Source of the DNA: a virus
Reading direction: 5' to 3' (one strand)
DNA: 50,520 nt
Virus record (IMG/VR): IMGVR_UViG_3300027896_000060
Coordinates: 1-50,520 of that record
Positions 1-50,520 of this stretch are shown here, piece after piece (position 1 is the first letter of the stretch; each line of letters starts with the position of its first letter). The notes under the pieces were generated by a model. It was not told the DNA's origin. It did no database searches and worked only from the letters and a program-made list of their open reading frames with translations. The position numbers were made by a program, and so were the translations under genes.

Positions 1-14
1 TTCTCCCCAAGGAC

Positions 15-2954
15 ATGACGCTGGCTCCAGGGGCTCGGCGCAGCGCCGCCGGTTTCTTCGGAAGCACTCCGATGGGCATGATGCCCAACGGGGGCGGTGG
101 TGGCGGTTCCGCCATGTACCACATGCAGCGCCCCTACCTGCCGCAGGTGGAGTCACCCGACAGGGTGCAGTTTCCCAAGTCTCGGCAAGAGGCGAATGAG
201 GACTGGCGATTTTTTCACAAGGTCGATCCCATTCTCGGGACCGCCATCGACATGTACGCCGAGATGATGGTCTCGGACTACGACATCGTGATCGGAGACG
301 AGAGCAGCCGGGAGATTGGTGACACCCTCGAATACATGTGCGAGCGCGTCTCCCTCATCGAGAAGCTGAAGTACATCATCAGGGAGTACCTGCTCCTCGG
401 GGAGGCTTTTCCCCACTGCTTCTTCGACGATGATCTCGGCATCTGGACCTACATCGGAATGCACAACCCCGACTACGTCGAGGTCATGGACGCGCCCATC
501 GTCAACATGGACCCCATCCTGAACTTCGTTCCCGACGAGAACACCCGGCGGCTCTTGTCGGACGGTTCGCCGGAAGCGCGGGAGTTCCGACAGCGTCTTC
601 CTGCCGAGTTTGTTTCGAAGATCATGGCTCGACAGAAGATCCGCCTCTCGCCTTTGAACGCGACCATGATCGCGCGAAAGTTGCATCCTTACGACGTGAG
701 GGGTACGTCAATCGTCACGCGGATGTGGAGAATTTTCATGGTCGAGGACGCGGTCTACAACTCGACCATCGCCACGTTCCGTCGTCATGCGAGCCCGGTG
801 AAGGTGATCAAGTTGGGAGATCCGGCGACGGGCTGGATTCCGGCTCCGGGGTCGGAGACGAAGCTCCTGGAGATGCTGACTCGCGCCGAGTCGGACCCGC
901 AGTGTCTTGTTCCGGAGACCCCTGTTACGTTGGTGGACGGGACCTGGAAGGGGGTAGGGGATCTTCGTTTGGGGGAGGCGCTTTCAAATCGGAAAGGTGG
1001 ATCGGAGCAGGTCCTTGCTCTTCAGGAGGAGTGGGCCGACAAACTTGTCCATCTGGATGTCGTAGGCGTTCAGGGGGAAATTCGGTGTACTCCACTCCAC
1101 AAGTGGCCTATTTGGGGCGGCCCGCGTACCTGCATGTGCGGTTGTGGCCGGAAGATTCGTCGCGGGAATTTTGTCGCGGGGCACTCCTTCTACGTTGACG
1201 GGGGCTACGAGTATGCCCCCAGAGAGAAGGGCGCACCCTACAAGACCAAGGAGGGCAAGGTTCGCTTCCTCTCAGGGTTTGATCCTCGTCAGAAGGTTAC
1301 GGCAGATCAGATTCATGAGGGTGATTATTTGATGCTTCCTCGTGGCTTCGAGGAGGGTGGCACTTCTGGGGTTACTCCCGCGATGGCTCGTCTTCTTGGC
1401 TACTACGTGGCCGAGGGAAACTCCATTCTTGTCTACGAGCGCGAAGATGGATCTCGTCGGATGGGGGTTGAGTTTTCCTTCAACGTGGACGAGAAGCACA
1501 CATTGGTTGCGGACGTGTGTAAGATTGTCGAGTCTCTCGCGGGGTACTCGCCTGAAACTTTTGATGGTGACAGGAACAACTGTCAGGTCCGGGTACGGAG
1601 GAATGCGAGTAGCTCTCTTGCGGAGTGGTTGGTTCGCCACGGAGGTTCAGGGGCTCGAACGAAGAAGTTGTCTCTTGACGTCATGTCTTGGCCGTTGGCT
1701 CTCAAACGTGAGTTTCTTCGCGGTTACGTGGGCGGGGACGGCTCCAGTATAGCGATTCGTCCTTCTTCGGATCGCAGATATGTTGAAGTGACCTCTTCTT
1801 CTGAGGACCTGATCCATCAGGTTCGCTTGATTCTTGTTCAGCTTGGGACCTACTCTTCTCTTAGCTCTCGCCCCAACGATAAGAGCTTCTCGGGCGGAGG
1901 GATTCAGCATCGGTTGCATGTTCACGGGGCGTTTGCTGATCTTCTTTCTCGTGAAATGGTCGGTCTGAAGTCTTCGTGCAAGCGGAACGATCCTCACATG
2001 TGGTGGGCGGACGAGGACTACGTTTATGTCAAGATCCGCAAGGCGCATACTGTGAAGTACCGCGCGCCGCAGCGCGTTATCAACATGACCGTAAGCGGTG
2101 ATCACTCCTATCAGGCTTTCGGCTTCGGGACTTACAATAGCTGGCTCATCTACCACTACGGCATCAACTTCGAGGCTTGGGGCACGACCGACAAGGCGAT
2201 CAACATCTCCCAACACAACGACACCATCGAGAAGGTCAAGCTCCTCGCGCTGGGTCTCTCGAAGTCCTTCGTTTCTGGGGAAACGACCTACGCCTCGTCC
2301 AAGTCCGGCCTTCAGGTCTTCCTTCGTCGCTTGCTCTCCTTGCGTCAGTTCCTTGAGAGCGTGTGGCTCTACCCGAAGTTCTTCCGCCCGATCTCCCAGA
2401 TCAACGAGTGGTACACGTCGAAGCCGAGCGAGGTGAACAACAAGTACCGCATCAAGCGCACGGCGCAGGAGATCGAGGAGGAGAACATGCTCCTCATGCC
2501 GACGCTGAAGTGGAAGAACAAGCTCGATCCCAGCGTGGATGCCGACATCCTCAACGCCTACAAGATGCTGGAGGGCTTCGGCATCCGCGTTCGCAAGAGC
2601 ACCGTCGCTGCGGCGGCGGGTCTGGACGCTCGCGAAGAGTTGCAGGGCGCGATGAAGGAGTTCAAGGAGGAGAAGGAACTCATCGAGAACACGCTGGGCA
2701 ACGCCCTGGGCGCGCAGTTCCTGGCTGCCGGTCAGCAGGCAGGTGCCGCCGCTGCGGGTGGTGGCGCGAAGCCTCCCGGTCTCCCCGGTGCGGGGGCGAA
2801 GCCTCCGAGCGCAGCCGGGGCTCCTCCGGGGAAGCCCGGCGGGGGCATGGACGACGCCTCGCATCCTCCGGGCAGCGCGGCGGGTGGTGGGGGCTCGCTT
2901 GACGAGGCCATCCAGCGCCCCGAGGGCGGCGGTCTCCCCACGGGTGTCATGTGA
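15..2954 (+). CDS. Portal protein interrupted by an intein
   Basis: The 979-residue product is a myovirus-type portal (two extein parts totalling 567 residues) with a 412-residue intein at residues 297-708. After splicing the protein should form the dodecameric DNA gate at the head vertex. The assignment rests on size after intein removal, on first position in a portal, head morphogenesis, protease, scaffold, capsid series, and on the Gly/Pro/Ala-rich C-terminal tail usual in large-phage portals. The ATG at 15 has an AAGGA only four bases upstream, and the frame stays open to the window edge, so the true start may lie outside the window. The stop overlaps the next start (GTGA). The portal fold itself is inferred from context rather than from a signature motif. 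Confidence 0.8.
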   Translation: MTLAPGARRSAAGFFGSTPMGMMPNGGGGGGSAMYHMQRPYLPQVESPDRVQFPKSRQEANEDWRFFHKVDPILGTAIDMYAEMMVSDYDIVIGDESSREIGDTLEYMCERVSLIEKLKYIIREYLLLGEAFPHCFFDDDLGIWTYIGMHNPDYVEVMDAPIVNMDPILNFVPDENTRRLLSDGSPEAREFRQRLPAEFVSKIMARQKIRLSPLNATMIARKLHPYDVRGTSIVTRMWRIFMVEDAVYNSTIATFRRHASPVKVIKLGDPATGWIPAPGSETKLLEMLTRAESDPQCLVPETPVTLVDGTWKGVGDLRLGEALSNRKGGSEQVLALQEEWADKLVHLDVVGVQGEIRCTPLHKWPIWGGPRTCMCGCGRKIRRGNFVAGHSFYVDGGYEYAPREKGAPYKTKEGKVRFLSGFDPRQKVTADQIHEGDYLMLPRGFEEGGTSGVTPAMARLLGYYVAEGNSILVYEREDGSRRMGVEFSFNVDEKHTLVADVCKIVESLAGYSPETFDGDRNNCQVRVRRNASSSLAEWLVRHGGSGARTKKLSLDVMSWPLALKREFLRGYVGGDGSSIAIRPSSDRRYVEVTSSSEDLIHQVRLILVQLGTYSSLSSRPNDKSFSGGGIQHRLHVHGAFADLLSREMVGLKSSCKRNDPHMWWADEDYVYVKIRKAHTVKYRAPQRVINMTVSGDHSYQAFGFGTYNSWLIYHYGINFEAWGTTDKAINISQHNDTIEKVKLLALGLSKSFVSGETTYASSKSGLQVFLRRLLSLRQFLESVWLYPKFFRPISQINEWYTSKPSEVNNKYRIKRTAQEIEEENMLLMPTLKWKNKLDPSVDADILNAYKMLEGFGIRVRKSTVAAAAGLDAREELQGAMKEFKEEKELIENTLGNALGAQFLAAGQQAGAAAAGGGAKPPGLPGAGAKPPSAAGAPPGKPGGGMDDASHPPGSAAGGGGSLDEAIQRPEGGGLPTGVM
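903..2138 (+). other. Intein with LAGLIDADG homing endonuclease (in portal gene)
   Basis: This in-frame 412-residue insert begins at Cys297, keeps the block B Thr359/His362 (TPLH), and ends at Asn708 followed by Ser709 as the +1 nucleophile. Two LAGLIDADG-type motifs are present, LLGYYVAEGN at 460-469 and FLRGYVGGDG at 567-576, with acidic residues Glu467 and Asp575 retained, so the homing endonuclease looks intact. A Cys-rich insert (CMCGCG, about 374-378) may bind zinc. Block F is recognisable (DHSYQAFGFGTYN), but the penultimate residue is Tyr707 instead of the usual His. The residues expected for splicing are otherwise complete. Confidence 0.93.
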
Positions 2955-4045
2955 CAGAACACGTCGATCCGAGGGCGGAGGTGCAGCGCGTGGCCGAGGA
3001 GCTTCTCGATTCCTTCCCCGATCATGAGCCTCTCAAGGACTTCGACGATTTCTTCGTCGGTGGCGCGAGCCAGCACCTGATGCAGGCTCCGTCTTCCCCC
3101 TCTCTTGGGTGGCAGCTTTCCAACATCAGGACGGTGGCAGACCTGAAGCGTGGCGCTCCTCCCGAGAGCATCGTCGAGGCCGAGGATGATCTGGATCTGT
3201 TCATCCTGGACAAGGTGGACGTTCTCGACGTCGCACAGTACGAGCAGTTGTTCTTCGCGATGAAGAAGCGGGCGTTCATGATCTTCGACTTCATGGACAT
3301 CCGGTCTGCCTCTTTGGGGGATGTTCCCGTGCGGGAGAAGGATCTCGTTCTCGACGAAAACGACCACTACGTCATGGACTACCTGCGCGAGAAGGTCACC
3401 GATTACTTCGCGGTGGCCAGCATCGCCACCCTCCTCGCCTACGAGAACATGGGCGTCTACTCCGTGAAGTTCCGACAGACCGATGGTTGCGCTCTTTGCC
3501 GATCTCTGGACGGCTCCATCTTTCCTACCGGATATCTCATCAACCTGCTGGGCGAGGGCAACCATGTCTCGCACAGGTACTGCGACTGCAAGCTGATCCC
3601 CATCATCCAGCGGGAGGTGTACGAGGGTCCGCTTCAGGGGCATCTGGACAGGGAGTCCGTCCTTGTCCAGGAGGGTCAGCTTCTTCGTTCGGTGCCGGTG
3701 GAACTGGAATCCGAGCTTCGGATGGCCGCCACGCTTCTCCCGGAAGACGTGCACGAGGTCTCCTTTATCGACATGCGCGTTCACTTGTTCAAGAAGGAAG
3801 GGGGCTTCGACCGGGAGGGTGTTGTGGCTTTTCGTGAGGGGGAGGCTCTCTACGTTCACAACAGCTATGTAGGGGTTCACGGACCTGTGGAGTTCTTGAA
3901 GTCCTATGCGGAGGAGCAGAAAACTCCGGACGCGGTTGAAATCGCGCCCCAGGCGGAGGACGAGGTCTTCTACCTGGGAGGGAAGAAGGCCATCTTCAGG
4001 GACGGACGATACTGGGACGCCGCCACGGGCGAGCGTCTCAAGTAG
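2951..4045 (+). CDS. Head morphogenesis protein, Mu F / SPP1 gp7-like
   Basis: This 364-residue protein starts with GTG overlapping the portal stop by four bases (GTGA), which suggests translational coupling. It carries the Cys/His signature of the phage head morphogenesis (Mu F / SPP1 gp7) domain: Asp-Gly-Cys180-x2-Cys183, then Leu-Asp-Gly and Phe-Pro, then His208-x2-Cys211-x-Cys213 before a hydrophobic stretch. Family members are minor head proteins that bind the portal and act in head assembly or DNA entry. The N-terminal 150 residues are helical and acidic, and the C-terminal third is probably beta-rich. The position directly after the portal is the usual one. Confidence 0.75.
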   Translation: MTEHVDPRAEVQRVAEELLDSFPDHEPLKDFDDFFVGGASQHLMQAPSSPSLGWQLSNIRTVADLKRGAPPESIVEAEDDLDLFILDKVDVLDVAQYEQLFFAMKKRAFMIFDFMDIRSASLGDVPVREKDLVLDENDHYVMDYLREKVTDYFAVASIATLLAYENMGVYSVKFRQTDGCALCRSLDGSIFPTGYLINLLGEGNHVSHRYCDCKLIPIIQREVYEGPLQGHLDRESVLVQEGQLLRSVPVELESELRMAATLLPEDVHEVSFIDMRVHLFKKEGGFDREGVVAFREGEALYVHNSYVGVHGPVEFLKSYAEEQKTPDAVEIAPQAEDEVFYLGGKKAIFRDGRYWDAATGERLK

Positions 4046-4057
4046 GAGGAGAACAAG

Positions 4058-4183
4058 ATGCCGATGCACAAGACAGGGGACGCGCAGATCAACGGAAAAC
4101 CCTTCTCGCCTCCGAAGAAGGAGGAGAAAAAGGGCAAAAACGCCCCGCAGACCCCCTCCAAATCGGATAAAAAGCCGAGATGA
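4058..4183 (+). CDS. Small basic protein of unknown function (41 aa)
   Basis: This 41-residue reading frame has a strong ribosome-binding site (AGGAGG, spacing about 8) and overlaps the next gene by ATGA, which argues that it is translated. The product is Lys/Pro-rich, with clusters PPKKEEKKGKN and KSDKKPR, and is probably disordered. I do not recognise it. Its place between head morphogenesis and protease genes suggests a small internal head component, but this is only inferred from position. Confidence 0.6.
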   Translation: MPMHKTGDAQINGKPFSPPKKEEKKGKNAPQTPSKSDKKPR

Positions 4184-4497
4184 GGTACTGCTCCATCCAG
4201 CAGGGGGAGACTCCCGTCGCGGTCGTGTTTCACGATCATCGCGACGGGTCTTTCTACTGCCGATCACGATTGACCTCTCTCCTGCGGGCCTTCAACTCCG
4301 AGGTCGAGAAGATGCAGGTGCGCTTTTCCCGGGAAGGCGACGTCCTGCGGGCGGTGACAGCAGGGCCACAGGATTACGACTGGGTCGATTTAATCGTGGA
4401 TCACCTGTGTACTGGACATTGGTCCAGGGGTATTTCCGGGGAGATCATCTCCACGGAAGCCAATGTTGACGCGGTTGTACGAGAGATCTTCGCCTGA
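4180..4497 (+). CDS. Protein of unknown function (105 aa)
   Basis: The ATG overlaps the stop of the preceding small gene (ATGA), so expression is probably coupled. The product is compact and mixed alpha/beta, with three Cys and several His residues (CSIQQ, FHDHRDG, DHLCTGHW) but no clear metal-binding pattern. It is the last gene before the promoter-like region at 4516-4556 and so may close the first transcription segment. I do not recognise the family. Confidence 0.7.
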   Translation: MRYCSIQQGETPVAVVFHDHRDGSFYCRSRLTSLLRAFNSEVEKMQVRFSREGDVLRAVTAGPQDYDWVDLIVDHLCTGHWSRGISGEIISTEANVDAVVREIFA

Positions 4498-4515
4498 TTC
4501 CGTAAAGTGTAATCC

Positions 4516-4556
4516 TCTTAAAAATCCCGACAGTTCTTGAGGTTATAATATCGTCT
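4516..4556 (+). promoter_or_regulatory. Late promoter candidate upstream of protease/capsid segment
   Basis: The 88-base gap before the protease gene contains CTTAAAAATCCCGAC followed after 12 bases by TATAAT (4544-4549) and TCGTCT. No TTGACA-like hexamer lies at the normal distance from the TATAAT. The same CGAC-N11/12-TATAAT layout occurs before the genes at 10591 and 18828, which supports function. Confidence 0.55.
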
Positions 4557-4557
4557 A

Positions 4558-4579
4558 AGACAAGAGGGAGATCTTTGTC
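4558..4579 (+). promoter_or_regulatory. Short hairpin around the ribosome-binding site of the protease gene
   Basis: GACAA (4558-4562) can pair with TTGTC (4575-4579), placing the purine-rich GAGGGAGA in the loop. The GGGAG is unusually far from the ATG at 4586 (about 15 bases), and the hairpin would shorten the effective distance. This is a weak 5-bp stem, so the role is tentative. Confidence 0.3.
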
Positions 4580-4585
4580 GAGACG

Positions 4586-5488
4586 ATGGGATTTTTGAAG
4601 ACAGCACGAGTCGAGGTTCTGGGAGTCCGGAGAGATGGCGACTGGAACAAGGTCGCTACCGGGCGTTTCGCGTCCTACTACATGGACAAGAGTGGGGTGA
4701 TCGACATCGAGGCCGCCTTGGACTCGGTGGCGGACGCCTACCGCATTTCGCGAAACCCGGAAGACTACCTGCTCATCCCCGTCAGGGCCAACAGCGCGGA
4801 CAGGCCGAACGAGAACATGGACGGCTGGAGGAGGAACGAGCTTCTCCGATTCGATCCCCGTGTCGGCAACCGAGTCTACGCGACCTACCTGCTGAAGCCC
4901 CATTTCGTCAACCACAACGCCCAGAACTACGCGCTCTCGCGAGGCGTGATCCTGGACGCCCACTACAACGATGCGAACCCGGCCAGCGACCTCGTGAAGG
5001 AAGCCATCCGGGAAGCCACCGGCATCGACACGGATCGGGACGAGTTCGTCGAGACCCTGATCGCGATGGATACGACGAAGGATCCTTTCCTGGCGGAAGC
5101 GTACAGGAACGGATCGGTTTCCAAGTTCTCGATGGGCTGCGATGTGGAATCGACCGAGTGCTCGATCTGCGGGAAGGTCGCGACGACCACGTTCCAGTTC
5201 TGCGATCACGTTCGCGGCAAGCTCGCCAAGGTGGCCTACCCGCTCGACGGTGGCGGCTCGCGCCGCGCGTTCGAGTGGTGCAACGGGACCATCTTCGCGG
5301 AGTTGAGCGCGGTGGACGATCCCGCAGACAAGGACGCCAGTGTTCAGGAAGGTCTGCTGCGGGTAGCCTCCGGTCGGAGGTTCTCCGCATCTGAAATCAA
5401 CGAGATCGTGTCGTTCGTGGCGAAGCATCCCCGTGAGATCCCCGAGGCTCTCGCGGGGCTGATCGATGACGCTCTGCGGAGCGCATAG
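4586..5488 (+). CDS. Probable prohead (capsid maturation) protease
   Basis: This 300-residue protein resembles capsid maturation proteases of large phages. It has conserved blocks FVNHNAQNYALSRG and ILDAHYND, the segment SVSKFSMGCDV, and directly after that a zinc-knuckle-like CSICG-x12-CDHVRG. The His and Ser residues in these blocks are candidates for the His/Ser catalytic pair used by prohead proteases. It sits immediately upstream of a scaffold-like gene and three genes before the major capsid protein, the standard place for this enzyme. It probably cleaves scaffold and the capsid N-terminus during maturation. The exact catalytic residues cannot be fixed from sequence alone. Confidence 0.7.
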   Translation: MGFLKTARVEVLGVRRDGDWNKVATGRFASYYMDKSGVIDIEAALDSVADAYRISRNPEDYLLIPVRANSADRPNENMDGWRRNELLRFDPRVGNRVYATYLLKPHFVNHNAQNYALSRGVILDAHYNDANPASDLVKEAIREATGIDTDRDEFVETLIAMDTTKDPFLAEAYRNGSVSKFSMGCDVESTECSICGKVATTTFQFCDHVRGKLAKVAYPLDGGGSRRAFEWCNGTIFAELSAVDDPADKDASVQEGLLRVASGRRFSASEINEIVSFVAKHPREIPEALAGLIDDALRSA

Positions 5489-5500
5489 AGGAGACTGAAC

Positions 5501-7513
5501 ATGGCGACGAGCCTTGCCGACCGTGCCAAGCGCATTCAGCTTTTCCAGACCGTGTCCGATCTCCACGCGGCGGGGAAGATCTCCCTCTCCCGACAGGACA
5601 AGTCTCGCATCGAGGCGGAGACGCGGGATCTCATCGAGAAGTCTCTTCGCAACCGGAGCGCCGCGAAGGCTCCCGAGGGCTTCGAGATGGTCCTGGACGA
5701 GCTTCGCGCTGCTCCTGACGCCGACGCGGCCTACGAGGTCGTGGTCAGCTTCCTGAAGGAGCACGACCTCCTGGAAGGCGAGAAGGACGAGGGCGGCGAG
5801 AAGCCGAAGAAGGCTCCTCCGTCCGAGAAGGGCGAGACCAAGGAGCCCGAGGAAGGCGAGTCCGAGGAGCACGAGAAGTCCGAGTCTCCCGAGGAGGAGA
5901 AGGCCGAGCACGAGCCCCCCAAGGGAATCGAGGACGAGGCGGACAAGGCCAAGGACAAGAAGCCGCCGTTCGGCAAGGACGAAGACAAGGGCGGCAAGCC
6001 GCCGTTCGGTGGCAAGGGCCCCGACAAGGGCGGCAAGCCGCCGTTCATGTCCGGGAAGCCCGAGATGCCGAAGGGGGGACCTGCGGATATGCCCGAGGGC
6101 AAGGAGGCTCCTCCGTTCGGGGACAAGGACGAGATGAAGGAGGCCCGCAGCGCCGTTCTTCGCCGCGCCAAGGAGCAGGAGGAGAAGAAAGGCATCGGCG
6201 GGCTCCAGGAGACGCGCGAGAAGGTGAAGACCCCGTCTTCGGAAGAGATGGGCATCGAGGAGGCGAGCGACATGACGATGGGGATGGAGCAGGGAGTGCG
6301 GGCCAAGAAGATCAGCGTTCGCATCACCCCCGGACGGAATCTGGTCGTGGCGCACGCGGATCACGGTCCGATCTTCTACGCCCAGCCCTCTCCCGAGTAC
6401 CGGAGGGACCTGATGGTCCTTCAGCGGCTCGCCAACAAGATCTACGGCATCGCGGTCTACCAGGGGCTCAAGGCCGCCGCCGCGTACTGCAAGGCGGATC
6501 TCCTGAAGACGGCGGGAGTCGATGACGACATCACGACCGTCAACCGGGACAAGGACATTCCGCCCGAGACGAAGGGTGTCACCGAGGACGCGGAGGACGT
6601 GAGCGTCCAGGAGCGCAAGGACAAGCCGGGCACTTCGCAGGATGACGTCGATACCGTGACCCAGGAGAAGCCGGACGACAGCGCGAAGAACGTCAAGACC
6701 GACGTGATCGCGAAGCGCAGGGCAGAGGCGCTCAAGAAGGCGCGGGCGCGCTTTCTGGCGAAGCAGAAGCAGGGCCTCACGGTCCTCGACGGCAACGACA
6801 CGGTGACCCAGGAGAAGCCCGACAAGGCCGAGAACGACTCCGGCAAGGGCGCGGCGGACGTGGCCGAAGAGGATCCGAAGGCGAAGCCGGGATCGGTCAT
6901 CGACGATCAGGCGGACGTCATCAGGACTGAGGCTTCCGCGAACCTCAGCGTGCTCTACAAGAACCGGGCCGCCCAGCGTGTCGCGGCGGAGAAGGAGGCG
7001 TTCGTTCGCCGCTTCGTCCGTGCCGCGCGCATCGCGGCGACCCGGATGCTCCTCAACCACGACGAGCATCCGATCAAGTCGGCGGCCATGGACGTTCTCA
7101 CCTCGGAGAACGTCGTGTTCTCGAACGGCGAGAAGTTCGCGAGCATGGACGAGAGCACGGCCGTGGAACTCATCGAACTCATCGCGTCGGAGGGTCACAC
7201 CGCGTTCATCAATCGGCTGCTCGAAAAGGCAGCCGATCTTCTGGAGAAGGACGACCGCTATCTCACGGACGTGGAGGCCGATCTGAAGAGTCTGGCTCCC
7301 GTGCCCGTGAGCGTCGGTCCCGCAGTGGCAAGGTCCGCTGGGTCTCCCCGCCAGCAGCGCAGCGCCAGTGTTCGGCGCGAGGCTGCCGAAGGGAACTTCA
7401 GCACGAAAGGTAACGGGGCACCCGCTTCCAGCCCCAACAACAACGGTGGTCTTCGCGAGGCTCTCGGCGGAAGCACCCTGCTGGGTCGCAGGATCGGCAG
7501 GATTCAAGGCTGA
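5501..7513 (+). CDS. Probable internal scaffold / prohead core protein
   Basis: This 670-residue protein follows the protease by 12 bases. Residues about 85-230 are low complexity, dominated by Glu, Lys, Pro and Gly with repeats such as KGGKPPF. A short motif TVTQEKPD occurs twice (about 384 and 430). The ends are predicted helical with many Ala, Arg and Lys residues. Strongly charged, extended core proteins next to the protease are typical of prohead scaffolds, which are cleaved and expelled before DNA packaging. An alternative is a retained internal head protein. No catalytic motif was seen. Confidence 0.6.
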   Translation: MATSLADRAKRIQLFQTVSDLHAAGKISLSRQDKSRIEAETRDLIEKSLRNRSAAKAPEGFEMVLDELRAAPDADAAYEVVVSFLKEHDLLEGEKDEGGEKPKKAPPSEKGETKEPEEGESEEHEKSESPEEEKAEHEPPKGIEDEADKAKDKKPPFGKDEDKGGKPPFGGKGPDKGGKPPFMSGKPEMPKGGPADMPEGKEAPPFGDKDEMKEARSAVLRRAKEQEEKKGIGGLQETREKVKTPSSEEMGIEEASDMTMGMEQGVRAKKISVRITPGRNLVVAHADHGPIFYAQPSPEYRRDLMVLQRLANKIYGIAVYQGLKAAAAYCKADLLKTAGVDDDITTVNRDKDIPPETKGVTEDAEDVSVQERKDKPGTSQDDVDTVTQEKPDDSAKNVKTDVIAKRRAEALKKARARFLAKQKQGLTVLDGNDTVTQEKPDKAENDSGKGAADVAEEDPKAKPGSVIDDQADVIRTEASANLSVLYKNRAAQRVAAEKEAFVRRFVRAARIAATRMLLNHDEHPIKSAAMDVLTSENVVFSNGEKFASMDESTAVELIELIASEGHTAFINRLLEKAADLLEKDDRYLTDVEADLKSLAPVPVSVGPAVARSAGSPRQQRSASVRREAAEGNFSTKGNGAPASSPNNNGGLREALGGSTLLGRRIGRIQG

Positions 7514-7548
7514 GGCAGCACGAGGACGGAAGGTAACGGAGGAACACC

Positions 7549-8307
7549 ATGTTCAACCCGAGAGTGGAAGCCTTCAGGGTTTCGACCCGAGCAATCGGAA
7601 TCGACCTGATGCGCTCCCAGGTAGGGCGAAACCTGGGGATCTACGTGGCCAACCCCACGACGACATTCCGCGCAGGAATGCTGGTGTCGCTGAACGCGGC
7701 CCAGGAAGTCGTGGTGTGTGACGGCGCGCAGCCCTTCGGATTCGCCAAGTACACGAAGGCCAACACGCTCTTCGCCGCCATCGTGGACGAGCGCGTGCAA
7801 CTGACCGGCGTGGGATTCCACAACCTGAAGCACGCGGGCCTCTTCACCCCCGGTGTGACGGGCGGCGCGAAGGTGACGAGCCTCGCAGGCGCACCGTACA
7901 CCGAGGCGGCCGACTTCAACATGAACTACATCAACGGTCAGATCCAGCGCATCGGTGGCGGTCTGATCGCGGATGGCCAGATCGTGCTCGTGACCTATCA
8001 GTATCAGGTCACGGAGCAGGAGTTGAAGTTCGAGGGGCGCAACTTCTGGAACTTCATCAACGACGTGGACATCCAGGGTGGGAAGGTGACCGTGATCAAT
8101 GACTGGTCGTTCATCTGGACGACGCAGTTCGATCCGACGCAGGCCTACGCGGTCAACGACACCCTGAACGCAGGGCTGCACGCCAACGCTCTCGACGGTC
8201 TCGTGACCAAGGGCGGCGGCGGGGCATTCATCGGCAAGGTCTTCCAGCCCCCGACGGCGGACGATCCCTTCCTGGGGATCCGCTACGTCGGCGGTATGGT
8301 CAGCTAG
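7549..8307 (+). CDS. Virion protein upstream of major capsid (possible capsid decoration)
   Basis: This 252-residue, mostly beta-type protein is preceded by GGAGGAACACC and ends 15 bases before the major capsid gene. It is rich in Val, Gly, Asn and Thr and has no signal peptide or membrane segment. In many phages a small head-stabilising or decoration protein is encoded here. The family is not recognised, so decoration is inferred from position only. Confidence 0.6.
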   Translation: MFNPRVEAFRVSTRAIGIDLMRSQVGRNLGIYVANPTTTFRAGMLVSLNAAQEVVVCDGAQPFGFAKYTKANTLFAAIVDERVQLTGVGFHNLKHAGLFTPGVTGGAKVTSLAGAPYTEAADFNMNYINGQIQRIGGGLIADGQIVLVTYQYQVTEQELKFEGRNFWNFINDVDIQGGKVTVINDWSFIWTTQFDPTQAYAVNDTLNAGLHANALDGLVTKGGGGAFIGKVFQPPTADDPFLGIRYVGGMVS

Positions 8308-8322
8308 GAGGAGGGCAACATC

Positions 8323-9567
8323 ATGAAAACGACGAACCCCTACAAGCGCATCGCTCAGGACCGTCGGCCCGTCTCCACGCGGACTGCCAGCAGGGCCGAG
8401 GACAACACCGACAACACCAGGACGCCCCGCCCCGTGGCGGCCCGTCCCAGGAGCACCTTCGCCTCGAAGCGCGACGAGCGCCTCTTCGAGGGCGGCGGCT
8501 CCTTCAACCCGCAGCGGTACGACACCCCGTCGAGCCGCACCGCGACGGCTTCCCGCACGGACCGCCGCATGTTCGACAAGGCCGGTCAGGTCAACGCCAT
8601 CGACAAGCGCGATGCGATGGTGCAGATCCACCACCTCCTCAACGAGGTGACGAAGAAGAACGCCTCGGCGCTCTCCTTCTACCGGCCCGACACCGAGTCG
8701 AAGATCTCGAAGGACGCGAAGCGCGACATCCTCGCGGCGGCGCTGACGGATCCGACCGGACAGGGCTTCCACATCGTCGGCCAGGAACTCGCTCTGCCGA
8801 TCAAGGTCATCCTCGACTACGAGGGCTTCGCCCGCAAGGTGTACCGCGTGCGGAAGCTCGCGCAGGCGGAACTCTTCCGCATCCCCGTGGACGTCCGTTC
8901 GACGGCGTTCGTCGTGGGCCAGGACGGCCAGACCCCGGAGAGCCGCATCAAGACGAAGTGGATCACCCCGCCCGAGTGGAAGGTGACGAGCTTCCCGAGC
9001 ATCGACATCCAGGACATCTACCAGATGAACTTCGATGTGCTCGACAGGGCTCAGGACACCGCGCGGCAGGAGATCGAACTCCAGGAGGACAAGGCGGGCA
9101 TCGCGCTGATCGACGAGGCGGCTCAGGCCGTCAACTCGGTCACCACGTTCGGCTCGCTGGGCATCGTGGCCTTCGAGTCCGTGCGCTATCAGGTCGAGCG
9201 CCACCGGCTCATGGTCGAGAACTTCCTCATCAGCCGCGCCGAGCTTTCGGACATCGTGACCACCATGAGCACCCTGGTGGATCCGGTGACCGAGCGCGAA
9301 CTCCTGCTCGCGGGCTACATCGGCAACATCCTGAACGCGCAGATCCTCACGGCGGCCGGTACGGGCGTCGAGGAGGTCATCCCGGCCGGTACGTTCTACG
9401 CCACGACGGGCGCGGACTACATGGGCGAGATGGGCATCCGGATCGAACTCTTCAGCGAGCCGTACAACAAGTACGTCCTCCAGGAGACGGTGAAGGGCTG
9501 GGCCTTCATCGAGATGATCGGCTTCGGAATCGCGAACGCGAGGGCGTGCGCGAAGGGCTCGAAGTAG
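8323..9567 (+). CDS. Major capsid protein (HK97-fold type)
   Basis: This 414-residue protein has a strong AGGAGG ribosome-binding site. Residues 1-95 are basic, polar and probably disordered, resembling a delta region that a prohead protease could remove. The remaining roughly 320 residues have the alternation expected of an HK97-type capsid: a long helix-rich segment (DTARQEIELQEDKAGIALID), a loop with YEGFARKVYRVRKLAQ, and a C-terminal segment ending in a hydrophobic strand (WAFIEMIGFGIANARA). It stands in the canonical place after protease and scaffold, and a stable hairpin follows it. Highly regular, GC-ending codon use fits high expression. Confidence 0.85.
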   Translation: MKTTNPYKRIAQDRRPVSTRTASRAEDNTDNTRTPRPVAARPRSTFASKRDERLFEGGGSFNPQRYDTPSSRTATASRTDRRMFDKAGQVNAIDKRDAMVQIHHLLNEVTKKNASALSFYRPDTESKISKDAKRDILAAALTDPTGQGFHIVGQELALPIKVILDYEGFARKVYRVRKLAQAELFRIPVDVRSTAFVVGQDGQTPESRIKTKWITPPEWKVTSFPSIDIQDIYQMNFDVLDRAQDTARQEIELQEDKAGIALIDEAAQAVNSVTTFGSLGIVAFESVRYQVERHRLMVENFLISRAELSDIVTTMSTLVDPVTERELLLAGYIGNILNAQILTAAGTGVEEVIPAGTFYATTGADYMGEMGIRIELFSEPYNKYVLQETVKGWAFIEMIGFGIANARACAKGSK

Positions 9568-9583
9568 CAACTGCGTAGGTGAT

Positions 9584-9610
9584 GGCCCCGGTGCCTGCGA
9601 CACCGGGGCC
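9584..9610 (+). terminator. Perfect 10-bp hairpin after the major capsid gene
   Basis: GGCCCCGGTG (9584-9593) and CACCGGGGCC (9601-9610) form a perfect stem with a 7-base loop, 16 bases after the capsid stop. No T-run follows, so it may be an attenuator, an mRNA 3'-end stabiliser that raises capsid expression, or the first stem of the structured RNA that follows, rather than a classical intrinsic terminator. Confidence 0.6.
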
Positions 9611-9629
9611 TGATCCGCTTCGAGTTCTC

Positions 9630-9685
9630 TAACCCCGCTACGGCGGGAGGCGGGTTAAGACCCTGGCACGGAGAGCAAAACCGTG
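9630..9685 (+). ncRNA. Structured leader, possible remnant of an IscB omega RNA (HEARO-like)
   Basis: Two stems are visible. CCCGC (9634-9638) pairs with GCGGG (9643-9647) around a TACG loop. CACGG (9667-9671) pairs with CCGTG (9681-9685), which includes the GTG start of the PLMP reading frame. IscB-family genes are normally preceded by a structured omega RNA, so an RNA directly before a PLMP domain is suggestive. Only about 115 bases separate the capsid stop from the GTG, which is short for a complete omega RNA. The first hairpin, with its flanking TAAC and AG, recurs at 23140-23158. Confidence 0.4.
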
Positions 9686-10510
9686 GACACGAGAGATGAC
9701 GACCGGGTTCCTGTTCTGGGCTCGGACGATTCTGTTCTCTCCTACACACACCCCGCCAGGGCACGAAAGCTGTGCAAGGCCGGAAAGGCTCGTGTCGTAA
9801 GCACGGAGCCTTTCGCTATCAAACTGGGGCACGACCCCAAGGAGGACAGAGTCATGACTACGAGCATCATCACGAACTTCACCGAGTATTTCCGCGAGGA
9901 GCGCGAGGTCTTCGTCCAGAACACGAGCCAGGGGCAGGTGGCGCTCCAGTTCGAGATCGCCCCCGGGCGCATCGAGCCGCTCATCCTGCCGCGTGGGAAG
10001 GACCCCATCAACCTGTCGCAGCGCGTCCCCTTCCTCGCGATCAAGAACTCCATGGACCTGCGGCGGCTCGTCAATCGCCGCCCGCCCGCGCTCACGCTCC
10101 TCTCCGAGGAGGAGTTCATCGCCTACTACGACAGCAAGGCGAAGGAGGCGGGCATCACGACGGCGGACGCCATGGATGAGGCCGAGCGCAAGCAGTTCGC
10201 TCTCCAGAACAGGCAGGCGGAACCTGCGGCTCCTCGCAAGACCCTGGAGCAGCTTGCCGACGAGCGCAAGGCCGAGCCCCAGAGCCCCGAGGAGCGCCTC
10301 ACAGCGCGCGTGGCGGGCCTGTGCGCCAGCGTGGGCGACGACGTGGACGAGAAGGATCGCATCCCGGCTCGCGAGATGCTGGACGAACTGAAGGGCCTCA
10401 ATCTCACCACGGCGGATCTGGAATACCTCCTGGGCCACGGCTACTACAAGACCATCAAGCAGTTCGCTCAGAAGCAACTGGAGTCCCGCACGACCGGCGC
10501 AGAGGGCTGA
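9683..10510 (+). CDS. Virion-cluster protein with N-terminal IscB-type PLMP (RRXRR) extension
   Basis: The frame opens at GTG 9683 (275 residues), but ATG 9854 has a much stronger ribosome-binding site (AAGGAGG, spacing 8) and would give a 218-residue protein. Residues 1-57 are the PLMP-like extension. The remainder is a mixed alpha/beta domain (about 58-150) followed by a helical charged part (150-275) with Leu-rich heptads near 240-268. Its place right after the major capsid gene suggests a head or connector component, but I do not recognise the fold. Both a long fusion and a short form could be made. The core gene is secure; the long start is uncertain. Confidence 0.65.
   Translation: MDTRDDDRVPVLGSDDSVLSYTHPARARKLCKAGKARVVSTEPFAIKLGHDPKEDRVMTTSIITNFTEYFREEREVFVQNTSQGQVALQFEIAPGRIEPLILPRGKDPINLSQRVPFLAIKNSMDLRRLVNRRPPALTLLSEEEFIAYYDSKAKEAGITTADAMDEAERKQFALQNRQAEPAAPRKTLEQLADERKAEPQSPEERLTARVAGLCASVGDDVDEKDRIPAREMLDELKGLNLTTADLEYLLGHGYYKTIKQFAQKQLESRTTGAEG
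9707..9826 (+). other. PLMP / RRXRR domain (IscB N-terminal domain) without nuclease
   Basis: Residues 9-48 of the long frame match the N-terminal domain of IscB/IsrB/IshB proteins: VPVL, then THPARARKL, GKARVV and PFAIKL in the correct order and spacing. The eponymous PLMP tetrad is degenerate (VLSY). No RuvC or HNH segment follows; the frame runs straight into the phage gene. This is either a decayed fragment of an IscB-type element or a domesticated RNA-binding domain. Confidence 0.75.
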
Positions 10511-10524
10511 GATCCCCATTCGTC

Positions 10525-10560
10525 TTTAGGTTTTCGACATCTACCCGTGGTATTCTATCC
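10525..10560 (+). promoter_or_regulatory. Late promoter candidate upstream of gene at 10591
   Basis: The 80-base gap contains CTTTAGGTTTTCGAC followed after 12 bases by TATTCT (10551-10556). The arrangement matches the elements before 4586 and 18828, with a less perfect -10-like hexamer. It would start a new transcript after the capsid segment. Confidence 0.45.
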
Positions 10561-10590
10561 TGAGATGGACCCGTCTATCCGGAGGTAGCC

Positions 10591-11025
10591 ATGGGACAAC
10601 CGCGACAAACGATTCGGCGTTTCAACCTTCCCGCAGGGCAGAAGCTGCGCGTCTGGGACAACCCAGGGCGCGACCCCTTCCGCGATCTCTACATCTGGAT
10701 CAACAGCGAGGGCTTGGTGACCGCCACTGCGATCAAGTGGGCGGTCCTCTACGGAGGAGGCTGGGAGGGGGAGGCCTTCAAGTCGAATCACCTCGGCGGC
10801 GTCTCCCAAGGGAACAACAGCATCCCTGCGGGTTCGGAGGTCGTGAAGATGATCTACGCGGACGCCTCCATCTTCCCGTCGAACGCGGTCAAGGCCGTTC
10901 CTCCCCCGCAGATGCCCTACGCCGGTTTCCCCATCGTGGTCGAGATCGACAACTCGGCGGGGATCGTTCCCCTGAGCGCGGCCGTCATCTTCGAGTCCCG
11001 GGAGACTGCGGATTCCCAACTCTAG
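10591..11025 (+). CDS. Protein of unknown function, probably virion-associated (144 aa)
   Basis: A good ribosome-binding site (CCGGAGG, spacing 5) precedes the ATG. The product is a beta-rich, soluble 144-residue protein with aromatic and Gly-rich strands (YIWINSEG, YGGGWEGEA) and no membrane segment or metal motif. It is the first gene behind the promoter-like element at 10525-10560 and lies ten bases upstream of the small membrane protein. I do not recognise the family; a small head or neck component is likely from context. Confidence 0.65.
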   Translation: MGQPRQTIRRFNLPAGQKLRVWDNPGRDPFRDLYIWINSEGLVTATAIKWAVLYGGGWEGEAFKSNHLGGVSQGNNSIPAGSEVVKMIYADASIFPSNAVKAVPPPQMPYAGFPIVVEIDNSAGIVPLSAAVIFESRETADSQL

Positions 11026-11034
11026 GAGGGCGTC

Positions 11035-11388
11035 ATGGAAGAGTTCTTCGGCCTTCTGAAAGAGTACGGGCCCTACGTCGGCCTGCCGCTCATCATTGCG
11101 GGCATCACGCAGGCTCTCAAGCTCGCGCTCGCCCCGTTCTTCCAGCGGCACAGCCTGGGCATCAGGCTCATGCCTTTCGTGCCTGTCGTGCTCGGCATGG
11201 TGGGCGGGCTGCTGCTCCCCGGCATCGAGACCATCCGTGAGCGGATCTTCATCGGCGGCGGTCTCGGGACCGTCTCGCCTCTCATCTACAAGATGGTCAC
11301 CACGACCTTCGGTTCTGTGGAAGCCGTGGAGGCGATGAAGAAGCCCGTGCCCACGATTCCACCTCCTCCCCCGGAGGTGACTCCGTGA
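11035..11388 (+). CDS. Small membrane protein, holin-like
   Basis: This 117-residue protein has two or three hydrophobic segments (about 15-37, 46-66 and 71-88), a short N-terminus and a Pro-rich C-terminal tail (IPPPPPEVTP). Size and topology fit a holin, which would make the inner-membrane lesion that starts lysis. The next gene overlaps by GTGA and encodes a single-span protein with a soluble helical part, the layout of a holin plus inner-membrane spanin pair. No endolysin lies nearby, so the role remains a suggestion; a membrane-bound virion protein is the alternative. Confidence 0.5.
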   Translation: MEEFFGLLKEYGPYVGLPLIIAGITQALKLALAPFFQRHSLGIRLMPFVPVVLGMVGGLLLPGIETIRERIFIGGGLGTVSPLIYKMVTTTFGSVEAVEAMKKPVPTIPPPPPEVTP

Positions 11389-11768
11389 CGAGGTGGCGCA
11401 AGATCCTGGAGCGGTTCCGGCGGGAATGGGGCTGGCTTCGTTGGGGGCTCGCTGTTGCGTCCCTCGTTGTTTTTTACGCCCTGTTCCCCGGCACCACGGA
11501 CCTGAAGATCCTCGTGCAGAACAAGCGCGTCGAGGTCATCAGGTGCCAGTACATGATCGCGAAGCTGGAGGCCCAGTGCGGCAATCTCAAGGCCGAGGTG
11601 CACGCCTCTACGGACTCTGGCGTGGTCATCCTTCTGAGTCGGATCCGCTCCTTGAACGCGCAGATTCGCGCCGCGAACTTCATGCTCGCGGTTGCTCACA
11701 GAGACCTTGAACATCTGGTGAACGCCGACCGCCTCATGAGTGGCGGGTCGGATGACGGAAAGGGCTGA
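11385..11768 (+). CDS. Single-span membrane protein, spanin-like
   Basis: This 127-residue product starts at GTG overlapping the previous stop (GTGA), with GGAGG about eight bases upstream. A basic N-terminus rich in Trp and Arg is followed by one membrane span (about 20-36, LRWGLAVASLVVFYALF) and then a roughly 80-residue helical, probably coiled-coil domain with two Cys residues. This resembles an i-spanin (Rz-like), although no lipoprotein partner is nested in it. Coupling to the holin-like gene supports a lysis role; certainty is low. Confidence 0.45.
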   Translation: MTRWRKILERFRREWGWLRWGLAVASLVVFYALFPGTTDLKILVQNKRVEVIRCQYMIAKLEAQCGNLKAEVHASTDSGVVILLSRIRSLNAQIRAANFMLAVAHRDLEHLVNADRLMSGGSDDGKG

Positions 11769-11770
11769 AC

Positions 11771-12157
11771 ATGTCGGCACAACTCAGCGTGACAGGCAAG
11801 ATGACGTTCCCGAACAGCCCCGGAGGTTCCACGACTCCGGTGCTCATCGGGACGCCTTTGGTGACCCCGGCTACGTCGGCGGCGGGCTCGCTGGTGGACT
11901 ACAACGAGAAGGCCGAGCACGAGTTCAAGATCCTGGCCGGGGCGACCAAGGCCCTCGATCTCGGGACCGTGTCGAGCGCCGCGTTCGTGTACCTCGGTGC
12001 AGACAACGACTGCACCTACAAGCTGAACGGCGGGTCCCAGGTCTTCACCCTGGCGAAGGACGGCTACGTCATTCTGAAGGGCCAGGGCATCACCGGCCTG
12101 GAGATCACGGCGGGCATCCTCGACGTGAAGGGGTACGCGCTGTTCCTCGGAGACTGA
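11771..12157 (+). CDS. Small beta-rich protein, probable virion component (128 aa)
   Basis: The ATG follows the previous stop by two bases. The 128-residue product is Gly/Thr/Leu-rich with short strands (FVYLGADNDCTYKLNG, GYVILKGQGITGLEI), resembling small beta-sandwich components in phage head or tail modules. There is no signal peptide. The family is not recognised. It is tightly packed between the membrane-protein pair and the 304-residue gene, which suggests co-transcription. Confidence 0.6.
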   Translation: MSAQLSVTGKMTFPNSPGGSTTPVLIGTPLVTPATSAAGSLVDYNEKAEHEFKILAGATKALDLGTVSSAAFVYLGADNDCTYKLNGGSQVFTLAKDGYVILKGQGITGLEITAGILDVKGYALFLGD

Positions 12158-12160
12158 CGC

Positions 12161-13075
12161 ATGATCATCCAGCCCGGTACAGAACAGCCCTCGGTGGCGA
12201 ACATGATCGAGCTTGCCCGCATGGGGGGCAAGCGCCGGGTCAACGTCGAGCTTCGTGACGAGTCGGGCAGTCTCGTGGACATCGACGCCACCCAGGCTGC
12301 CGACGGCTCCGCGCGCGGGGAGTTCGACCTCCAGGTGACGAACGTCGGGGGCTACCCCATCTACACCGAGGCCTTCTTTCCGGATCCTCCCCCGGTGAAC
12401 CCCCGCATCACCCACAGGGGCACTGGGCTCTACGACCTCACCTGGGGTGAAGGGCACGAGACCGCGTGCCCTGGGACGTACCTGTTCAACTGGCACTCCC
12501 GCCAGAACGAGTCCTCCGAGGACGTCTACCGGACCCAGGTCATGGAGATCATTTCTCCACGAGTCTTGTCGCTCTTGCCGCGTCTGCGGCTGATGCTCGA
12601 CAAGGTTGTGAAGCCTAACTGGCCCCAGAAGATGTGCTTCCTCGGCTACACCGACGGGATGCTCATCCTGTACCTGGAGCTTGGTTTGAGCCTCATCAAC
12701 CAAGCGCAGCCCTATCCGACGTTCGTCAATCTCGACGCCTTCCCCATCGAGATGTTTTCGGACATCTTGATCAAGTCGGCGATCTACGAGGGAGTGACGA
12801 GTCAGCTTCTGTTCGCCGTGGATACCGATGTCCCGCAGTTCTCGGATCAGGGCCACTCCTTCGTTCTTCAGCACGCGAATCCTCTGGCTGCGTACCTGTC
12901 GCACCTCAAGCAGGAACTGGATGCGGCCATCCCGAACTTCAAGAGGCATTTTGTGAACAGCGGGACGCTCGGTGCCGAGGTGAGGCTCGACATGGCCTTT
13001 AGTATGCTGCTCGCAAGTGCCCCAAATGGTTCACTTTTTCGTAATCTATGGGCCGGAGGAACTTCTCCGGGCTGA
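12161..13075 (+). CDS. Probable neck/connector virion protein (304 aa)
   Basis: This 304-residue protein starts three bases after the preceding gene. Residues 1-120 look like an Ig-like or beta-sandwich domain (FDLQVTNVGGYPIYTEAFF, GLYDLTWGEGHE). Residues 125-304 are mostly helical with hydrophobic segments. It ends in AGGTSPG with a clean stop and no sign of having been cut by the adjacent endonuclease gene. Its place between capsid and sheath suggests a neck or connector component, but no family signature is visible. Confidence 0.6.
   Translation: MIIQPGTEQPSVANMIELARMGGKRRVNVELRDESGSLVDIDATQAADGSARGEFDLQVTNVGGYPIYTEAFFPDPPPVNPRITHRGTGLYDLTWGEGHETACPGTYLFNWHSRQNESSEDVYRTQVMEIISPRVLSLLPRLRLMLDKVVKPNWPQKMCFLGYTDGMLILYLELGLSLINQAQPYPTFVNLDAFPIEMFSDILIKSAIYEGVTSQLLFAVDTDVPQFSDQGHSFVLQHANPLAAYLSHLKQELDAAIPNFKRHFVNSGTLGAEVRLDMAFSMLLASAPNGSLFRNLWAGGTSPG
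13053..13070 (+). promoter_or_regulatory. Hairpin over the Shine-Dalgarno before the HNH gene
   Basis: CCGGAG (13053-13058) pairs perfectly with CTCCGG (13065-13070) around a 6-base loop. The stem contains the GGAG that would otherwise serve the HNH gene at 13083. Homing endonuclease genes in phages often have late transcripts silenced by such hairpins, so low translation of the nuclease is a plausible role. Confidence 0.45.
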
Positions 13076-13082
13076 TGTGATC

Positions 13083-14084
13083 ATGGGCACGAAGGACATA
13101 AAGACTTGTACGAAATGCAAGCAGGAAAAAGACCCTGCTACAGATTTCGACAAGCATCCTCGCGGACATAACGGGATCTCTTCTATCTGCAAGGAGTGCA
13201 GGAGGAAGAAGGCTCGCCGCCTCTATCTCAAGAACAACGCGGACAGGTCACGGCGTCCTCCAAAACTTAGCGACGAGGAGTTGTCTTTCAGGAATGCAGA
13301 AGGCGCTAGGAAATGGAGGGAGTCTCTTGGTGAAGAGGAGTACGCGCGTCGTCGTGCGGAGAACTACAAGAAGAACCGAGAGAAGATTCTTCTTCAGCAG
13401 CGCGCAGGTTGCGCGATACGCAGGGAGCAGATTGCCGCACGGAACAAGGCGTGGCGAGAGAAAAACCAAGAATACGCGCGTCAAAAACAGGCCGAATGGC
13501 GTGCCGCGCATCCGGACTACAATACTGCCGAGGCTCGGCGTCTTCGCGCCGAGAAGCGGGCAAGCGCCCCACAGAAGCCTGTTCCGGTTCGTATGCCGCG
13601 CGAGAAGAAGCCGTACACGCAGCGCAGGAATGAGTACGCGCGCGAGAAGGGGCGCACAGATCCGAACGCACATGTTTGCCGCGTTCTTCGCACCCGCCTT
13701 TCGAAAGCCGTTCGCGGCGAGGTTCGCTCCGGCTCCGCCGTTCGTGATCTCGGCTGTTCTGTGGAGCAGCTTCGTGAATACCTGGAGGCCCAGTTCTACC
13801 CGCACCCTCTCACAGGGGAGGAGATGACCTGGGCGAACCACACCTCGAAGGGCTGGCACATCGACCACGTCGTTCCTCTCGCTGCTTTCGACCTAACAGA
13901 TCCTGAGCAGTTGAAGGCCGCCTGCCACTTCACGAACCTTCAGCCGATGTGGTGGTTCGAGAATCAGGAGAAGAAGTCGCGGGACGCGAGGACGCCCTTC
14001 TTCTCGCACCAGCTTCTCACTCCGCAGACCCTCCGCGCTCTCTACACGGCTGTTCTTGCTGAGGACGCGCAGGTGGCCGCATGA
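13083..14084 (+). CDS. HNH homing endonuclease with N-terminal zinc ribbon
   Basis: This 333-residue protein (from ATG 13083, just past the previous stop; GTG 13077 is an alternative) has an N-terminal zinc ribbon (CTKC, then CKEC), a long basic Arg/Lys-rich helical linker (about 45-200) and a C-terminal HNH nuclease domain. The nuclease core is HIDHVVPLAAF, then NLQPMWWFENQEKKSR, with the His-Asp-His and Asn/His positions of the beta-beta-alpha-metal fold intact. Such genes are free-standing homing endonucleases that cut related phages lacking them. It stands between two virion genes, is preceded by an RBS-hiding hairpin, and overlaps the next gene by ATGA. I see no intron borders. Confidence 0.88.
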   Translation: MGTKDIKTCTKCKQEKDPATDFDKHPRGHNGISSICKECRRKKARRLYLKNNADRSRRPPKLSDEELSFRNAEGARKWRESLGEEEYARRRAENYKKNREKILLQQRAGCAIRREQIAARNKAWREKNQEYARQKQAEWRAAHPDYNTAEARRLRAEKRASAPQKPVPVRMPREKKPYTQRRNEYAREKGRTDPNAHVCRVLRTRLSKAVRGEVRSGSAVRDLGCSVEQLREYLEAQFYPHPLTGEEMTWANHTSKGWHIDHVVPLAAFDLTDPEQLKAACHFTNLQPMWWFENQEKKSRDARTPFFSHQLLTPQTLRALYTAVLAEDAQVAA

Positions 14085-14257
14085 CCACCGAGGAGATCAA
14101 GGTTGATCTGTTCGACGAGAATCGAAAAGGCAACCGTCAATTTGCCAATTTTCTCGATCCTGCGCGCTGGCAGCGCCTGATTCGAGAGTATGGCAAAGGC
14201 GACGGTGAGAAAACTCTCGAAGAGCTTGTCGAAGAGCTTCTGAATCGCAGGGATTAG
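14081..14257 (+). CDS. Small protein of unknown function (58 aa)
   Basis: The ATG overlaps the stop of the HNH gene (ATGA). The product is charged and helical (RWQRLIREYGKGDG, then TLEELVEELLNRRD). It may be a small companion of the HNH gene or a displaced phage gene. No family is recognised, and its short length lowers confidence. Confidence 0.5.
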   Translation: MTTEEIKVDLFDENRKGNRQFANFLDPARWQRLIREYGKGDGEKTLEELVEELLNRRD

Positions 14258-14264
14258 AACGGGC

Positions 14265-15317
14265 ATGGCAGACGACACCAACAACGGCGGCTGCGGCTTC
14301 AAGAGCCCAGACATCGGCTGCAAGGTCCCCGGCAACCACATGGCGGTCGGGTACTGGGGCGGGGACGGCTACGCCAAGGTCTTTGCGGACCAACAGCTTG
14401 CCAAGGAGCGCGCCCTTCTGACCGATCAGATCCTCATGGGGTCGATTCGCGCCGCGTTCTGGCAGGGCGCGGTGAGCGGGACGCGCTGCGCCTGCTACAA
14501 GGAGTCCAACCAGCAGGCGGACCGCAAGTGCGGGGCGTGCCACGGTGTCAGCTATGTCCCCGGCTACCTGAAGTTCGGCTACAACACCCTCTGGATGACG
14601 GGGTTCGATCCCGACGTGACCTTGAAGGGTGTGAAGAAGTCCGAGTTCCGGAGTGCGAAGATGGTGCTGGAGGACGGCAAGATCGTGGGCACCATCGAGA
14701 GCGGCGACAAGCCCTTCAGCCGGACCGTGCTCGGCTCCGCGTGGGAGGCCCAGGCCAAGTTCTTCCTGCTCGATGAGCCGATGACCTCGGTGACGGTCGA
14801 GTACTCGCTCGACTCCGGCGAGACTTGGCGGGACATCGCGGACCTCACGACGGCGAACCCCGCGTCGGGGGTCATCCGCTTCAAGGCAACGCTTCGCCGG
14901 GATGAGCCGGAGGCCTTGAGCCCTTACTTCGAAATCGTCCGAGCGCGCTACGCGACCATCCCGCTGACCCGCCCCGAGGGCAACTTCTACCGGATGGGCC
15001 CGTGGCTGCTCGTCATGCGCGGGCCGCCGCAGACGCGACAGCGCAAGTACGAGTACGGCGACATTCCGATGGAGGAGGGGCTCTCCTTCTGGACGGCGGG
15101 GCTGGCCTTCTTCGATCCCAGCATCGCCTACGGGAGCCAGCAGGAACTCATCAAGGGTCCGGACACCTTCATCGAGATCATGGATGGGGCCCGCATCGGG
15201 AACCGCTACCTGTCGGTGCAGTGGCAGAACAGCGACCCGTTCGGTTTCATCCTGGTGTCGCAGACGTTCCAGATTCGGATCGTGGACCCCGTGGGCCCGC
15301 TGTCCTTGGTGTGGTAG
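14265..15317 (+). CDS. Virion protein with CxC/CxxC zinc motif (neck or tail component)
   Basis: This 350-residue protein has a Cys-rich segment at about 69-90 (CACYKESNQQ, then CGACHG), resembling the CxxCxG zinc knuckles found in several large-phage virion proteins. Beta-rich domains follow, including SVTVEYSLDSGETWRDI, which looks like an Ig or fibronectin-type strand pair. No signal peptide or membrane span is seen. Gene order places it in the neck or proximal tail, and it may dock to the capsid connector. The specific role is not recognised. Confidence 0.65.
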   Translation: MADDTNNGGCGFKSPDIGCKVPGNHMAVGYWGGDGYAKVFADQQLAKERALLTDQILMGSIRAAFWQGAVSGTRCACYKESNQQADRKCGACHGVSYVPGYLKFGYNTLWMTGFDPDVTLKGVKKSEFRSAKMVLEDGKIVGTIESGDKPFSRTVLGSAWEAQAKFFLLDEPMTSVTVEYSLDSGETWRDIADLTTANPASGVIRFKATLRRDEPEALSPYFEIVRARYATIPLTRPEGNFYRMGPWLLVMRGPPQTRQRKYEYGDIPMEEGLSFWTAGLAFFDPSIAYGSQQELIKGPDTFIEIMDGARIGNRYLSVQWQNSDPFGFILVSQTFQIRIVDPVGPLSLVW

Positions 15318-15327
15318 GAGACTCAAG

Positions 15328-15582
15328 ATGCGAAAATTTGGCATTGGCGACAAAGGCTTTCAGCGAATCGCTCAGTGGGTTCGTCTTGGCCCGCAGAGTG
15401 TGAACGAGGATACCCTAGAAGTGGTAGAGGACGATGAACCTTTTGTCGAGGCTGATCCTTCGCAAAAGTTCAAGGGTGATCGTCCTCCGCGAAAGGATGT
15501 CCCCGCAAAGCAACCTTTCCGCGATGAGCACCCCTTCCGGCGGCTTCCTCCTGGCTTTGAGGGCTTCGAGGAAGAGGAATGA
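15328..15582 (+). CDS. Small acidic protein of unknown function (84 aa)
   Basis: ATG 15328 has a clear ribosome-binding site (TAGGAG, spacing about 8) just after the previous stop; a longer upstream extension of this frame would overlap the preceding gene and is not supported. The 84-residue product has an N-terminal basic helix (MRKFGIGDKGFQRIAQWV) and an acidic, Pro-rich, probably disordered tail ending in FEEEE. It overlaps the next gene by ATGA. The function is unknown. Confidence 0.6.
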   Translation: MRKFGIGDKGFQRIAQWVRLGPQSVNEDTLEVVEDDEPFVEADPSQKFKGDRPPRKDVPAKQPFRDEHPFRRLPPGFEGFEEEE

Positions 15583-16286
15583 AGCTCGGGCTCACAGACG
15601 CGGCGGTGCGGCGAGTCGCGCAGGCGCTGCCTCTCAGCTTCGAGTCGGGCAGTGACGCGAACGGCGACCAGATGGATATGTGGATCGTCGCCCGCGACTC
15701 TGCTGGCGCGGGGCTGGGCTACGTGAACTACACGTACTGGCGAGGCGAGTACAGCATCAAGATGATCGAGGTCCTCCCAGAGTACCGGAGCAAGGGTGTC
15801 GCGGCGGCGCTGATTCAGGAACTTCTCCGCAAGGAGGAAATCGACTACTCTCAACTGGACTGGGGCATGCTGACCGACGAGGGCGCTGCCTTGAAAGAGC
15901 ATCTTGACAAGACGCGAGGGGCGGCGGCGCGGAGGGTGTCTCGGCGTCTTCGGGCAGGTCTTTTGCGTGTGTTTCGCGGAGTTGGCGCGCGAGGCGCGCA
16001 GGATTTGCGATCTTCCGAAGACGGTGTGTACGGACCGGGGATCTACTTCTACGATCACCCCTATGACGCCATGTCTTACGCTTCCCCCGGCGGGGGCATT
16101 CTGTACGGAACCGTTTCCGCTGAGAAGGCCGAGGTTCATCCTGCGGGTCGTAGCACGGTGATCGTTGTCCCGAATCCTGAGGATGTGATCGTCGAGGGGG
16201 TGGTTCCCGCCGAGAACACGTTGGACACGAAGGACATTGACGAGTACCTGGGAGAGGACTTCTACCGTCCGGGATTGGCGTGGTAG
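15579..16286 (+). CDS. GNAT acetyltransferase-like and ADP-ribosyltransferase-like fusion
   Basis: Residues 1-105 resemble a GNAT N-acetyltransferase: a beta-strand pair, then VLPEYRSKGVAAALIQELL (about 65-84), the acetyl-CoA pyrophosphate-binding motif A. After a basic linker (111-130), residues 130-235 have ADP-ribosyltransferase-like landmarks: Arg133 in VFRGVG, GPGIYF at 152-157 with DAMSYA behind it, and a candidate catalytic Glu206 in IVEGVV. ARTs of this shape transfer ADP-ribose from NAD to proteins or nucleic acids. The gene overlaps the previous one (ATGA) and lies inside the virion cluster, so the protein could be packaged and injected. Both assignments are from motifs only. Confidence 0.55.
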   Translation: MKLGLTDAAVRRVAQALPLSFESGSDANGDQMDMWIVARDSAGAGLGYVNYTYWRGEYSIKMIEVLPEYRSKGVAAALIQELLRKEEIDYSQLDWGMLTDEGAALKEHLDKTRGAAARRVSRRLRAGLLRVFRGVGARGAQDLRSSEDGVYGPGIYFYDHPYDAMSYASPGGGILYGTVSAEKAEVHPAGRSTVIVVPNPEDVIVEGVVPAENTLDTKDIDEYLGEDFYRPGLAW

Positions 16287-16308
16287 ATCTTTGTAATGGA
16301 AACGGTCG

Positions 16309-17499
16309 TCAACAGCATCCTGACGAATCAGGCGGCTTGCAGGTAGCTGAATGAACGAGTTCATCCACTCCCACGATAGGCAGGTTGACAGGCTGCCCGC
16401 CCAAGTCAGGCATGCCGACTTGAGCACGGTACTTTGCCGCGATGTTTCGCGCAGCGTTCAAGTCCGCGTGCAAGGTGAACCCGCACGCACGACACCTGAA
16501 AACTGCGCGGGAACGGCGGTTGTTCTTCGCTGTGTGTCCACAGCGAGAGCACTGTTGCGAGGTGTGTCTGGGATCAATCCCGACCACCATACAACCCCGT
16601 TCCTCGGCTTTGTACTCTATGAATCTTCGGATCTGTGCGAACGACCAACTGTGCAGGTTTCTTTTTTCTTTTGTTTTTTTCCTCCTCTTTACGCTCTTTT
16701 GAATGCCGGTCAGGTTTTCCAGGACAATGGTTCCACCGGCAGGAACCGCCTGAACGATCTTCTTCGAAAGAACGTGATCGCAATCTCGGCGGAACCGCGC
16801 CTGGGTCTTGCAGATCTTTTTGAGGTGCCTCTTGGCGCTCTTGGTCCCTCGGGACTGAAGCGCTCTCTTCAGCTTGAAGATCCGGTTCTCCCTGTCCTTC
16901 CAGGACTTCTTCCCCAGGAACAGGTTGTTCGAAGTGACGGCGGGCTGTGCAAGACCCAAGTCCGCGCCAACGACGTCACTTTTGTGAGAAATTTGAGGAG
17001 CGGTCGTCGATACCGTAACATGCAATGTCCAGGAACCCCGCAGGGGAATCAACTCTGCTGTGTGTATCTGGTATTGAATGAATTTTTCCGCGTGAGGGCT
17101 TATTCGAAATCTGATTGTTTGTCTACCTTCAACCGAGGATATGCGGACTACCCTGGCCTCCCAGTCTATTTTGTAGGTGTTTGCTGTGTATCTAGGGGGG
17201 CAGAAGGCCGACTGTGGCAGGGAGGTGCGCGCTCCCTTCTTCTTCAATGTCAGCCCTTTTTGTATGGCTTCTGTGGCGCGCATTCGTGCCTGGATGTGGA
17301 GATCGCTGGGAAGATTTGGATATTTTTCGCGAAGCGGGTAGTAGAACTCGTGGTGCAGGTGTACTCCGTTTTTATCCGAATGTTCCCACCCCCCCTTACA
17401 GATGATATTAAAAACTTCGGTAAACAATCTGTCTGTTTCCTGGAGGAGCGAGACCTGTCTTTCCGTGGGCTCAAGCATGAGGGTGATGTTGCGTCTCAT
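16309..17499 (-). CDS. tnpB: TnpB RNA-guided endonuclease
   Basis: This 396-residue protein has a complete RuvC-like triad: Asp180 in GADLGLAQP, Glu261 in IVLENLTG and Asp346 in HADLNAARN. The zinc finger is intact (Cys317-x2-Cys320, Cys336-x2-Cys339), and SFAQIRRFIEYKAEERG matches the conserved helix before it. TnpB nucleases use a guide RNA transcribed across the 3' end of the gene (reRNA) to cut DNA beside a short TAM. The C-terminus (CKPPDSSGCC) is typical of the family and overlaps the predicted reRNA hairpin. It is the only convincing minus-strand gene here. A large plus-strand frame covers the same DNA but has no family features. Confidence 0.93.
   Translation of the reverse strand: MRRNITLMLEPTERQVSLLQETDRLFTEVFNIICKGGWEHSDKNGVHLHHEFYYPLREKYPNLPSDLHIQARMRATEAIQKGLTLKKKGARTSLPQSAFCPPRYTANTYKIDWEARVVRISSVEGRQTIRFRISPHAEKFIQYQIHTAELIPLRGSWTLHVTVSTTAPQISHKSDVVGADLGLAQPAVTSNNLFLGKKSWKDRENRIFKLKRALQSRGTKSAKRHLKKICKTQARFRRDCDHVLSKKIVQAVPAGGTIVLENLTGIQKSVKRRKKTKEKRNLHSWSFAQIRRFIEYKAEERGCMVVGIDPRHTSQQCSRCGHTAKNNRRSRAVFRCRACGFTLHADLNAARNIAAKYRAQVGMPDLGGQPVNLPIVGVDELVHSATCKPPDSSGCC
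16319..16332 (-). ncRNA. Terminal hairpin of the putative reRNA of TnpB
   Basis: CCTGA and TCAGG form a perfect 5-bp stem with a 4-base loop just inside the tnpB 3' end. In related elements the guide scaffold ends with such a hairpin and the guide is the sequence directly beyond the element end. On this reading the guide would be minus-strand sequence below about 16305, reaching into the end of the GNAT/ART gene. The RNA is inferred. Confidence 0.4.
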
Positions 17500-17596
17500 A
17501 TGAAAATTCTTTCATATAACTTGGAAGATATCAACAAAAAAGAGGAGGACGGCGCGATTTTTTCTCATTCAGGCAGCGTTAGCGCCGTGTGTTGAA

Positions 17597-18757
17597 ATGG
17601 TTGAGAATACTTTTACCGGCCCGCGTTCGTACCAAGCTACGGAGCCTTTTGATCCTAACGATCCTCCACGCTTTGGGCAGTTGATCGAGACCGCGAAGGA
17701 CGCTTTTGCATCTGAACTTCGGCGCTTCTTTTATCTCCGATCTTCGGATATGCGAGCAAAGGCGGGAGAACTCATCAATATCCAGAAATTTGCCCACATG
17801 GGCGTGGGCTCCGTGGAGAAGTCCATGGAGTCAGTGATGAACCTGATCCAGAGCTACGGAGACACGCCGGATCGCTTCCCCATGGTCGCCATCACTTCCG
17901 CATCGCTGCGGGAGAAGCGGCTAGGCTTGGGGCACAACCTGTCGGTCATGGGTCAGGCACCTCCGAGCGTCAAGGCCGCGAACGCGGGCCCCTTCGACCT
18001 CCAGGACGGCTGGACTATCCAGGTCAAGACGACTCCCTTGGGGACGGCGCAGCCGGAGGCCATCTCGACCATCCTGTTCGCTCCCGTCATCTTCAGCGAC
18101 ATTCACAACGCGACCACGGATGACGTGGCTGCTGCTTGGAACATGCAAGCCCTCTACACCCGCGCCCTGGTGACCTCGGACGGGCTCCTGCGGGTCGTGG
18201 CAGGCGGTCCCTGCGCCCAGGGCGTACCCAACAGCCTGGAGGTCATCGGCGGCACTCCCGCGTGCCTGGAGGCCCTGGGGCTCGTGGTGGGCCAGAAGGC
18301 GACCTACATCGACCTGAGCACCCCGCCGCAGAAGCGGATGTGGATCGCCGGGGAGACCGTCATCAACATCGACGTGGTGGCGGACGATCTGAACGTGCGT
18401 ACCGAGCTTGCCGACCTCGTGTACGCCTTCTTCACGTTCTACATGGAGCGGCACTATTTCCAGTTCCTCGGTCGGTCCTACTTCGAGGAGGGTCTCAGCC
18501 CCGAGGAATGGTTCCAGATCATCATGAAAGGCGAGTTCTCCTGGGCGGGGGAGTACGTCACAGACCGGGCGGGCGGCGAGCAGAAGCAGAAGATCTACTC
18601 CATTCGAGGTTCGGTTCCGGTCATCTCCGTGGACTTCATCAACCGCCCTGTGGACAGGGGTGACGCGACTTGGCTTCAGTCCCCGGACGTGAAGTATAAC
18701 GAGGCCCTACCCTCCGGGGATTACTTCGGAGTGAACTACTTGACCCTCGGTCGCTGA
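17597..18757 (+). CDS. Probable connector/tail-completion virion protein with flagellin-IN-like module
   Basis: This 386-residue protein lies between the TnpB insertion and the sheath operon. Residues 1-110 are helical. Residues about 128-235 form a beta module (GPFDLQDGWTIQV, then ATTDDVAAAWN, then GLLRVVAGG, then CLEALGL) resembling repeats in the sheath and in the gene at 40300. The C-terminal 150 residues contain FTFYMERHYFQFLG. The position suggests a tail terminator or neck component. The start is uncertain: there is no good ribosome-binding site before ATG 17597, while a strong GAGGAGG lies about 50 bases upstream, as if the insertion had altered the original leader. Confidence 0.6.
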   Translation: MVENTFTGPRSYQATEPFDPNDPPRFGQLIETAKDAFASELRRFFYLRSSDMRAKAGELINIQKFAHMGVGSVEKSMESVMNLIQSYGDTPDRFPMVAITSASLREKRLGLGHNLSVMGQAPPSVKAANAGPFDLQDGWTIQVKTTPLGTAQPEAISTILFAPVIFSDIHNATTDDVAAAWNMQALYTRALVTSDGLLRVVAGGPCAQGVPNSLEVIGGTPACLEALGLVVGQKATYIDLSTPPQKRMWIAGETVINIDVVADDLNVRTELADLVYAFFTFYMERHYFQFLGRSYFEEGLSPEEWFQIIMKGEFSWAGEYVTDRAGGEQKQKIYSIRGSVPVISVDFINRPVDRGDATWLQSPDVKYNEALPSGDYFGVNYLTLGR

Positions 18758-18770
18758 TCTCGTCTTCCTG

Positions 18771-18807
18771 CTTTAAGAACCCGACGCGAACCTCGGTATA
18801 ATCGTCT
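18771..18807 (+). promoter_or_regulatory. Late promoter candidate upstream of the tail sheath
   Basis: The 70-base gap holds CTTTAAGAACCCGAC followed after 11 bases by TATAAT (18797-18802) and CGTCT, the same arrangement as at 4516-4556. It precedes the longest co-directional run in the window, the tail and baseplate genes. Confidence 0.55.
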
Positions 18808-18827
18808 GGAGCAGAGGAGGTCTGTCC

Positions 18828-21800
18828 ATGACCATCAACATTTCGCGGTACGTCGATCCCGGCGTTTACATCCAGGAAGTGATTGCCCCCGGCGCAGTTT
18901 CCGTCTCTTCGGAGCGGATTGCCGCCTATGTGGCAATCGCCCCCCGTACCCGCAGGTCGCGGAACGAGGGCGTGGTCAGGGGCAAGATCTACAACGAGAC
19001 CCTGACGGTTGCTCCTTCCAGCCCGCACACCGCGACCCTGGTGAACACGGCGGACAGGAACCGCAACAACGCGACCCTCTACATGAACGACAACGCGCTG
19101 GGGATCGGGGATTGGTCGATCCTCTCGGCGGCCCTGGTGGGCTCGGCGGTTCTGATTCTGCCCGTCGTCATCGTCGGTGGAGGAAACGACAAGTTCACCG
19201 TCTCCCTGGACGGGCGGGCCCCTCTCACGATCACGTTCCCTGCCGGGGCAACCCCGCTCGGTCCCGCTTCGCTCGCGGGCTCGATTGCGAACCAGATCAA
19301 CGCGGCCCTCGCGGCGTCTCCGAACTACGGAGCGAGCTATGCGGCGACTGCTTCGACCTCCACGACCACCCTCGCGGACGACACCCTGACCCTGACCTCG
19401 GTGGACACGACCTCGGCGTCCGACGTCAAGGTGCTGCGTTCCCTGGGCGGCGACGGCGCTGCCGCCATCTCCGGCGGGTTCTGGTCTCCGTCCCCGACGG
19501 CGGGTGTGCAGGCGCAGACGCGGATCCAGATCCGCGACGAGGCCTTCTCCTCGGCCGCGACCTACAAGCTGGACTACCTCTCGGTGGACCTCACCCTCGA
19601 CGTGCTGGCGAACGCCTCCACCTCGACACCGCTCTCCAAGATCGTCAACGTGGGCGCGTACCCCGGGGGCACGACCTACACGAAGGACGCGGACTACCGG
19701 AAGTCCGTCGCTCCGCCCAACGAGATCGAGTGGGGTCCCGGCTTCGGCACCTGGGCGAATGCCTCGATCACGGGCATCCTCGGCAGCGGTGTCGCCCTTC
19801 CGGCTGTCAAGACGGGCGGAGTTGGTCCGTACTTCCTGACCCCGGGCGCGACGTTCAACCTCGACGTCGATGGCGGCGGTCCTGCGGCGGTTACGTTCCT
19901 TGCGACGGCGGCCGTATCCGTTGGCGTGGCCCCGCCGTTCCCCATCGGCCCCCTCGCTCCCGGACTGAGCATGGACATCGTGATCGATGGTGGTCTCCCG
20001 CAGACCGTGACCACGCTGGGCGCTGAGACATCGGCCTACGACGTCGCCAACCTGATCAACGGCTCCGTGTTCGGCGGCTCTGCCATCGTGATCGGTGCCG
20101 GTGTCAGCGTGGACATCCGTTCCGACAAGAGAGGTCTCGGCTCCAAGGTCCAGATCATCGCGGGCCCTCCGGGGTTCGATCTCGCGGCGCTCATCGGGCA
20201 GACGCCGGGCATCTACTCGGGCGGCGGCAACGTGCAGGACATCACGGCGGTCTCGAACATCGAGGTGCGGAACATCATCAACATCGCTTGGCCGGGTTCG
20301 ACAGTGGCCAATCTGGCGGGCGACTTCACGGTGACCTCTCCGACCACGGGCATCCTCTCCACCCTCGCCTTCACGGCCCCCTCTCCTGCGGGAACGCTCG
20401 CGGCGCTCGGAATTCTCGCGCCTCTCAGCGTCACAGGTTCGGCGGCGACGGGCTTCGCCATCGGACCCGCGAACGACGTTCTCCGAGTGAACATCAACGG
20501 CAGGGGCTTCGTCAACATCCCGCTCACGAATGGTCCGGCGGTTTCCGCCGCGACCGTCGCGGCGGACATCAACGCCTATCTGAACACCTCTCCGCTCTAC
20601 GGACCGGCCTACGCCTTCACGGCTTCGGCCCCCAGCGGCGCGGTCATCCTCCAGCCCCTCAACTCTTTCGACAACTACCCGGTCGAGGTGGGCACTGCGA
20701 CGAGGATCGAGTTCCTCAACGTGGCGGCGAGCGCCTTCGCAACGATCTTCGGGACAATCACGCTTCCGTACACCGTGTACGGCGTGGGGACGCGGCCTTC
20801 GTTCGGTGTCACGTACTTCGTCACCTACGATTACACGCGGCCCGCGACGGACTACGAAACCGCGTGGCGCGTGTTCGATCCCGACGCGCTCTACGAGTAC
20901 ACGACGCAACTCACCCTGGAGAACTACACCACGAACAAGCTCTGCATCGCGGGTGAGATCGCCTTCGAGAATCAGGCGAACAGCATCTGGCTCGTGCAGA
21001 TCAACGACTCCACGACTCCCGGCACTCCGACCCAGACGCAGATCAAGCACGCCATCGACGTCTGCAAGGAGAAGGCGGGCATCACCGAGGTCGTGGTCAT
21101 CGACACCGCGCTCGACACGGCGGTCTACACGATGCAGCACGTCTCGGACCAGTCCTCGCTCCTGGAGAAGCACTACAGGCGTGGCTGGTTCGGCATGGCG
21201 CGGGGCACGGATGTGGGCGATCCCGACACGCCGGACACCTTCGTCTACCGCTCGGCGCGCACCCTCCAGCCGGGCACCACGTCCCCCGGTCGTGGCCGCC
21301 TGCTGCTGGTCGCCCCCGGCGATGTGGCCCGCACCCTGACGCTGGACACGGGACAGGAAGTCACCGTGAACCTCGACGGCTCGTACCTCGCGGGTGCCGT
21401 CGCGGCCATGTTCACGGCCCTCCCGAGCCCGTCCTCGACGCTCATGGGCAAGTTCGTCACGGGCTTCAACACCGAGGGCTTCGGGACCTACTTGCGCGGT
21501 GAGCGGTACACGCTGGCGGACAAGGGCGTCACGGTGGTCACGCTCGATGCTGGCCGCCTCGTCCTCATCGACCCCCTCACCACCGAGGCCGGTGGCGCGA
21601 AGGTCGTCCAGTTCGAAGAGCCCTCGGCTTCGGCTCAGAAGGACGCGGTCACCCTCACCATCGACACCCTGCTCTCGGGCAACGTGGTGGGCGTGGTGCC
21701 GGACGACCTCTCGGACTTCATCACGGACGTGAAGAAGTGGATCATGCTGGGCATCCTGGCCCACATCAACGCGGGGACCATCGGACCGTACCGCAACTCG

Positions 21801-21968
21801 GCGGGCTTCCCGAGAGACATCGACGCGACGTCGGACATCCAGGTGTACCAGAGCAGTACGGACCCCCGGACGTTCTACTTCAAGTACTGGTTCAACTTGA
21901 AGTACCCGGCGAAGAGGTTCTTCGGAGAGTACTCGGTTGACAACCCCTTCTTCGCGCCGACGGCGTAG
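18828..21968 (+). CDS. Tail sheath protein, extra-long with repeated inserts
   Basis: The N-terminus VDPGVYIQEV is the hallmark of contractile tail sheaths, and the C-terminal region (INAGTIGPYRNSAGFPRDI, then FFGEYSVDNPF) matches the sheath core that interlocks with neighbours and the tube. At 1046 residues it is much longer than the T4 sheath. The extra length is mainly beta modules at about 118-213, 330-375, 378-455 and 543-613, each with a strand near DxVxVDG, a helix near AxxINA and terminal strands. The modules probably decorate the outside of the sheath. A strong ribosome-binding site (GAGGAGG) and a promoter candidate precede it. Confidence 0.88.
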   Translation: MTINISRYVDPGVYIQEVIAPGAVSVSSERIAAYVAIAPRTRRSRNEGVVRGKIYNETLTVAPSSPHTATLVNTADRNRNNATLYMNDNALGIGDWSILSAALVGSAVLILPVVIVGGGNDKFTVSLDGRAPLTITFPAGATPLGPASLAGSIANQINAALAASPNYGASYAATASTSTTTLADDTLTLTSVDTTSASDVKVLRSLGGDGAAAISGGFWSPSPTAGVQAQTRIQIRDEAFSSAATYKLDYLSVDLTLDVLANASTSTPLSKIVNVGAYPGGTTYTKDADYRKSVAPPNEIEWGPGFGTWANASITGILGSGVALPAVKTGGVGPYFLTPGATFNLDVDGGGPAAVTFLATAAVSVGVAPPFPIGPLAPGLSMDIVIDGGLPQTVTTLGAETSAYDVANLINGSVFGGSAIVIGAGVSVDIRSDKRGLGSKVQIIAGPPGFDLAALIGQTPGIYSGGGNVQDITAVSNIEVRNIINIAWPGSTVANLAGDFTVTSPTTGILSTLAFTAPSPAGTLAALGILAPLSVTGSAATGFAIGPANDVLRVNINGRGFVNIPLTNGPAVSAATVAADINAYLNTSPLYGPAYAFTASAPSGAVILQPLNSFDNYPVEVGTATRIEFLNVAASAFATIFGTITLPYTVYGVGTRPSFGVTYFVTYDYTRPATDYETAWRVFDPDALYEYTTQLTLENYTTNKLCIAGEIAFENQANSIWLVQINDSTTPGTPTQTQIKHAIDVCKEKAGITEVVVIDTALDTAVYTMQHVSDQSSLLEKHYRRGWFGMARGTDVGDPDTPDTFVYRSARTLQPGTTSPGRGRLLLVAPGDVARTLTLDTGQEVTVNLDGSYLAGAVAAMFTALPSPSSTLMGKFVTGFNTEGFGTYLRGERYTLADKGVTVVTLDAGRLVLIDPLTTEAGGAKVVQFEEPSASAQKDAVTLTIDTLLSGNVVGVVPDDLSDFITDVKKWIMLGILAHINAGTIGPYRNSAGFPRDIDATSDIQVYQSSTDPRTFYFKYWFNLKYPAKRFFGEYSVDNPFFAPTA

Positions 21969-21992
21969 AGATCTGAAGGGAGGAGATGAAAA

Positions 21993-22454
21993 ATGCCGGT
22001 TCCGAACACCAATATCCGCACCAGTCATGCGGTGTCGATCATGATTGGCACCCACGCGGTTGGGCAGATCCAGACCTGGGCTCCGAACCAGTCACGCACC
22101 ATCACACCCGCTTACGAACTCAAGTCCGATACGAGCGGGAAGGTCACCGAGAACGTCCCCGGAAACGAGTCCGGCCTGACCATCCAGGTGGCCCGCTATG
22201 ATCTCTTCAAGTCGAAGATGGAAGAGGTCTGGGGTCGCATCGGGCCCAGTGGGTCTGGCGGATTTCTCAAGATGATTGGGGATCAGTTGAACTCCTTCCA
22301 GGTCTACGAGAAGTGGGCGTGGCCGGGGGGTTCCGAGACGCTGTCGTATGACGGGTGCTGGTTCTCGCAGCTTGGCCGCAACCTCTCTGCCCAGGGCGAC
22401 CGCATCGTGATGGTCAATGCCACGTTGAGCTACGTCAAGATCACGCCGATGTAG
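21993..22454 (+). CDS. Tail tube protein, first copy
   Basis: This 153-residue protein directly follows the sheath, the normal place for the inner tube subunit, with GGGAGGAG upstream. It is mostly beta and starts MPVPNTNIRTSHAVSIMIG. It is clearly paralogous to the next gene, sharing IRTSHAVSI, TIQVARYDL, SKMEEVWG and CWFSQLGRNLSAQGDRIVMV. It is the shorter of the two copies and the more likely main tube subunit, although which one dominates cannot be told from sequence. Confidence 0.75.
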   Translation: MPVPNTNIRTSHAVSIMIGTHAVGQIQTWAPNQSRTITPAYELKSDTSGKVTENVPGNESGLTIQVARYDLFKSKMEEVWGRIGPSGSGGFLKMIGDQLNSFQVYEKWAWPGGSETLSYDGCWFSQLGRNLSAQGDRIVMVNATLSYVKITPM

Positions 22455-22472
22455 TCGGCAGCAAGGGATCCG

Positions 22473-23126
22473 ATGCCGGTTCCCGCGACTCAAATCCGAA
22501 CCAGTCATGCCGTCTCCATCCGCGTGGGCGGGCAGACTATCGGTCAGATCCAGCAGTGGGGCTCTTCGCAGTCTCGCGCCGTGACTCCATTCTACGAGAT
22601 CAGCGCGACCACGACGGGAGAGATCTTCGAGCAGGTTCCCGGGGTCATGTCCAACTGCACCATCCAGGTGGGCCGTTACGATCTCTACACCTCCAAGATG
22701 GAGGAGGTCTGGGGGACGCCAAAGCCCTTCTGGATGCTGACGGATCAGTGGAATCCCATCGACGTCGAGGAGAAGTGGGTCAAGATCACGATGGGGGGCA
22801 GTAAGAACGATAGCTGGATCCCCGGGATAGCGGACATCCCTGTTCTCGGAAAGTACGCGAACGATAACATGAAGCAGGGTCTTACGCCCACCTGGGGCGC
22901 GGACTATGGTCGGCAAGCTGCGGGCTCCATCCTCGGCGGGCTGGGGCTGCCCAATGCAGACCCGCTTGAGGGCATTAAGGTCGGAGACGCGGCTAATGTC
23001 ACCGTGGAGAAGTTGTGGTACAGTGGCTGCTACTTCAGCCAGCTTGGCCGCCAGCTTTCCGCCGAGGGAAACAGAATCGTGATGGTCAACGCGACTTTGA
23101 ACTTCAAGAAGGTACGTCCCATGTAA
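22473..23126 (+). CDS. Tail tube protein paralogue with internal insertion
   Basis: This 217-residue protein matches the preceding tube protein at both ends (IRTSHAVSI, TIQVGRYDL, YTSKMEEVWG; CYFSQLGRQLSAEGNRIVMV). It carries roughly 65 extra residues in the middle, about 108-175, Gly-rich with WIPGIADIPVLGKYAND. A second tube-like protein with an insert could cap the tube, initiate it at the baseplate or terminate it. The two genes are 18 bases apart, consistent with tandem duplication followed by divergence. Confidence 0.72.
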   Translation: MPVPATQIRTSHAVSIRVGGQTIGQIQQWGSSQSRAVTPFYEISATTTGEIFEQVPGVMSNCTIQVGRYDLYTSKMEEVWGTPKPFWMLTDQWNPIDVEEKWVKITMGGSKNDSWIPGIADIPVLGKYANDNMKQGLTPTWGADYGRQAAGSILGGLGLPNADPLEGIKVGDAANVTVEKLWYSGCYFSQLGRQLSAEGNRIVMVNATLNFKKVRPM

Positions 23127-23131
23127 CCGTG

Positions 23132-23186
23132 TGTCGGTTTAACCCCGCGATGCGGGAGAAAGGAGCGAAAGCTCATGACACCGACA
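23132..23186 (+). promoter_or_regulatory. Structured 5' leader overlapping the tail chaperone start
   Basis: Three stems are visible: CCCGC-GAT-GCGGG at 23144-23156; GAGC-GAAA-GCTC (GNRA-type tetraloop) at 23163-23174, ending directly before the ATG and containing part of the Shine-Dalgarno; and an outer TGTCGG/CCGACA pairing (23132-23137 with 23181-23186) that encloses both hairpins and the start codon. Such a fold should regulate initiation. The first hairpin resembles the one at 9634-9647. Confidence 0.55.
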
Positions 23187-23723
23187 GTTCCGAACCCGCG
23201 ACAGATTCTCATGGACCTCTCCCGTGAACTGGGGGGTGATCAGTTGGAGACCGTCGTCTCCTACAAGAACTTCACCTTCAAGATGTGCCTCCTCAACGAG
23301 GAGGAGAGCAACTGGCGCAACGGCTTCATCAACATGGGGACGAAGCTCTCCACGGTCACGTCCTGGAGGCTCCCGACGCTCGCCATCGGCATTCGCGAGA
23401 TCAACAGCGTTCCCGTGCCCGAGTTCTTCCGCCCCGAGTGGGAGGCCACCGAGGCGACGAGGCAGGCTCTGGCGGTCATCGAGGGCAAGGGCAAGTACAC
23501 GCTGAAGTACTTCGCGGCGGAGTACCTGATGCAGTTCCTGTCGCAGTTCCCCCCGGAGCCTCTGGAAGACCTGTACGCGGAGTACCAGAAGCTCGAAGCC
23601 CGACGTGAGGAGGCGTCGGGTGCCATAAAAAAATCCTCTGGGGAGAGTTCGGAGAAGGATACGAAGAGCAGTGGGACCGAACTTTCCCCGTCTGGCGAAG
23701 GCTCGTCTCCCGCCTCCAGGTAA
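23175..23723 (+). CDS. Tail assembly chaperone, short form (G-like)
   Basis: This 182-residue protein sits between tube and tape-measure genes and is the zero-frame product of a frameshifted pair, like lambda G. Residues 1-145 are compact and mixed alpha/beta; the last 35 are Ser/Lys/Glu-rich and disordered, which is expected for a tail translated after the shift site. At codons 152-153 ribosomes meet the heptamer A AAA AAA and can slip into the -1 frame to make a 417-residue fusion. The short form is predicted to be the more abundant one and to coat the tape-measure proteins during tube assembly. Confidence 0.85.
   Translation: MTPTVPNPRQILMDLSRELGGDQLETVVSYKNFTFKMCLLNEEESNWRNGFINMGTKLSTVTSWRLPTLAIGIREINSVPVPEFFRPEWEATEATRQALAVIEGKGKYTLKYFAAEYLMQFLSQFPPEPLEDLYAEYQKLEARREEASGAIKKSSGESSEKDTKSSGTELSPSGEGSSPASR
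23627..23689 (+). promoter_or_regulatory. Programmed -1 ribosomal frameshift signal
   Basis: The heptamer A AAA AAA (23627-23633) is in the phase required for tandem slippage (zero-frame codons ATA AAA AAA). After a 6-base spacer, GGGGAGAGTTCGG (23640-23652) pairs with CCGAACTTTCCCC (23677-23689) in a 13-bp stem with one G-U pair and a 24-base loop. The -1 frame is open from the slip site to the end of the downstream gene. All elements of a textbook signal are present. Confidence 0.93.
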
Positions 23724-24427
23724 AGGCGAAGATCCTCACTCGGAGGAACTTGCCTGTAGGAGATCCTCGGCTGCGGGACATGAACGATACCCAGTGGGCG
23801 TTCGAACTGTGGTCGATGAACAAGCAGGACGAGGAGCGGTTCAAGGAGATGGAAGCGATGGTCGAAGTGGTGGAGGGACGCGTGGCTCGGGCCTTGGGGA
23901 TCGATCTGATGCCCATCGAGGACTCCGAGACGCACCTTCTCCGTAGGCCCGAGCGAGGGGAGTATGTGCCCTTCCTCATCGCTGCCGGTAGAGAAGACTT
24001 CGTCAAGATGCTGCTGGAGAAGAGGCAGGAGTTCGCGACTCAGGAAGAAGTTCGCTCCCAGATGGCGTCCGGTGCCGGGGTTCAGGATGGCGCGGAGGAA
24101 ATGAGTCCTGAAGAGCTTGAGAAGTTCATGCAGGGGGACGCGGAATCCGGAAACACTCCGGAAGAGTTGAAGAAGCTCATGTCGTGGGGCAGCAAGACGA
24201 ACCAGCTTCTTCTGGAGAACCTCGTGCTGGCCAAGGAAGACGTGGATCAGGCGGATCCGCTGGAGCAGAAGTCCGCGAGGACCATCGGTAAGGCCCGTCG
24301 GGACCTCATGCAGCAGTTCCAACCTCCAGCAGGGGATCTGATGTCGGTGAAGCTCGTGTCCGACTCTCCTCCCGACGAAACTCCTGTCCAGCAAGATCGA
24401 ATCAAGATCGTTCTGAAGGACGTGTAG
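23633..24427 (+). CDS. Tail assembly chaperone, frameshift extension (T-like part of GT)
   Basis: This -1 frame adds 264 residues to the first 153 of the upstream protein, giving a 417-residue fusion. Directly after the shift it encodes ILWGEFGEGY and WDRTFPVWRRLVSR, so coding continues across the region a simple gene call would leave empty. Independent starts at TTG 23750 or ATG 23780 are possible but poorly supported. The rest is helical and charged (KQDEERFKEMEAMVEVVEG, SPEELEKFMQGD). In lambda the T part contacts the tube subunit while G binds the tape measure; the same division is inferred here. Confidence 0.85.
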   Translation: MLWGEFGEGYEEQWDRTFPVWRRLVSRLQVKAKILTRRNLPVGDPRLRDMNDTQWAFELWSMNKQDEERFKEMEAMVEVVEGRVARALGIDLMPIEDSETHLLRRPERGEYVPFLIAAGREDFVKMLLEKRQEFATQEEVRSQMASGAGVQDGAEEMSPEELEKFMQGDAESGNTPEELKKLMSWGSKTNQLLLENLVLAKEDVDQADPLEQKSARTIGKARRDLMQQFQPPAGDLMSVKLVSDSPPDETPVQQDRIKIVLKDV

Positions 24428-24428
24428 C

Positions 24429-26672
24429 GTGCCACTCACTGCCAAAGATTACGTTCTGCGCTTCGACCTCCGGGAGTTCGAGAACGAACTCTCGGAGGCT
24501 TCGAGGGCTTTCACGGACTTTGGCTCCACAGTTCGCGCCGTCCTGGGATCCGTTGCAGAGGACGCGACGACGCTACAGCAGCAGGCGGCGGGGGCGTCAG
24601 CTTCCATCGCTGCGGCTTCTCCCCAGGTGCAGCAGGCCTTTCGAGATACGCGAGCACAGTTTGCGAGCACGGGCCGTGGCCTGGAGGACATGTCCAAGTA
24701 CGGCGGTCAGGTTGCCAAGGAGATGAAGGCCCTGACCGGAGTGGATCTCCAAAAGGTTTTCGGGGGCGGTCAGGGCAAGGACATGGCTGCCCTGGAGGAG
24801 ACACAGGAGAAGGCGGATTACGTTCTCTCCGTCGCGCAGGTCGCTGACGCTCTCGTGCGCGCTTCGATACAGAAAGCCGAAGAGAACAAGAGCATGTTCA
24901 AGAAGGCGGTGGAGGCGATCAAGAACCTCCCCGCCACGGAATGGGAGGGGCTGAAGGGGGCGGTCGGCGGTGTCCTTTCCAATGTTCCGGGGGATCTTTT
25001 TGGGCATGGCTTCATCGGGGGCCTGATTCAGGCTCTGATCTCGGGCTACAAGACGAACGCGCGTCTCACGGCCCAGCAGGGTCAGGTTGCAAACGTCATC
25101 GAAGCCAGCGGTGAGCAACTGTGGGGCAAGCCCGCTCGGAAGGCCATCAACTTCTTCTCCTCCTTCCAGGAGACCGCTCGCGCCATGTACGGGATCAGCT
25201 TGGCGGAGTCCCAAGGGGTCCTGAAGACTCTTGTTGACGTGGGCTACAAGAGCGATGACCTCATGGGGTCCTACAACGAGAAGATCCGGGGGGCGCACAA
25301 CAACCTGATCCTCGCGTCTGTTGCGCTCGACAAGCACTTCAATCAGGCGACGGGGACCGCGATCAAGAACATCACGACCATCACGACCGAGCTTGGAGAC
25401 TCGCTGGCGGTGGCGACACACAAGTACGCGGACATCGCTCTGGCGGCGCAGGGGACCGGCATGGGCGTGGAGAGGTTCGTGAACGCGACGATGGCTGGGG
25501 CGTCTGCCATGCAGCAGTACGGCGTGGACGTGAAGGATGTCGCCAACACGATGCTGAACATTCAGAAGCACTACGAGAGCATGGGGTTGTCCACGCAGTT
25601 CTCGGGTGCCCAGGCAGCCAAGATGATCGGCGAGGCTGCGGGGACGATGACCAACCTTCCCGACAGCTACGTGGCCATCGTGGCGCGGCGCATCTACCCC
25701 GAACTCGACACGCAGGACGCGATCCAGAAGTGGCGCGAGGGCACGGCGCGCGTGGGGCGGGGAGAGGATCGGGAGAACTTCGTCCAGAAGTCCATCGTCG
25801 CCATGGGCGAGGAAGCCATGGAGACCTCTCGGGGCAACCGGACGCAGGCGATCCTCAGGTTGACGACGGGCACGGGCATGAGCAACCAGCTTGCGACCGT
25901 CATCATCGACGCGCTCCCGGAACTGAAGAAGCACAACGACATCACGAAGCTGGGGCACGAGAAGATCTCGCTCCTGCGCGGCGCTTTCGACACGGAGAGC
26001 ACGAAGATCAACAGCCTGGAGAAGACCGAGTGGAAGCTCGAAATGAGCATCAAGGACATCGGGACCGGGCTGATGAAGATTCTGGTCGGTATCCTGGGCG
26101 TGCTGATCAACGGATTTCGCTCCATCCCGGACGTGATCGGGGCCATCTGGAAGATGGTGCAGCCGGGGCATGCTCGCGAGGGCCTGGACCTGCTGTACGC
26201 GACTGCGGATCGGCAGGAGAAGCTCTTCGCGCTGGTCGAGGGGGGCAAGGACGATCTCTGGAAGGGCTTGGTTGGTTTTAAGGAGGCCCTGGGGGCCGAG
26301 GCCGGGAAGACCATCGACCCCATCCTAGACGCGCTGCGGGCGGGAAAACCCAAGGGGACCGGGCCGCTGCACGGTACTCCGAAGGCCGCTCTCGATGCCG
26401 AGCTAAAGGAGACGAAGCCTCTTCCCGACGTCTTGCAGGGGCTGAACAAGCTCACGCGTAGCTCCGATACAAATGCAGGCGCGGGGACTGTTCTTAAATT
26501 TCAGAAGCCGGAGGCACCCGACGTTCCCGAAGACAAATCCTCGGGATCGCGTGTACTGTCCGATGTCTCCTTCACGCGCGGGGGCAGGCAGATCACTGTT
26601 CCTGTTCAGGATGTGCAGGCTGCGATCATGGCAGCGAAGGAGAAGGCGCATCCGCCGCACCATAGCCAATGA
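24429..26672 (+). CDS. Tape measure-like protein, copy 1
   Basis: This 747-residue protein starts at GTG one base after the chaperone stop. It is largely helical, with a long coiled N-terminus, a conserved core at about 195-440 (ASVALDKHFNQATGTAIKNI) and a hydrophobic segment at about 540-570 after INSLEKTEWKLEMSIKDIG. Core and hydrophobic segment recur in the next two genes in the same order. The place between tail chaperones and baseplate is that of the tape measure, which sets tail length and fills the tube lumen. It overlaps the next gene by ATGA. Confidence 0.75.
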   Translation: MPLTAKDYVLRFDLREFENELSEASRAFTDFGSTVRAVLGSVAEDATTLQQQAAGASASIAAASPQVQQAFRDTRAQFASTGRGLEDMSKYGGQVAKEMKALTGVDLQKVFGGGQGKDMAALEETQEKADYVLSVAQVADALVRASIQKAEENKSMFKKAVEAIKNLPATEWEGLKGAVGGVLSNVPGDLFGHGFIGGLIQALISGYKTNARLTAQQGQVANVIEASGEQLWGKPARKAINFFSSFQETARAMYGISLAESQGVLKTLVDVGYKSDDLMGSYNEKIRGAHNNLILASVALDKHFNQATGTAIKNITTITTELGDSLAVATHKYADIALAAQGTGMGVERFVNATMAGASAMQQYGVDVKDVANTMLNIQKHYESMGLSTQFSGAQAAKMIGEAAGTMTNLPDSYVAIVARRIYPELDTQDAIQKWREGTARVGRGEDRENFVQKSIVAMGEEAMETSRGNRTQAILRLTTGTGMSNQLATVIIDALPELKKHNDITKLGHEKISLLRGAFDTESTKINSLEKTEWKLEMSIKDIGTGLMKILVGILGVLINGFRSIPDVIGAIWKMVQPGHAREGLDLLYATADRQEKLFALVEGGKDDLWKGLVGFKEALGAEAGKTIDPILDALRAGKPKGTGPLHGTPKAALDAELKETKPLPDVLQGLNKLTRSSDTNAGAGTVLKFQKPEAPDVPEDKSSGSRVLSDVSFTRGGRQITVPVQDVQAAIMAAKEKAHPPHHSQ

Positions 26673-29128
26673 CACTCGAAGCCCTACTTACTGTCGATAT
26701 TCCGAACCTGGACAAGAATCTGGGTAGCACGAAGCAGGTCTATACGGATTTCGGCAAGGCCATCCAGGCCGTGGCGTCTTCGCTGTCGCAAGAGGCGGAG
26801 ACAGTTTCCTCCATCTCTGACGACATCGTCGGAACCATGCAGGTGCAGCCCGTGGACCTCTCGGGGGAGGCCTCGCTCTCGGAGCACACCATCTCCGAGT
26901 GGGATCGCAGGGGAAAAGAGTTCGCTTCCGTGTTTCGGGATATCGGGAAGAGCGCGGGTGCCGTTCGAGTGGTTCCTGGAATGGATAGGATGCGTGAGGT
27001 CTCCGTGCCGCGATCTGCGGAGATGGAGAAGCAGCTTCAAACTGCGGAGCGCGGCGAGGAGGAGGTCTTCGGAAAGCTGGATGAGCAGAACAAGATCTTT
27101 CCCGCTCTTGTCGTTGCAGCATGGGACTTCATTCTGGAGAGACTCAAGAACACCATGCAGTTCCTGAGCGGTGTTCTTGGGGGGATTCCCGGAGGCTGGG
27201 AGGGGGGCTTCATGGCGGGGGTCCTGGGCTCGATATCCCTGAGCTACACGGAAATGGATCGCAAGCGCGCCCAGATGGGCGAGATGGCCAACACCTTCGC
27301 TTCCGGTGTGGACTCGATCCTCGCCCCCGCGACGAGGAAGGCCGTGGGCTGGTTCGGCCGGTGGGCGGAGCACGCGCAGTGGTACTACGGCGTTGGTCGT
27401 GAAGAGGTGCAAAAGACCGTCGGTACGATGGTGGATACCAGCTTCACGGTCGAACAGATTCAAGAGCATTTCGACTCTCGCATGGGCGACCTCGGAAAGA
27501 ACATCGTGGTCGCCTCCATCGCCGTGGACAAGCACTTCAACACCCAGACCGGCACCGCGATGAAGGACATCGTCTCCCTGGTGAGGGACCACGGGATGCA
27601 GTTGCACGACGCGGGGGACCTCTTCATGAAGATGGCGGCGGAGGGCCAGAATAGCGGGATGGGCGGAGAGGCGTTCATCCGGGCCACCATGTCGAGCGGT
27701 CGCGTTCTCTCCCAGTTTGGTGGAAACCTTGAGAACGTGGCTGTCATGATGAGCAACATCTCGAAGGCATACCAGAGCATGGGGCTGGACCGGCACTACG
27801 CGGGCAAGCAGGCAATCGGTGTCGCGGAGGACCTCGCCGCCGCTTTCATGAATGTCAGCAAGGCCATGCAGGTCGAGTTGATGCGCCGGATGGACAATGA
27901 CACCACCTCCAGTCCGTACACGTTGCAGAACCGTTTCAACGATGCGCTGCGCTCTGCTGGCACGGCTGAGGGCGAGACGAAGTTTCGTCGTCTCGTGGAG
28001 ACCTATCTCGCCATGGTGGGAGAGCAGCAAGGGCGGCGCAAGCGTTCCGAGATGGTGCGGATGCACCAGCAGATCCTGGGAATCCAGAACCAGCCCGCCG
28101 TGATGTTGCAGGACTATGGAGACACCCTTTTCAAGGGTGATCACCTGAAGGCGGACGGGGACAAGATCTGGGATCAACTCAAGCGCGCCACCGACATCGA
28201 GAGCAGGTCTGTCAACTCCCTGGAAAAGACGCGGCGCAGCCTCATCACCGGCATGTCTGAAATCGGGCAGGGGCTGCTCGCGCTGCTCACGAATCTCGTG
28301 GCAGCCGCCATCTTCGGTCTTCGCAGCTTGCCGATGCTGTGGCAGGGTCTTGAATCCGGCAATTTGGACGAGACCCTGACCTTCATCGGGGACACGAATC
28401 GTAAGCTCGTGGACCGCATGGGCTTCTCTCTGGACTCGATTGCCGACGGGATCGACAAGGTGGGGAATGCGCTGGGCGCGGAGTTCAGGCACGTCTATCA
28501 GCCTGTTATCGACATTCTGAAGGGGAAGAACGCGCACTTGAAGCTGTCAGATGTGGGCCTGGGCTTCGTGGATGTGCTGTACGGAGAGGAGTGGGGCAAG
28601 AAGGCGGCGGAGTTGCGGCATGATCCCGCGTTCTTGCAATTCGAACGCACGATGACCGACATGGAGACTCTGGCCACCATTGCCAGCGTGATCGGAACTC
28701 TCGGGGCTGCTGCGGGATCGGAACTCACCCTGAAGGCACTCCTCAAGCTGGGCCTTCACGTAGGGGAGAAGGTAGGTTTCGCTGCTGCGATGCCTGAAGA
28801 TCTCGTGGGGCGACTCATGGCCTACTACTGGGAAACCAAAAGGGAGGAGGATGCTGCGGAGACCGCGAAGAGCTTTGCACAGAGCCCCGAGGCACAGCAG
28901 ATGCTTCGAAAATTCAACCTCATGCTGGAGAAGCGGGGCTACAAGTGGGATCCTGTTTCGCGTCAGATGCGTATTCCCGATGCTAAATTCATTCAGACTC
29001 CTGGTACGGAGTCGGAGGGAGTCCAGGCAAGCAGAGGTGTTCTCATCGAGCCCTCCGACAGCAATCTGAGTTGGGGAGACGCTATTCCGGCTGCGCAACA
29101 TCTTGGGGATGAGCAGGCGTCTCCATGA
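26669..29128 (+). CDS. Tape measure-like protein, copy 2
   Basis: This 819-residue paralogue of the previous gene is coupled to it by an ATGA overlap. Matching landmarks are ASIAVDKHFNTQTGTAMKDI at about 280, YQSMGLDRHYAGKQA, VNSLEKTRRSL and a hydrophobic segment with GLRSLPMLW. The last 150 residues are unique and contain a Gly/Ala-rich, possibly membrane-active stretch (ASVIGTLGAAAGSEL). It is helical throughout, without catalytic motifs. It may form part of a composite tape measure with its two neighbours. Confidence 0.73.
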   Translation: MTLEALLTVDIPNLDKNLGSTKQVYTDFGKAIQAVASSLSQEAETVSSISDDIVGTMQVQPVDLSGEASLSEHTISEWDRRGKEFASVFRDIGKSAGAVRVVPGMDRMREVSVPRSAEMEKQLQTAERGEEEVFGKLDEQNKIFPALVVAAWDFILERLKNTMQFLSGVLGGIPGGWEGGFMAGVLGSISLSYTEMDRKRAQMGEMANTFASGVDSILAPATRKAVGWFGRWAEHAQWYYGVGREEVQKTVGTMVDTSFTVEQIQEHFDSRMGDLGKNIVVASIAVDKHFNTQTGTAMKDIVSLVRDHGMQLHDAGDLFMKMAAEGQNSGMGGEAFIRATMSSGRVLSQFGGNLENVAVMMSNISKAYQSMGLDRHYAGKQAIGVAEDLAAAFMNVSKAMQVELMRRMDNDTTSSPYTLQNRFNDALRSAGTAEGETKFRRLVETYLAMVGEQQGRRKRSEMVRMHQQILGIQNQPAVMLQDYGDTLFKGDHLKADGDKIWDQLKRATDIESRSVNSLEKTRRSLITGMSEIGQGLLALLTNLVAAAIFGLRSLPMLWQGLESGNLDETLTFIGDTNRKLVDRMGFSLDSIADGIDKVGNALGAEFRHVYQPVIDILKGKNAHLKLSDVGLGFVDVLYGEEWGKKAAELRHDPAFLQFERTMTDMETLATIASVIGTLGAAAGSELTLKALLKLGLHVGEKVGFAAAMPEDLVGRLMAYYWETKREEDAAETAKSFAQSPEAQQMLRKFNLMLEKRGYKWDPVSRQMRIPDAKFIQTPGTESEGVQASRGVLIEPSDSNLSWGDAIPAAQHLGDEQASP

Positions 29129-32043
29129 CCACAGAAATCATCAGCAAGGAGCATCTCGACCTCACCAGGGTCAAAATCACTGAGCTTGGCAAGGCGATGG
29201 AGCATCTTGCGCAGCAGAATCGTGAGGTGCTTCACGGTGCCGCTGAAGGCGTTCGTACCTCTTTTCGTGGTCCTCTCGAAGAGGTCATGAGCGGGGGTGC
29301 GTTCAAGAATGCGGCACAGCAGGTCGAGTCCTTTCGTCGTTACGATACCTACGAGAAGAACTTCGAGAAGGTGGCCCGCAAGCTGGACCACCTGTTCGTG
29401 CAGCTAGAGGACACGGTCAAGCACGCAGAGAAGGATTTTCCCGTCATGGCGATCATGCTGGGAGATCTCCTGTCGCAGGTGCAGCAGACTTTGGGTGAGA
29501 AGCCGAAGAAGAAGGATTCCCTTCCGGTCAAGCTCATCAAGTCCGAAGCCATGACCGTTGTCAACAAGGTCGTCGGAATGGCGAATGCTCTGAAGATTCC
29601 TCTTCCCGGGCACATCTTGGGGGGACTCTTCGAGATCATGACCTACGGCTACAAGAGGAACGCCGAGATCCGCGCCCAGACCGGAGAGATGAAGAACATT
29701 CTGATCGCCGCTACAGACGCTGGCGTGAAGGGCGCGGTGAACACTGCCACGGCGCATCTGGGCGCGCTCCAACTCAAGCTGGACCAGTTCTATGGAATCA
29801 ATCGCCAGGAGGTCCAGGCGGTCGCTGCGGCCTTTGTAGACGGTGGTGTGGATGTTCGTGACGCAGACAGGAAGCTGGACTTCAGCTTTCAGCATCTGCG
29901 CACGTCTTCCATCGTTGCCGCGCTCGCTATCGACAAGCTGTTTCATCTCGGCTCGGGCACAGCGGCCAAGGAGCAGGTCGATCTGATGGGCCTGTACTCC
30001 AAGAACATCGACGATGCCCGAGAGTCCCTGACCCGGATGTACCTCCTTGGCAAGGAGTCTGGACAGGGTGCCGTGCAGTTCGCGAAGAACGTCCAGAGCG
30101 CGGGTGAGCAGGTACGGATGTTCGGCATCGACGTGGACAAGGTCACGGACGTGATGCACTGGGCCGAGAAGGCCTACAACGACATCTCGGGCAAGGTTCC
30201 CCGGCAGTTCTCCGGTCGGCAAGCTGCTCTCGGAGTTCAGCAGATTTCTGCGGGTATGGCCGGTCTCCGGATGGACTTCAAGATGCTGCTCGCGGAGAAG
30301 ATGGGTTATCGCCGCGACGTTTCCGGGGTCCAGAAGATGCTCGACGGCTTCCTGGAGATGCAGAAGAAGAAGAACTGGAACGACTACGCGCGAATGATCG
30401 CGAACACGTTCCAGATCGCCTTGGACGCCACGGGCGGGGACATCGACAAGGCCCGCGTTTACGCTTCGGACACCATGGGTCTCGGGTACGAGGGCGCACG
30501 CCTCTCCTCGATGATGTGGAAGAACATCAAGGCGGGAAACATCGTAGAGGCAGCGAAGGCAGCCGAGAAGAATATCGATACCCTGAATCATACGTTCGGG
30601 ATCGCTCGGGAGAAGCAGAGCGTCTACGAGCGCAACATGAACGACTGGATGCTCAGTGTCAAAGACGTGGGCCTGAGCTTGATCGGTATGGCTGCGAATT
30701 TCTTGGCCATGCTGGTCACGTACTTCAGAAACCTGCCTCTCATGTTCATGGACGCCTACTCACACATACCCCTTCTTCAGAACATCCTGACGAAGAGTGA
30801 GAAAGCGCAGGCACAGGCAGTTCGTGAGCAAATCAACAAGTTCAAGGCGGCGGAGGGGCCGCACATCGAGGCGCTGAAGAAGAGCTTTTTGCACATGGGC
30901 GGTGTTCTGAAGAACATCGGGGCCGACGTTTTGAGTTCTTCTCTGAACTCCCTGGAGATCGCAATGTCGGATGCGCCGAGGGGCCCAGGTTCCTCGGGCG
31001 GCGGCGGTGGTGGAGGTTTCGGCGGTGGTGGCGGCGGAGGCGGCGTTGCTCCGAGTATTTCCATCCCCATGTCTCAACTCAGAGGGGGGCAGACCGTCAG
31101 CATGAGCTTGCCTACCGCCAAGACGGACGCAGGCGCTCAGGGGTGGTCCGGGGGGTGGGCTGGCGGAGACGTGGGGATCACGTTGCAGGGTGTAGACGTT
31201 CAGGGAAACATCCATCTGAGGATCAGCGGAAATTGTCCCCGCTGCGGATTCGTCTTCGGTGGTGCGGACGACGATTCTGCTTATACGGTGATGAGTGATG
31301 CAGATGTTCGTAAGAAGTTCAGGGACAAGAAGGCTCTGAGTCAGGAAGCCGTGGCGCGCATGCTTCAGTCGGAGCAGAAACTTCACAAAGGTGACAAAGG
31401 CTATGATGAAGAGGCGCGTAGAATTTTCTGGACTGCGAAGAACCGCATAGCTGCGAGCGGGGGCAAGAAGGATTATTACGACGTTATCACCGGGGACGAA
31501 GGCTTTGGCTACGGTCAGAGAGAGAAGCGCCCGGGGGAGGATAAGGGTAAGACGCTACGTCCCTATTCTACGCGGCAGGAAGCCACCCCAGAGTCCTCGG
31601 CGGAGGCTGCAAGCCTTCTTGCCAGCCCGGGGGCAGATCCTACCGGAGGGGCGCAGCAGTTCCGTCATGAGGCCAAGGGCACGAAGGCCGAGAATCGCCC
31701 AGGGGGCTTCAAGGGCAAGAGTCCCAGCACGGTCATGGATGTGGGTGGCGGGCAGCAACTCGCTACTTTTGGCGGGACCGGCGGGGACGCGGGTGGCGGC
31801 GCGAGTACGGCAGCGCCCCCTGTCGTCGCGGCAGCGCCAAAGCCTGCGGCGGCACCTCCGAAAGCCACTACACCCGCTCCGGCGAAGCCTGCGGCTGCGA
31901 AGCCTGCGGCTGCGAAGCCCGTAGGAGCCTTGGCGTCTGCTGCTCCTGCTGCGCAAGGGGAGAAGAAAGAGGATGATCGGAACGCACTTGTAAAGTTTTG
32001 GCAAGATCCTGACCCCCTGGGTCTGGGGAAGTTGTTCAAGTGA
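29125..32043 (+). CDS. Tape measure-like protein, copy 3, with hydrolase-like C-terminus
   Basis: This 972-residue third paralogue overlaps copy 2 by four bases. It shares the core (AALAIDKLFHLGSGTAAKEQ, about 262) and a hydrophobic segment with YFRNLPLMF. After a poly-Gly linker (about 630) lie a half zinc ribbon (CPRCGF, about 705) and a domain at about 740-850 resembling SleB/lysozyme-like cell-wall hydrolases: ARMLQSEQK with a candidate catalytic Glu, then IFWTAKNRI, then DPTGGAQQF. The end is an Ala/Pro/Lys-rich disordered tail. A peptidoglycan hydrolase on a tape measure would open the wall during DNA entry. Confidence 0.72.
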   Translation: MTTEIISKEHLDLTRVKITELGKAMEHLAQQNREVLHGAAEGVRTSFRGPLEEVMSGGAFKNAAQQVESFRRYDTYEKNFEKVARKLDHLFVQLEDTVKHAEKDFPVMAIMLGDLLSQVQQTLGEKPKKKDSLPVKLIKSEAMTVVNKVVGMANALKIPLPGHILGGLFEIMTYGYKRNAEIRAQTGEMKNILIAATDAGVKGAVNTATAHLGALQLKLDQFYGINRQEVQAVAAAFVDGGVDVRDADRKLDFSFQHLRTSSIVAALAIDKLFHLGSGTAAKEQVDLMGLYSKNIDDARESLTRMYLLGKESGQGAVQFAKNVQSAGEQVRMFGIDVDKVTDVMHWAEKAYNDISGKVPRQFSGRQAALGVQQISAGMAGLRMDFKMLLAEKMGYRRDVSGVQKMLDGFLEMQKKKNWNDYARMIANTFQIALDATGGDIDKARVYASDTMGLGYEGARLSSMMWKNIKAGNIVEAAKAAEKNIDTLNHTFGIAREKQSVYERNMNDWMLSVKDVGLSLIGMAANFLAMLVTYFRNLPLMFMDAYSHIPLLQNILTKSEKAQAQAVREQINKFKAAEGPHIEALKKSFLHMGGVLKNIGADVLSSSLNSLEIAMSDAPRGPGSSGGGGGGGFGGGGGGGGVAPSISIPMSQLRGGQTVSMSLPTAKTDAGAQGWSGGWAGGDVGITLQGVDVQGNIHLRISGNCPRCGFVFGGADDDSAYTVMSDADVRKKFRDKKALSQEAVARMLQSEQKLHKGDKGYDEEARRIFWTAKNRIAASGGKKDYYDVITGDEGFGYGQREKRPGEDKGKTLRPYSTRQEATPESSAEAASLLASPGADPTGGAQQFRHEAKGTKAENRPGGFKGKSPSTVMDVGGGQQLATFGGTGGDAGGGASTAAPPVVAAAPKPAAAPPKATTPAPAKPAAAKPAAAKPVGALASAAPAAQGEKKEDDRNALVKFWQDPDPLGLGKLFK

Positions 32044-32070
32044 GAGTGCACGGAACATTGAGGTGATTTG

Positions 32071-32829
32071 ATGTCAAACGCAGTCGGTACTTGGTTCTCG
32101 GATACCTTCCTCAGCGAGTTCAATCAGGGGAGTATGGAGCGCGTTCTGGACCGCATCCTGAATCCCTATGAGGATATCTCGTACCGGGTTCCCTTCATGT
32201 TCACGTCCGACCTCCGGGGGAAGAACAAGATTCCTCCGGTGCGTTTGAAGGTGAACCCCTCCTCGGTTCACTTCACGCAGGCGAAGCGCATCACGCGAAA
32301 GGATACACAGAGCGGGGCCGTGTTCTTCCACTGGACGAATGCGAAGGGGCGCAACAACGACGTCATCAACATCGCGTTCGAGGGTCAAACAGGCAATATC
32401 AACCTGCGGACGGGGGCCAAGCGCGCGAACTGGCTCTCCAACGAACTGCTCCAGTTCCAGGACTGGGTGAGGTCTGTCACGAAGCAGGAGGGCTTGGAGG
32501 TTGCGACCATCTCCGGCGCAGCGCACCTCATGTCGTTCTGGAGTCTCTACAACCTGACGCGGGAGCCCATGCTGGACCCGGTCAGCGGGATGGTGAACCA
32601 GTTTCACATCATGTATAGCAGCCCCTTGCTGGGCAACGCGATGATCGATTTCGTGGGCCACTACGACAAGGTCATGGACTTCTCCGAGGACGCGAGCAAT
32701 CCCTTCAATCCTTCGTACAGCTTCAGCTTCGTGGCGTCTGCGTCGATTCCGTCCATGGACGACATCTACAAGTACCTGTCAGCATCTCTGGGAAGACAGT
32801 ACTTCCCCGAGCTTGCTCCCGGAGAGTAG
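32071..32829 (+). CDS. Tail-tip/baseplate protein (252 aa)
   Basis: ATG 32071 is preferred over the adjacent TTG because the GAGGTG ribosome-binding site is then well spaced. The protein is beta-rich at about 50-110 (RLKVNPSSVHFTQAKR, AVFFHWTNAKG, VINIAFEGQTG), a pattern seen in phage tail-hub connector proteins that precede gpD/gp27-like genes. The C-terminus is helical. It lies between the tape-measure set and the hub gene, so a role in joining tube and hub is likely, although the family is not certain. Confidence 0.62.
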   Translation: MSNAVGTWFSDTFLSEFNQGSMERVLDRILNPYEDISYRVPFMFTSDLRGKNKIPPVRLKVNPSSVHFTQAKRITRKDTQSGAVFFHWTNAKGRNNDVINIAFEGQTGNINLRTGAKRANWLSNELLQFQDWVRSVTKQEGLEVATISGAAHLMSFWSLYNLTREPMLDPVSGMVNQFHIMYSSPLLGNAMIDFVGHYDKVMDFSEDASNPFNPSYSFSFVASASIPSMDDIYKYLSASLGRQYFPELAPGE

Positions 32830-32831
32830 GC

Positions 32832-35300
32832 ATGGACGCCATTCAAAAGAGCGGACTTCTCGCCACAGAAGGCATCTACAGGGCGGCTTTTCCCGCCTTC
32901 CGGATCTTCGTCTATGGCAAGGAGGTTTCGGGGGACGTGATCGACGTCCGCGTGAATCAGGCGGGCGGGAGCCAGGATCGCGCGCCCGGAACCTGCTCCT
33001 TCACGTTGGCGAACAAGGGGGACAAGTACATCCTGGACCACAACGACATGATCGCCCTGGGCACTTCCCGGGATGCGCTGGTTAAGCAGCTTTTCAGCAA
33101 CTACACCGCTGCGCTGGACTCCGGGTCGCAGATTCTGAGTTCGGCGGGGCTCGACACGACGGTGCTCGCGGCGTTCTTGCAGCAGTATTCGAGTTCTCCC
33201 GAAAAGTACGCGGGGATCACGAACGACATCCAGGACATCTACAACCAGTTGAAGATGGCGGGGAAGTACTATCAGGAGTCCTGGGAGGAGGGCAAGGTCC
33301 CGGGCTACATCAAGTGGGACGTCCTCTCGGTGAAGGCGACACAGATCTCTTCGAACCGGCAGAAGATCTGGGACCAGTGCCAGAGGAACAAGGAGCTTGC
33401 CAAGGTCATCTTCGGGCCTTCCAACGACGACATGGACCAGGGTGCGAACAACATCCAGTACGTGTACCAGTTCCAGGAGGGGGACTGCATTTTCCACCCG
33501 AATGACCCCATCCGCATCGCGTTCCGGGATCCGTTCGACCCCGTGGTCTGGTACTGGATGTTCGCGGGCTTCGTGGACTCCGCGACCGAAAACGTCGGCG
33601 TGAACCAGGAGAGCACGATCACCATCACGGGCACGGACGTGTCCAAGATGCTGCGCTACTCCTACATCCAGTTGTATAGCGTTCTCGACCGTGAAACCCT
33701 TACGCAGGTTTTTCCCGACCTGCCGATTCCTGGATCCGCCTCTGCCACGGCGTTCTCCTTCACCGGACAGATCTTTGCAGGGCTCACCATCTTCGAGGTT
33801 CTGGAGTTCCTCTTCTTCGGCCTGGACGCGTTCAAGGCCGCGCTCTTGACGACGACAGCGGAGCTTGTCAGCCAGTTGAACCCCGAGGAGTTGCGGACCT
33901 ACCTGATCCAGAATGCGGGACAGTCGAGCGTCGATGCCATGAAGGATCAGTCTCCACCGGCCCTACGTGCAGAGGTTGTCAAGTTTCGCAACGCGACCCT
34001 GACCAAGTTTGCCAACTCGAACGTGCCTCCGGTGCAGACTCCGCAGGGTGTCGGGTTCAAGCGCAAGGACGGGAGCTTCGGGACGCACGCCTACTTCGTG
34101 GGTGACGTCAAGGATCCTCTGGATAACTACGGCGATCTGATCACCATGGACAGCTTGCGGACCCTGAACGACGTGCTGCACTCGCGAGTGCGCTCCTCCG
34201 ATCTTCAGGACATGGTTCTCCCGGATCATACCGTGCCCGCGTCTGCGTCCTCTCTCTACGTTCCCGAGCAGATCATCACCGAGATCGGGACTCATCCGAA
34301 CACCTATCCCGTGGGGGGTGGGCGTGTGTTCTACGTGACCCCGGCCACGTTGGGGACGGAGATCGAAAAGGGCGTCCTGGACAGTACTGCGAATGGGTCG
34401 TGCGCGTCCCACTCGGACTTCAAGGACAGGCTGTCCTTCCTCTACGACCTCGCGGAGGCCATCGACTTCTGCTGCTACGCTACCCCGAAGGGCGACATGG
34501 TGTTCGAGATGCCCTTCTTCGACTTCGATCCCTGGATGTTCGACTTCAAGAACAAGCGCCCGAACTCCACCGTGACCCAGGCCAACGTGACGAGCCTCCT
34601 TAAAGAGATTCAAGCGCGGCAGGGCAGAACGTCCCTGACGGGGTACAACGACGCGGACATCGCGGTGATGATGGGGCTCACCTCGGAGGCGGAGCTTCTC
34701 AGCGCGGGTTTCGATCTTGAGAATACCTCGAAGTGGCACTTCAGCTATCTTGATCACTTCACCATCTGGAAGCACGAGACTCTGAACTACAGCAACTCCA
34801 TGAACGACCACGGCATGCTGACGGCTTACCGAGCCATGCGGCACAACGTCGCCCTTCAGCCGGGCACGGACTCCGATGCGTCTCGAAACTACGTCTACGT
34901 GGCTGCTCCTGAATTGGCCTCTATTTTGGGTCTCAGGATCGCGGACAGCAACCCCTGGGGCTTCACCGACACGGACGAGGCTGCTCGCTTGTGGGCCGCG
35001 TTGAATCTGAAGAAGGCCAACGCGGAGGCGCGTAACTTGAGCGTACAGATTCTCCCCCACTTCGGTCTCATGGTGAACCGTCCGATCTACTGGAAGCAGC
35101 GTAACTATCTGGCCAACATCGTCAGCGTGCAGCACGCTATTTCTTGGTTCTCCGACTGCTCCACAACGATCAACCTGAACCGTGCTCGTGGCTGGACGGG
35201 TTCCATGAACCCGGAGAAGCAGGAGCAGTTCAGCCACTTCAGCACTACGATTGATCCGTTCAATCTCTCACAGATTGTTTTCAGGAAGAAGGGTAGCTGA
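32832..35300 (+). CDS. Baseplate hub protein (gp27/gpD-like)
   Basis: This 822-residue protein begins with a beta-barrel-like domain (FRIFVYGKEVSGDVIDVRV, GTCSFTLANKGDKYIL) and a second one at about 215-280 (WMFAGFVDSATENV, STITITGTDVSKML), the paired tube-like folds of the hub that adapt the six-fold tube to the trimeric spike. A large middle insertion (about 285-500) and a C-terminal segment (YSNSMNDHGML) follow. The next gene is the spike, as expected. It is longer than P2 gpD or T4 gp27, as often in large phages. Confidence 0.75.
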   Translation: MDAIQKSGLLATEGIYRAAFPAFRIFVYGKEVSGDVIDVRVNQAGGSQDRAPGTCSFTLANKGDKYILDHNDMIALGTSRDALVKQLFSNYTAALDSGSQILSSAGLDTTVLAAFLQQYSSSPEKYAGITNDIQDIYNQLKMAGKYYQESWEEGKVPGYIKWDVLSVKATQISSNRQKIWDQCQRNKELAKVIFGPSNDDMDQGANNIQYVYQFQEGDCIFHPNDPIRIAFRDPFDPVVWYWMFAGFVDSATENVGVNQESTITITGTDVSKMLRYSYIQLYSVLDRETLTQVFPDLPIPGSASATAFSFTGQIFAGLTIFEVLEFLFFGLDAFKAALLTTTAELVSQLNPEELRTYLIQNAGQSSVDAMKDQSPPALRAEVVKFRNATLTKFANSNVPPVQTPQGVGFKRKDGSFGTHAYFVGDVKDPLDNYGDLITMDSLRTLNDVLHSRVRSSDLQDMVLPDHTVPASASSLYVPEQIITEIGTHPNTYPVGGGRVFYVTPATLGTEIEKGVLDSTANGSCASHSDFKDRLSFLYDLAEAIDFCCYATPKGDMVFEMPFFDFDPWMFDFKNKRPNSTVTQANVTSLLKEIQARQGRTSLTGYNDADIAVMMGLTSEAELLSAGFDLENTSKWHFSYLDHFTIWKHETLNYSNSMNDHGMLTAYRAMRHNVALQPGTDSDASRNYVYVAAPELASILGLRIADSNPWGFTDTDEAARLWAALNLKKANAEARNLSVQILPHFGLMVNRPIYWKQRNYLANIVSVQHAISWFSDCSTTINLNRARGWTGSMNPEKQEQFSHFSTTIDPFNLSQIVFRKKGS

Positions 35301-35301
35301 G

Positions 35302-36882
35302 ATGGGAAGGGCGAGGACGACAGAGTCTCATGTCGGTCAGCATCGCAGGATGCTGGCCGCGTACTACAACAGTGTCCACCGCTCTCGCGTCACCGATGTC
35401 AACATCGAGATGGGCACCTGCAACGTGAACATCCTCGACGCGGGGGACTTCCCGCGCAGCATCCCGATTCCGCTGCTGGGCTTTTCTTTTCCTCCTCAGA
35501 AGACTCCGACCGACAAGAACTACCGCCGCACGTCCTGGGGCGTCTACATCCCGCAGGTGAACGACATCGTTATCCTCGCCTTCGACGCTATCGGGAACGC
35601 GCACTGCCTCGGGTACAGCTACGCGAACTACCCCGCGATGAAGAGCGCCGACAACGCCAACGAGGAGCGCGGTGGCATCGGGTGGGCGGACGCGAGCGGG
35701 AAGCGCCTGAAGGCGGGGGACTGGAGCTTCAAGAGCGCGGGCGGTTCCTTCCTCTACCTGAGCGACCGTGTCAGCCTGTCGTGCGGCTCACACGCGATCC
35801 GGATGGAGCAGTCGCAAGCCACGAACGAGATCACACTCCAGTCCTGCCTCGTGCATCAGCGGTATGGGGAGTGCGCAGAGGTTCGTGCAGGCGCGGCTCG
35901 TCGTCTCTTGCTGCCCACGGACACCGTGGAACAAGACCTTTACGGGGCGTTCGGAACGATAGCTCAGGAGCATACGAACTACGTTCGCCGGGGATCGTTG
36001 ACTGTACCCCCCACTTTCCAGGCGTTGATGGTGCAAGAGTCCTTCGGCGAGGTCATCGATGACCTTACACGTATGGTCATGGTTCCCGCTGCTTCGGCCA
36101 CTTGCGCGGATCTGGTTCCCGCCCTCGTGGGTTCCGGGGTGCGCTCCCTGAAACTGGTGAAGGACGACCTCACGGGGATGATCGATCAGTACGCGGAGAT
36201 CACGGACAACTTGGGAAACCACGGTGTCTCCGCGAAGCTCGCGACAGGCTTCATGTGGAATACTCCTCTCGCGGCGTGGACGATCATGAACTTGAGCACC
36301 TCGCTGACCTCGACGGCGAAGCACGATGTCATCGTCGGCGCGGGCTACACGCTCGTGGCGGCGACCGCGAGTCTCCTGGCCAGCGGCACGTTCAGCGCCA
36401 CAGCAGGAACCACTTTGGGGCTCACGGCAGGCGCCGACCTCAGCGCCACGGCGGGTGCCAATCTCAACGTCACCGCAGGAGCAGCGGTCAGCATTACCGC
36501 AGGGACTTCCTTCACCATGAGTTCTGTCTATGATTTCGGCTTCACGGCGGGCGCAAGCCTGAACCTCAATGCAGGCACTGTGATCGGGCTGACCGCGACT
36601 TCGCTGCTTCTGAATTCGGCTTCGGTGTCTCTAGGCGGCACAGGCGCGGTGGAGTCCCTGGTCCTGGGGACGAGCTTCATGGCGGCGTTTACCGATTTCC
36701 TGACCGGGGCCGCAGGTCTTTCCGTCCAGATGGGAGCCATCGCTGCGGCCTGCAATGCGCCGCCTCTCGGGCCTCTCGGTCTCTCGGTTCTTTCCCCGTT
36801 CTTCACTGCGGTCGCGACCGCAGCGGGGGTTCTGGCAGGGCAAGGAGCGGCACTGCTTTCGACAGTGTCGAAGACGGTGTAA
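35302..36882 (+). CDS. Baseplate spike (gpV/gp5-like) with octad beta-helix
   Basis: ATG 35302, just after the hub stop, is the likely start; longer upstream frames overlap the hub gene. The 526-residue protein has an OB-like domain at about 35-110 (SIPIPLLGFSFP, WGVYIPQVNDIVILAF) followed by a central region. At about 335-440 there is a periodic 8-residue repeat of the type TAGAxLxx (ATAGTTLG, LTAGADLS, ATAGANLN, VTAGAAVS, ITAGTSFT), the intertwined beta-helix of membrane-piercing spikes. The C-terminal 80 residues are hydrophobic and may bind the tip or the next protein. Confidence 0.8.
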   Translation: MGRARTTESHVGQHRRMLAAYYNSVHRSRVTDVNIEMGTCNVNILDAGDFPRSIPIPLLGFSFPPQKTPTDKNYRRTSWGVYIPQVNDIVILAFDAIGNAHCLGYSYANYPAMKSADNANEERGGIGWADASGKRLKAGDWSFKSAGGSFLYLSDRVSLSCGSHAIRMEQSQATNEITLQSCLVHQRYGECAEVRAGAARRLLLPTDTVEQDLYGAFGTIAQEHTNYVRRGSLTVPPTFQALMVQESFGEVIDDLTRMVMVPAASATCADLVPALVGSGVRSLKLVKDDLTGMIDQYAEITDNLGNHGVSAKLATGFMWNTPLAAWTIMNLSTSLTSTAKHDVIVGAGYTLVAATASLLASGTFSATAGTTLGLTAGADLSATAGANLNVTAGAAVSITAGTSFTMSSVYDFGFTAGASLNLNAGTVIGLTATSLLLNSASVSLGGTGAVESLVLGTSFMAAFTDFLTGAAGLSVQMGAIAAACNAPPLGPLGLSVLSPFFTAVATAAGVLAGQGAALLSTVSKTV

Positions 36883-36884
36883 AA

Positions 36885-37397
36885 ATGGTAGCGATTCCGA
36901 CCGGAGTTCTCGTCGCCTGCATCCTCGACTGGATCTATCAGCAGGTGGTCCAGGTCCTGGAGATGCTGAAGGCCATCCTTCTGGCTCTGATCGCAGCAGC
37001 GGACGCTTTCATCCTGTGGTTGAAGGCGCAGCTTGCGATCCTGGACATTGTTTCCCAGCTTGAGCAGGCAGCGTGGTCGGTTTTTCAGGCTCTCGTGGAG
37101 GAGATCCGGAACCAGTTGCTGAACTTCCCCGAAGGTCCCCTGGCGGCGCTGTGCCCGGAGTTCTACCAGATGTTCCTGGACCCCGCTCTTCAGTACTTTG
37201 ATACCGCCGTGGCCTTCGTGACGGTGTATCGTGAGAAGTACAAGAACGTGCTCTCTTTCATGGATGAGGTGAACGACCTTTTCGACTACTGGACGGCGAT
37301 CAAGCAGGATCTGACGGACACGGTCATGATTCTGGAAGACGCCATTCTGTTGGCGCTGGCCGAGGCCGCTCGCAAGGCTGCGGCGGGGACGCCGTAG
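36885..37397 (+). CDS. Hydrophobic helical baseplate-region protein (170 aa)
   Basis: This gene starts two bases after the spike stop. The 170-residue product is strongly helical, with long amphipathic and hydrophobic stretches (about 5-60, ILDWIYQQVVQVLEMLKAIL and AADAFILWLKAQLAIL). It might be membrane-interacting or part of a helical bundle. It lies between spike and gp25-like genes, where small baseplate or spike-chaperone genes can occur. The family is not recognised. Confidence 0.6.
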   Translation: MVAIPTGVLVACILDWIYQQVVQVLEMLKAILLALIAAADAFILWLKAQLAILDIVSQLEQAAWSVFQALVEEIRNQLLNFPEGPLAALCPEFYQMFLDPALQYFDTAVAFVTVYREKYKNVLSFMDEVNDLFDYWTAIKQDLTDTVMILEDAILLALAEAARKAAAGTP

Positions 37398-37406
37398 GAG
37401 GCCGAG

Positions 37407-37850
37407 ATGAGCTACGAATTCAAGATCGTGGCCGGGGACGTTGTCAGGAACCACGGAAACACCGGCTACGAGCGTGTGACGGACAAGGACAAGCTGAAGC
37501 AGGATTGCGTCAACATTCTTCAGACCGCCACTCGCGACGACGACACCGGCCTGGGTTCCGGTCTGGGGCGTATCCTGGGCTCCCACATCGAGAACGAGCC
37601 CGAGATCGCTTACGGCACCCCGGCCATGTTCGATTTTCAGCGCATGGTTCAAAATAGCCTAAGCCTTCTGCGTTATAACCAGAGGACCTACTTGATCGGA
37701 AGGAGAACCCCGAAAGAGATGCTGGACGACTTCTCCCCGGTGCAGGTGTGGGCGACGGAAGATCCTCGAAACTTCCGGTGGCGCGTTGACTTCTACTCGC
37801 TCGGGAATGCGCCCGCCATCGCGTTCGCCTTGGGCGGGTTGGTGAGGTAG
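37407..37850 (+). CDS. Baseplate wedge protein, gp25/lysozyme-related family
   Basis: This 147-residue protein fits the T4 gp25/P2 gpW family in size and pattern. The diagnostic part is DKLKQDCVNILQTATRDD followed by GSGLGRIL, equivalent to the conserved helix and loop of that fold, and a C-terminal beta hairpin (RWRVDFYSLG). gp25 links the wedge to the sheath and starts sheath polymerisation. The neighbouring J-like gene agrees with a standard wedge cassette. The ribosome-binding site GGAGG is well placed. Confidence 0.8.
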   Translation: MSYEFKIVAGDVVRNHGNTGYERVTDKDKLKQDCVNILQTATRDDDTGLGSGLGRILGSHIENEPEIAYGTPAMFDFQRMVQNSLSLLRYNQRTYLIGRRTPKEMLDDFSPVQVWATEDPRNFRWRVDFYSLGNAPAIAFALGGLVR

Positions 37851-37853
37851 AAC

Positions 37854-39281
37854 ATGACGATCCAGAGACAGACCGAATCCGATTTTGCCACCATGATCGC
37901 GCAGGGTATCGAGTCGCGGGACCCCTCCATCGACACGCGTATCGGATCGATACGGGACCTCTTCATCAAGCCTCCCGCGAATGTGTTCAAGTCCCAGAAC
38001 GACAACATCGTGTACCTGTCGCAACTCACTTCGCTCCAGAATGCCGATCAGTTCTACCCTGACGATCTGGACGCCTTCGTGTTCAACGAGGGCCTCGTGC
38101 GCTGGGACGGTGCGCCGTCTCTGGCCATCGTCACCTTCGCTCGTGTCCAGCCGCCGTCGGCGGACATCCTGATTCCCGTCAACTTCCCCCTCGCGACCGT
38201 GCAGGATCCCGCGACGGGGCAGATCGTGCAGTTCAAGACCATCGAGTCGAAGACCATGTACGGTCCGCTCACCGTTTCCGCGAGTGCGTACTACAACGCG
38301 GACACCCAGCGGTACGAGATCGACGTGGCGGTTGCCAGTGTGGTCAAGGGCATCACCACGGGCGTGGGTGCCTACACGATCACGCAGATGCGTCGTGCCT
38401 TTCCTGAGTTCAACTACGTCTACAACAAGCTGGCGACCACGAGCGGACGAGGTTTGGAGACGAACACGGAGCTTGCGCGGCGCTACTTCATGCAGGTTGA
38501 GGGCTCGCAGATCGGCACCGCGCTCGGGCTCCAGCGTTTCGTGCTCGACAACTTCAGCGGAGCCCTCGACGCCTACGTGGTGTACGGGGAAAGCACTGAC
38601 ATGACCCGCGAGGTGGACGACGCGGGCGCGGTGGATTGCTGGATTCTCGGGGCGTCTCCGGCGACTTTCACCTACGTCACCTCTTACACGGGCATCGAGA
38701 CGCTGATCGTGCTCGACAGGCAGCCTGTCATGGAGGTCTTCTCCGTCTCCGACATCGGCACGACCTACATCCAGGGAACGGACTACGAGGTCGTGAAGGG
38801 CAACAGCATCTTCTCCTACAGCGACCGTGGGCAGGACGGTATCCGCTTCCTCTCCACCGGAGCGCATCCCGTGCTGAACGCACCCATCACGATCCGGTAT
38901 TCGTACAACACGCTGATCCCCCTTCTCACCGCGTACTACAAGCAGAACTACAGCTACGTCATGGGCAGCGACGTCCTGTTCCGCTGGTCCCAGGCGAAGA
39001 ACATCGAGATCGAGGCCCAGTTGAAGATCAAATCCGGGAATCCCGCTACGGTGCTCGACCTCGTGCGGACGCAGATCCTCGACTACATCAACGGACTGCT
39101 CCTGGGTCAGGTCGTGGAGGAGTTCGACATCGATGCCGAGGTCGCCAAGGTGTTCGGGGTGGACAACTGGATCTACACGACGCTGGCGGTGAAGGGCGGG
39201 ACCGGGGTTGGGGACATCGCGATTGGCCCTTACGAATATGCCAGGATCGCGGCGGCGGATCTGGTCATCAACCTGATCTAG
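37854..39281 (+). CDS. Baseplate wedge protein J-like (gp6 family)
   Basis: This 475-residue protein lies three bases after the gp25-like gene, as in P2 and other contractile systems. It has the J-family layout: N-terminal helices (SIDTRIGSIRDLFI), a mid beta-rich domain beginning around ADILIPVNFPLATVQDP, then TNTELARRYFMQVEGSQIGT and a helix (VLDNFSGALDAYVVY). J-like proteins form the ring of the baseplate wedge and transmit the contraction signal. The size is ordinary for the family. Confidence 0.8.
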   Translation: MTIQRQTESDFATMIAQGIESRDPSIDTRIGSIRDLFIKPPANVFKSQNDNIVYLSQLTSLQNADQFYPDDLDAFVFNEGLVRWDGAPSLAIVTFARVQPPSADILIPVNFPLATVQDPATGQIVQFKTIESKTMYGPLTVSASAYYNADTQRYEIDVAVASVVKGITTGVGAYTITQMRRAFPEFNYVYNKLATTSGRGLETNTELARRYFMQVEGSQIGTALGLQRFVLDNFSGALDAYVVYGESTDMTREVDDAGAVDCWILGASPATFTYVTSYTGIETLIVLDRQPVMEVFSVSDIGTTYIQGTDYEVVKGNSIFSYSDRGQDGIRFLSTGAHPVLNAPITIRYSYNTLIPLLTAYYKQNYSYVMGSDVLFRWSQAKNIEIEAQLKIKSGNPATVLDLVRTQILDYINGLLLGQVVEEFDIDAEVAKVFGVDNWIYTTLAVKGGTGVGDIAIGPYEYARIAAADLVINLI

Positions 39282-39293
39282 CGAGGTGGCGCG

Positions 39294-40298
39294 ATGAAGT
39301 TCTCGCTCTTCAAGTACGGAACCGGAATCCTGTACGGTTGGACCACCGTCTTCGATACGCTGGATCCTCTGCGCGGACCGAGCCCCGGGGGAAACGCCTT
39401 CACCATCGCGGGGTCCGGCCTGGACCCGCGCTCCTGGGATGACCTGTTCATGGCCCCGGTGCTCGACCCGAAGTGGCTGAACATTTCTGCGGGCTCGGGC
39501 TTCGTGACCACGGGCCCCTTCCACCTCCAGATGGAGACTGGCGTTGTTTCGGGTTCCGTGAGCGGTGTCGAATCGGTCTACGCCTGGGGTGACACGCAGG
39601 GAGAGATCCGCCTCATCCTCCCCCCTCTTCCCGGATACCCCACGTATCCCGCAGTGGTGATCGTTTCCGCGCTGACGCTGTACGTGGACGCGAACAACTA
39701 CGCGGAGATGAGGCTCGAACTCGGCAGCGCAGGTGCGCTCCAGCTTCGCTGTGACGTCTACGTCGGCGGCTCCCTCGTGGACGAGCTTGTGAAGCCGTTC
39801 TCATGGACGACGGGGCTCGCCATGCTGAAGATCCTCCGGTGGCGGGACGAGGTGCTCTTCATCGCCAACGGCGAGGTCATCTTCGACAGCGTGCGCTTCA
39901 TCCTCGACGCCGCGAAGTTCAGGATCTGGATGTCGAATCCCGGCACGGTCTACAACCTTCAGGGCGTGCGGATCGAATGGTTCTACTTCCGCCCCTTCGC
40001 GGTGTGGCAGGAGCAGCCCATCCACGATACCGTCGTCGTGTCCGATACCAGGATGCGCGGTGTCATCCCCCCGAGCAGGGATGAGAGGCGGAAGGACGCG
40101 GCCTACCAGGGGCTCGTCAACGTGTACGTCGTGGGTGCCAGCGGCACGCTCGGGAAGAAGGATATCTACGAGTACTACTACATCAACGGGTTGAAGCTCC
40201 TCAACAGCGCGCAGACCGATATCCGGTTGTCGGTCATCGATGACGACCAACTGGTGACCCCGACGGGCGAGCAGAAGGGCCTGGGGGGAGGATACTGA
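39294..40298 (+). CDS. Baseplate-periphery protein with lectin-like domain
   Basis: This 334-residue protein has a beta-sandwich pattern at about 120-225 (ALTLYVDANNYAEMRLEL, LQLRCDVYVGG, LKILRWRDEVLFIANGEVIF), typical of concanavalin/LamG-like sugar-binding folds. The N-terminal segment (YGTGILYGWTTVFD) resembles an attachment region seen in wedge-bound proteins. Its place between J-like and very large surface proteins suggests baseplate periphery or fibre attachment. Carbohydrate binding is an inference from fold pattern only. Confidence 0.6.
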   Translation: MKFSLFKYGTGILYGWTTVFDTLDPLRGPSPGGNAFTIAGSGLDPRSWDDLFMAPVLDPKWLNISAGSGFVTTGPFHLQMETGVVSGSVSGVESVYAWGDTQGEIRLILPPLPGYPTYPAVVIVSALTLYVDANNYAEMRLELGSAGALQLRCDVYVGGSLVDELVKPFSWTTGLAMLKILRWRDEVLFIANGEVIFDSVRFILDAAKFRIWMSNPGTVYNLQGVRIEWFYFRPFAVWQEQPIHDTVVVSDTRMRGVIPPSRDERRKDAAYQGLVNVYVVGASGTLGKKDIYEYYYINGLKLLNSAQTDIRLSVIDDDQLVTPTGEQKGLGGGY

Positions 40299-40299
40299 G

Positions 40300-43200
40300 A
40301 TGGCGCTCACGACCAATGTCAATCGCTACGGGGAGTTGATCAAGGGCGTCATCGACGGACCCTTCTACGCGGCCAAGGGCATCATCCTGCCGTACCGATT
40401 CGGGACGACGGAGATCAGGCTCGAAACCCCGCACCCCTCCACGTCCTACAGCCTGTACCTGAACGGGGCCTACTCCGGCACGGTGACCTCGGACCCGGTG
40501 GGCAACATCGTGTTCTCCCAGCACTTCGACCGGGGCGAGGTCGAGATCGTTCTGGTGAACTTGACCACGGGCGACAGGCTGAAGACCTACGTCACCATTC
40601 GCGAGTACGCGCTCTGGCATGCCGCCTGGGCCGAGGTGTTCGACAAGCTCGACGCGGAGATCGATGAGGTCTACGACGACCTCTTCATCGACACGGTGAC
40701 GGTCAATGGCATCGACGACAGGTTCGGTCGCGCCATCCAGACCTACAACAACCTGGGCCTGAGCCTGGATGACTGCCGGAAGCAGCTTCACGAGCTTCGG
40801 CTCGCGTACCGCGTCTACGGAGGCAAGTTCCAGGGGTTCGATCAGGCCGCCGGGGCCTTCACCCAGGTCCCCCCGTTCGGCTACAGCCGCCGCCTGTGGG
40901 GGCCGAACTGGGTGCTCGATCAGGCCATGCTTCAGAACTGCCGGTTCAAGGAGCGGTCGCACTCCGTCTTCTACACGGGCGCTGGCATCAGCGGGGTTTC
41001 CCTCTCCCGCGTCGAGGCCGACGTGGTCTCGGGCGCTCCCGCCATGCTCATCGAGTACGATCCGGCCCTGAAGACCCTGCGGTGGGGAACCCTCTTCCTG
41101 CTAGGGGCTTTTGTTCCCGTGGTGTCGGGAGCGGTCTTTCTCCCGGGGCCGCCTTCTCCGATTCCGGCTTACATCCTGAGCCTTGCGGGTCCATTCGCGC
41201 TCACCGCTCTGGTGAAGGACACTCTCTACATCGACGACGGAGCTACGAGCCTCGCGATAGTCCTCACGACCGGCATGCCGAACCCGACCGTGGCCGACGT
41301 CATTGCCGACATCAACGCCCCTCTCACAGGTTTTGGTTATCCCTTGGCCATCCCCTACAACGGGGAGATCGCCCTGGCGTCCGTGAACCCCACGGTCACC
41401 GTGGGTCACGGTCCCCGGAACGCGGCAGTCGATATCTTCGGTGTGCATCCTGGGGATCTCACCTTCGGGAATCCGGTGATGAACGGCGTCGAGATCGTCA
41501 GCATCGAGGATCCCATCGACATCCTGACCAGTTCCCTGCTGGAGTATCGCTACGACCCCACGGCGTCTCCGCCCACATACGAGCTTCGGTGGCAGTCTCC
41601 GGGTTCCGTGGTGTCCCCGTGGACGCTCTTGACGGGGGATGGCCCCGTCACCTTGACGGACAGCTTGGGCTTCCGCTTGAACCTGTACTGCGTCTTGGGG
41701 GACATGGACGTTTTTTCGGTCCTGACTGTTACCCCCACCCTCTTCAGCGTGGGCTTCCAGCGCAGGGGGGAGCAGATCCTGGAGACGATGGGGTGCTGGG
41801 TCGTCGTCGATCCCCCGTCTCTGCCTCCGGCGTACACCCTCGTTCCGGTGACCGTGGTGGACGACGTCAACGTGCTGCCCCCAAACGGGACCGAGCTTCC
41901 CGACTACTGGTGGCTCGTGTCGCCCACTCCGGCCACGATGACGCAGATCCTGGAGTCCAGGGTGACGATGGACCGGGGAGCGCCTCTCGATCCCGCTCCC
42001 GCCTTCCGCCTCATTCTCCAGGATGCCACCACGGGCTTCCACGAGGTCGTCTCGCACGTCCTCCAGTGGCCCATGCCCCGTCCTGGCCCGAGGGGCAAGA
42101 ACTACCCCCAGCAGAGTCCTGGGCTCTTCTACGACTACGAGGGGTACACCGCGAAGATGTCCGGTTGGTTCCTGTCCTCCACGGGAGGGCCCACGGCCGT
42201 CTCCCTCTCCTTCTCCTTCGACAACGGGGTGACCTGGGTTTCCGGACCCGTGACACCCATCGCGCAGGATCCCGGCGGGGGCTGGGTGGAGATTCCGACG
42301 TACCTGGAGTTCTCCACCATCATTCCGGCGGGTCTCACGGACAACGGCATCCTGGTCAAGGCGAGCATCGGGGACAAGAGCGGCTTCATCTCCGTCATGC
42401 TCGACACGTTGCGGGTGGACGTTGAGCGCATCACTTCGCGTTGCCTCGGGAGCGTGACGGTGCCCCGGACGCGCCATCGCCAGTACTACGGCGAGCTTGC
42501 CTGGATCTGGTCGCCCTCCCCGCTCTCCCTGACGGAGAAGGAATACCTGGGCGTGCCGTACAAGAAGCCCGACCTGAACGTGCCTCTCTCCGGTGTCGAG
42601 ATCACGCACATCTCGATGGACACTCCTGCGGGCAAGGGAACGCTGGACTACGAGTACAACAGTGTCGGGGACACGCACCGCTTGCGCTGGAGTTCGTTCG
42701 CGGGGTCTTGGGCCCCCGGTCTGGGCTGGGTGGCGGTCGTTAGTTCCGGCCCCTACACCCTGCCTTCTCTGGACGGCTCCACGATCTCCGTGCAGGTCAC
42801 CTACACGCTGCTCTCCATCCTGAGCGGGACACCTCCTGCCACTTCGGTGAGCAAGGCGGTGACGATTTCGGACACCACGGTGAACCAGGGGCACTTGCGC
42901 CGTATCGCCCCCTCGCACTCCTCTATCGACGTGTTCGACGTGACCGAGTACGACGTCAACGATATGCCCATCAACTTGAAAGGCGCGGTCACGGAGCCGG
43001 ACTTCTCGGTGTGCGATCTCATCAACCTCGACATCCACCCGTCGAGCCCCTTCCAGTTTTCATACCTTTTCCCGACGCTCGATTACGTCGAGGAGGAGAC
43101 GCTCACGGTGGCCATGTTCTCTCCGCACACGGCGTCCCTGCTCTACGACTCCGATCAGGACCAGGATATCGCGATGCTGTTCGAGGACGGCATCCTCGTT

Positions 43201-43899
43201 CCGAACGACCAGTGGACTTTCAACTCGATGAGCCAGATCCAGATCGCGGATACCATCTTCAACGCGGCGGCCAAGTACACGTTCTCCTACAACCCCCTTT
43301 ATCGGGTCACCATCCCGGTTCAGGACCTGGGATCTTCCTTCCAGGACTATCTCTGGCTGGTGGACCACCTGTTGTGGGACCGGACGGAGCAGAACGTGAT
43401 CGGCCGCATCGTCACTGTGCCCCTCTTCTTCAATCCGAACACGGGACGAGCAACGCTCTCGAACCGTTCTTCGATGGACATGACGACTGCGGTGCTCTAC
43501 CTGCAAGACGCTGTGGAGACACGGGAGGTCTCGACCTCCTCGTGGCGTTTCATCGATCCCACGACAGTGGAGATGAACTCCTCCCAGTTCGCTGACGGGG
43601 CTCAGTATTACTTGCAGCACGAGGAGGTTCGCCTCTACAACCAGAGCCAGCTTCACGTCATCTTCGAGCATCGCTCGGGGGTGAATGCTGCGGCGTGTTT
43701 GGCGGCTTCGTGGACTTCGGTCGAGCGGTGTGAGGACGTGGACGTCAACCAGATCGGTGGCGGTCACCAATTCCACCAGTTGCGACTCTCCATCAGCAAC
43801 ATCAGGAGCGTGAAGGATTTCAGGATCAGGTCCCTCGTTCTGAAGGGGCTCCACATGTACGGACCCGGTGCCAACGTGCCCGGACTGACGAATCTCTGA
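40300..43899 (+). CDS. Large tail-periphery protein with repeated beta modules (1199 aa)
   Basis: The ATG lies one base after the previous stop. The protein is almost entirely beta-sheet. One flagellin-IN-like module occurs at about 296-390 (DTLYIDDGATSLAIVL, then VADVIADINAPLTG). Two further modules of another type start at NGVEIVSIEDP (about 395) and SGVEITHISMD (about 763), each ending about 85-95 residues later, and a partial copy lies near 240-285. The second module type recurs in the next gene. Such modular proteins form the periphery of the baseplate or a fibre network. No enzymatic motif is seen. Confidence 0.65.
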   Translation: MALTTNVNRYGELIKGVIDGPFYAAKGIILPYRFGTTEIRLETPHPSTSYSLYLNGAYSGTVTSDPVGNIVFSQHFDRGEVEIVLVNLTTGDRLKTYVTIREYALWHAAWAEVFDKLDAEIDEVYDDLFIDTVTVNGIDDRFGRAIQTYNNLGLSLDDCRKQLHELRLAYRVYGGKFQGFDQAAGAFTQVPPFGYSRRLWGPNWVLDQAMLQNCRFKERSHSVFYTGAGISGVSLSRVEADVVSGAPAMLIEYDPALKTLRWGTLFLLGAFVPVVSGAVFLPGPPSPIPAYILSLAGPFALTALVKDTLYIDDGATSLAIVLTTGMPNPTVADVIADINAPLTGFGYPLAIPYNGEIALASVNPTVTVGHGPRNAAVDIFGVHPGDLTFGNPVMNGVEIVSIEDPIDILTSSLLEYRYDPTASPPTYELRWQSPGSVVSPWTLLTGDGPVTLTDSLGFRLNLYCVLGDMDVFSVLTVTPTLFSVGFQRRGEQILETMGCWVVVDPPSLPPAYTLVPVTVVDDVNVLPPNGTELPDYWWLVSPTPATMTQILESRVTMDRGAPLDPAPAFRLILQDATTGFHEVVSHVLQWPMPRPGPRGKNYPQQSPGLFYDYEGYTAKMSGWFLSSTGGPTAVSLSFSFDNGVTWVSGPVTPIAQDPGGGWVEIPTYLEFSTIIPAGLTDNGILVKASIGDKSGFISVMLDTLRVDVERITSRCLGSVTVPRTRHRQYYGELAWIWSPSPLSLTEKEYLGVPYKKPDLNVPLSGVEITHISMDTPAGKGTLDYEYNSVGDTHRLRWSSFAGSWAPGLGWVAVVSSGPYTLPSLDGSTISVQVTYTLLSILSGTPPATSVSKAVTISDTTVNQGHLRRIAPSHSSIDVFDVTEYDVNDMPINLKGAVTEPDFSVCDLINLDIHPSSPFQFSYLFPTLDYVEEETLTVAMFSPHTASLLYDSDQDQDIAMLFEDGILVPNDQWTFNSMSQIQIADTIFNAAAKYTFSYNPLYRVTIPVQDLGSSFQDYLWLVDHLLWDRTEQNVIGRIVTVPLFFNPNTGRATLSNRSSMDMTTAVLYLQDAVETREVSTSSWRFIDPTTVEMNSSQFADGAQYYLQHEEVRLYNQSQLHVIFEHRSGVNAAACLAASWTSVERCEDVDVNQIGGGHQFHQLRLSISNIRSVKDFRIRSLVLKGLHMYGPGANVPGLTNL

Positions 43900-43909
43900 G
43901 GAGGAAACG

Positions 43910-46900
43910 ATGCAAGGGTCTCTTTATCCGGATGGATGTACGGTTGATCGTGTCGCTCTTCGGCGCACCGAGCAGACGAAAGCGGCAGAGATTCTTCGTG
44001 GGCGCGTGGACTGGACCTCGCGCGGGCTGTACGTCGGCGGGGAGGTCACCGTCAACACGACGAGCGTGCCCAACCTGAACATCGACGTGAAGCAGTTCGC
44101 GGGCTTCGCACCGAACGGCGAGTTCGTGGACGTGCCCTATGACTACTACAACCTCCCTCTCGCGGATTACGCGCTGGGCGCGGTGAACCTCGTCGTCGCG
44201 GTCTACACCGAAGTCGAGACGCAGAAGCAGCCCCACGAAACCCGAGGGGTGACTTATCCGACCAGGGCGGATGCCTCCCGTCGTCTCCGCATCTTCTCGG
44301 CGGCGCAGTACGCCGCTCTGCCGAGCACGGATTCGAACCTCGCCAACGATGCACGGGACCGCTGTCTCGTGCTCGCCAAGGTCACGGCGAACGGCGTCGG
44401 TGTCGCGATCACGTCGGCCTCAATTCAGAGTCCCACTTCGTTCCAGAACATCCTCTACGCGAACCCGAGGACGTTTACGAACCTGCCGGGCGTGGAGATC
44501 ATCGGAGTTTCTCCCAAGTCTCCGGTCGGAAACGGGACGCTCACGTACAACTTCGTTCTCGGCACCTACAGCCTCCAGTGGACGACTTCGAACGGGGCGG
44601 GTGCCGTTGTGAATCCGACGGCGGACGGCATCTACAACATCACCGACGGTGCCGGGGAGTACATCAGGGTCCTGATCGGCTTCTCCTCCCTTCCCGTCTC
44701 GGGGACCTTCCCCATCACGGAGACCGTCACCATCATCAACCTGTACTACCAGGACATCCCGCGTCTGACGGCGGAGGACTGGTTGCACAGGAACTTCCTG
44801 GGTACGGGCGTCCTGACACCCCAGAACCCTCACGCGCTCTCTCTGGACGACATCGCGGGGCCGACGCTCACCCTGCTGAACGAGCATCAGGATATCGAGC
44901 ACTGCAACGGCATCTGGAAGGGATCGAACGCTCTCTATCTCTCCACTGCTGTCAACAACCTGCCAGTGGCGGATGCGATCAACATCGTCGGTCCGGTGGC
45001 GGGGGACCTCTACTACGTCAACGGTGTGAAGAACAGCAAGATCGATGTGACGACCCTCGCGTTCGCAACTCCCCCCGTTCCTCCTCTGGGGCCGAATGCG
45101 TACCTCTACGAGATCTACGTGTCGGACGAGGGCACGGTGGAGTACACCCAGAAGGCTGCGTACCCGAACCCGAGAACCATCACCGGGACGTGGATCGTGG
45201 CCATGAGTCCCGACTATCCCTTCGGGTCCGCCAACCTGCAACTGAGCCGTGTGGTGAATGACTACACCTTTACCTGGGCACTCGGGACTTCGGTGCTGAT
45301 TTCTAACCCCGGGGCGGGCGATTCCCAGATCATTCGACTCTACGCGGCGGATTCCTTCCACTGGATCGACCTCTACGTGAACTTCAGCGGCGGCACTCCT
45401 GACGAGACGCTGCCCGGTGCGGGAAACTACACCGATCTCATCACCATCAACGCTTCTCTCGATTCTGGTCAGAATATGCGGATCGCTTCGACGAGTTTCC
45501 GCTATGACCCTGCCTCCCTGAAGTGGTTCGCAGGTTACCCGCCCACCTCGGTCAGCAGGTTTACCATCGACCAGCGGACGTGGGGCACCACTTGCATCTC
45601 CAACATGGCGGACGCTGCGCTGGAGTACATGGCTCACGCCCCCAACAACGAACTGGGGCGGTCGGGGGTTCTTCTTCGGCGCAACGGTCCGTGGTCGGAG
45701 TTCCGCTTCACCTACGGAGGTACGGGCCTCAACGCCGACATCAGCGGTGGGTCCTACTACTGCCGGGGGAAGAGGCTCGATATCCAGGATGTCACGACGG
45801 TTGCCTTCGCCCCCAACTGCAAGTCTCTGGTGTGGGCAGACTACACGGGTGTCATCCATGTCATGAACGTGACCGCGTCCTTCGGAGGCAACATCACGTC
45901 CGCTATGAAGTACATCCTCGGCTCCCCGACGTCGGTGCCCCCGAACACGAACGTCTACCACCACAACGACAACATCGATCCTCCTGAGCGGGGGGTCATT
46001 CTCTGGTACGCGGAGTCCGATCCCGCCAACTTGACCCGGACCAAGGAGTTCACGCGGAACGTGAATCAGGTTGATGATCCCTGGTCTGTAGGCTCTCGCA
46101 GCGGGTTTTTCGCCTACTACCCGACCCAGGCGGCTTTCGACTCTCTCTTCGCCGCGTTCGAGTACGCGAAGTACGAGATGCTCGGCAGTGGAGCGGGCCT
46201 GGGACCCTACCGGACGGCGAGCATCGAAATCCACGTCACGGGCTCTACCTTCATCGACAGCGAGATCGTGCAGCCGATGAACGTGAACGTGTCGGGGACG
46301 CGGGGGGCCTCCACGACCCTCGCGCGGGTCGATGTGTTCCATACCTTGGCGAACGGCACCTGGGCGCTTTCCGCTGGCTGTCAGGTCCACGACCTGACCA
46401 TCGACATGTGGGTGAGCGGGGCTGTGTTCCGCCTCGACAACAACGTGGTCATCGAGCGGTGTCTCTATACCGCAGCGCCGCTGCCCATCACGGATGCGCT
46501 CATCGCGCTGCACGACGGTTCGGGCTCTCCCGCGAAGAACGGTGTCCGGATCCGGGACAACATCGTGACCACGAACGCTTGCATGATCGGAAACACCCTT
46601 CCGGCGGCTGGCGGCTACATCGACTTCAGCATCACCGGAAACCACGTCACCGTGCGGGATGGATCTTCCTACGCGGCCATCTGGATGACTTCGTGCGCGG
46701 GAGTCGATATCTCCAAGAACATCATCGAGGTGATCAACACCAACGATACACAGGCTCCCGGCATCCAGGTGGGCAGTATTCCGCCCTTCCAGACGCGGGA
46801 TGTCTCCATTCGGGACAACGTCATCGCCACGAACAACAAGACCCTGACCCAGGCGGTCGCTCCGGTCGGGATCCTGCTCTACAACACCATCTTCTGCTCG

Positions 46901-48640
46901 GTGTCCGGGAACTCGATCTATCCGTCTCTCGCGGTGGCCCCGACCTCTCCGGTCATCACGGGCATCCACCTCGCAGGCTGCTCGAACATCTCCGTCCACG
47001 ACAACCGTCTCAACCTCATGGGGGTGGGCGTCCACGTCGGGGACTACTTCTACGACATCGAGATCTACCGGAACAAGTTCGTCGGCTGCTTGCACCGGGG
47101 TGTCAGGGCGACGGTCTCTTCCTACCCGCTCGGTGTGGTCTACGGCTTGCGCGTCGAGGACAACGATATGTTCCTTTTCGCCAAGGGGTCCGATCCTGGC
47201 GCGCTCTTCGACGCGAACCTGATCGGGGTGGAGGTCGATCTCTCCTCGCTTTCCAGCGGCGCGTTCGGGGTGACCGGGGTCTCCATCTGTCGCAACGCCA
47301 TGGGGGCCTTCGGGAGCGCCTCGGGCGGTCTTCGCGGTGTCTCCATCGAGATCAACACTACGGCGGCCACTACGCAGGAATCCTTCAAGCTCGATGGGAA
47401 CATCATGACGGGCTTCATGGGGGCCACACACTCGAATGTCGGCATTTACATTTTCGGGACCGCCGCAGGTACGAACAATCTCCAGCACTTCTCCGCCTGC
47501 CAGAACTCCATCGTGCTCTCCACGGCATCGACGTTGAACTTCGTCAGCGGCATCGCGATCAACAAGAGCTTGGATAGTGCTGTCGTGGATGACAACGTGG
47601 TCCACATCATGTCCGGCGGCACGAACTCCATCGGAATCGGTATCTGCATCGGATATCCATTCCAGGTGTCTACACGACTCAATGTCAGCGACAACGAGGT
47701 CAACGTCGAGGCGTCTTCCGGAATCTACGTCTGCGCCTTTTTCGCTATCGTGGCCAACAATCAGGTCTGGAGCTACGGAGAGGGCATCTTTGTCCGAGTA
47801 TTCCAGCATTCGAAGCTGCTGGGAAACCGTGTCGTCTCTTATGCTTTCAGCGAGAACCCTTTTATCGGTATCGGGGCGGGGCCGGGCACACACTGTATCG
47901 CGATTTCGGACAACGAGTCTGACTTCTCGTTCGAGAACAACACCTGTCATCTGGTCGGTGTGGGCGCTATGGGGGCCTTGGACATCCCCGAGAACAGCGC
48001 CTGCATCAAGATCCAGGGGGGCTATCGCTTCAGCGTGGATGGTAGCCGCACTGAAGTCGATGCGGACACGGTGGCTGCCCCGGCAGTCGGAAAGCAGGCT
48101 TACGGAATCTACTTCCGCGCGAAGGCGGTGGTTCCCGGTTCTCCTGTGCAGGCTTCGTTCAGGAACAACGAGATCTACAACGACTACAGGTACAAGAATT
48201 CTGGTGGAGCCCTTGCGGCGGTAAACGGCCTCTTCATCGACCGCGATGCGGCGTGGAATTGCAACACGGACTTTATCCGGGTTTCCGTGTTCGGCAACGT
48301 GATCCATTGCGGAACAGATTGCACTGTCCTCGGCGCAGGCATGTTCAACGAAGAGGTGGTCGGTGCAGGGGGCCCGCCCACGGTGCCGGTGAATCCTCCT
48401 GTGGCTCTTCCTGCGAACTATCCATATGACTTTTTCGTGAACTGGTTCGGCGCTCTTCCCTTCCCCGGGGCGCTCGTGCATGCGAAAAATGCTCAGGTGC
48501 TCCTGGACGGCAATCAGCTATTCGTGTACTGGAACAACACGACGGTGCATGGTCCGAATGTCTATGCTGCCTATCAGAACCCCTCGTCTTCGAATCTGGG
48601 GAACTACAAGGACGGTTGGGTCAGCGGGGACTGGTGGTAG
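43910..48640 (+). CDS. Tail fibre/tailspike with right-handed beta-helix (1576 aa)
   Basis: This 1576-residue product has an N-terminal attachment region (about 1-190), two GVEI-type beta modules (about 192-283 and 424-520), a linker, and a long right-handed parallel beta-helix at about 820-1510. The helix shows turns of roughly 20-30 residues with recurring Asn-containing strands such as VRIRDNIV, FSITGNHV, VDISKNII, VSIRDNVI, CSVSGNSI, ISVHDNRL and IEIYRNKF. This is the pectate-lyase-like fold of tailspikes and adhesins, so it is the likely receptor-binding or polysaccharide-degrading protein. Catalytic residues cannot be assigned. It ends the structural operon. Confidence 0.78.
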   Translation: MQGSLYPDGCTVDRVALRRTEQTKAAEILRGRVDWTSRGLYVGGEVTVNTTSVPNLNIDVKQFAGFAPNGEFVDVPYDYYNLPLADYALGAVNLVVAVYTEVETQKQPHETRGVTYPTRADASRRLRIFSAAQYAALPSTDSNLANDARDRCLVLAKVTANGVGVAITSASIQSPTSFQNILYANPRTFTNLPGVEIIGVSPKSPVGNGTLTYNFVLGTYSLQWTTSNGAGAVVNPTADGIYNITDGAGEYIRVLIGFSSLPVSGTFPITETVTIINLYYQDIPRLTAEDWLHRNFLGTGVLTPQNPHALSLDDIAGPTLTLLNEHQDIEHCNGIWKGSNALYLSTAVNNLPVADAINIVGPVAGDLYYVNGVKNSKIDVTTLAFATPPVPPLGPNAYLYEIYVSDEGTVEYTQKAAYPNPRTITGTWIVAMSPDYPFGSANLQLSRVVNDYTFTWALGTSVLISNPGAGDSQIIRLYAADSFHWIDLYVNFSGGTPDETLPGAGNYTDLITINASLDSGQNMRIASTSFRYDPASLKWFAGYPPTSVSRFTIDQRTWGTTCISNMADAALEYMAHAPNNELGRSGVLLRRNGPWSEFRFTYGGTGLNADISGGSYYCRGKRLDIQDVTTVAFAPNCKSLVWADYTGVIHVMNVTASFGGNITSAMKYILGSPTSVPPNTNVYHHNDNIDPPERGVILWYAESDPANLTRTKEFTRNVNQVDDPWSVGSRSGFFAYYPTQAAFDSLFAAFEYAKYEMLGSGAGLGPYRTASIEIHVTGSTFIDSEIVQPMNVNVSGTRGASTTLARVDVFHTLANGTWALSAGCQVHDLTIDMWVSGAVFRLDNNVVIERCLYTAAPLPITDALIALHDGSGSPAKNGVRIRDNIVTTNACMIGNTLPAAGGYIDFSITGNHVTVRDGSSYAAIWMTSCAGVDISKNIIEVINTNDTQAPGIQVGSIPPFQTRDVSIRDNVIATNNKTLTQAVAPVGILLYNTIFCSVSGNSIYPSLAVAPTSPVITGIHLAGCSNISVHDNRLNLMGVGVHVGDYFYDIEIYRNKFVGCLHRGVRATVSSYPLGVVYGLRVEDNDMFLFAKGSDPGALFDANLIGVEVDLSSLSSGAFGVTGVSICRNAMGAFGSASGGLRGVSIEINTTAATTQESFKLDGNIMTGFMGATHSNVGIYIFGTAAGTNNLQHFSACQNSIVLSTASTLNFVSGIAINKSLDSAVVDDNVVHIMSGGTNSIGIGICIGYPFQVSTRLNVSDNEVNVEASSGIYVCAFFAIVANNQVWSYGEGIFVRVFQHSKLLGNRVVSYAFSENPFIGIGAGPGTHCIAISDNESDFSFENNTCHLVGVGAMGALDIPENSACIKIQGGYRFSVDGSRTEVDADTVAAPAVGKQAYGIYFRAKAVVPGSPVQASFRNNEIYNDYRYKNSGGALAAVNGLFIDRDAAWNCNTDFIRVSVFGNVIHCGTDCTVLGAGMFNEEVVGAGGPPTVPVNPPVALPANYPYDFFVNWFGALPFPGALVHAKNAQVLLDGNQLFVYWNNTTVHGPNVYAAYQNPSSSNLGNYKDGWVSGDWW

Positions 48641-48650
48641 CCTTTATATA

Positions 48651-48679
48651 TTGACAGCCCCTCCATTTTGGTGCATACT
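48651..48679 (+). promoter_or_regulatory. Sigma70-like promoter for the lipoprotein gene
   Basis: TTGACA (48651-48656), a 17-base spacer and CATACT (48674-48679) form a good sigma70-type promoter, with a T-rich stretch just before the -35. It lies in the 60 bases between the fibre stop and the lipoprotein start, so that gene can be expressed independently of the late operon. Confidence 0.75.
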
Positions 48680-48700
48680 GAAGCTGAAAGGAGGCGCTCA

Positions 48701-49483
48701 ATGATACGAAACTCGATGTTTTTGGTGGTGTTCCTGTCCGCGTGCTCGGGACAGGCTTCCGGTGGCGAGGACGCGGCCCCCGATTCCGGGGGTCTTCCGA
48801 CCGACAGCGTGACCGACACGGGAACCGTGGACGGCGGCACGGATACGGCCGTGGACACGGGCTCGGAGACGGGTTCGATGTCCGACACGGACACGGTTAG
48901 CGATTCCGGCGGGGATTCGGACGGAGATTCCGACGGAGATTCGGATTCCGACTCCGACAACGACTCGGATTCGGATTCTGACGGGGATTCGGATGGAGAC
49001 TCCGATGGAGATTCGGACGGAGACGCTGACGGAGATACGGACACGGCCTCGAATGGCTGTTGGACCGATCCGGCGACCGGCTTCATGTGGGAGACCCAGG
49101 CCCGCTACAAGAAGGTCTGGCTGAATCCGCCCTGTGACAGCTTGGTCTTGTGCGGGCATGATGACTGGGTCGAGCCCAAGATCCAGGACGTGATCGACTT
49201 GGTCAACTGTCCGTTGGAGGGATCGCATCACTGCGAGATGGTCTACGATCCTGGCTGCATGCAGCCTGAGTGCTTGAACAACGGTTGTGGGGCGTGCGCC
49301 CTCGTTTCCTACGATTCCGCGTTGAAGTTTCCACAGGCGGCGGGGGTGACGATTTACCAGACGTGGTCTGCTCGTGGGCAGAGCCTGGGCTGGGTGTTCA
49401 TCGTAGATTTCTCCACGGGAGCGGTGATCGAGGAGACCTACCCCAAGAACTACGCCGTCCGCTGCGTCCGCTACGGGTCCTAG
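48701..49483 (+). CDS. Lipoprotein with Asp/Ser-rich linker and DUF1566-like end
   Basis: ATG 48701 has an excellent ribosome-binding site (AAGGAGG). The 260-residue precursor begins with a type II signal peptide: Arg3, a hydrophobic core and LSAC with lipidated Cys15. Residues about 35-115 are a low-complexity Asp/Ser/Thr/Gly linker with SDGD repeats. The C-terminal domain starts CWTDPATGFMWE, contains eight or more Cys residues and ends AVRCVR, resembling DUF1566/Fib-succ-type domains of deltaproteobacterial lipoproteins. The mature protein would be surface-exposed and anchored in a membrane. It has its own promoter, so it may be a moron gene (for example superinfection exclusion), acquired from a host. 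Confidence 0.75.
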   Translation: MIRNSMFLVVFLSACSGQASGGEDAAPDSGGLPTDSVTDTGTVDGGTDTAVDTGSETGSMSDTDTVSDSGGDSDGDSDGDSDSDSDNDSDSDSDGDSDGDSDGDSDGDADGDTDTASNGCWTDPATGFMWETQARYKKVWLNPPCDSLVLCGHDDWVEPKIQDVIDLVNCPLEGSHHCEMVYDPGCMQPECLNNGCGACALVSYDSALKFPQAAGVTIYQTWSARGQSLGWVFIVDFSTGAVIEETYPKNYAVRCVRYGS

Positions 49484-49493
49484 TCTTTTGATA

Positions 49494-49522
49494 TTGACAA
49501 GATAATCCCGCCAGGGTATGTA
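49494..49522 (+). promoter_or_regulatory. Sigma70-like promoter for the regulator gene
   Basis: TTGACA (49494-49499), a 17-base spacer and TATGTA (49517-49522) make a sigma70-type promoter. The preceding CTTTTGATA matches the T-rich block before the -35 elements at 48651 and 50163, so the three promoters appear related. Confidence 0.7.
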
Positions 49523-49541
49523 TCTCGATAGGACCCCTCTT

Positions 49542-49556
49542 CTGGTATATTACCAG
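49542..49556 (+). promoter_or_regulatory. Palindromic operator candidate
   Basis: CTGGTA-TAT-TACCAG is a perfect 6-bp inverted repeat with a 3-base centre, located 20 bases downstream of the -10 and 24 bases before the start of the gene at 49581. The geometry suits repression at the start of transcription, possibly by the adjacent gene's own product. Confidence 0.5.
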
Positions 49557-49580
49557 CATGAGGTCTTTTCGGAGGACAAG

Positions 49581-50153
49581 ATGAGTGAGACAGAAGCTGC
49601 CCCCGTCACCAGTGACATCGCCCCACAGTACAAGGCCCGCGAGCTAGAGGACGTCATCACGCTGCGCCGCCGCATCATGGAGGCGTTCGACGCGCTCCAG
49701 ATCAGCATGAAGACGACGCGGATCTCGGCCGAGATGGTCCAGAAGTGCATCGAGATGAAGTATGGTGAGGCCCCCTCTCTGCATCAGCTAGGGAACAACT
49801 TCCGCATCCTGAGAAACCAGGGGATGCTCGAAATGATCCGCTCTCGCGGCTATAGCTGGTGGTCGCGGACCCCGAGGAAGTACAAGGAGGAGTTCCCCAT
49901 CAGGATGCTCCTGCCCCTCCCCAAGGCCATGTACGAACGCTGCACGAATCTCTCGAAGGCCGCCGGGATGAGCCGCGTGAAGTTCGTCCGCAACATGGTC
50001 GCGCTCGGGCTCCAGAGTCTCGATCCGCTGAAGCGCGCCGAGGACTACGTGTCCTACCTGGAGGAGTGGAAGAACTCGGCGGCGGTTCGTGGTGCCGTTG
50101 CGGCTGCCGAAGCCCCGCTGAAGCCTGCGGAGACGACGACCCCGACCGTGTAG
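49581..50153 (+). CDS. Putative DNA-binding regulator, winged-helix plus RHH-like
   Basis: ATG 49581 is chosen for its GGAGG (spacing 5); an upstream ATG at 49518 would lack a binding site and read through the operator. The 190-residue protein has a helical domain at about 25-85 compatible with winged helix (TRISAEMVQKCIEMKYG, LGNNFRILRNQGML) and a region at about 105-145 resembling ribbon-helix-helix (IRMLLPLPKAMYERC, then SRVKFVRNMVALGL). The Ala/Pro-rich end is disordered. Its own promoter and a palindrome upstream suggest autoregulation. Assignment is from pattern only. Confidence 0.55.
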   Translation: MSETEAAPVTSDIAPQYKARELEDVITLRRRIMEAFDALQISMKTTRISAEMVQKCIEMKYGEAPSLHQLGNNFRILRNQGMLEMIRSRGYSWWSRTPRKYKEEFPIRMLLPLPKAMYERCTNLSKAAGMSRVKFVRNMVALGLQSLDPLKRAEDYVSYLEEWKNSAAVRGAVAAAEAPLKPAETTTPTV

Positions 50154-50162
50154 CTTTTTATA

Positions 50163-50192
50163 TTGACAGAGCCTCTTGCGATATGCTAAAAG
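50163..50192 (+). promoter_or_regulatory. Promoter candidate for the zinc-finger gene
   Basis: TTGACA (50163-50168) preceded by CTTTTTATA matches the two other right-end promoters. The -10 is weaker: CTAAAA at a 17-base spacing, or an extended TGCTAAAAG. The following gene has a strong ribosome-binding site. Confidence 0.5.
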
Positions 50193-50210
50193 GGTCGCAG
50201 GAGGGTTGAT

Positions 50211-50520
50211 ATGAGGTCATATTTGGGCGCTGCTCGCACACTCACCGCATCCATCGACAACACCGCACTGGCGGTTCTGCGCCGGGCCCTTTTCGTGGTC
50301 CGGGAAAGGAAGAACTCCATCATGGAGAAGAAGTTCGTTTGCCCGACGTGTCAGAAAGGCTTCGACGCCGAGAAGGGGCTGAAGACCCACATCACGAGGA
50401 TGCACGTCACCCCGTCGGTTCCGATTCGGGAAATCTCCCCGGAGCCTTCTCCGGCTGCGCCAGCGCCTGTTCCTGCCCCGGAGGAGCTTCCGGACACGCA
50501 GTCGGCCGTTCCCGAGGTCA
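50211..50520 (+). CDS. C2H2 zinc-finger protein (3' end outside window)
   Basis: ATG 50211 follows GGAGGG with good spacing; ATG 50322 is a possible shorter start. The visible 103 residues contain a classical C2H2 finger, Cys44-x2-Cys47-x12-His60-x4-His65, within FVCPTCQKGFDAEKGLKTH. An Ala/Pro/Glu-rich region follows, and the frame is still open at the window end. Most bacterial zinc-finger regulators (Ros/MucR) have a different finger spacing, so a eukaryote-like finger in a phage is unusual. It may bind DNA or RNA; the target is unknown. Confidence 0.7.
   Translation, partial: MRSYLGAARTLTASIDNTALAVLRRALFVVRERKNSIMEKKFVCPTCQKGFDAEKGLKTHITRMHVTPSVPIREISPEPSPAAPAPVPAPEELPDTQSAVPEV

What the first reader, a model, noticed from the sequence alone, without database searches (positions are those of the whole stretch)
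9584..10510. IscB-type PLMP domain fused in frame to a virion-cluster gene behind structured RNA
The sequence shows a PLMP/RRXRR domain (THPARARKL, GKARVV, PFAIKL) starting at GTG 9683 and running without a stop into a gene whose own strong start is ATG 9854. Hairpins at 9584-9610, 9634-9647 and 9667-9685 lie directly upstream. In IscB-family systems this domain belongs to an RNA-guided nuclease whose omega RNA lies just upstream. Here RuvC and HNH are absent. Either an IscB-type insertion has decayed, or the domain plus RNA has been domesticated, for instance as a translational regulator of late genes.
Basis: partly seen in the sequence, partly recalled or inferred. Interest (0 to 1): 0.85.

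Follow-up and report, generated by a model that had tools for sequence, protein, structure and literature searches.

The report
IscB RNA-binding domain domesticated by phage
A family of large phages has kept only the small RNA-binding N-terminal domain of IscB, an RNA-guided DNA cutter, fused it in frame to the gene beside the capsid gene, and carries the same conserved double RNA hairpin at that gene and at a probable tail-chaperone gene, which suggests an RNA-binding regulator of virion protein synthesis.

Summary
Window 9707-9853 encodes a real RRXRR/PLMP domain (PF14239, E 9e-9), in frame with the gene after the major capsid protein. It is not decay: about 17 distinct relatives keep the fusion, under purifying selection (pN/pS 0.37), and the predicted fold best matches IscB/IsrB PLMP domains, then the IF3 N-domain. 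RuvC, HNH and omega RNA are absent; relatives' contigs carry no second RRXRR. Internal ATG 9854, with a conserved embedded Shine-Dalgarno, marks the ancestral start, so two in-frame products are likely. Upstream lies a covarying tandem hairpin (9634-9647, 9652-9663). The same element abuts ATG 23175 of a probable tail-assembly-chaperone gene; its core pattern occurs exactly twice in seven records of this clade and in none of eight PLMP-less relatives. One hairpin strand is complementary to a synonymously constrained GCCAGG inside the PLMP coding region. Published structures show PLMP binding the tandem 3'-terminal hairpins of omega RNA, one holding the IsrB Shine-Dalgarno. Best reading: a domesticated PLMP domain acting as an RNA-binding translational regulator of two virion genes. 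RNA binding and sign of regulation are untested.

The parts
8323..9567 (+). major capsid protein gene (context)
   Evidence: phrog_2522 major head protein E 3e-57
9584..9610 (+). H0: strong hairpin after the capsid gene, terminator-like; position kept in relatives, sequence variable
   Evidence: folding
9634..9647 (+). H1 of site A: CCCGC-TACG-GCGGG, followed by conserved AGG
   Evidence: covariation; CM R2 match 9627-9672, E 3.7e-17, window was in the model
9652..9663 (+). H2 of site A: GGGT-TAAG-ACCC
   Evidence: in relatives all four pairs show changes on both sides; in the window read by eye, one column out of register in the alignment
9661..9667 (+). CCCTGGC, 3' strand of H2 plus TGGC; complementary to 9755-9761, exclusive with H2
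   Evidence: pair counts
9683..9853 (+). RRXRR/PLMP domain extension, start GTG 9683 (domain proper 9707-9853)
   Evidence: PF14239; pN/pS 0.37; fold
9755..9761 (+). GCCAGGG in the P-A-R-A codons; GCC AGG under synonymous constraint; partner of 9661-9667
9839..9845 (+). internal Shine-Dalgarno AAGGAGG (AGGGAGG in most relatives), synonymous constraint
9854..10510 (+). C-domain of the capsid-neighbour gene from internal ATG 9854 (ancestral start)
   Evidence: phrog_17686 E 4e-7; PLMP-less relatives start here
23142..23158 (+). H1 of site B: stem 23144-23148 with 23152-23156, then AG
   Evidence: CM hit E 1.9e-4; H1 paired in 100% of cells in nine sequences
23160..23174 (+). Shine-Dalgarno AAGGAG and H2 of site B (GAGC-GAAA-GCTC), abutting ATG 23175
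   Evidence: sequence; folding z -2.9; H2 pairing only partly kept in relatives
23175..23723 (+). 182-aa gene, probable tail assembly chaperone; proposed trans target
   Evidence: -1 overlapping frame 23609-24427 with AAAAAAA at 23627-23633; no family match

Best explanation
A PLMP domain of the IscB/IsrB kind was fused upstream of the start of a capsid-neighbour gene in one clade of large phages and kept as an RNA-binding module without the nuclease. The gene likely makes two in-frame products: the C-domain alone from ATG 9854 and a PLMP form from GTG 9683. The PLMP form is proposed to bind a tandem hairpin (H1-H2) present at two places: upstream of its own gene, and abutting the start codon of a probable tail-assembly-chaperone gene, where H2 holds the Shine-Dalgarno. 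Binding would stabilise the hairpins and lower initiation, in cis (autoregulation) and in trans. At site A the 3' strand of H2 has a second partner inside the PLMP coding region, so H2 formation may decide between alternative mRNA folds. Shown: domain, fusion, selection, both RNA sites, pairing potential. Inferred: binding, sign of regulation, two products.
For: RRXRR match above cut-off; fusion in frame in about 17 distinct relatives with purifying selection; PLMP fold. Tandem hairpin with strong covariation at site A and a second copy at the start of the 182-aa gene. The core pattern occurs exactly twice, at these genes and on one strand, in seven records and not in eight PLMP-less relatives. 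Only two stretches of strong synonymous constraint in the gene: the internal Shine-Dalgarno, and GCCAGG, which is complementary to H2's 3' strand plus TGGC. In IsrB, PLMP binds tandem hairpins SL7/SL8, contacts the Shine-Dalgarno in SL7, and a role in IsrB expression is suggested (PMC9581776); IscB PLMP recognises the terminal hairpins (PMC9640706).
Against: No binding data. PLMP-RNA contacts in IscB are described as mainly sequence-independent (PMC9640706), so specificity would have to be new. H2 at site B is weakly paired in several relatives and absent in the two AT-rich ones. Co-occurrence of PLMP and the RNA is confined to one clade, so shared ancestry explains it too; several PLMP-less records are fragments. 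The CCCUGGC/GCCAGGG pairing rests on few compensatory changes. In the window the internal Shine-Dalgarno (CCCCAAGGAGG) cannot pair with CCCUGG as in relatives.
Confidence: 0.5

Rival explanations
1. The two tandem hairpins are cis translation or processing elements read by the ribosome, an RNase or another factor. The PLMP extension does something else, such as nucleic-acid binding in the virion, and the co-occurrence only reflects one clade's ancestry.
For: Both sites sit at late genes beside start codons; H1 stays GC-rich at site B even in a 34% GC relative. All PLMP phages are one clade.
Against: Exactly two sites per genome, one of them at the PLMP gene itself, and the published affinity of PLMP for tandem hairpins beside a start codon.
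Confidence: 0.33
2. The PLMP extension works like the structurally similar IF3 N-domain: it binds the ribosome and biases initiation on late mRNAs; the hairpins are incidental or cooperate.
For: IF3 N-domain follows IscB/IsrB in the fold search; similarity reported for IsrB PLMP (PMC9581776).
Against: Sequence profiles give RRXRR only, not IF3; structural matches to IF3 are weak (E 0.26 and worse).
Confidence: 0.08
3. It is a working OMEGA-type system split in two, with the PLMP protein serving a nuclease and a guide RNA supplied in trans.
For: PLMP plus upstream structured RNA is an OMEGA-like layout.
Against: No HEARO match and no other RRXRR in relative contigs up to 212 kb. A nuclease without RRXRR, or a host one, was not searched for.
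Confidence: 0.03
4. Decayed remnant of an IscB insertion that happens to be in frame.
For: Only the first 49 of 174 RRXRR positions are present.
Against: In-frame fusion in all close relatives down to about 30% identity; pN/pS 0.37, as low as the C-domain; confident fold.
Confidence: 0.01

Closest known systems
PLMP/RRXRR domain of IscB and IsrB (OMEGA systems, PF14239)
   Same: Sequence and predicted fold of the first about 50 residues; a tandem hairpin stands just upstream of the reading frame, as the omega RNA terminal hairpins do
   Different: No RuvC, HNH or omega RNA core; the PLMP motif itself reads LSYT-type (VLSYTHPARAR against NPLMPTHPAKAR in TbaIscB); fused to a capsid-neighbour gene; the hairpin also stands at a second gene
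Phage translational repressors that bind an operator hairpin at a start codon (MS2 coat protein, T4 RegA, T4 gp32; from general knowledge)
   Same: Proposed logic: a late or structural phage protein binding an RNA structure over a ribosome-binding site, in cis and in trans
   Different: The RNA-binding part here is an OMEGA PLMP domain; regulation not shown
[quoted passage not shown]
   Same: Weak fold similarity
   Different: No sequence match; no IF3 C-domain
Jumbo-phage proteins of PaBG, Motura and relatives found with BFVD
   Same: Predicted fold of the C-domain; length 203-246 aa
   Different: No PLMP extension by length; no PF14239 match in Motura, Lu11, HRDY3, BcepSauron or phage G

Membership tests
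IscB/IsrB (OMEGA RNA-guided nuclease) | N-terminal PLMP/RRXRR domain | tested here: met
   PF14239 E 9.4e-9; fold
IscB/IsrB (OMEGA RNA-guided nuclease) | PLMP motif in strand 2 | tested here: not met
   VLSY in its place, aligned with PLMP of TbaIscB
IscB/IsrB (OMEGA RNA-guided nuclease) | RuvC domain with bridge helix | tested here: not met
   RRXRR match stops at position 49 of 174; no other Pfam match; true IscBs match to 165-174
IscB/IsrB (OMEGA RNA-guided nuclease) | HNH domain (IscB only) | tested here: not met
   no Pfam match in the rest of the protein
IscB/IsrB (OMEGA RNA-guided nuclease) | omega/HEARO RNA upstream | tested here: not met
   no HEARO hit at E up to 10; the same search scored 144 bits on a true IscB locus
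IscB/IsrB (OMEGA RNA-guided nuclease) | tandem terminal hairpins beside the reading frame, bound by PLMP | tested here: inconclusive
   tandem hairpins present; homology to omega RNA hairpins and binding not testable here
Phage translational repressor with an mRNA operator | conserved RNA structure at the ribosome-binding site of the target | tested here: met
   site B holds the Shine-Dalgarno and abuts the ATG; H1 covaries
Phage translational repressor with an mRNA operator | operator at more than one gene or at its own gene | tested here: met
   two sites per genome, one at its own gene
Phage translational repressor with an mRNA operator | protein binds the operator and lowers translation | not testable with these tools
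   needs binding and reporter assays
IF3 N-terminal domain | sequence profile match to IF3 | tested here: not met
   only RRXRR in Pfam at E up to 1; weak fold similarity only

The most novel reading that the evidence does not exclude
The PLMP domain of an OMEGA nuclease was exapted as the RNA-binding half of an assembly-coupled translational switch: the fusion protein senses free versus assembled capsid-side protein through its C-domain and, when free, represses its own mRNA and the tail-chaperone mRNA through a tandem hairpin of the kind that PLMP binds in omega RNA.
Probability: 0.2. Interest if true: 0.88.

Novelty: new variant of a known kind. Interest (0 to 1): 0.74.

Why it matters
Here only the small PLMP domain of an RNA-guided nuclease was kept, together with hairpins laid out like its omega RNA contact, and tied to virion genes. 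If binding is confirmed, it would show what PLMP does on its own, support the link between OMEGA RNA binding and translation control suggested for IsrB (PMC9581776), and reveal a two-target regulon joining head-side and tail-side synthesis in large uncultured phages. I found no report of an orphan RRXRR domain in phages in the open-access library searched.

Tried and rejected
Decay of an IscB insertion: rejected. HEARO/omega RNA: no match. A wide regulon: rejected, two sites per genome; further covariance-model hits in these genomes are weak. A long stem over the PLMP start codon: strong in L016, L012, L018 and L020 by synonymous resampling, but not in the window or as a general feature. RNA model R1 carried an artificial tail and was not used. 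Orphan PLMP in cultured phages: apart from Rctr197k, weak matches only, of which L002 is a true IscB; a search with the PLMP of L016 alone gave nothing. The first IMG/VR scan with the window protein alone found nothing; the genome-contig scan gave only a contig of the same length as one in IMG/VR. Homology of H1-H2 to omega RNA terminal hairpins could not be tested: too few related IscB loci.

Full report
What is there. The ORF from GTG 9683 to 10510 (275 aa) lies directly after the major capsid gene (8323-9567, phrog_2522). Residues 9-55 match Pfam RRXRR at E 9.4e-9, above the curated cut-off, and the IscB model of NCBIfam at 7e-8. The match covers positions 1-49 of the 174-position family; true IscBs in other phages cover 1-174 or 1-165. 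The rest of the protein matches phrog_17686, of unknown function.

Is the fusion real and kept? With the capsid protein as bait, 27 IMG/VR loci were fetched. About 17 distinct relatives, at roughly 30-62% identity to the window protein, carry the same fusion in frame. One of them, L022, has about 1.7 kb between the capsid gene and the fusion gene. The isolate record Rctr197k has it too, with a diverged domain (18.6 bits, below the Pfam cut-off). More distant relatives L030 and L032 have a C-domain gene without PLMP, starting where the internal ATG lies in the others (recognised by eye). The domain is under purifying selection (pN/pS 0.37, against 0.41 for the C-domain; pN below pS in 55 of 55 pairs). 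AlphaFold2 gives beta-beta-alpha-beta-beta at residues 9-48 with good confidence, a disordered linker at 54-61 and a separate C-domain. Foldseek against the PDB puts IscB and IsrB first, then IF3 and its N-domain; none reaches E 0.001, but the probability is 1.00 for the first four. The C-domain resembles 203-246 aa proteins of jumbo phages such as PaBG and Motura. Each of 12 relative contigs holds only this one RRXRR above the cut-off.

Two starts. At the junction each relative has an in-frame internal start, in nearly all with a recognisable Shine-Dalgarno. In the main clade it is GATCCCAGGGAGG, conserved at synonymous positions. Across the gene only two stretches show strong synonymous constraint, this one and GCC AGG of the P-A-R-A codons. 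This suggests that the ancestral start is still used and that PLMP is an N-terminal extension made from the upstream start. Two products are inferred, not shown.

The RNA. Between the capsid gene and the domain lies a tandem hairpin: ACCCCGC-loop-GCGGGAG, then a 4-bp hairpin. Over 13 sequences 96.6% of cells pair, 5 of 9 pairs change on both sides, 0 of 500 shuffles reach the observed pairing or covariation, and slid controls pair at most 53%. Three distant relatives keep two hairpins with different sequence. The 3' strand of the second hairpin plus TGGC (CCCTGGC, window 9661-9667) is complementary to the constrained GCCAGGG in the coding region (9755-9761); 88.5% of cells of this eight-pair helix pair, with changes on both sides in two pairs (L011 against its sister L013, and L051). 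In relatives, but not in the window, the strand could also reach CCAGGG of the internal Shine-Dalgarno. It thus has mutually exclusive partners, a possible switch. A longer stem over the PLMP start codon is supported only in some relatives, not in the window.

A second site. A covariance model of the leader finds another copy in the window at 23137-23184 (E 1.9e-4), abutting ATG 23175. There the Shine-Dalgarno lies in the 5' strand of the second hairpin. The same element stands at the same gene in relatives; its first hairpin pairs in 100% of cells, with compensatory changes, its second in only 61%. The model itself finds the relatives' second sites only weakly, so the claim rests on position, sequence and the first hairpin. 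The pattern ACCCCGN{2,14}CGGGAG occurs exactly twice, on one strand and at these two genes, in seven records, with 0-1 matches of the reversed control per strand. G001 has these two and three others; G008 has site A and one unrelated match, its site B being diverged. The pattern is absent from eight PLMP-less relatives, three of which are partial records. The gene at site B encodes 182 aa and has a -1 overlapping frame with an A AAA AAA heptamer seen in the window and most relatives, as in tail assembly chaperones; no family match confirms this.

Mechanism. In IsrB the PLMP domain binds the tandem hairpins SL7/SL8 near the 3' end of omega RNA, contacts the Shine-Dalgarno in SL7, and the authors suggest regulation of IsrB expression (PMC9581776). 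In IscB, PLMP recognises the terminal hairpins, mainly without sequence dependence (PMC9640706). These phages keep the pair, PLMP and a tandem hairpin beside a start codon, without the nuclease, and have the hairpin at a second virion gene. I therefore favour a translational regulator acting in cis and in trans, probably a repressor, since at site B the hairpin contains the Shine-Dalgarno. Binding and sign are not shown. The main rival is that the hairpins are read by something else and that the PLMP extension has another task.

Membership. It is not an IscB or IsrB: RuvC, HNH, the omega RNA and the PLMP motif itself are absent. It may still work like the PLMP module of those proteins. I found no paper on an orphan RRXRR domain in phages in the library searched.

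Noticed in passing
window 23175-24427: 182-aa gene with a -1 overlapping frame and an AAAAAAA slippery run at 23627-23633, seen also in most relatives: probable tail assembly chaperone pair made by programmed frameshifting.
   Followed up: partly
window 15-2954: 979-aa ORF with portal protein similarity at residues 56-297 and a LAGLIDADG match at 564-621: probably an intein or homing endonuclease inside the portal gene.
   Followed up: no
window 13017-14084: 355-aa endonuclease VII-like ORF inside the virion gene cluster, possibly a free-standing homing endonuclease.
   Followed up: no
L022 6272-7952: About 1.7 kb with small unrelated ORFs lies between the capsid gene and the PLMP gene; two hairpin-like stretches (ACCCTAAGTC...GACTTAGGAG) remain next to the capsid gene.
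   Followed up: no
window 9584-9610 and relatives: A strong hairpin after the capsid gene in most relatives, followed by a T run in the AT-rich ones: a likely terminator or attenuator between the capsid gene and the PLMP gene.
   Followed up: no
L066 (QMZE01000009.1): A relative's contig was binned into an Archaeoglobales MAG and has the same length, 17,766 bases, as the IMG/VR contig of L010; the host may be unusual or the binning wrong.
   Followed up: no
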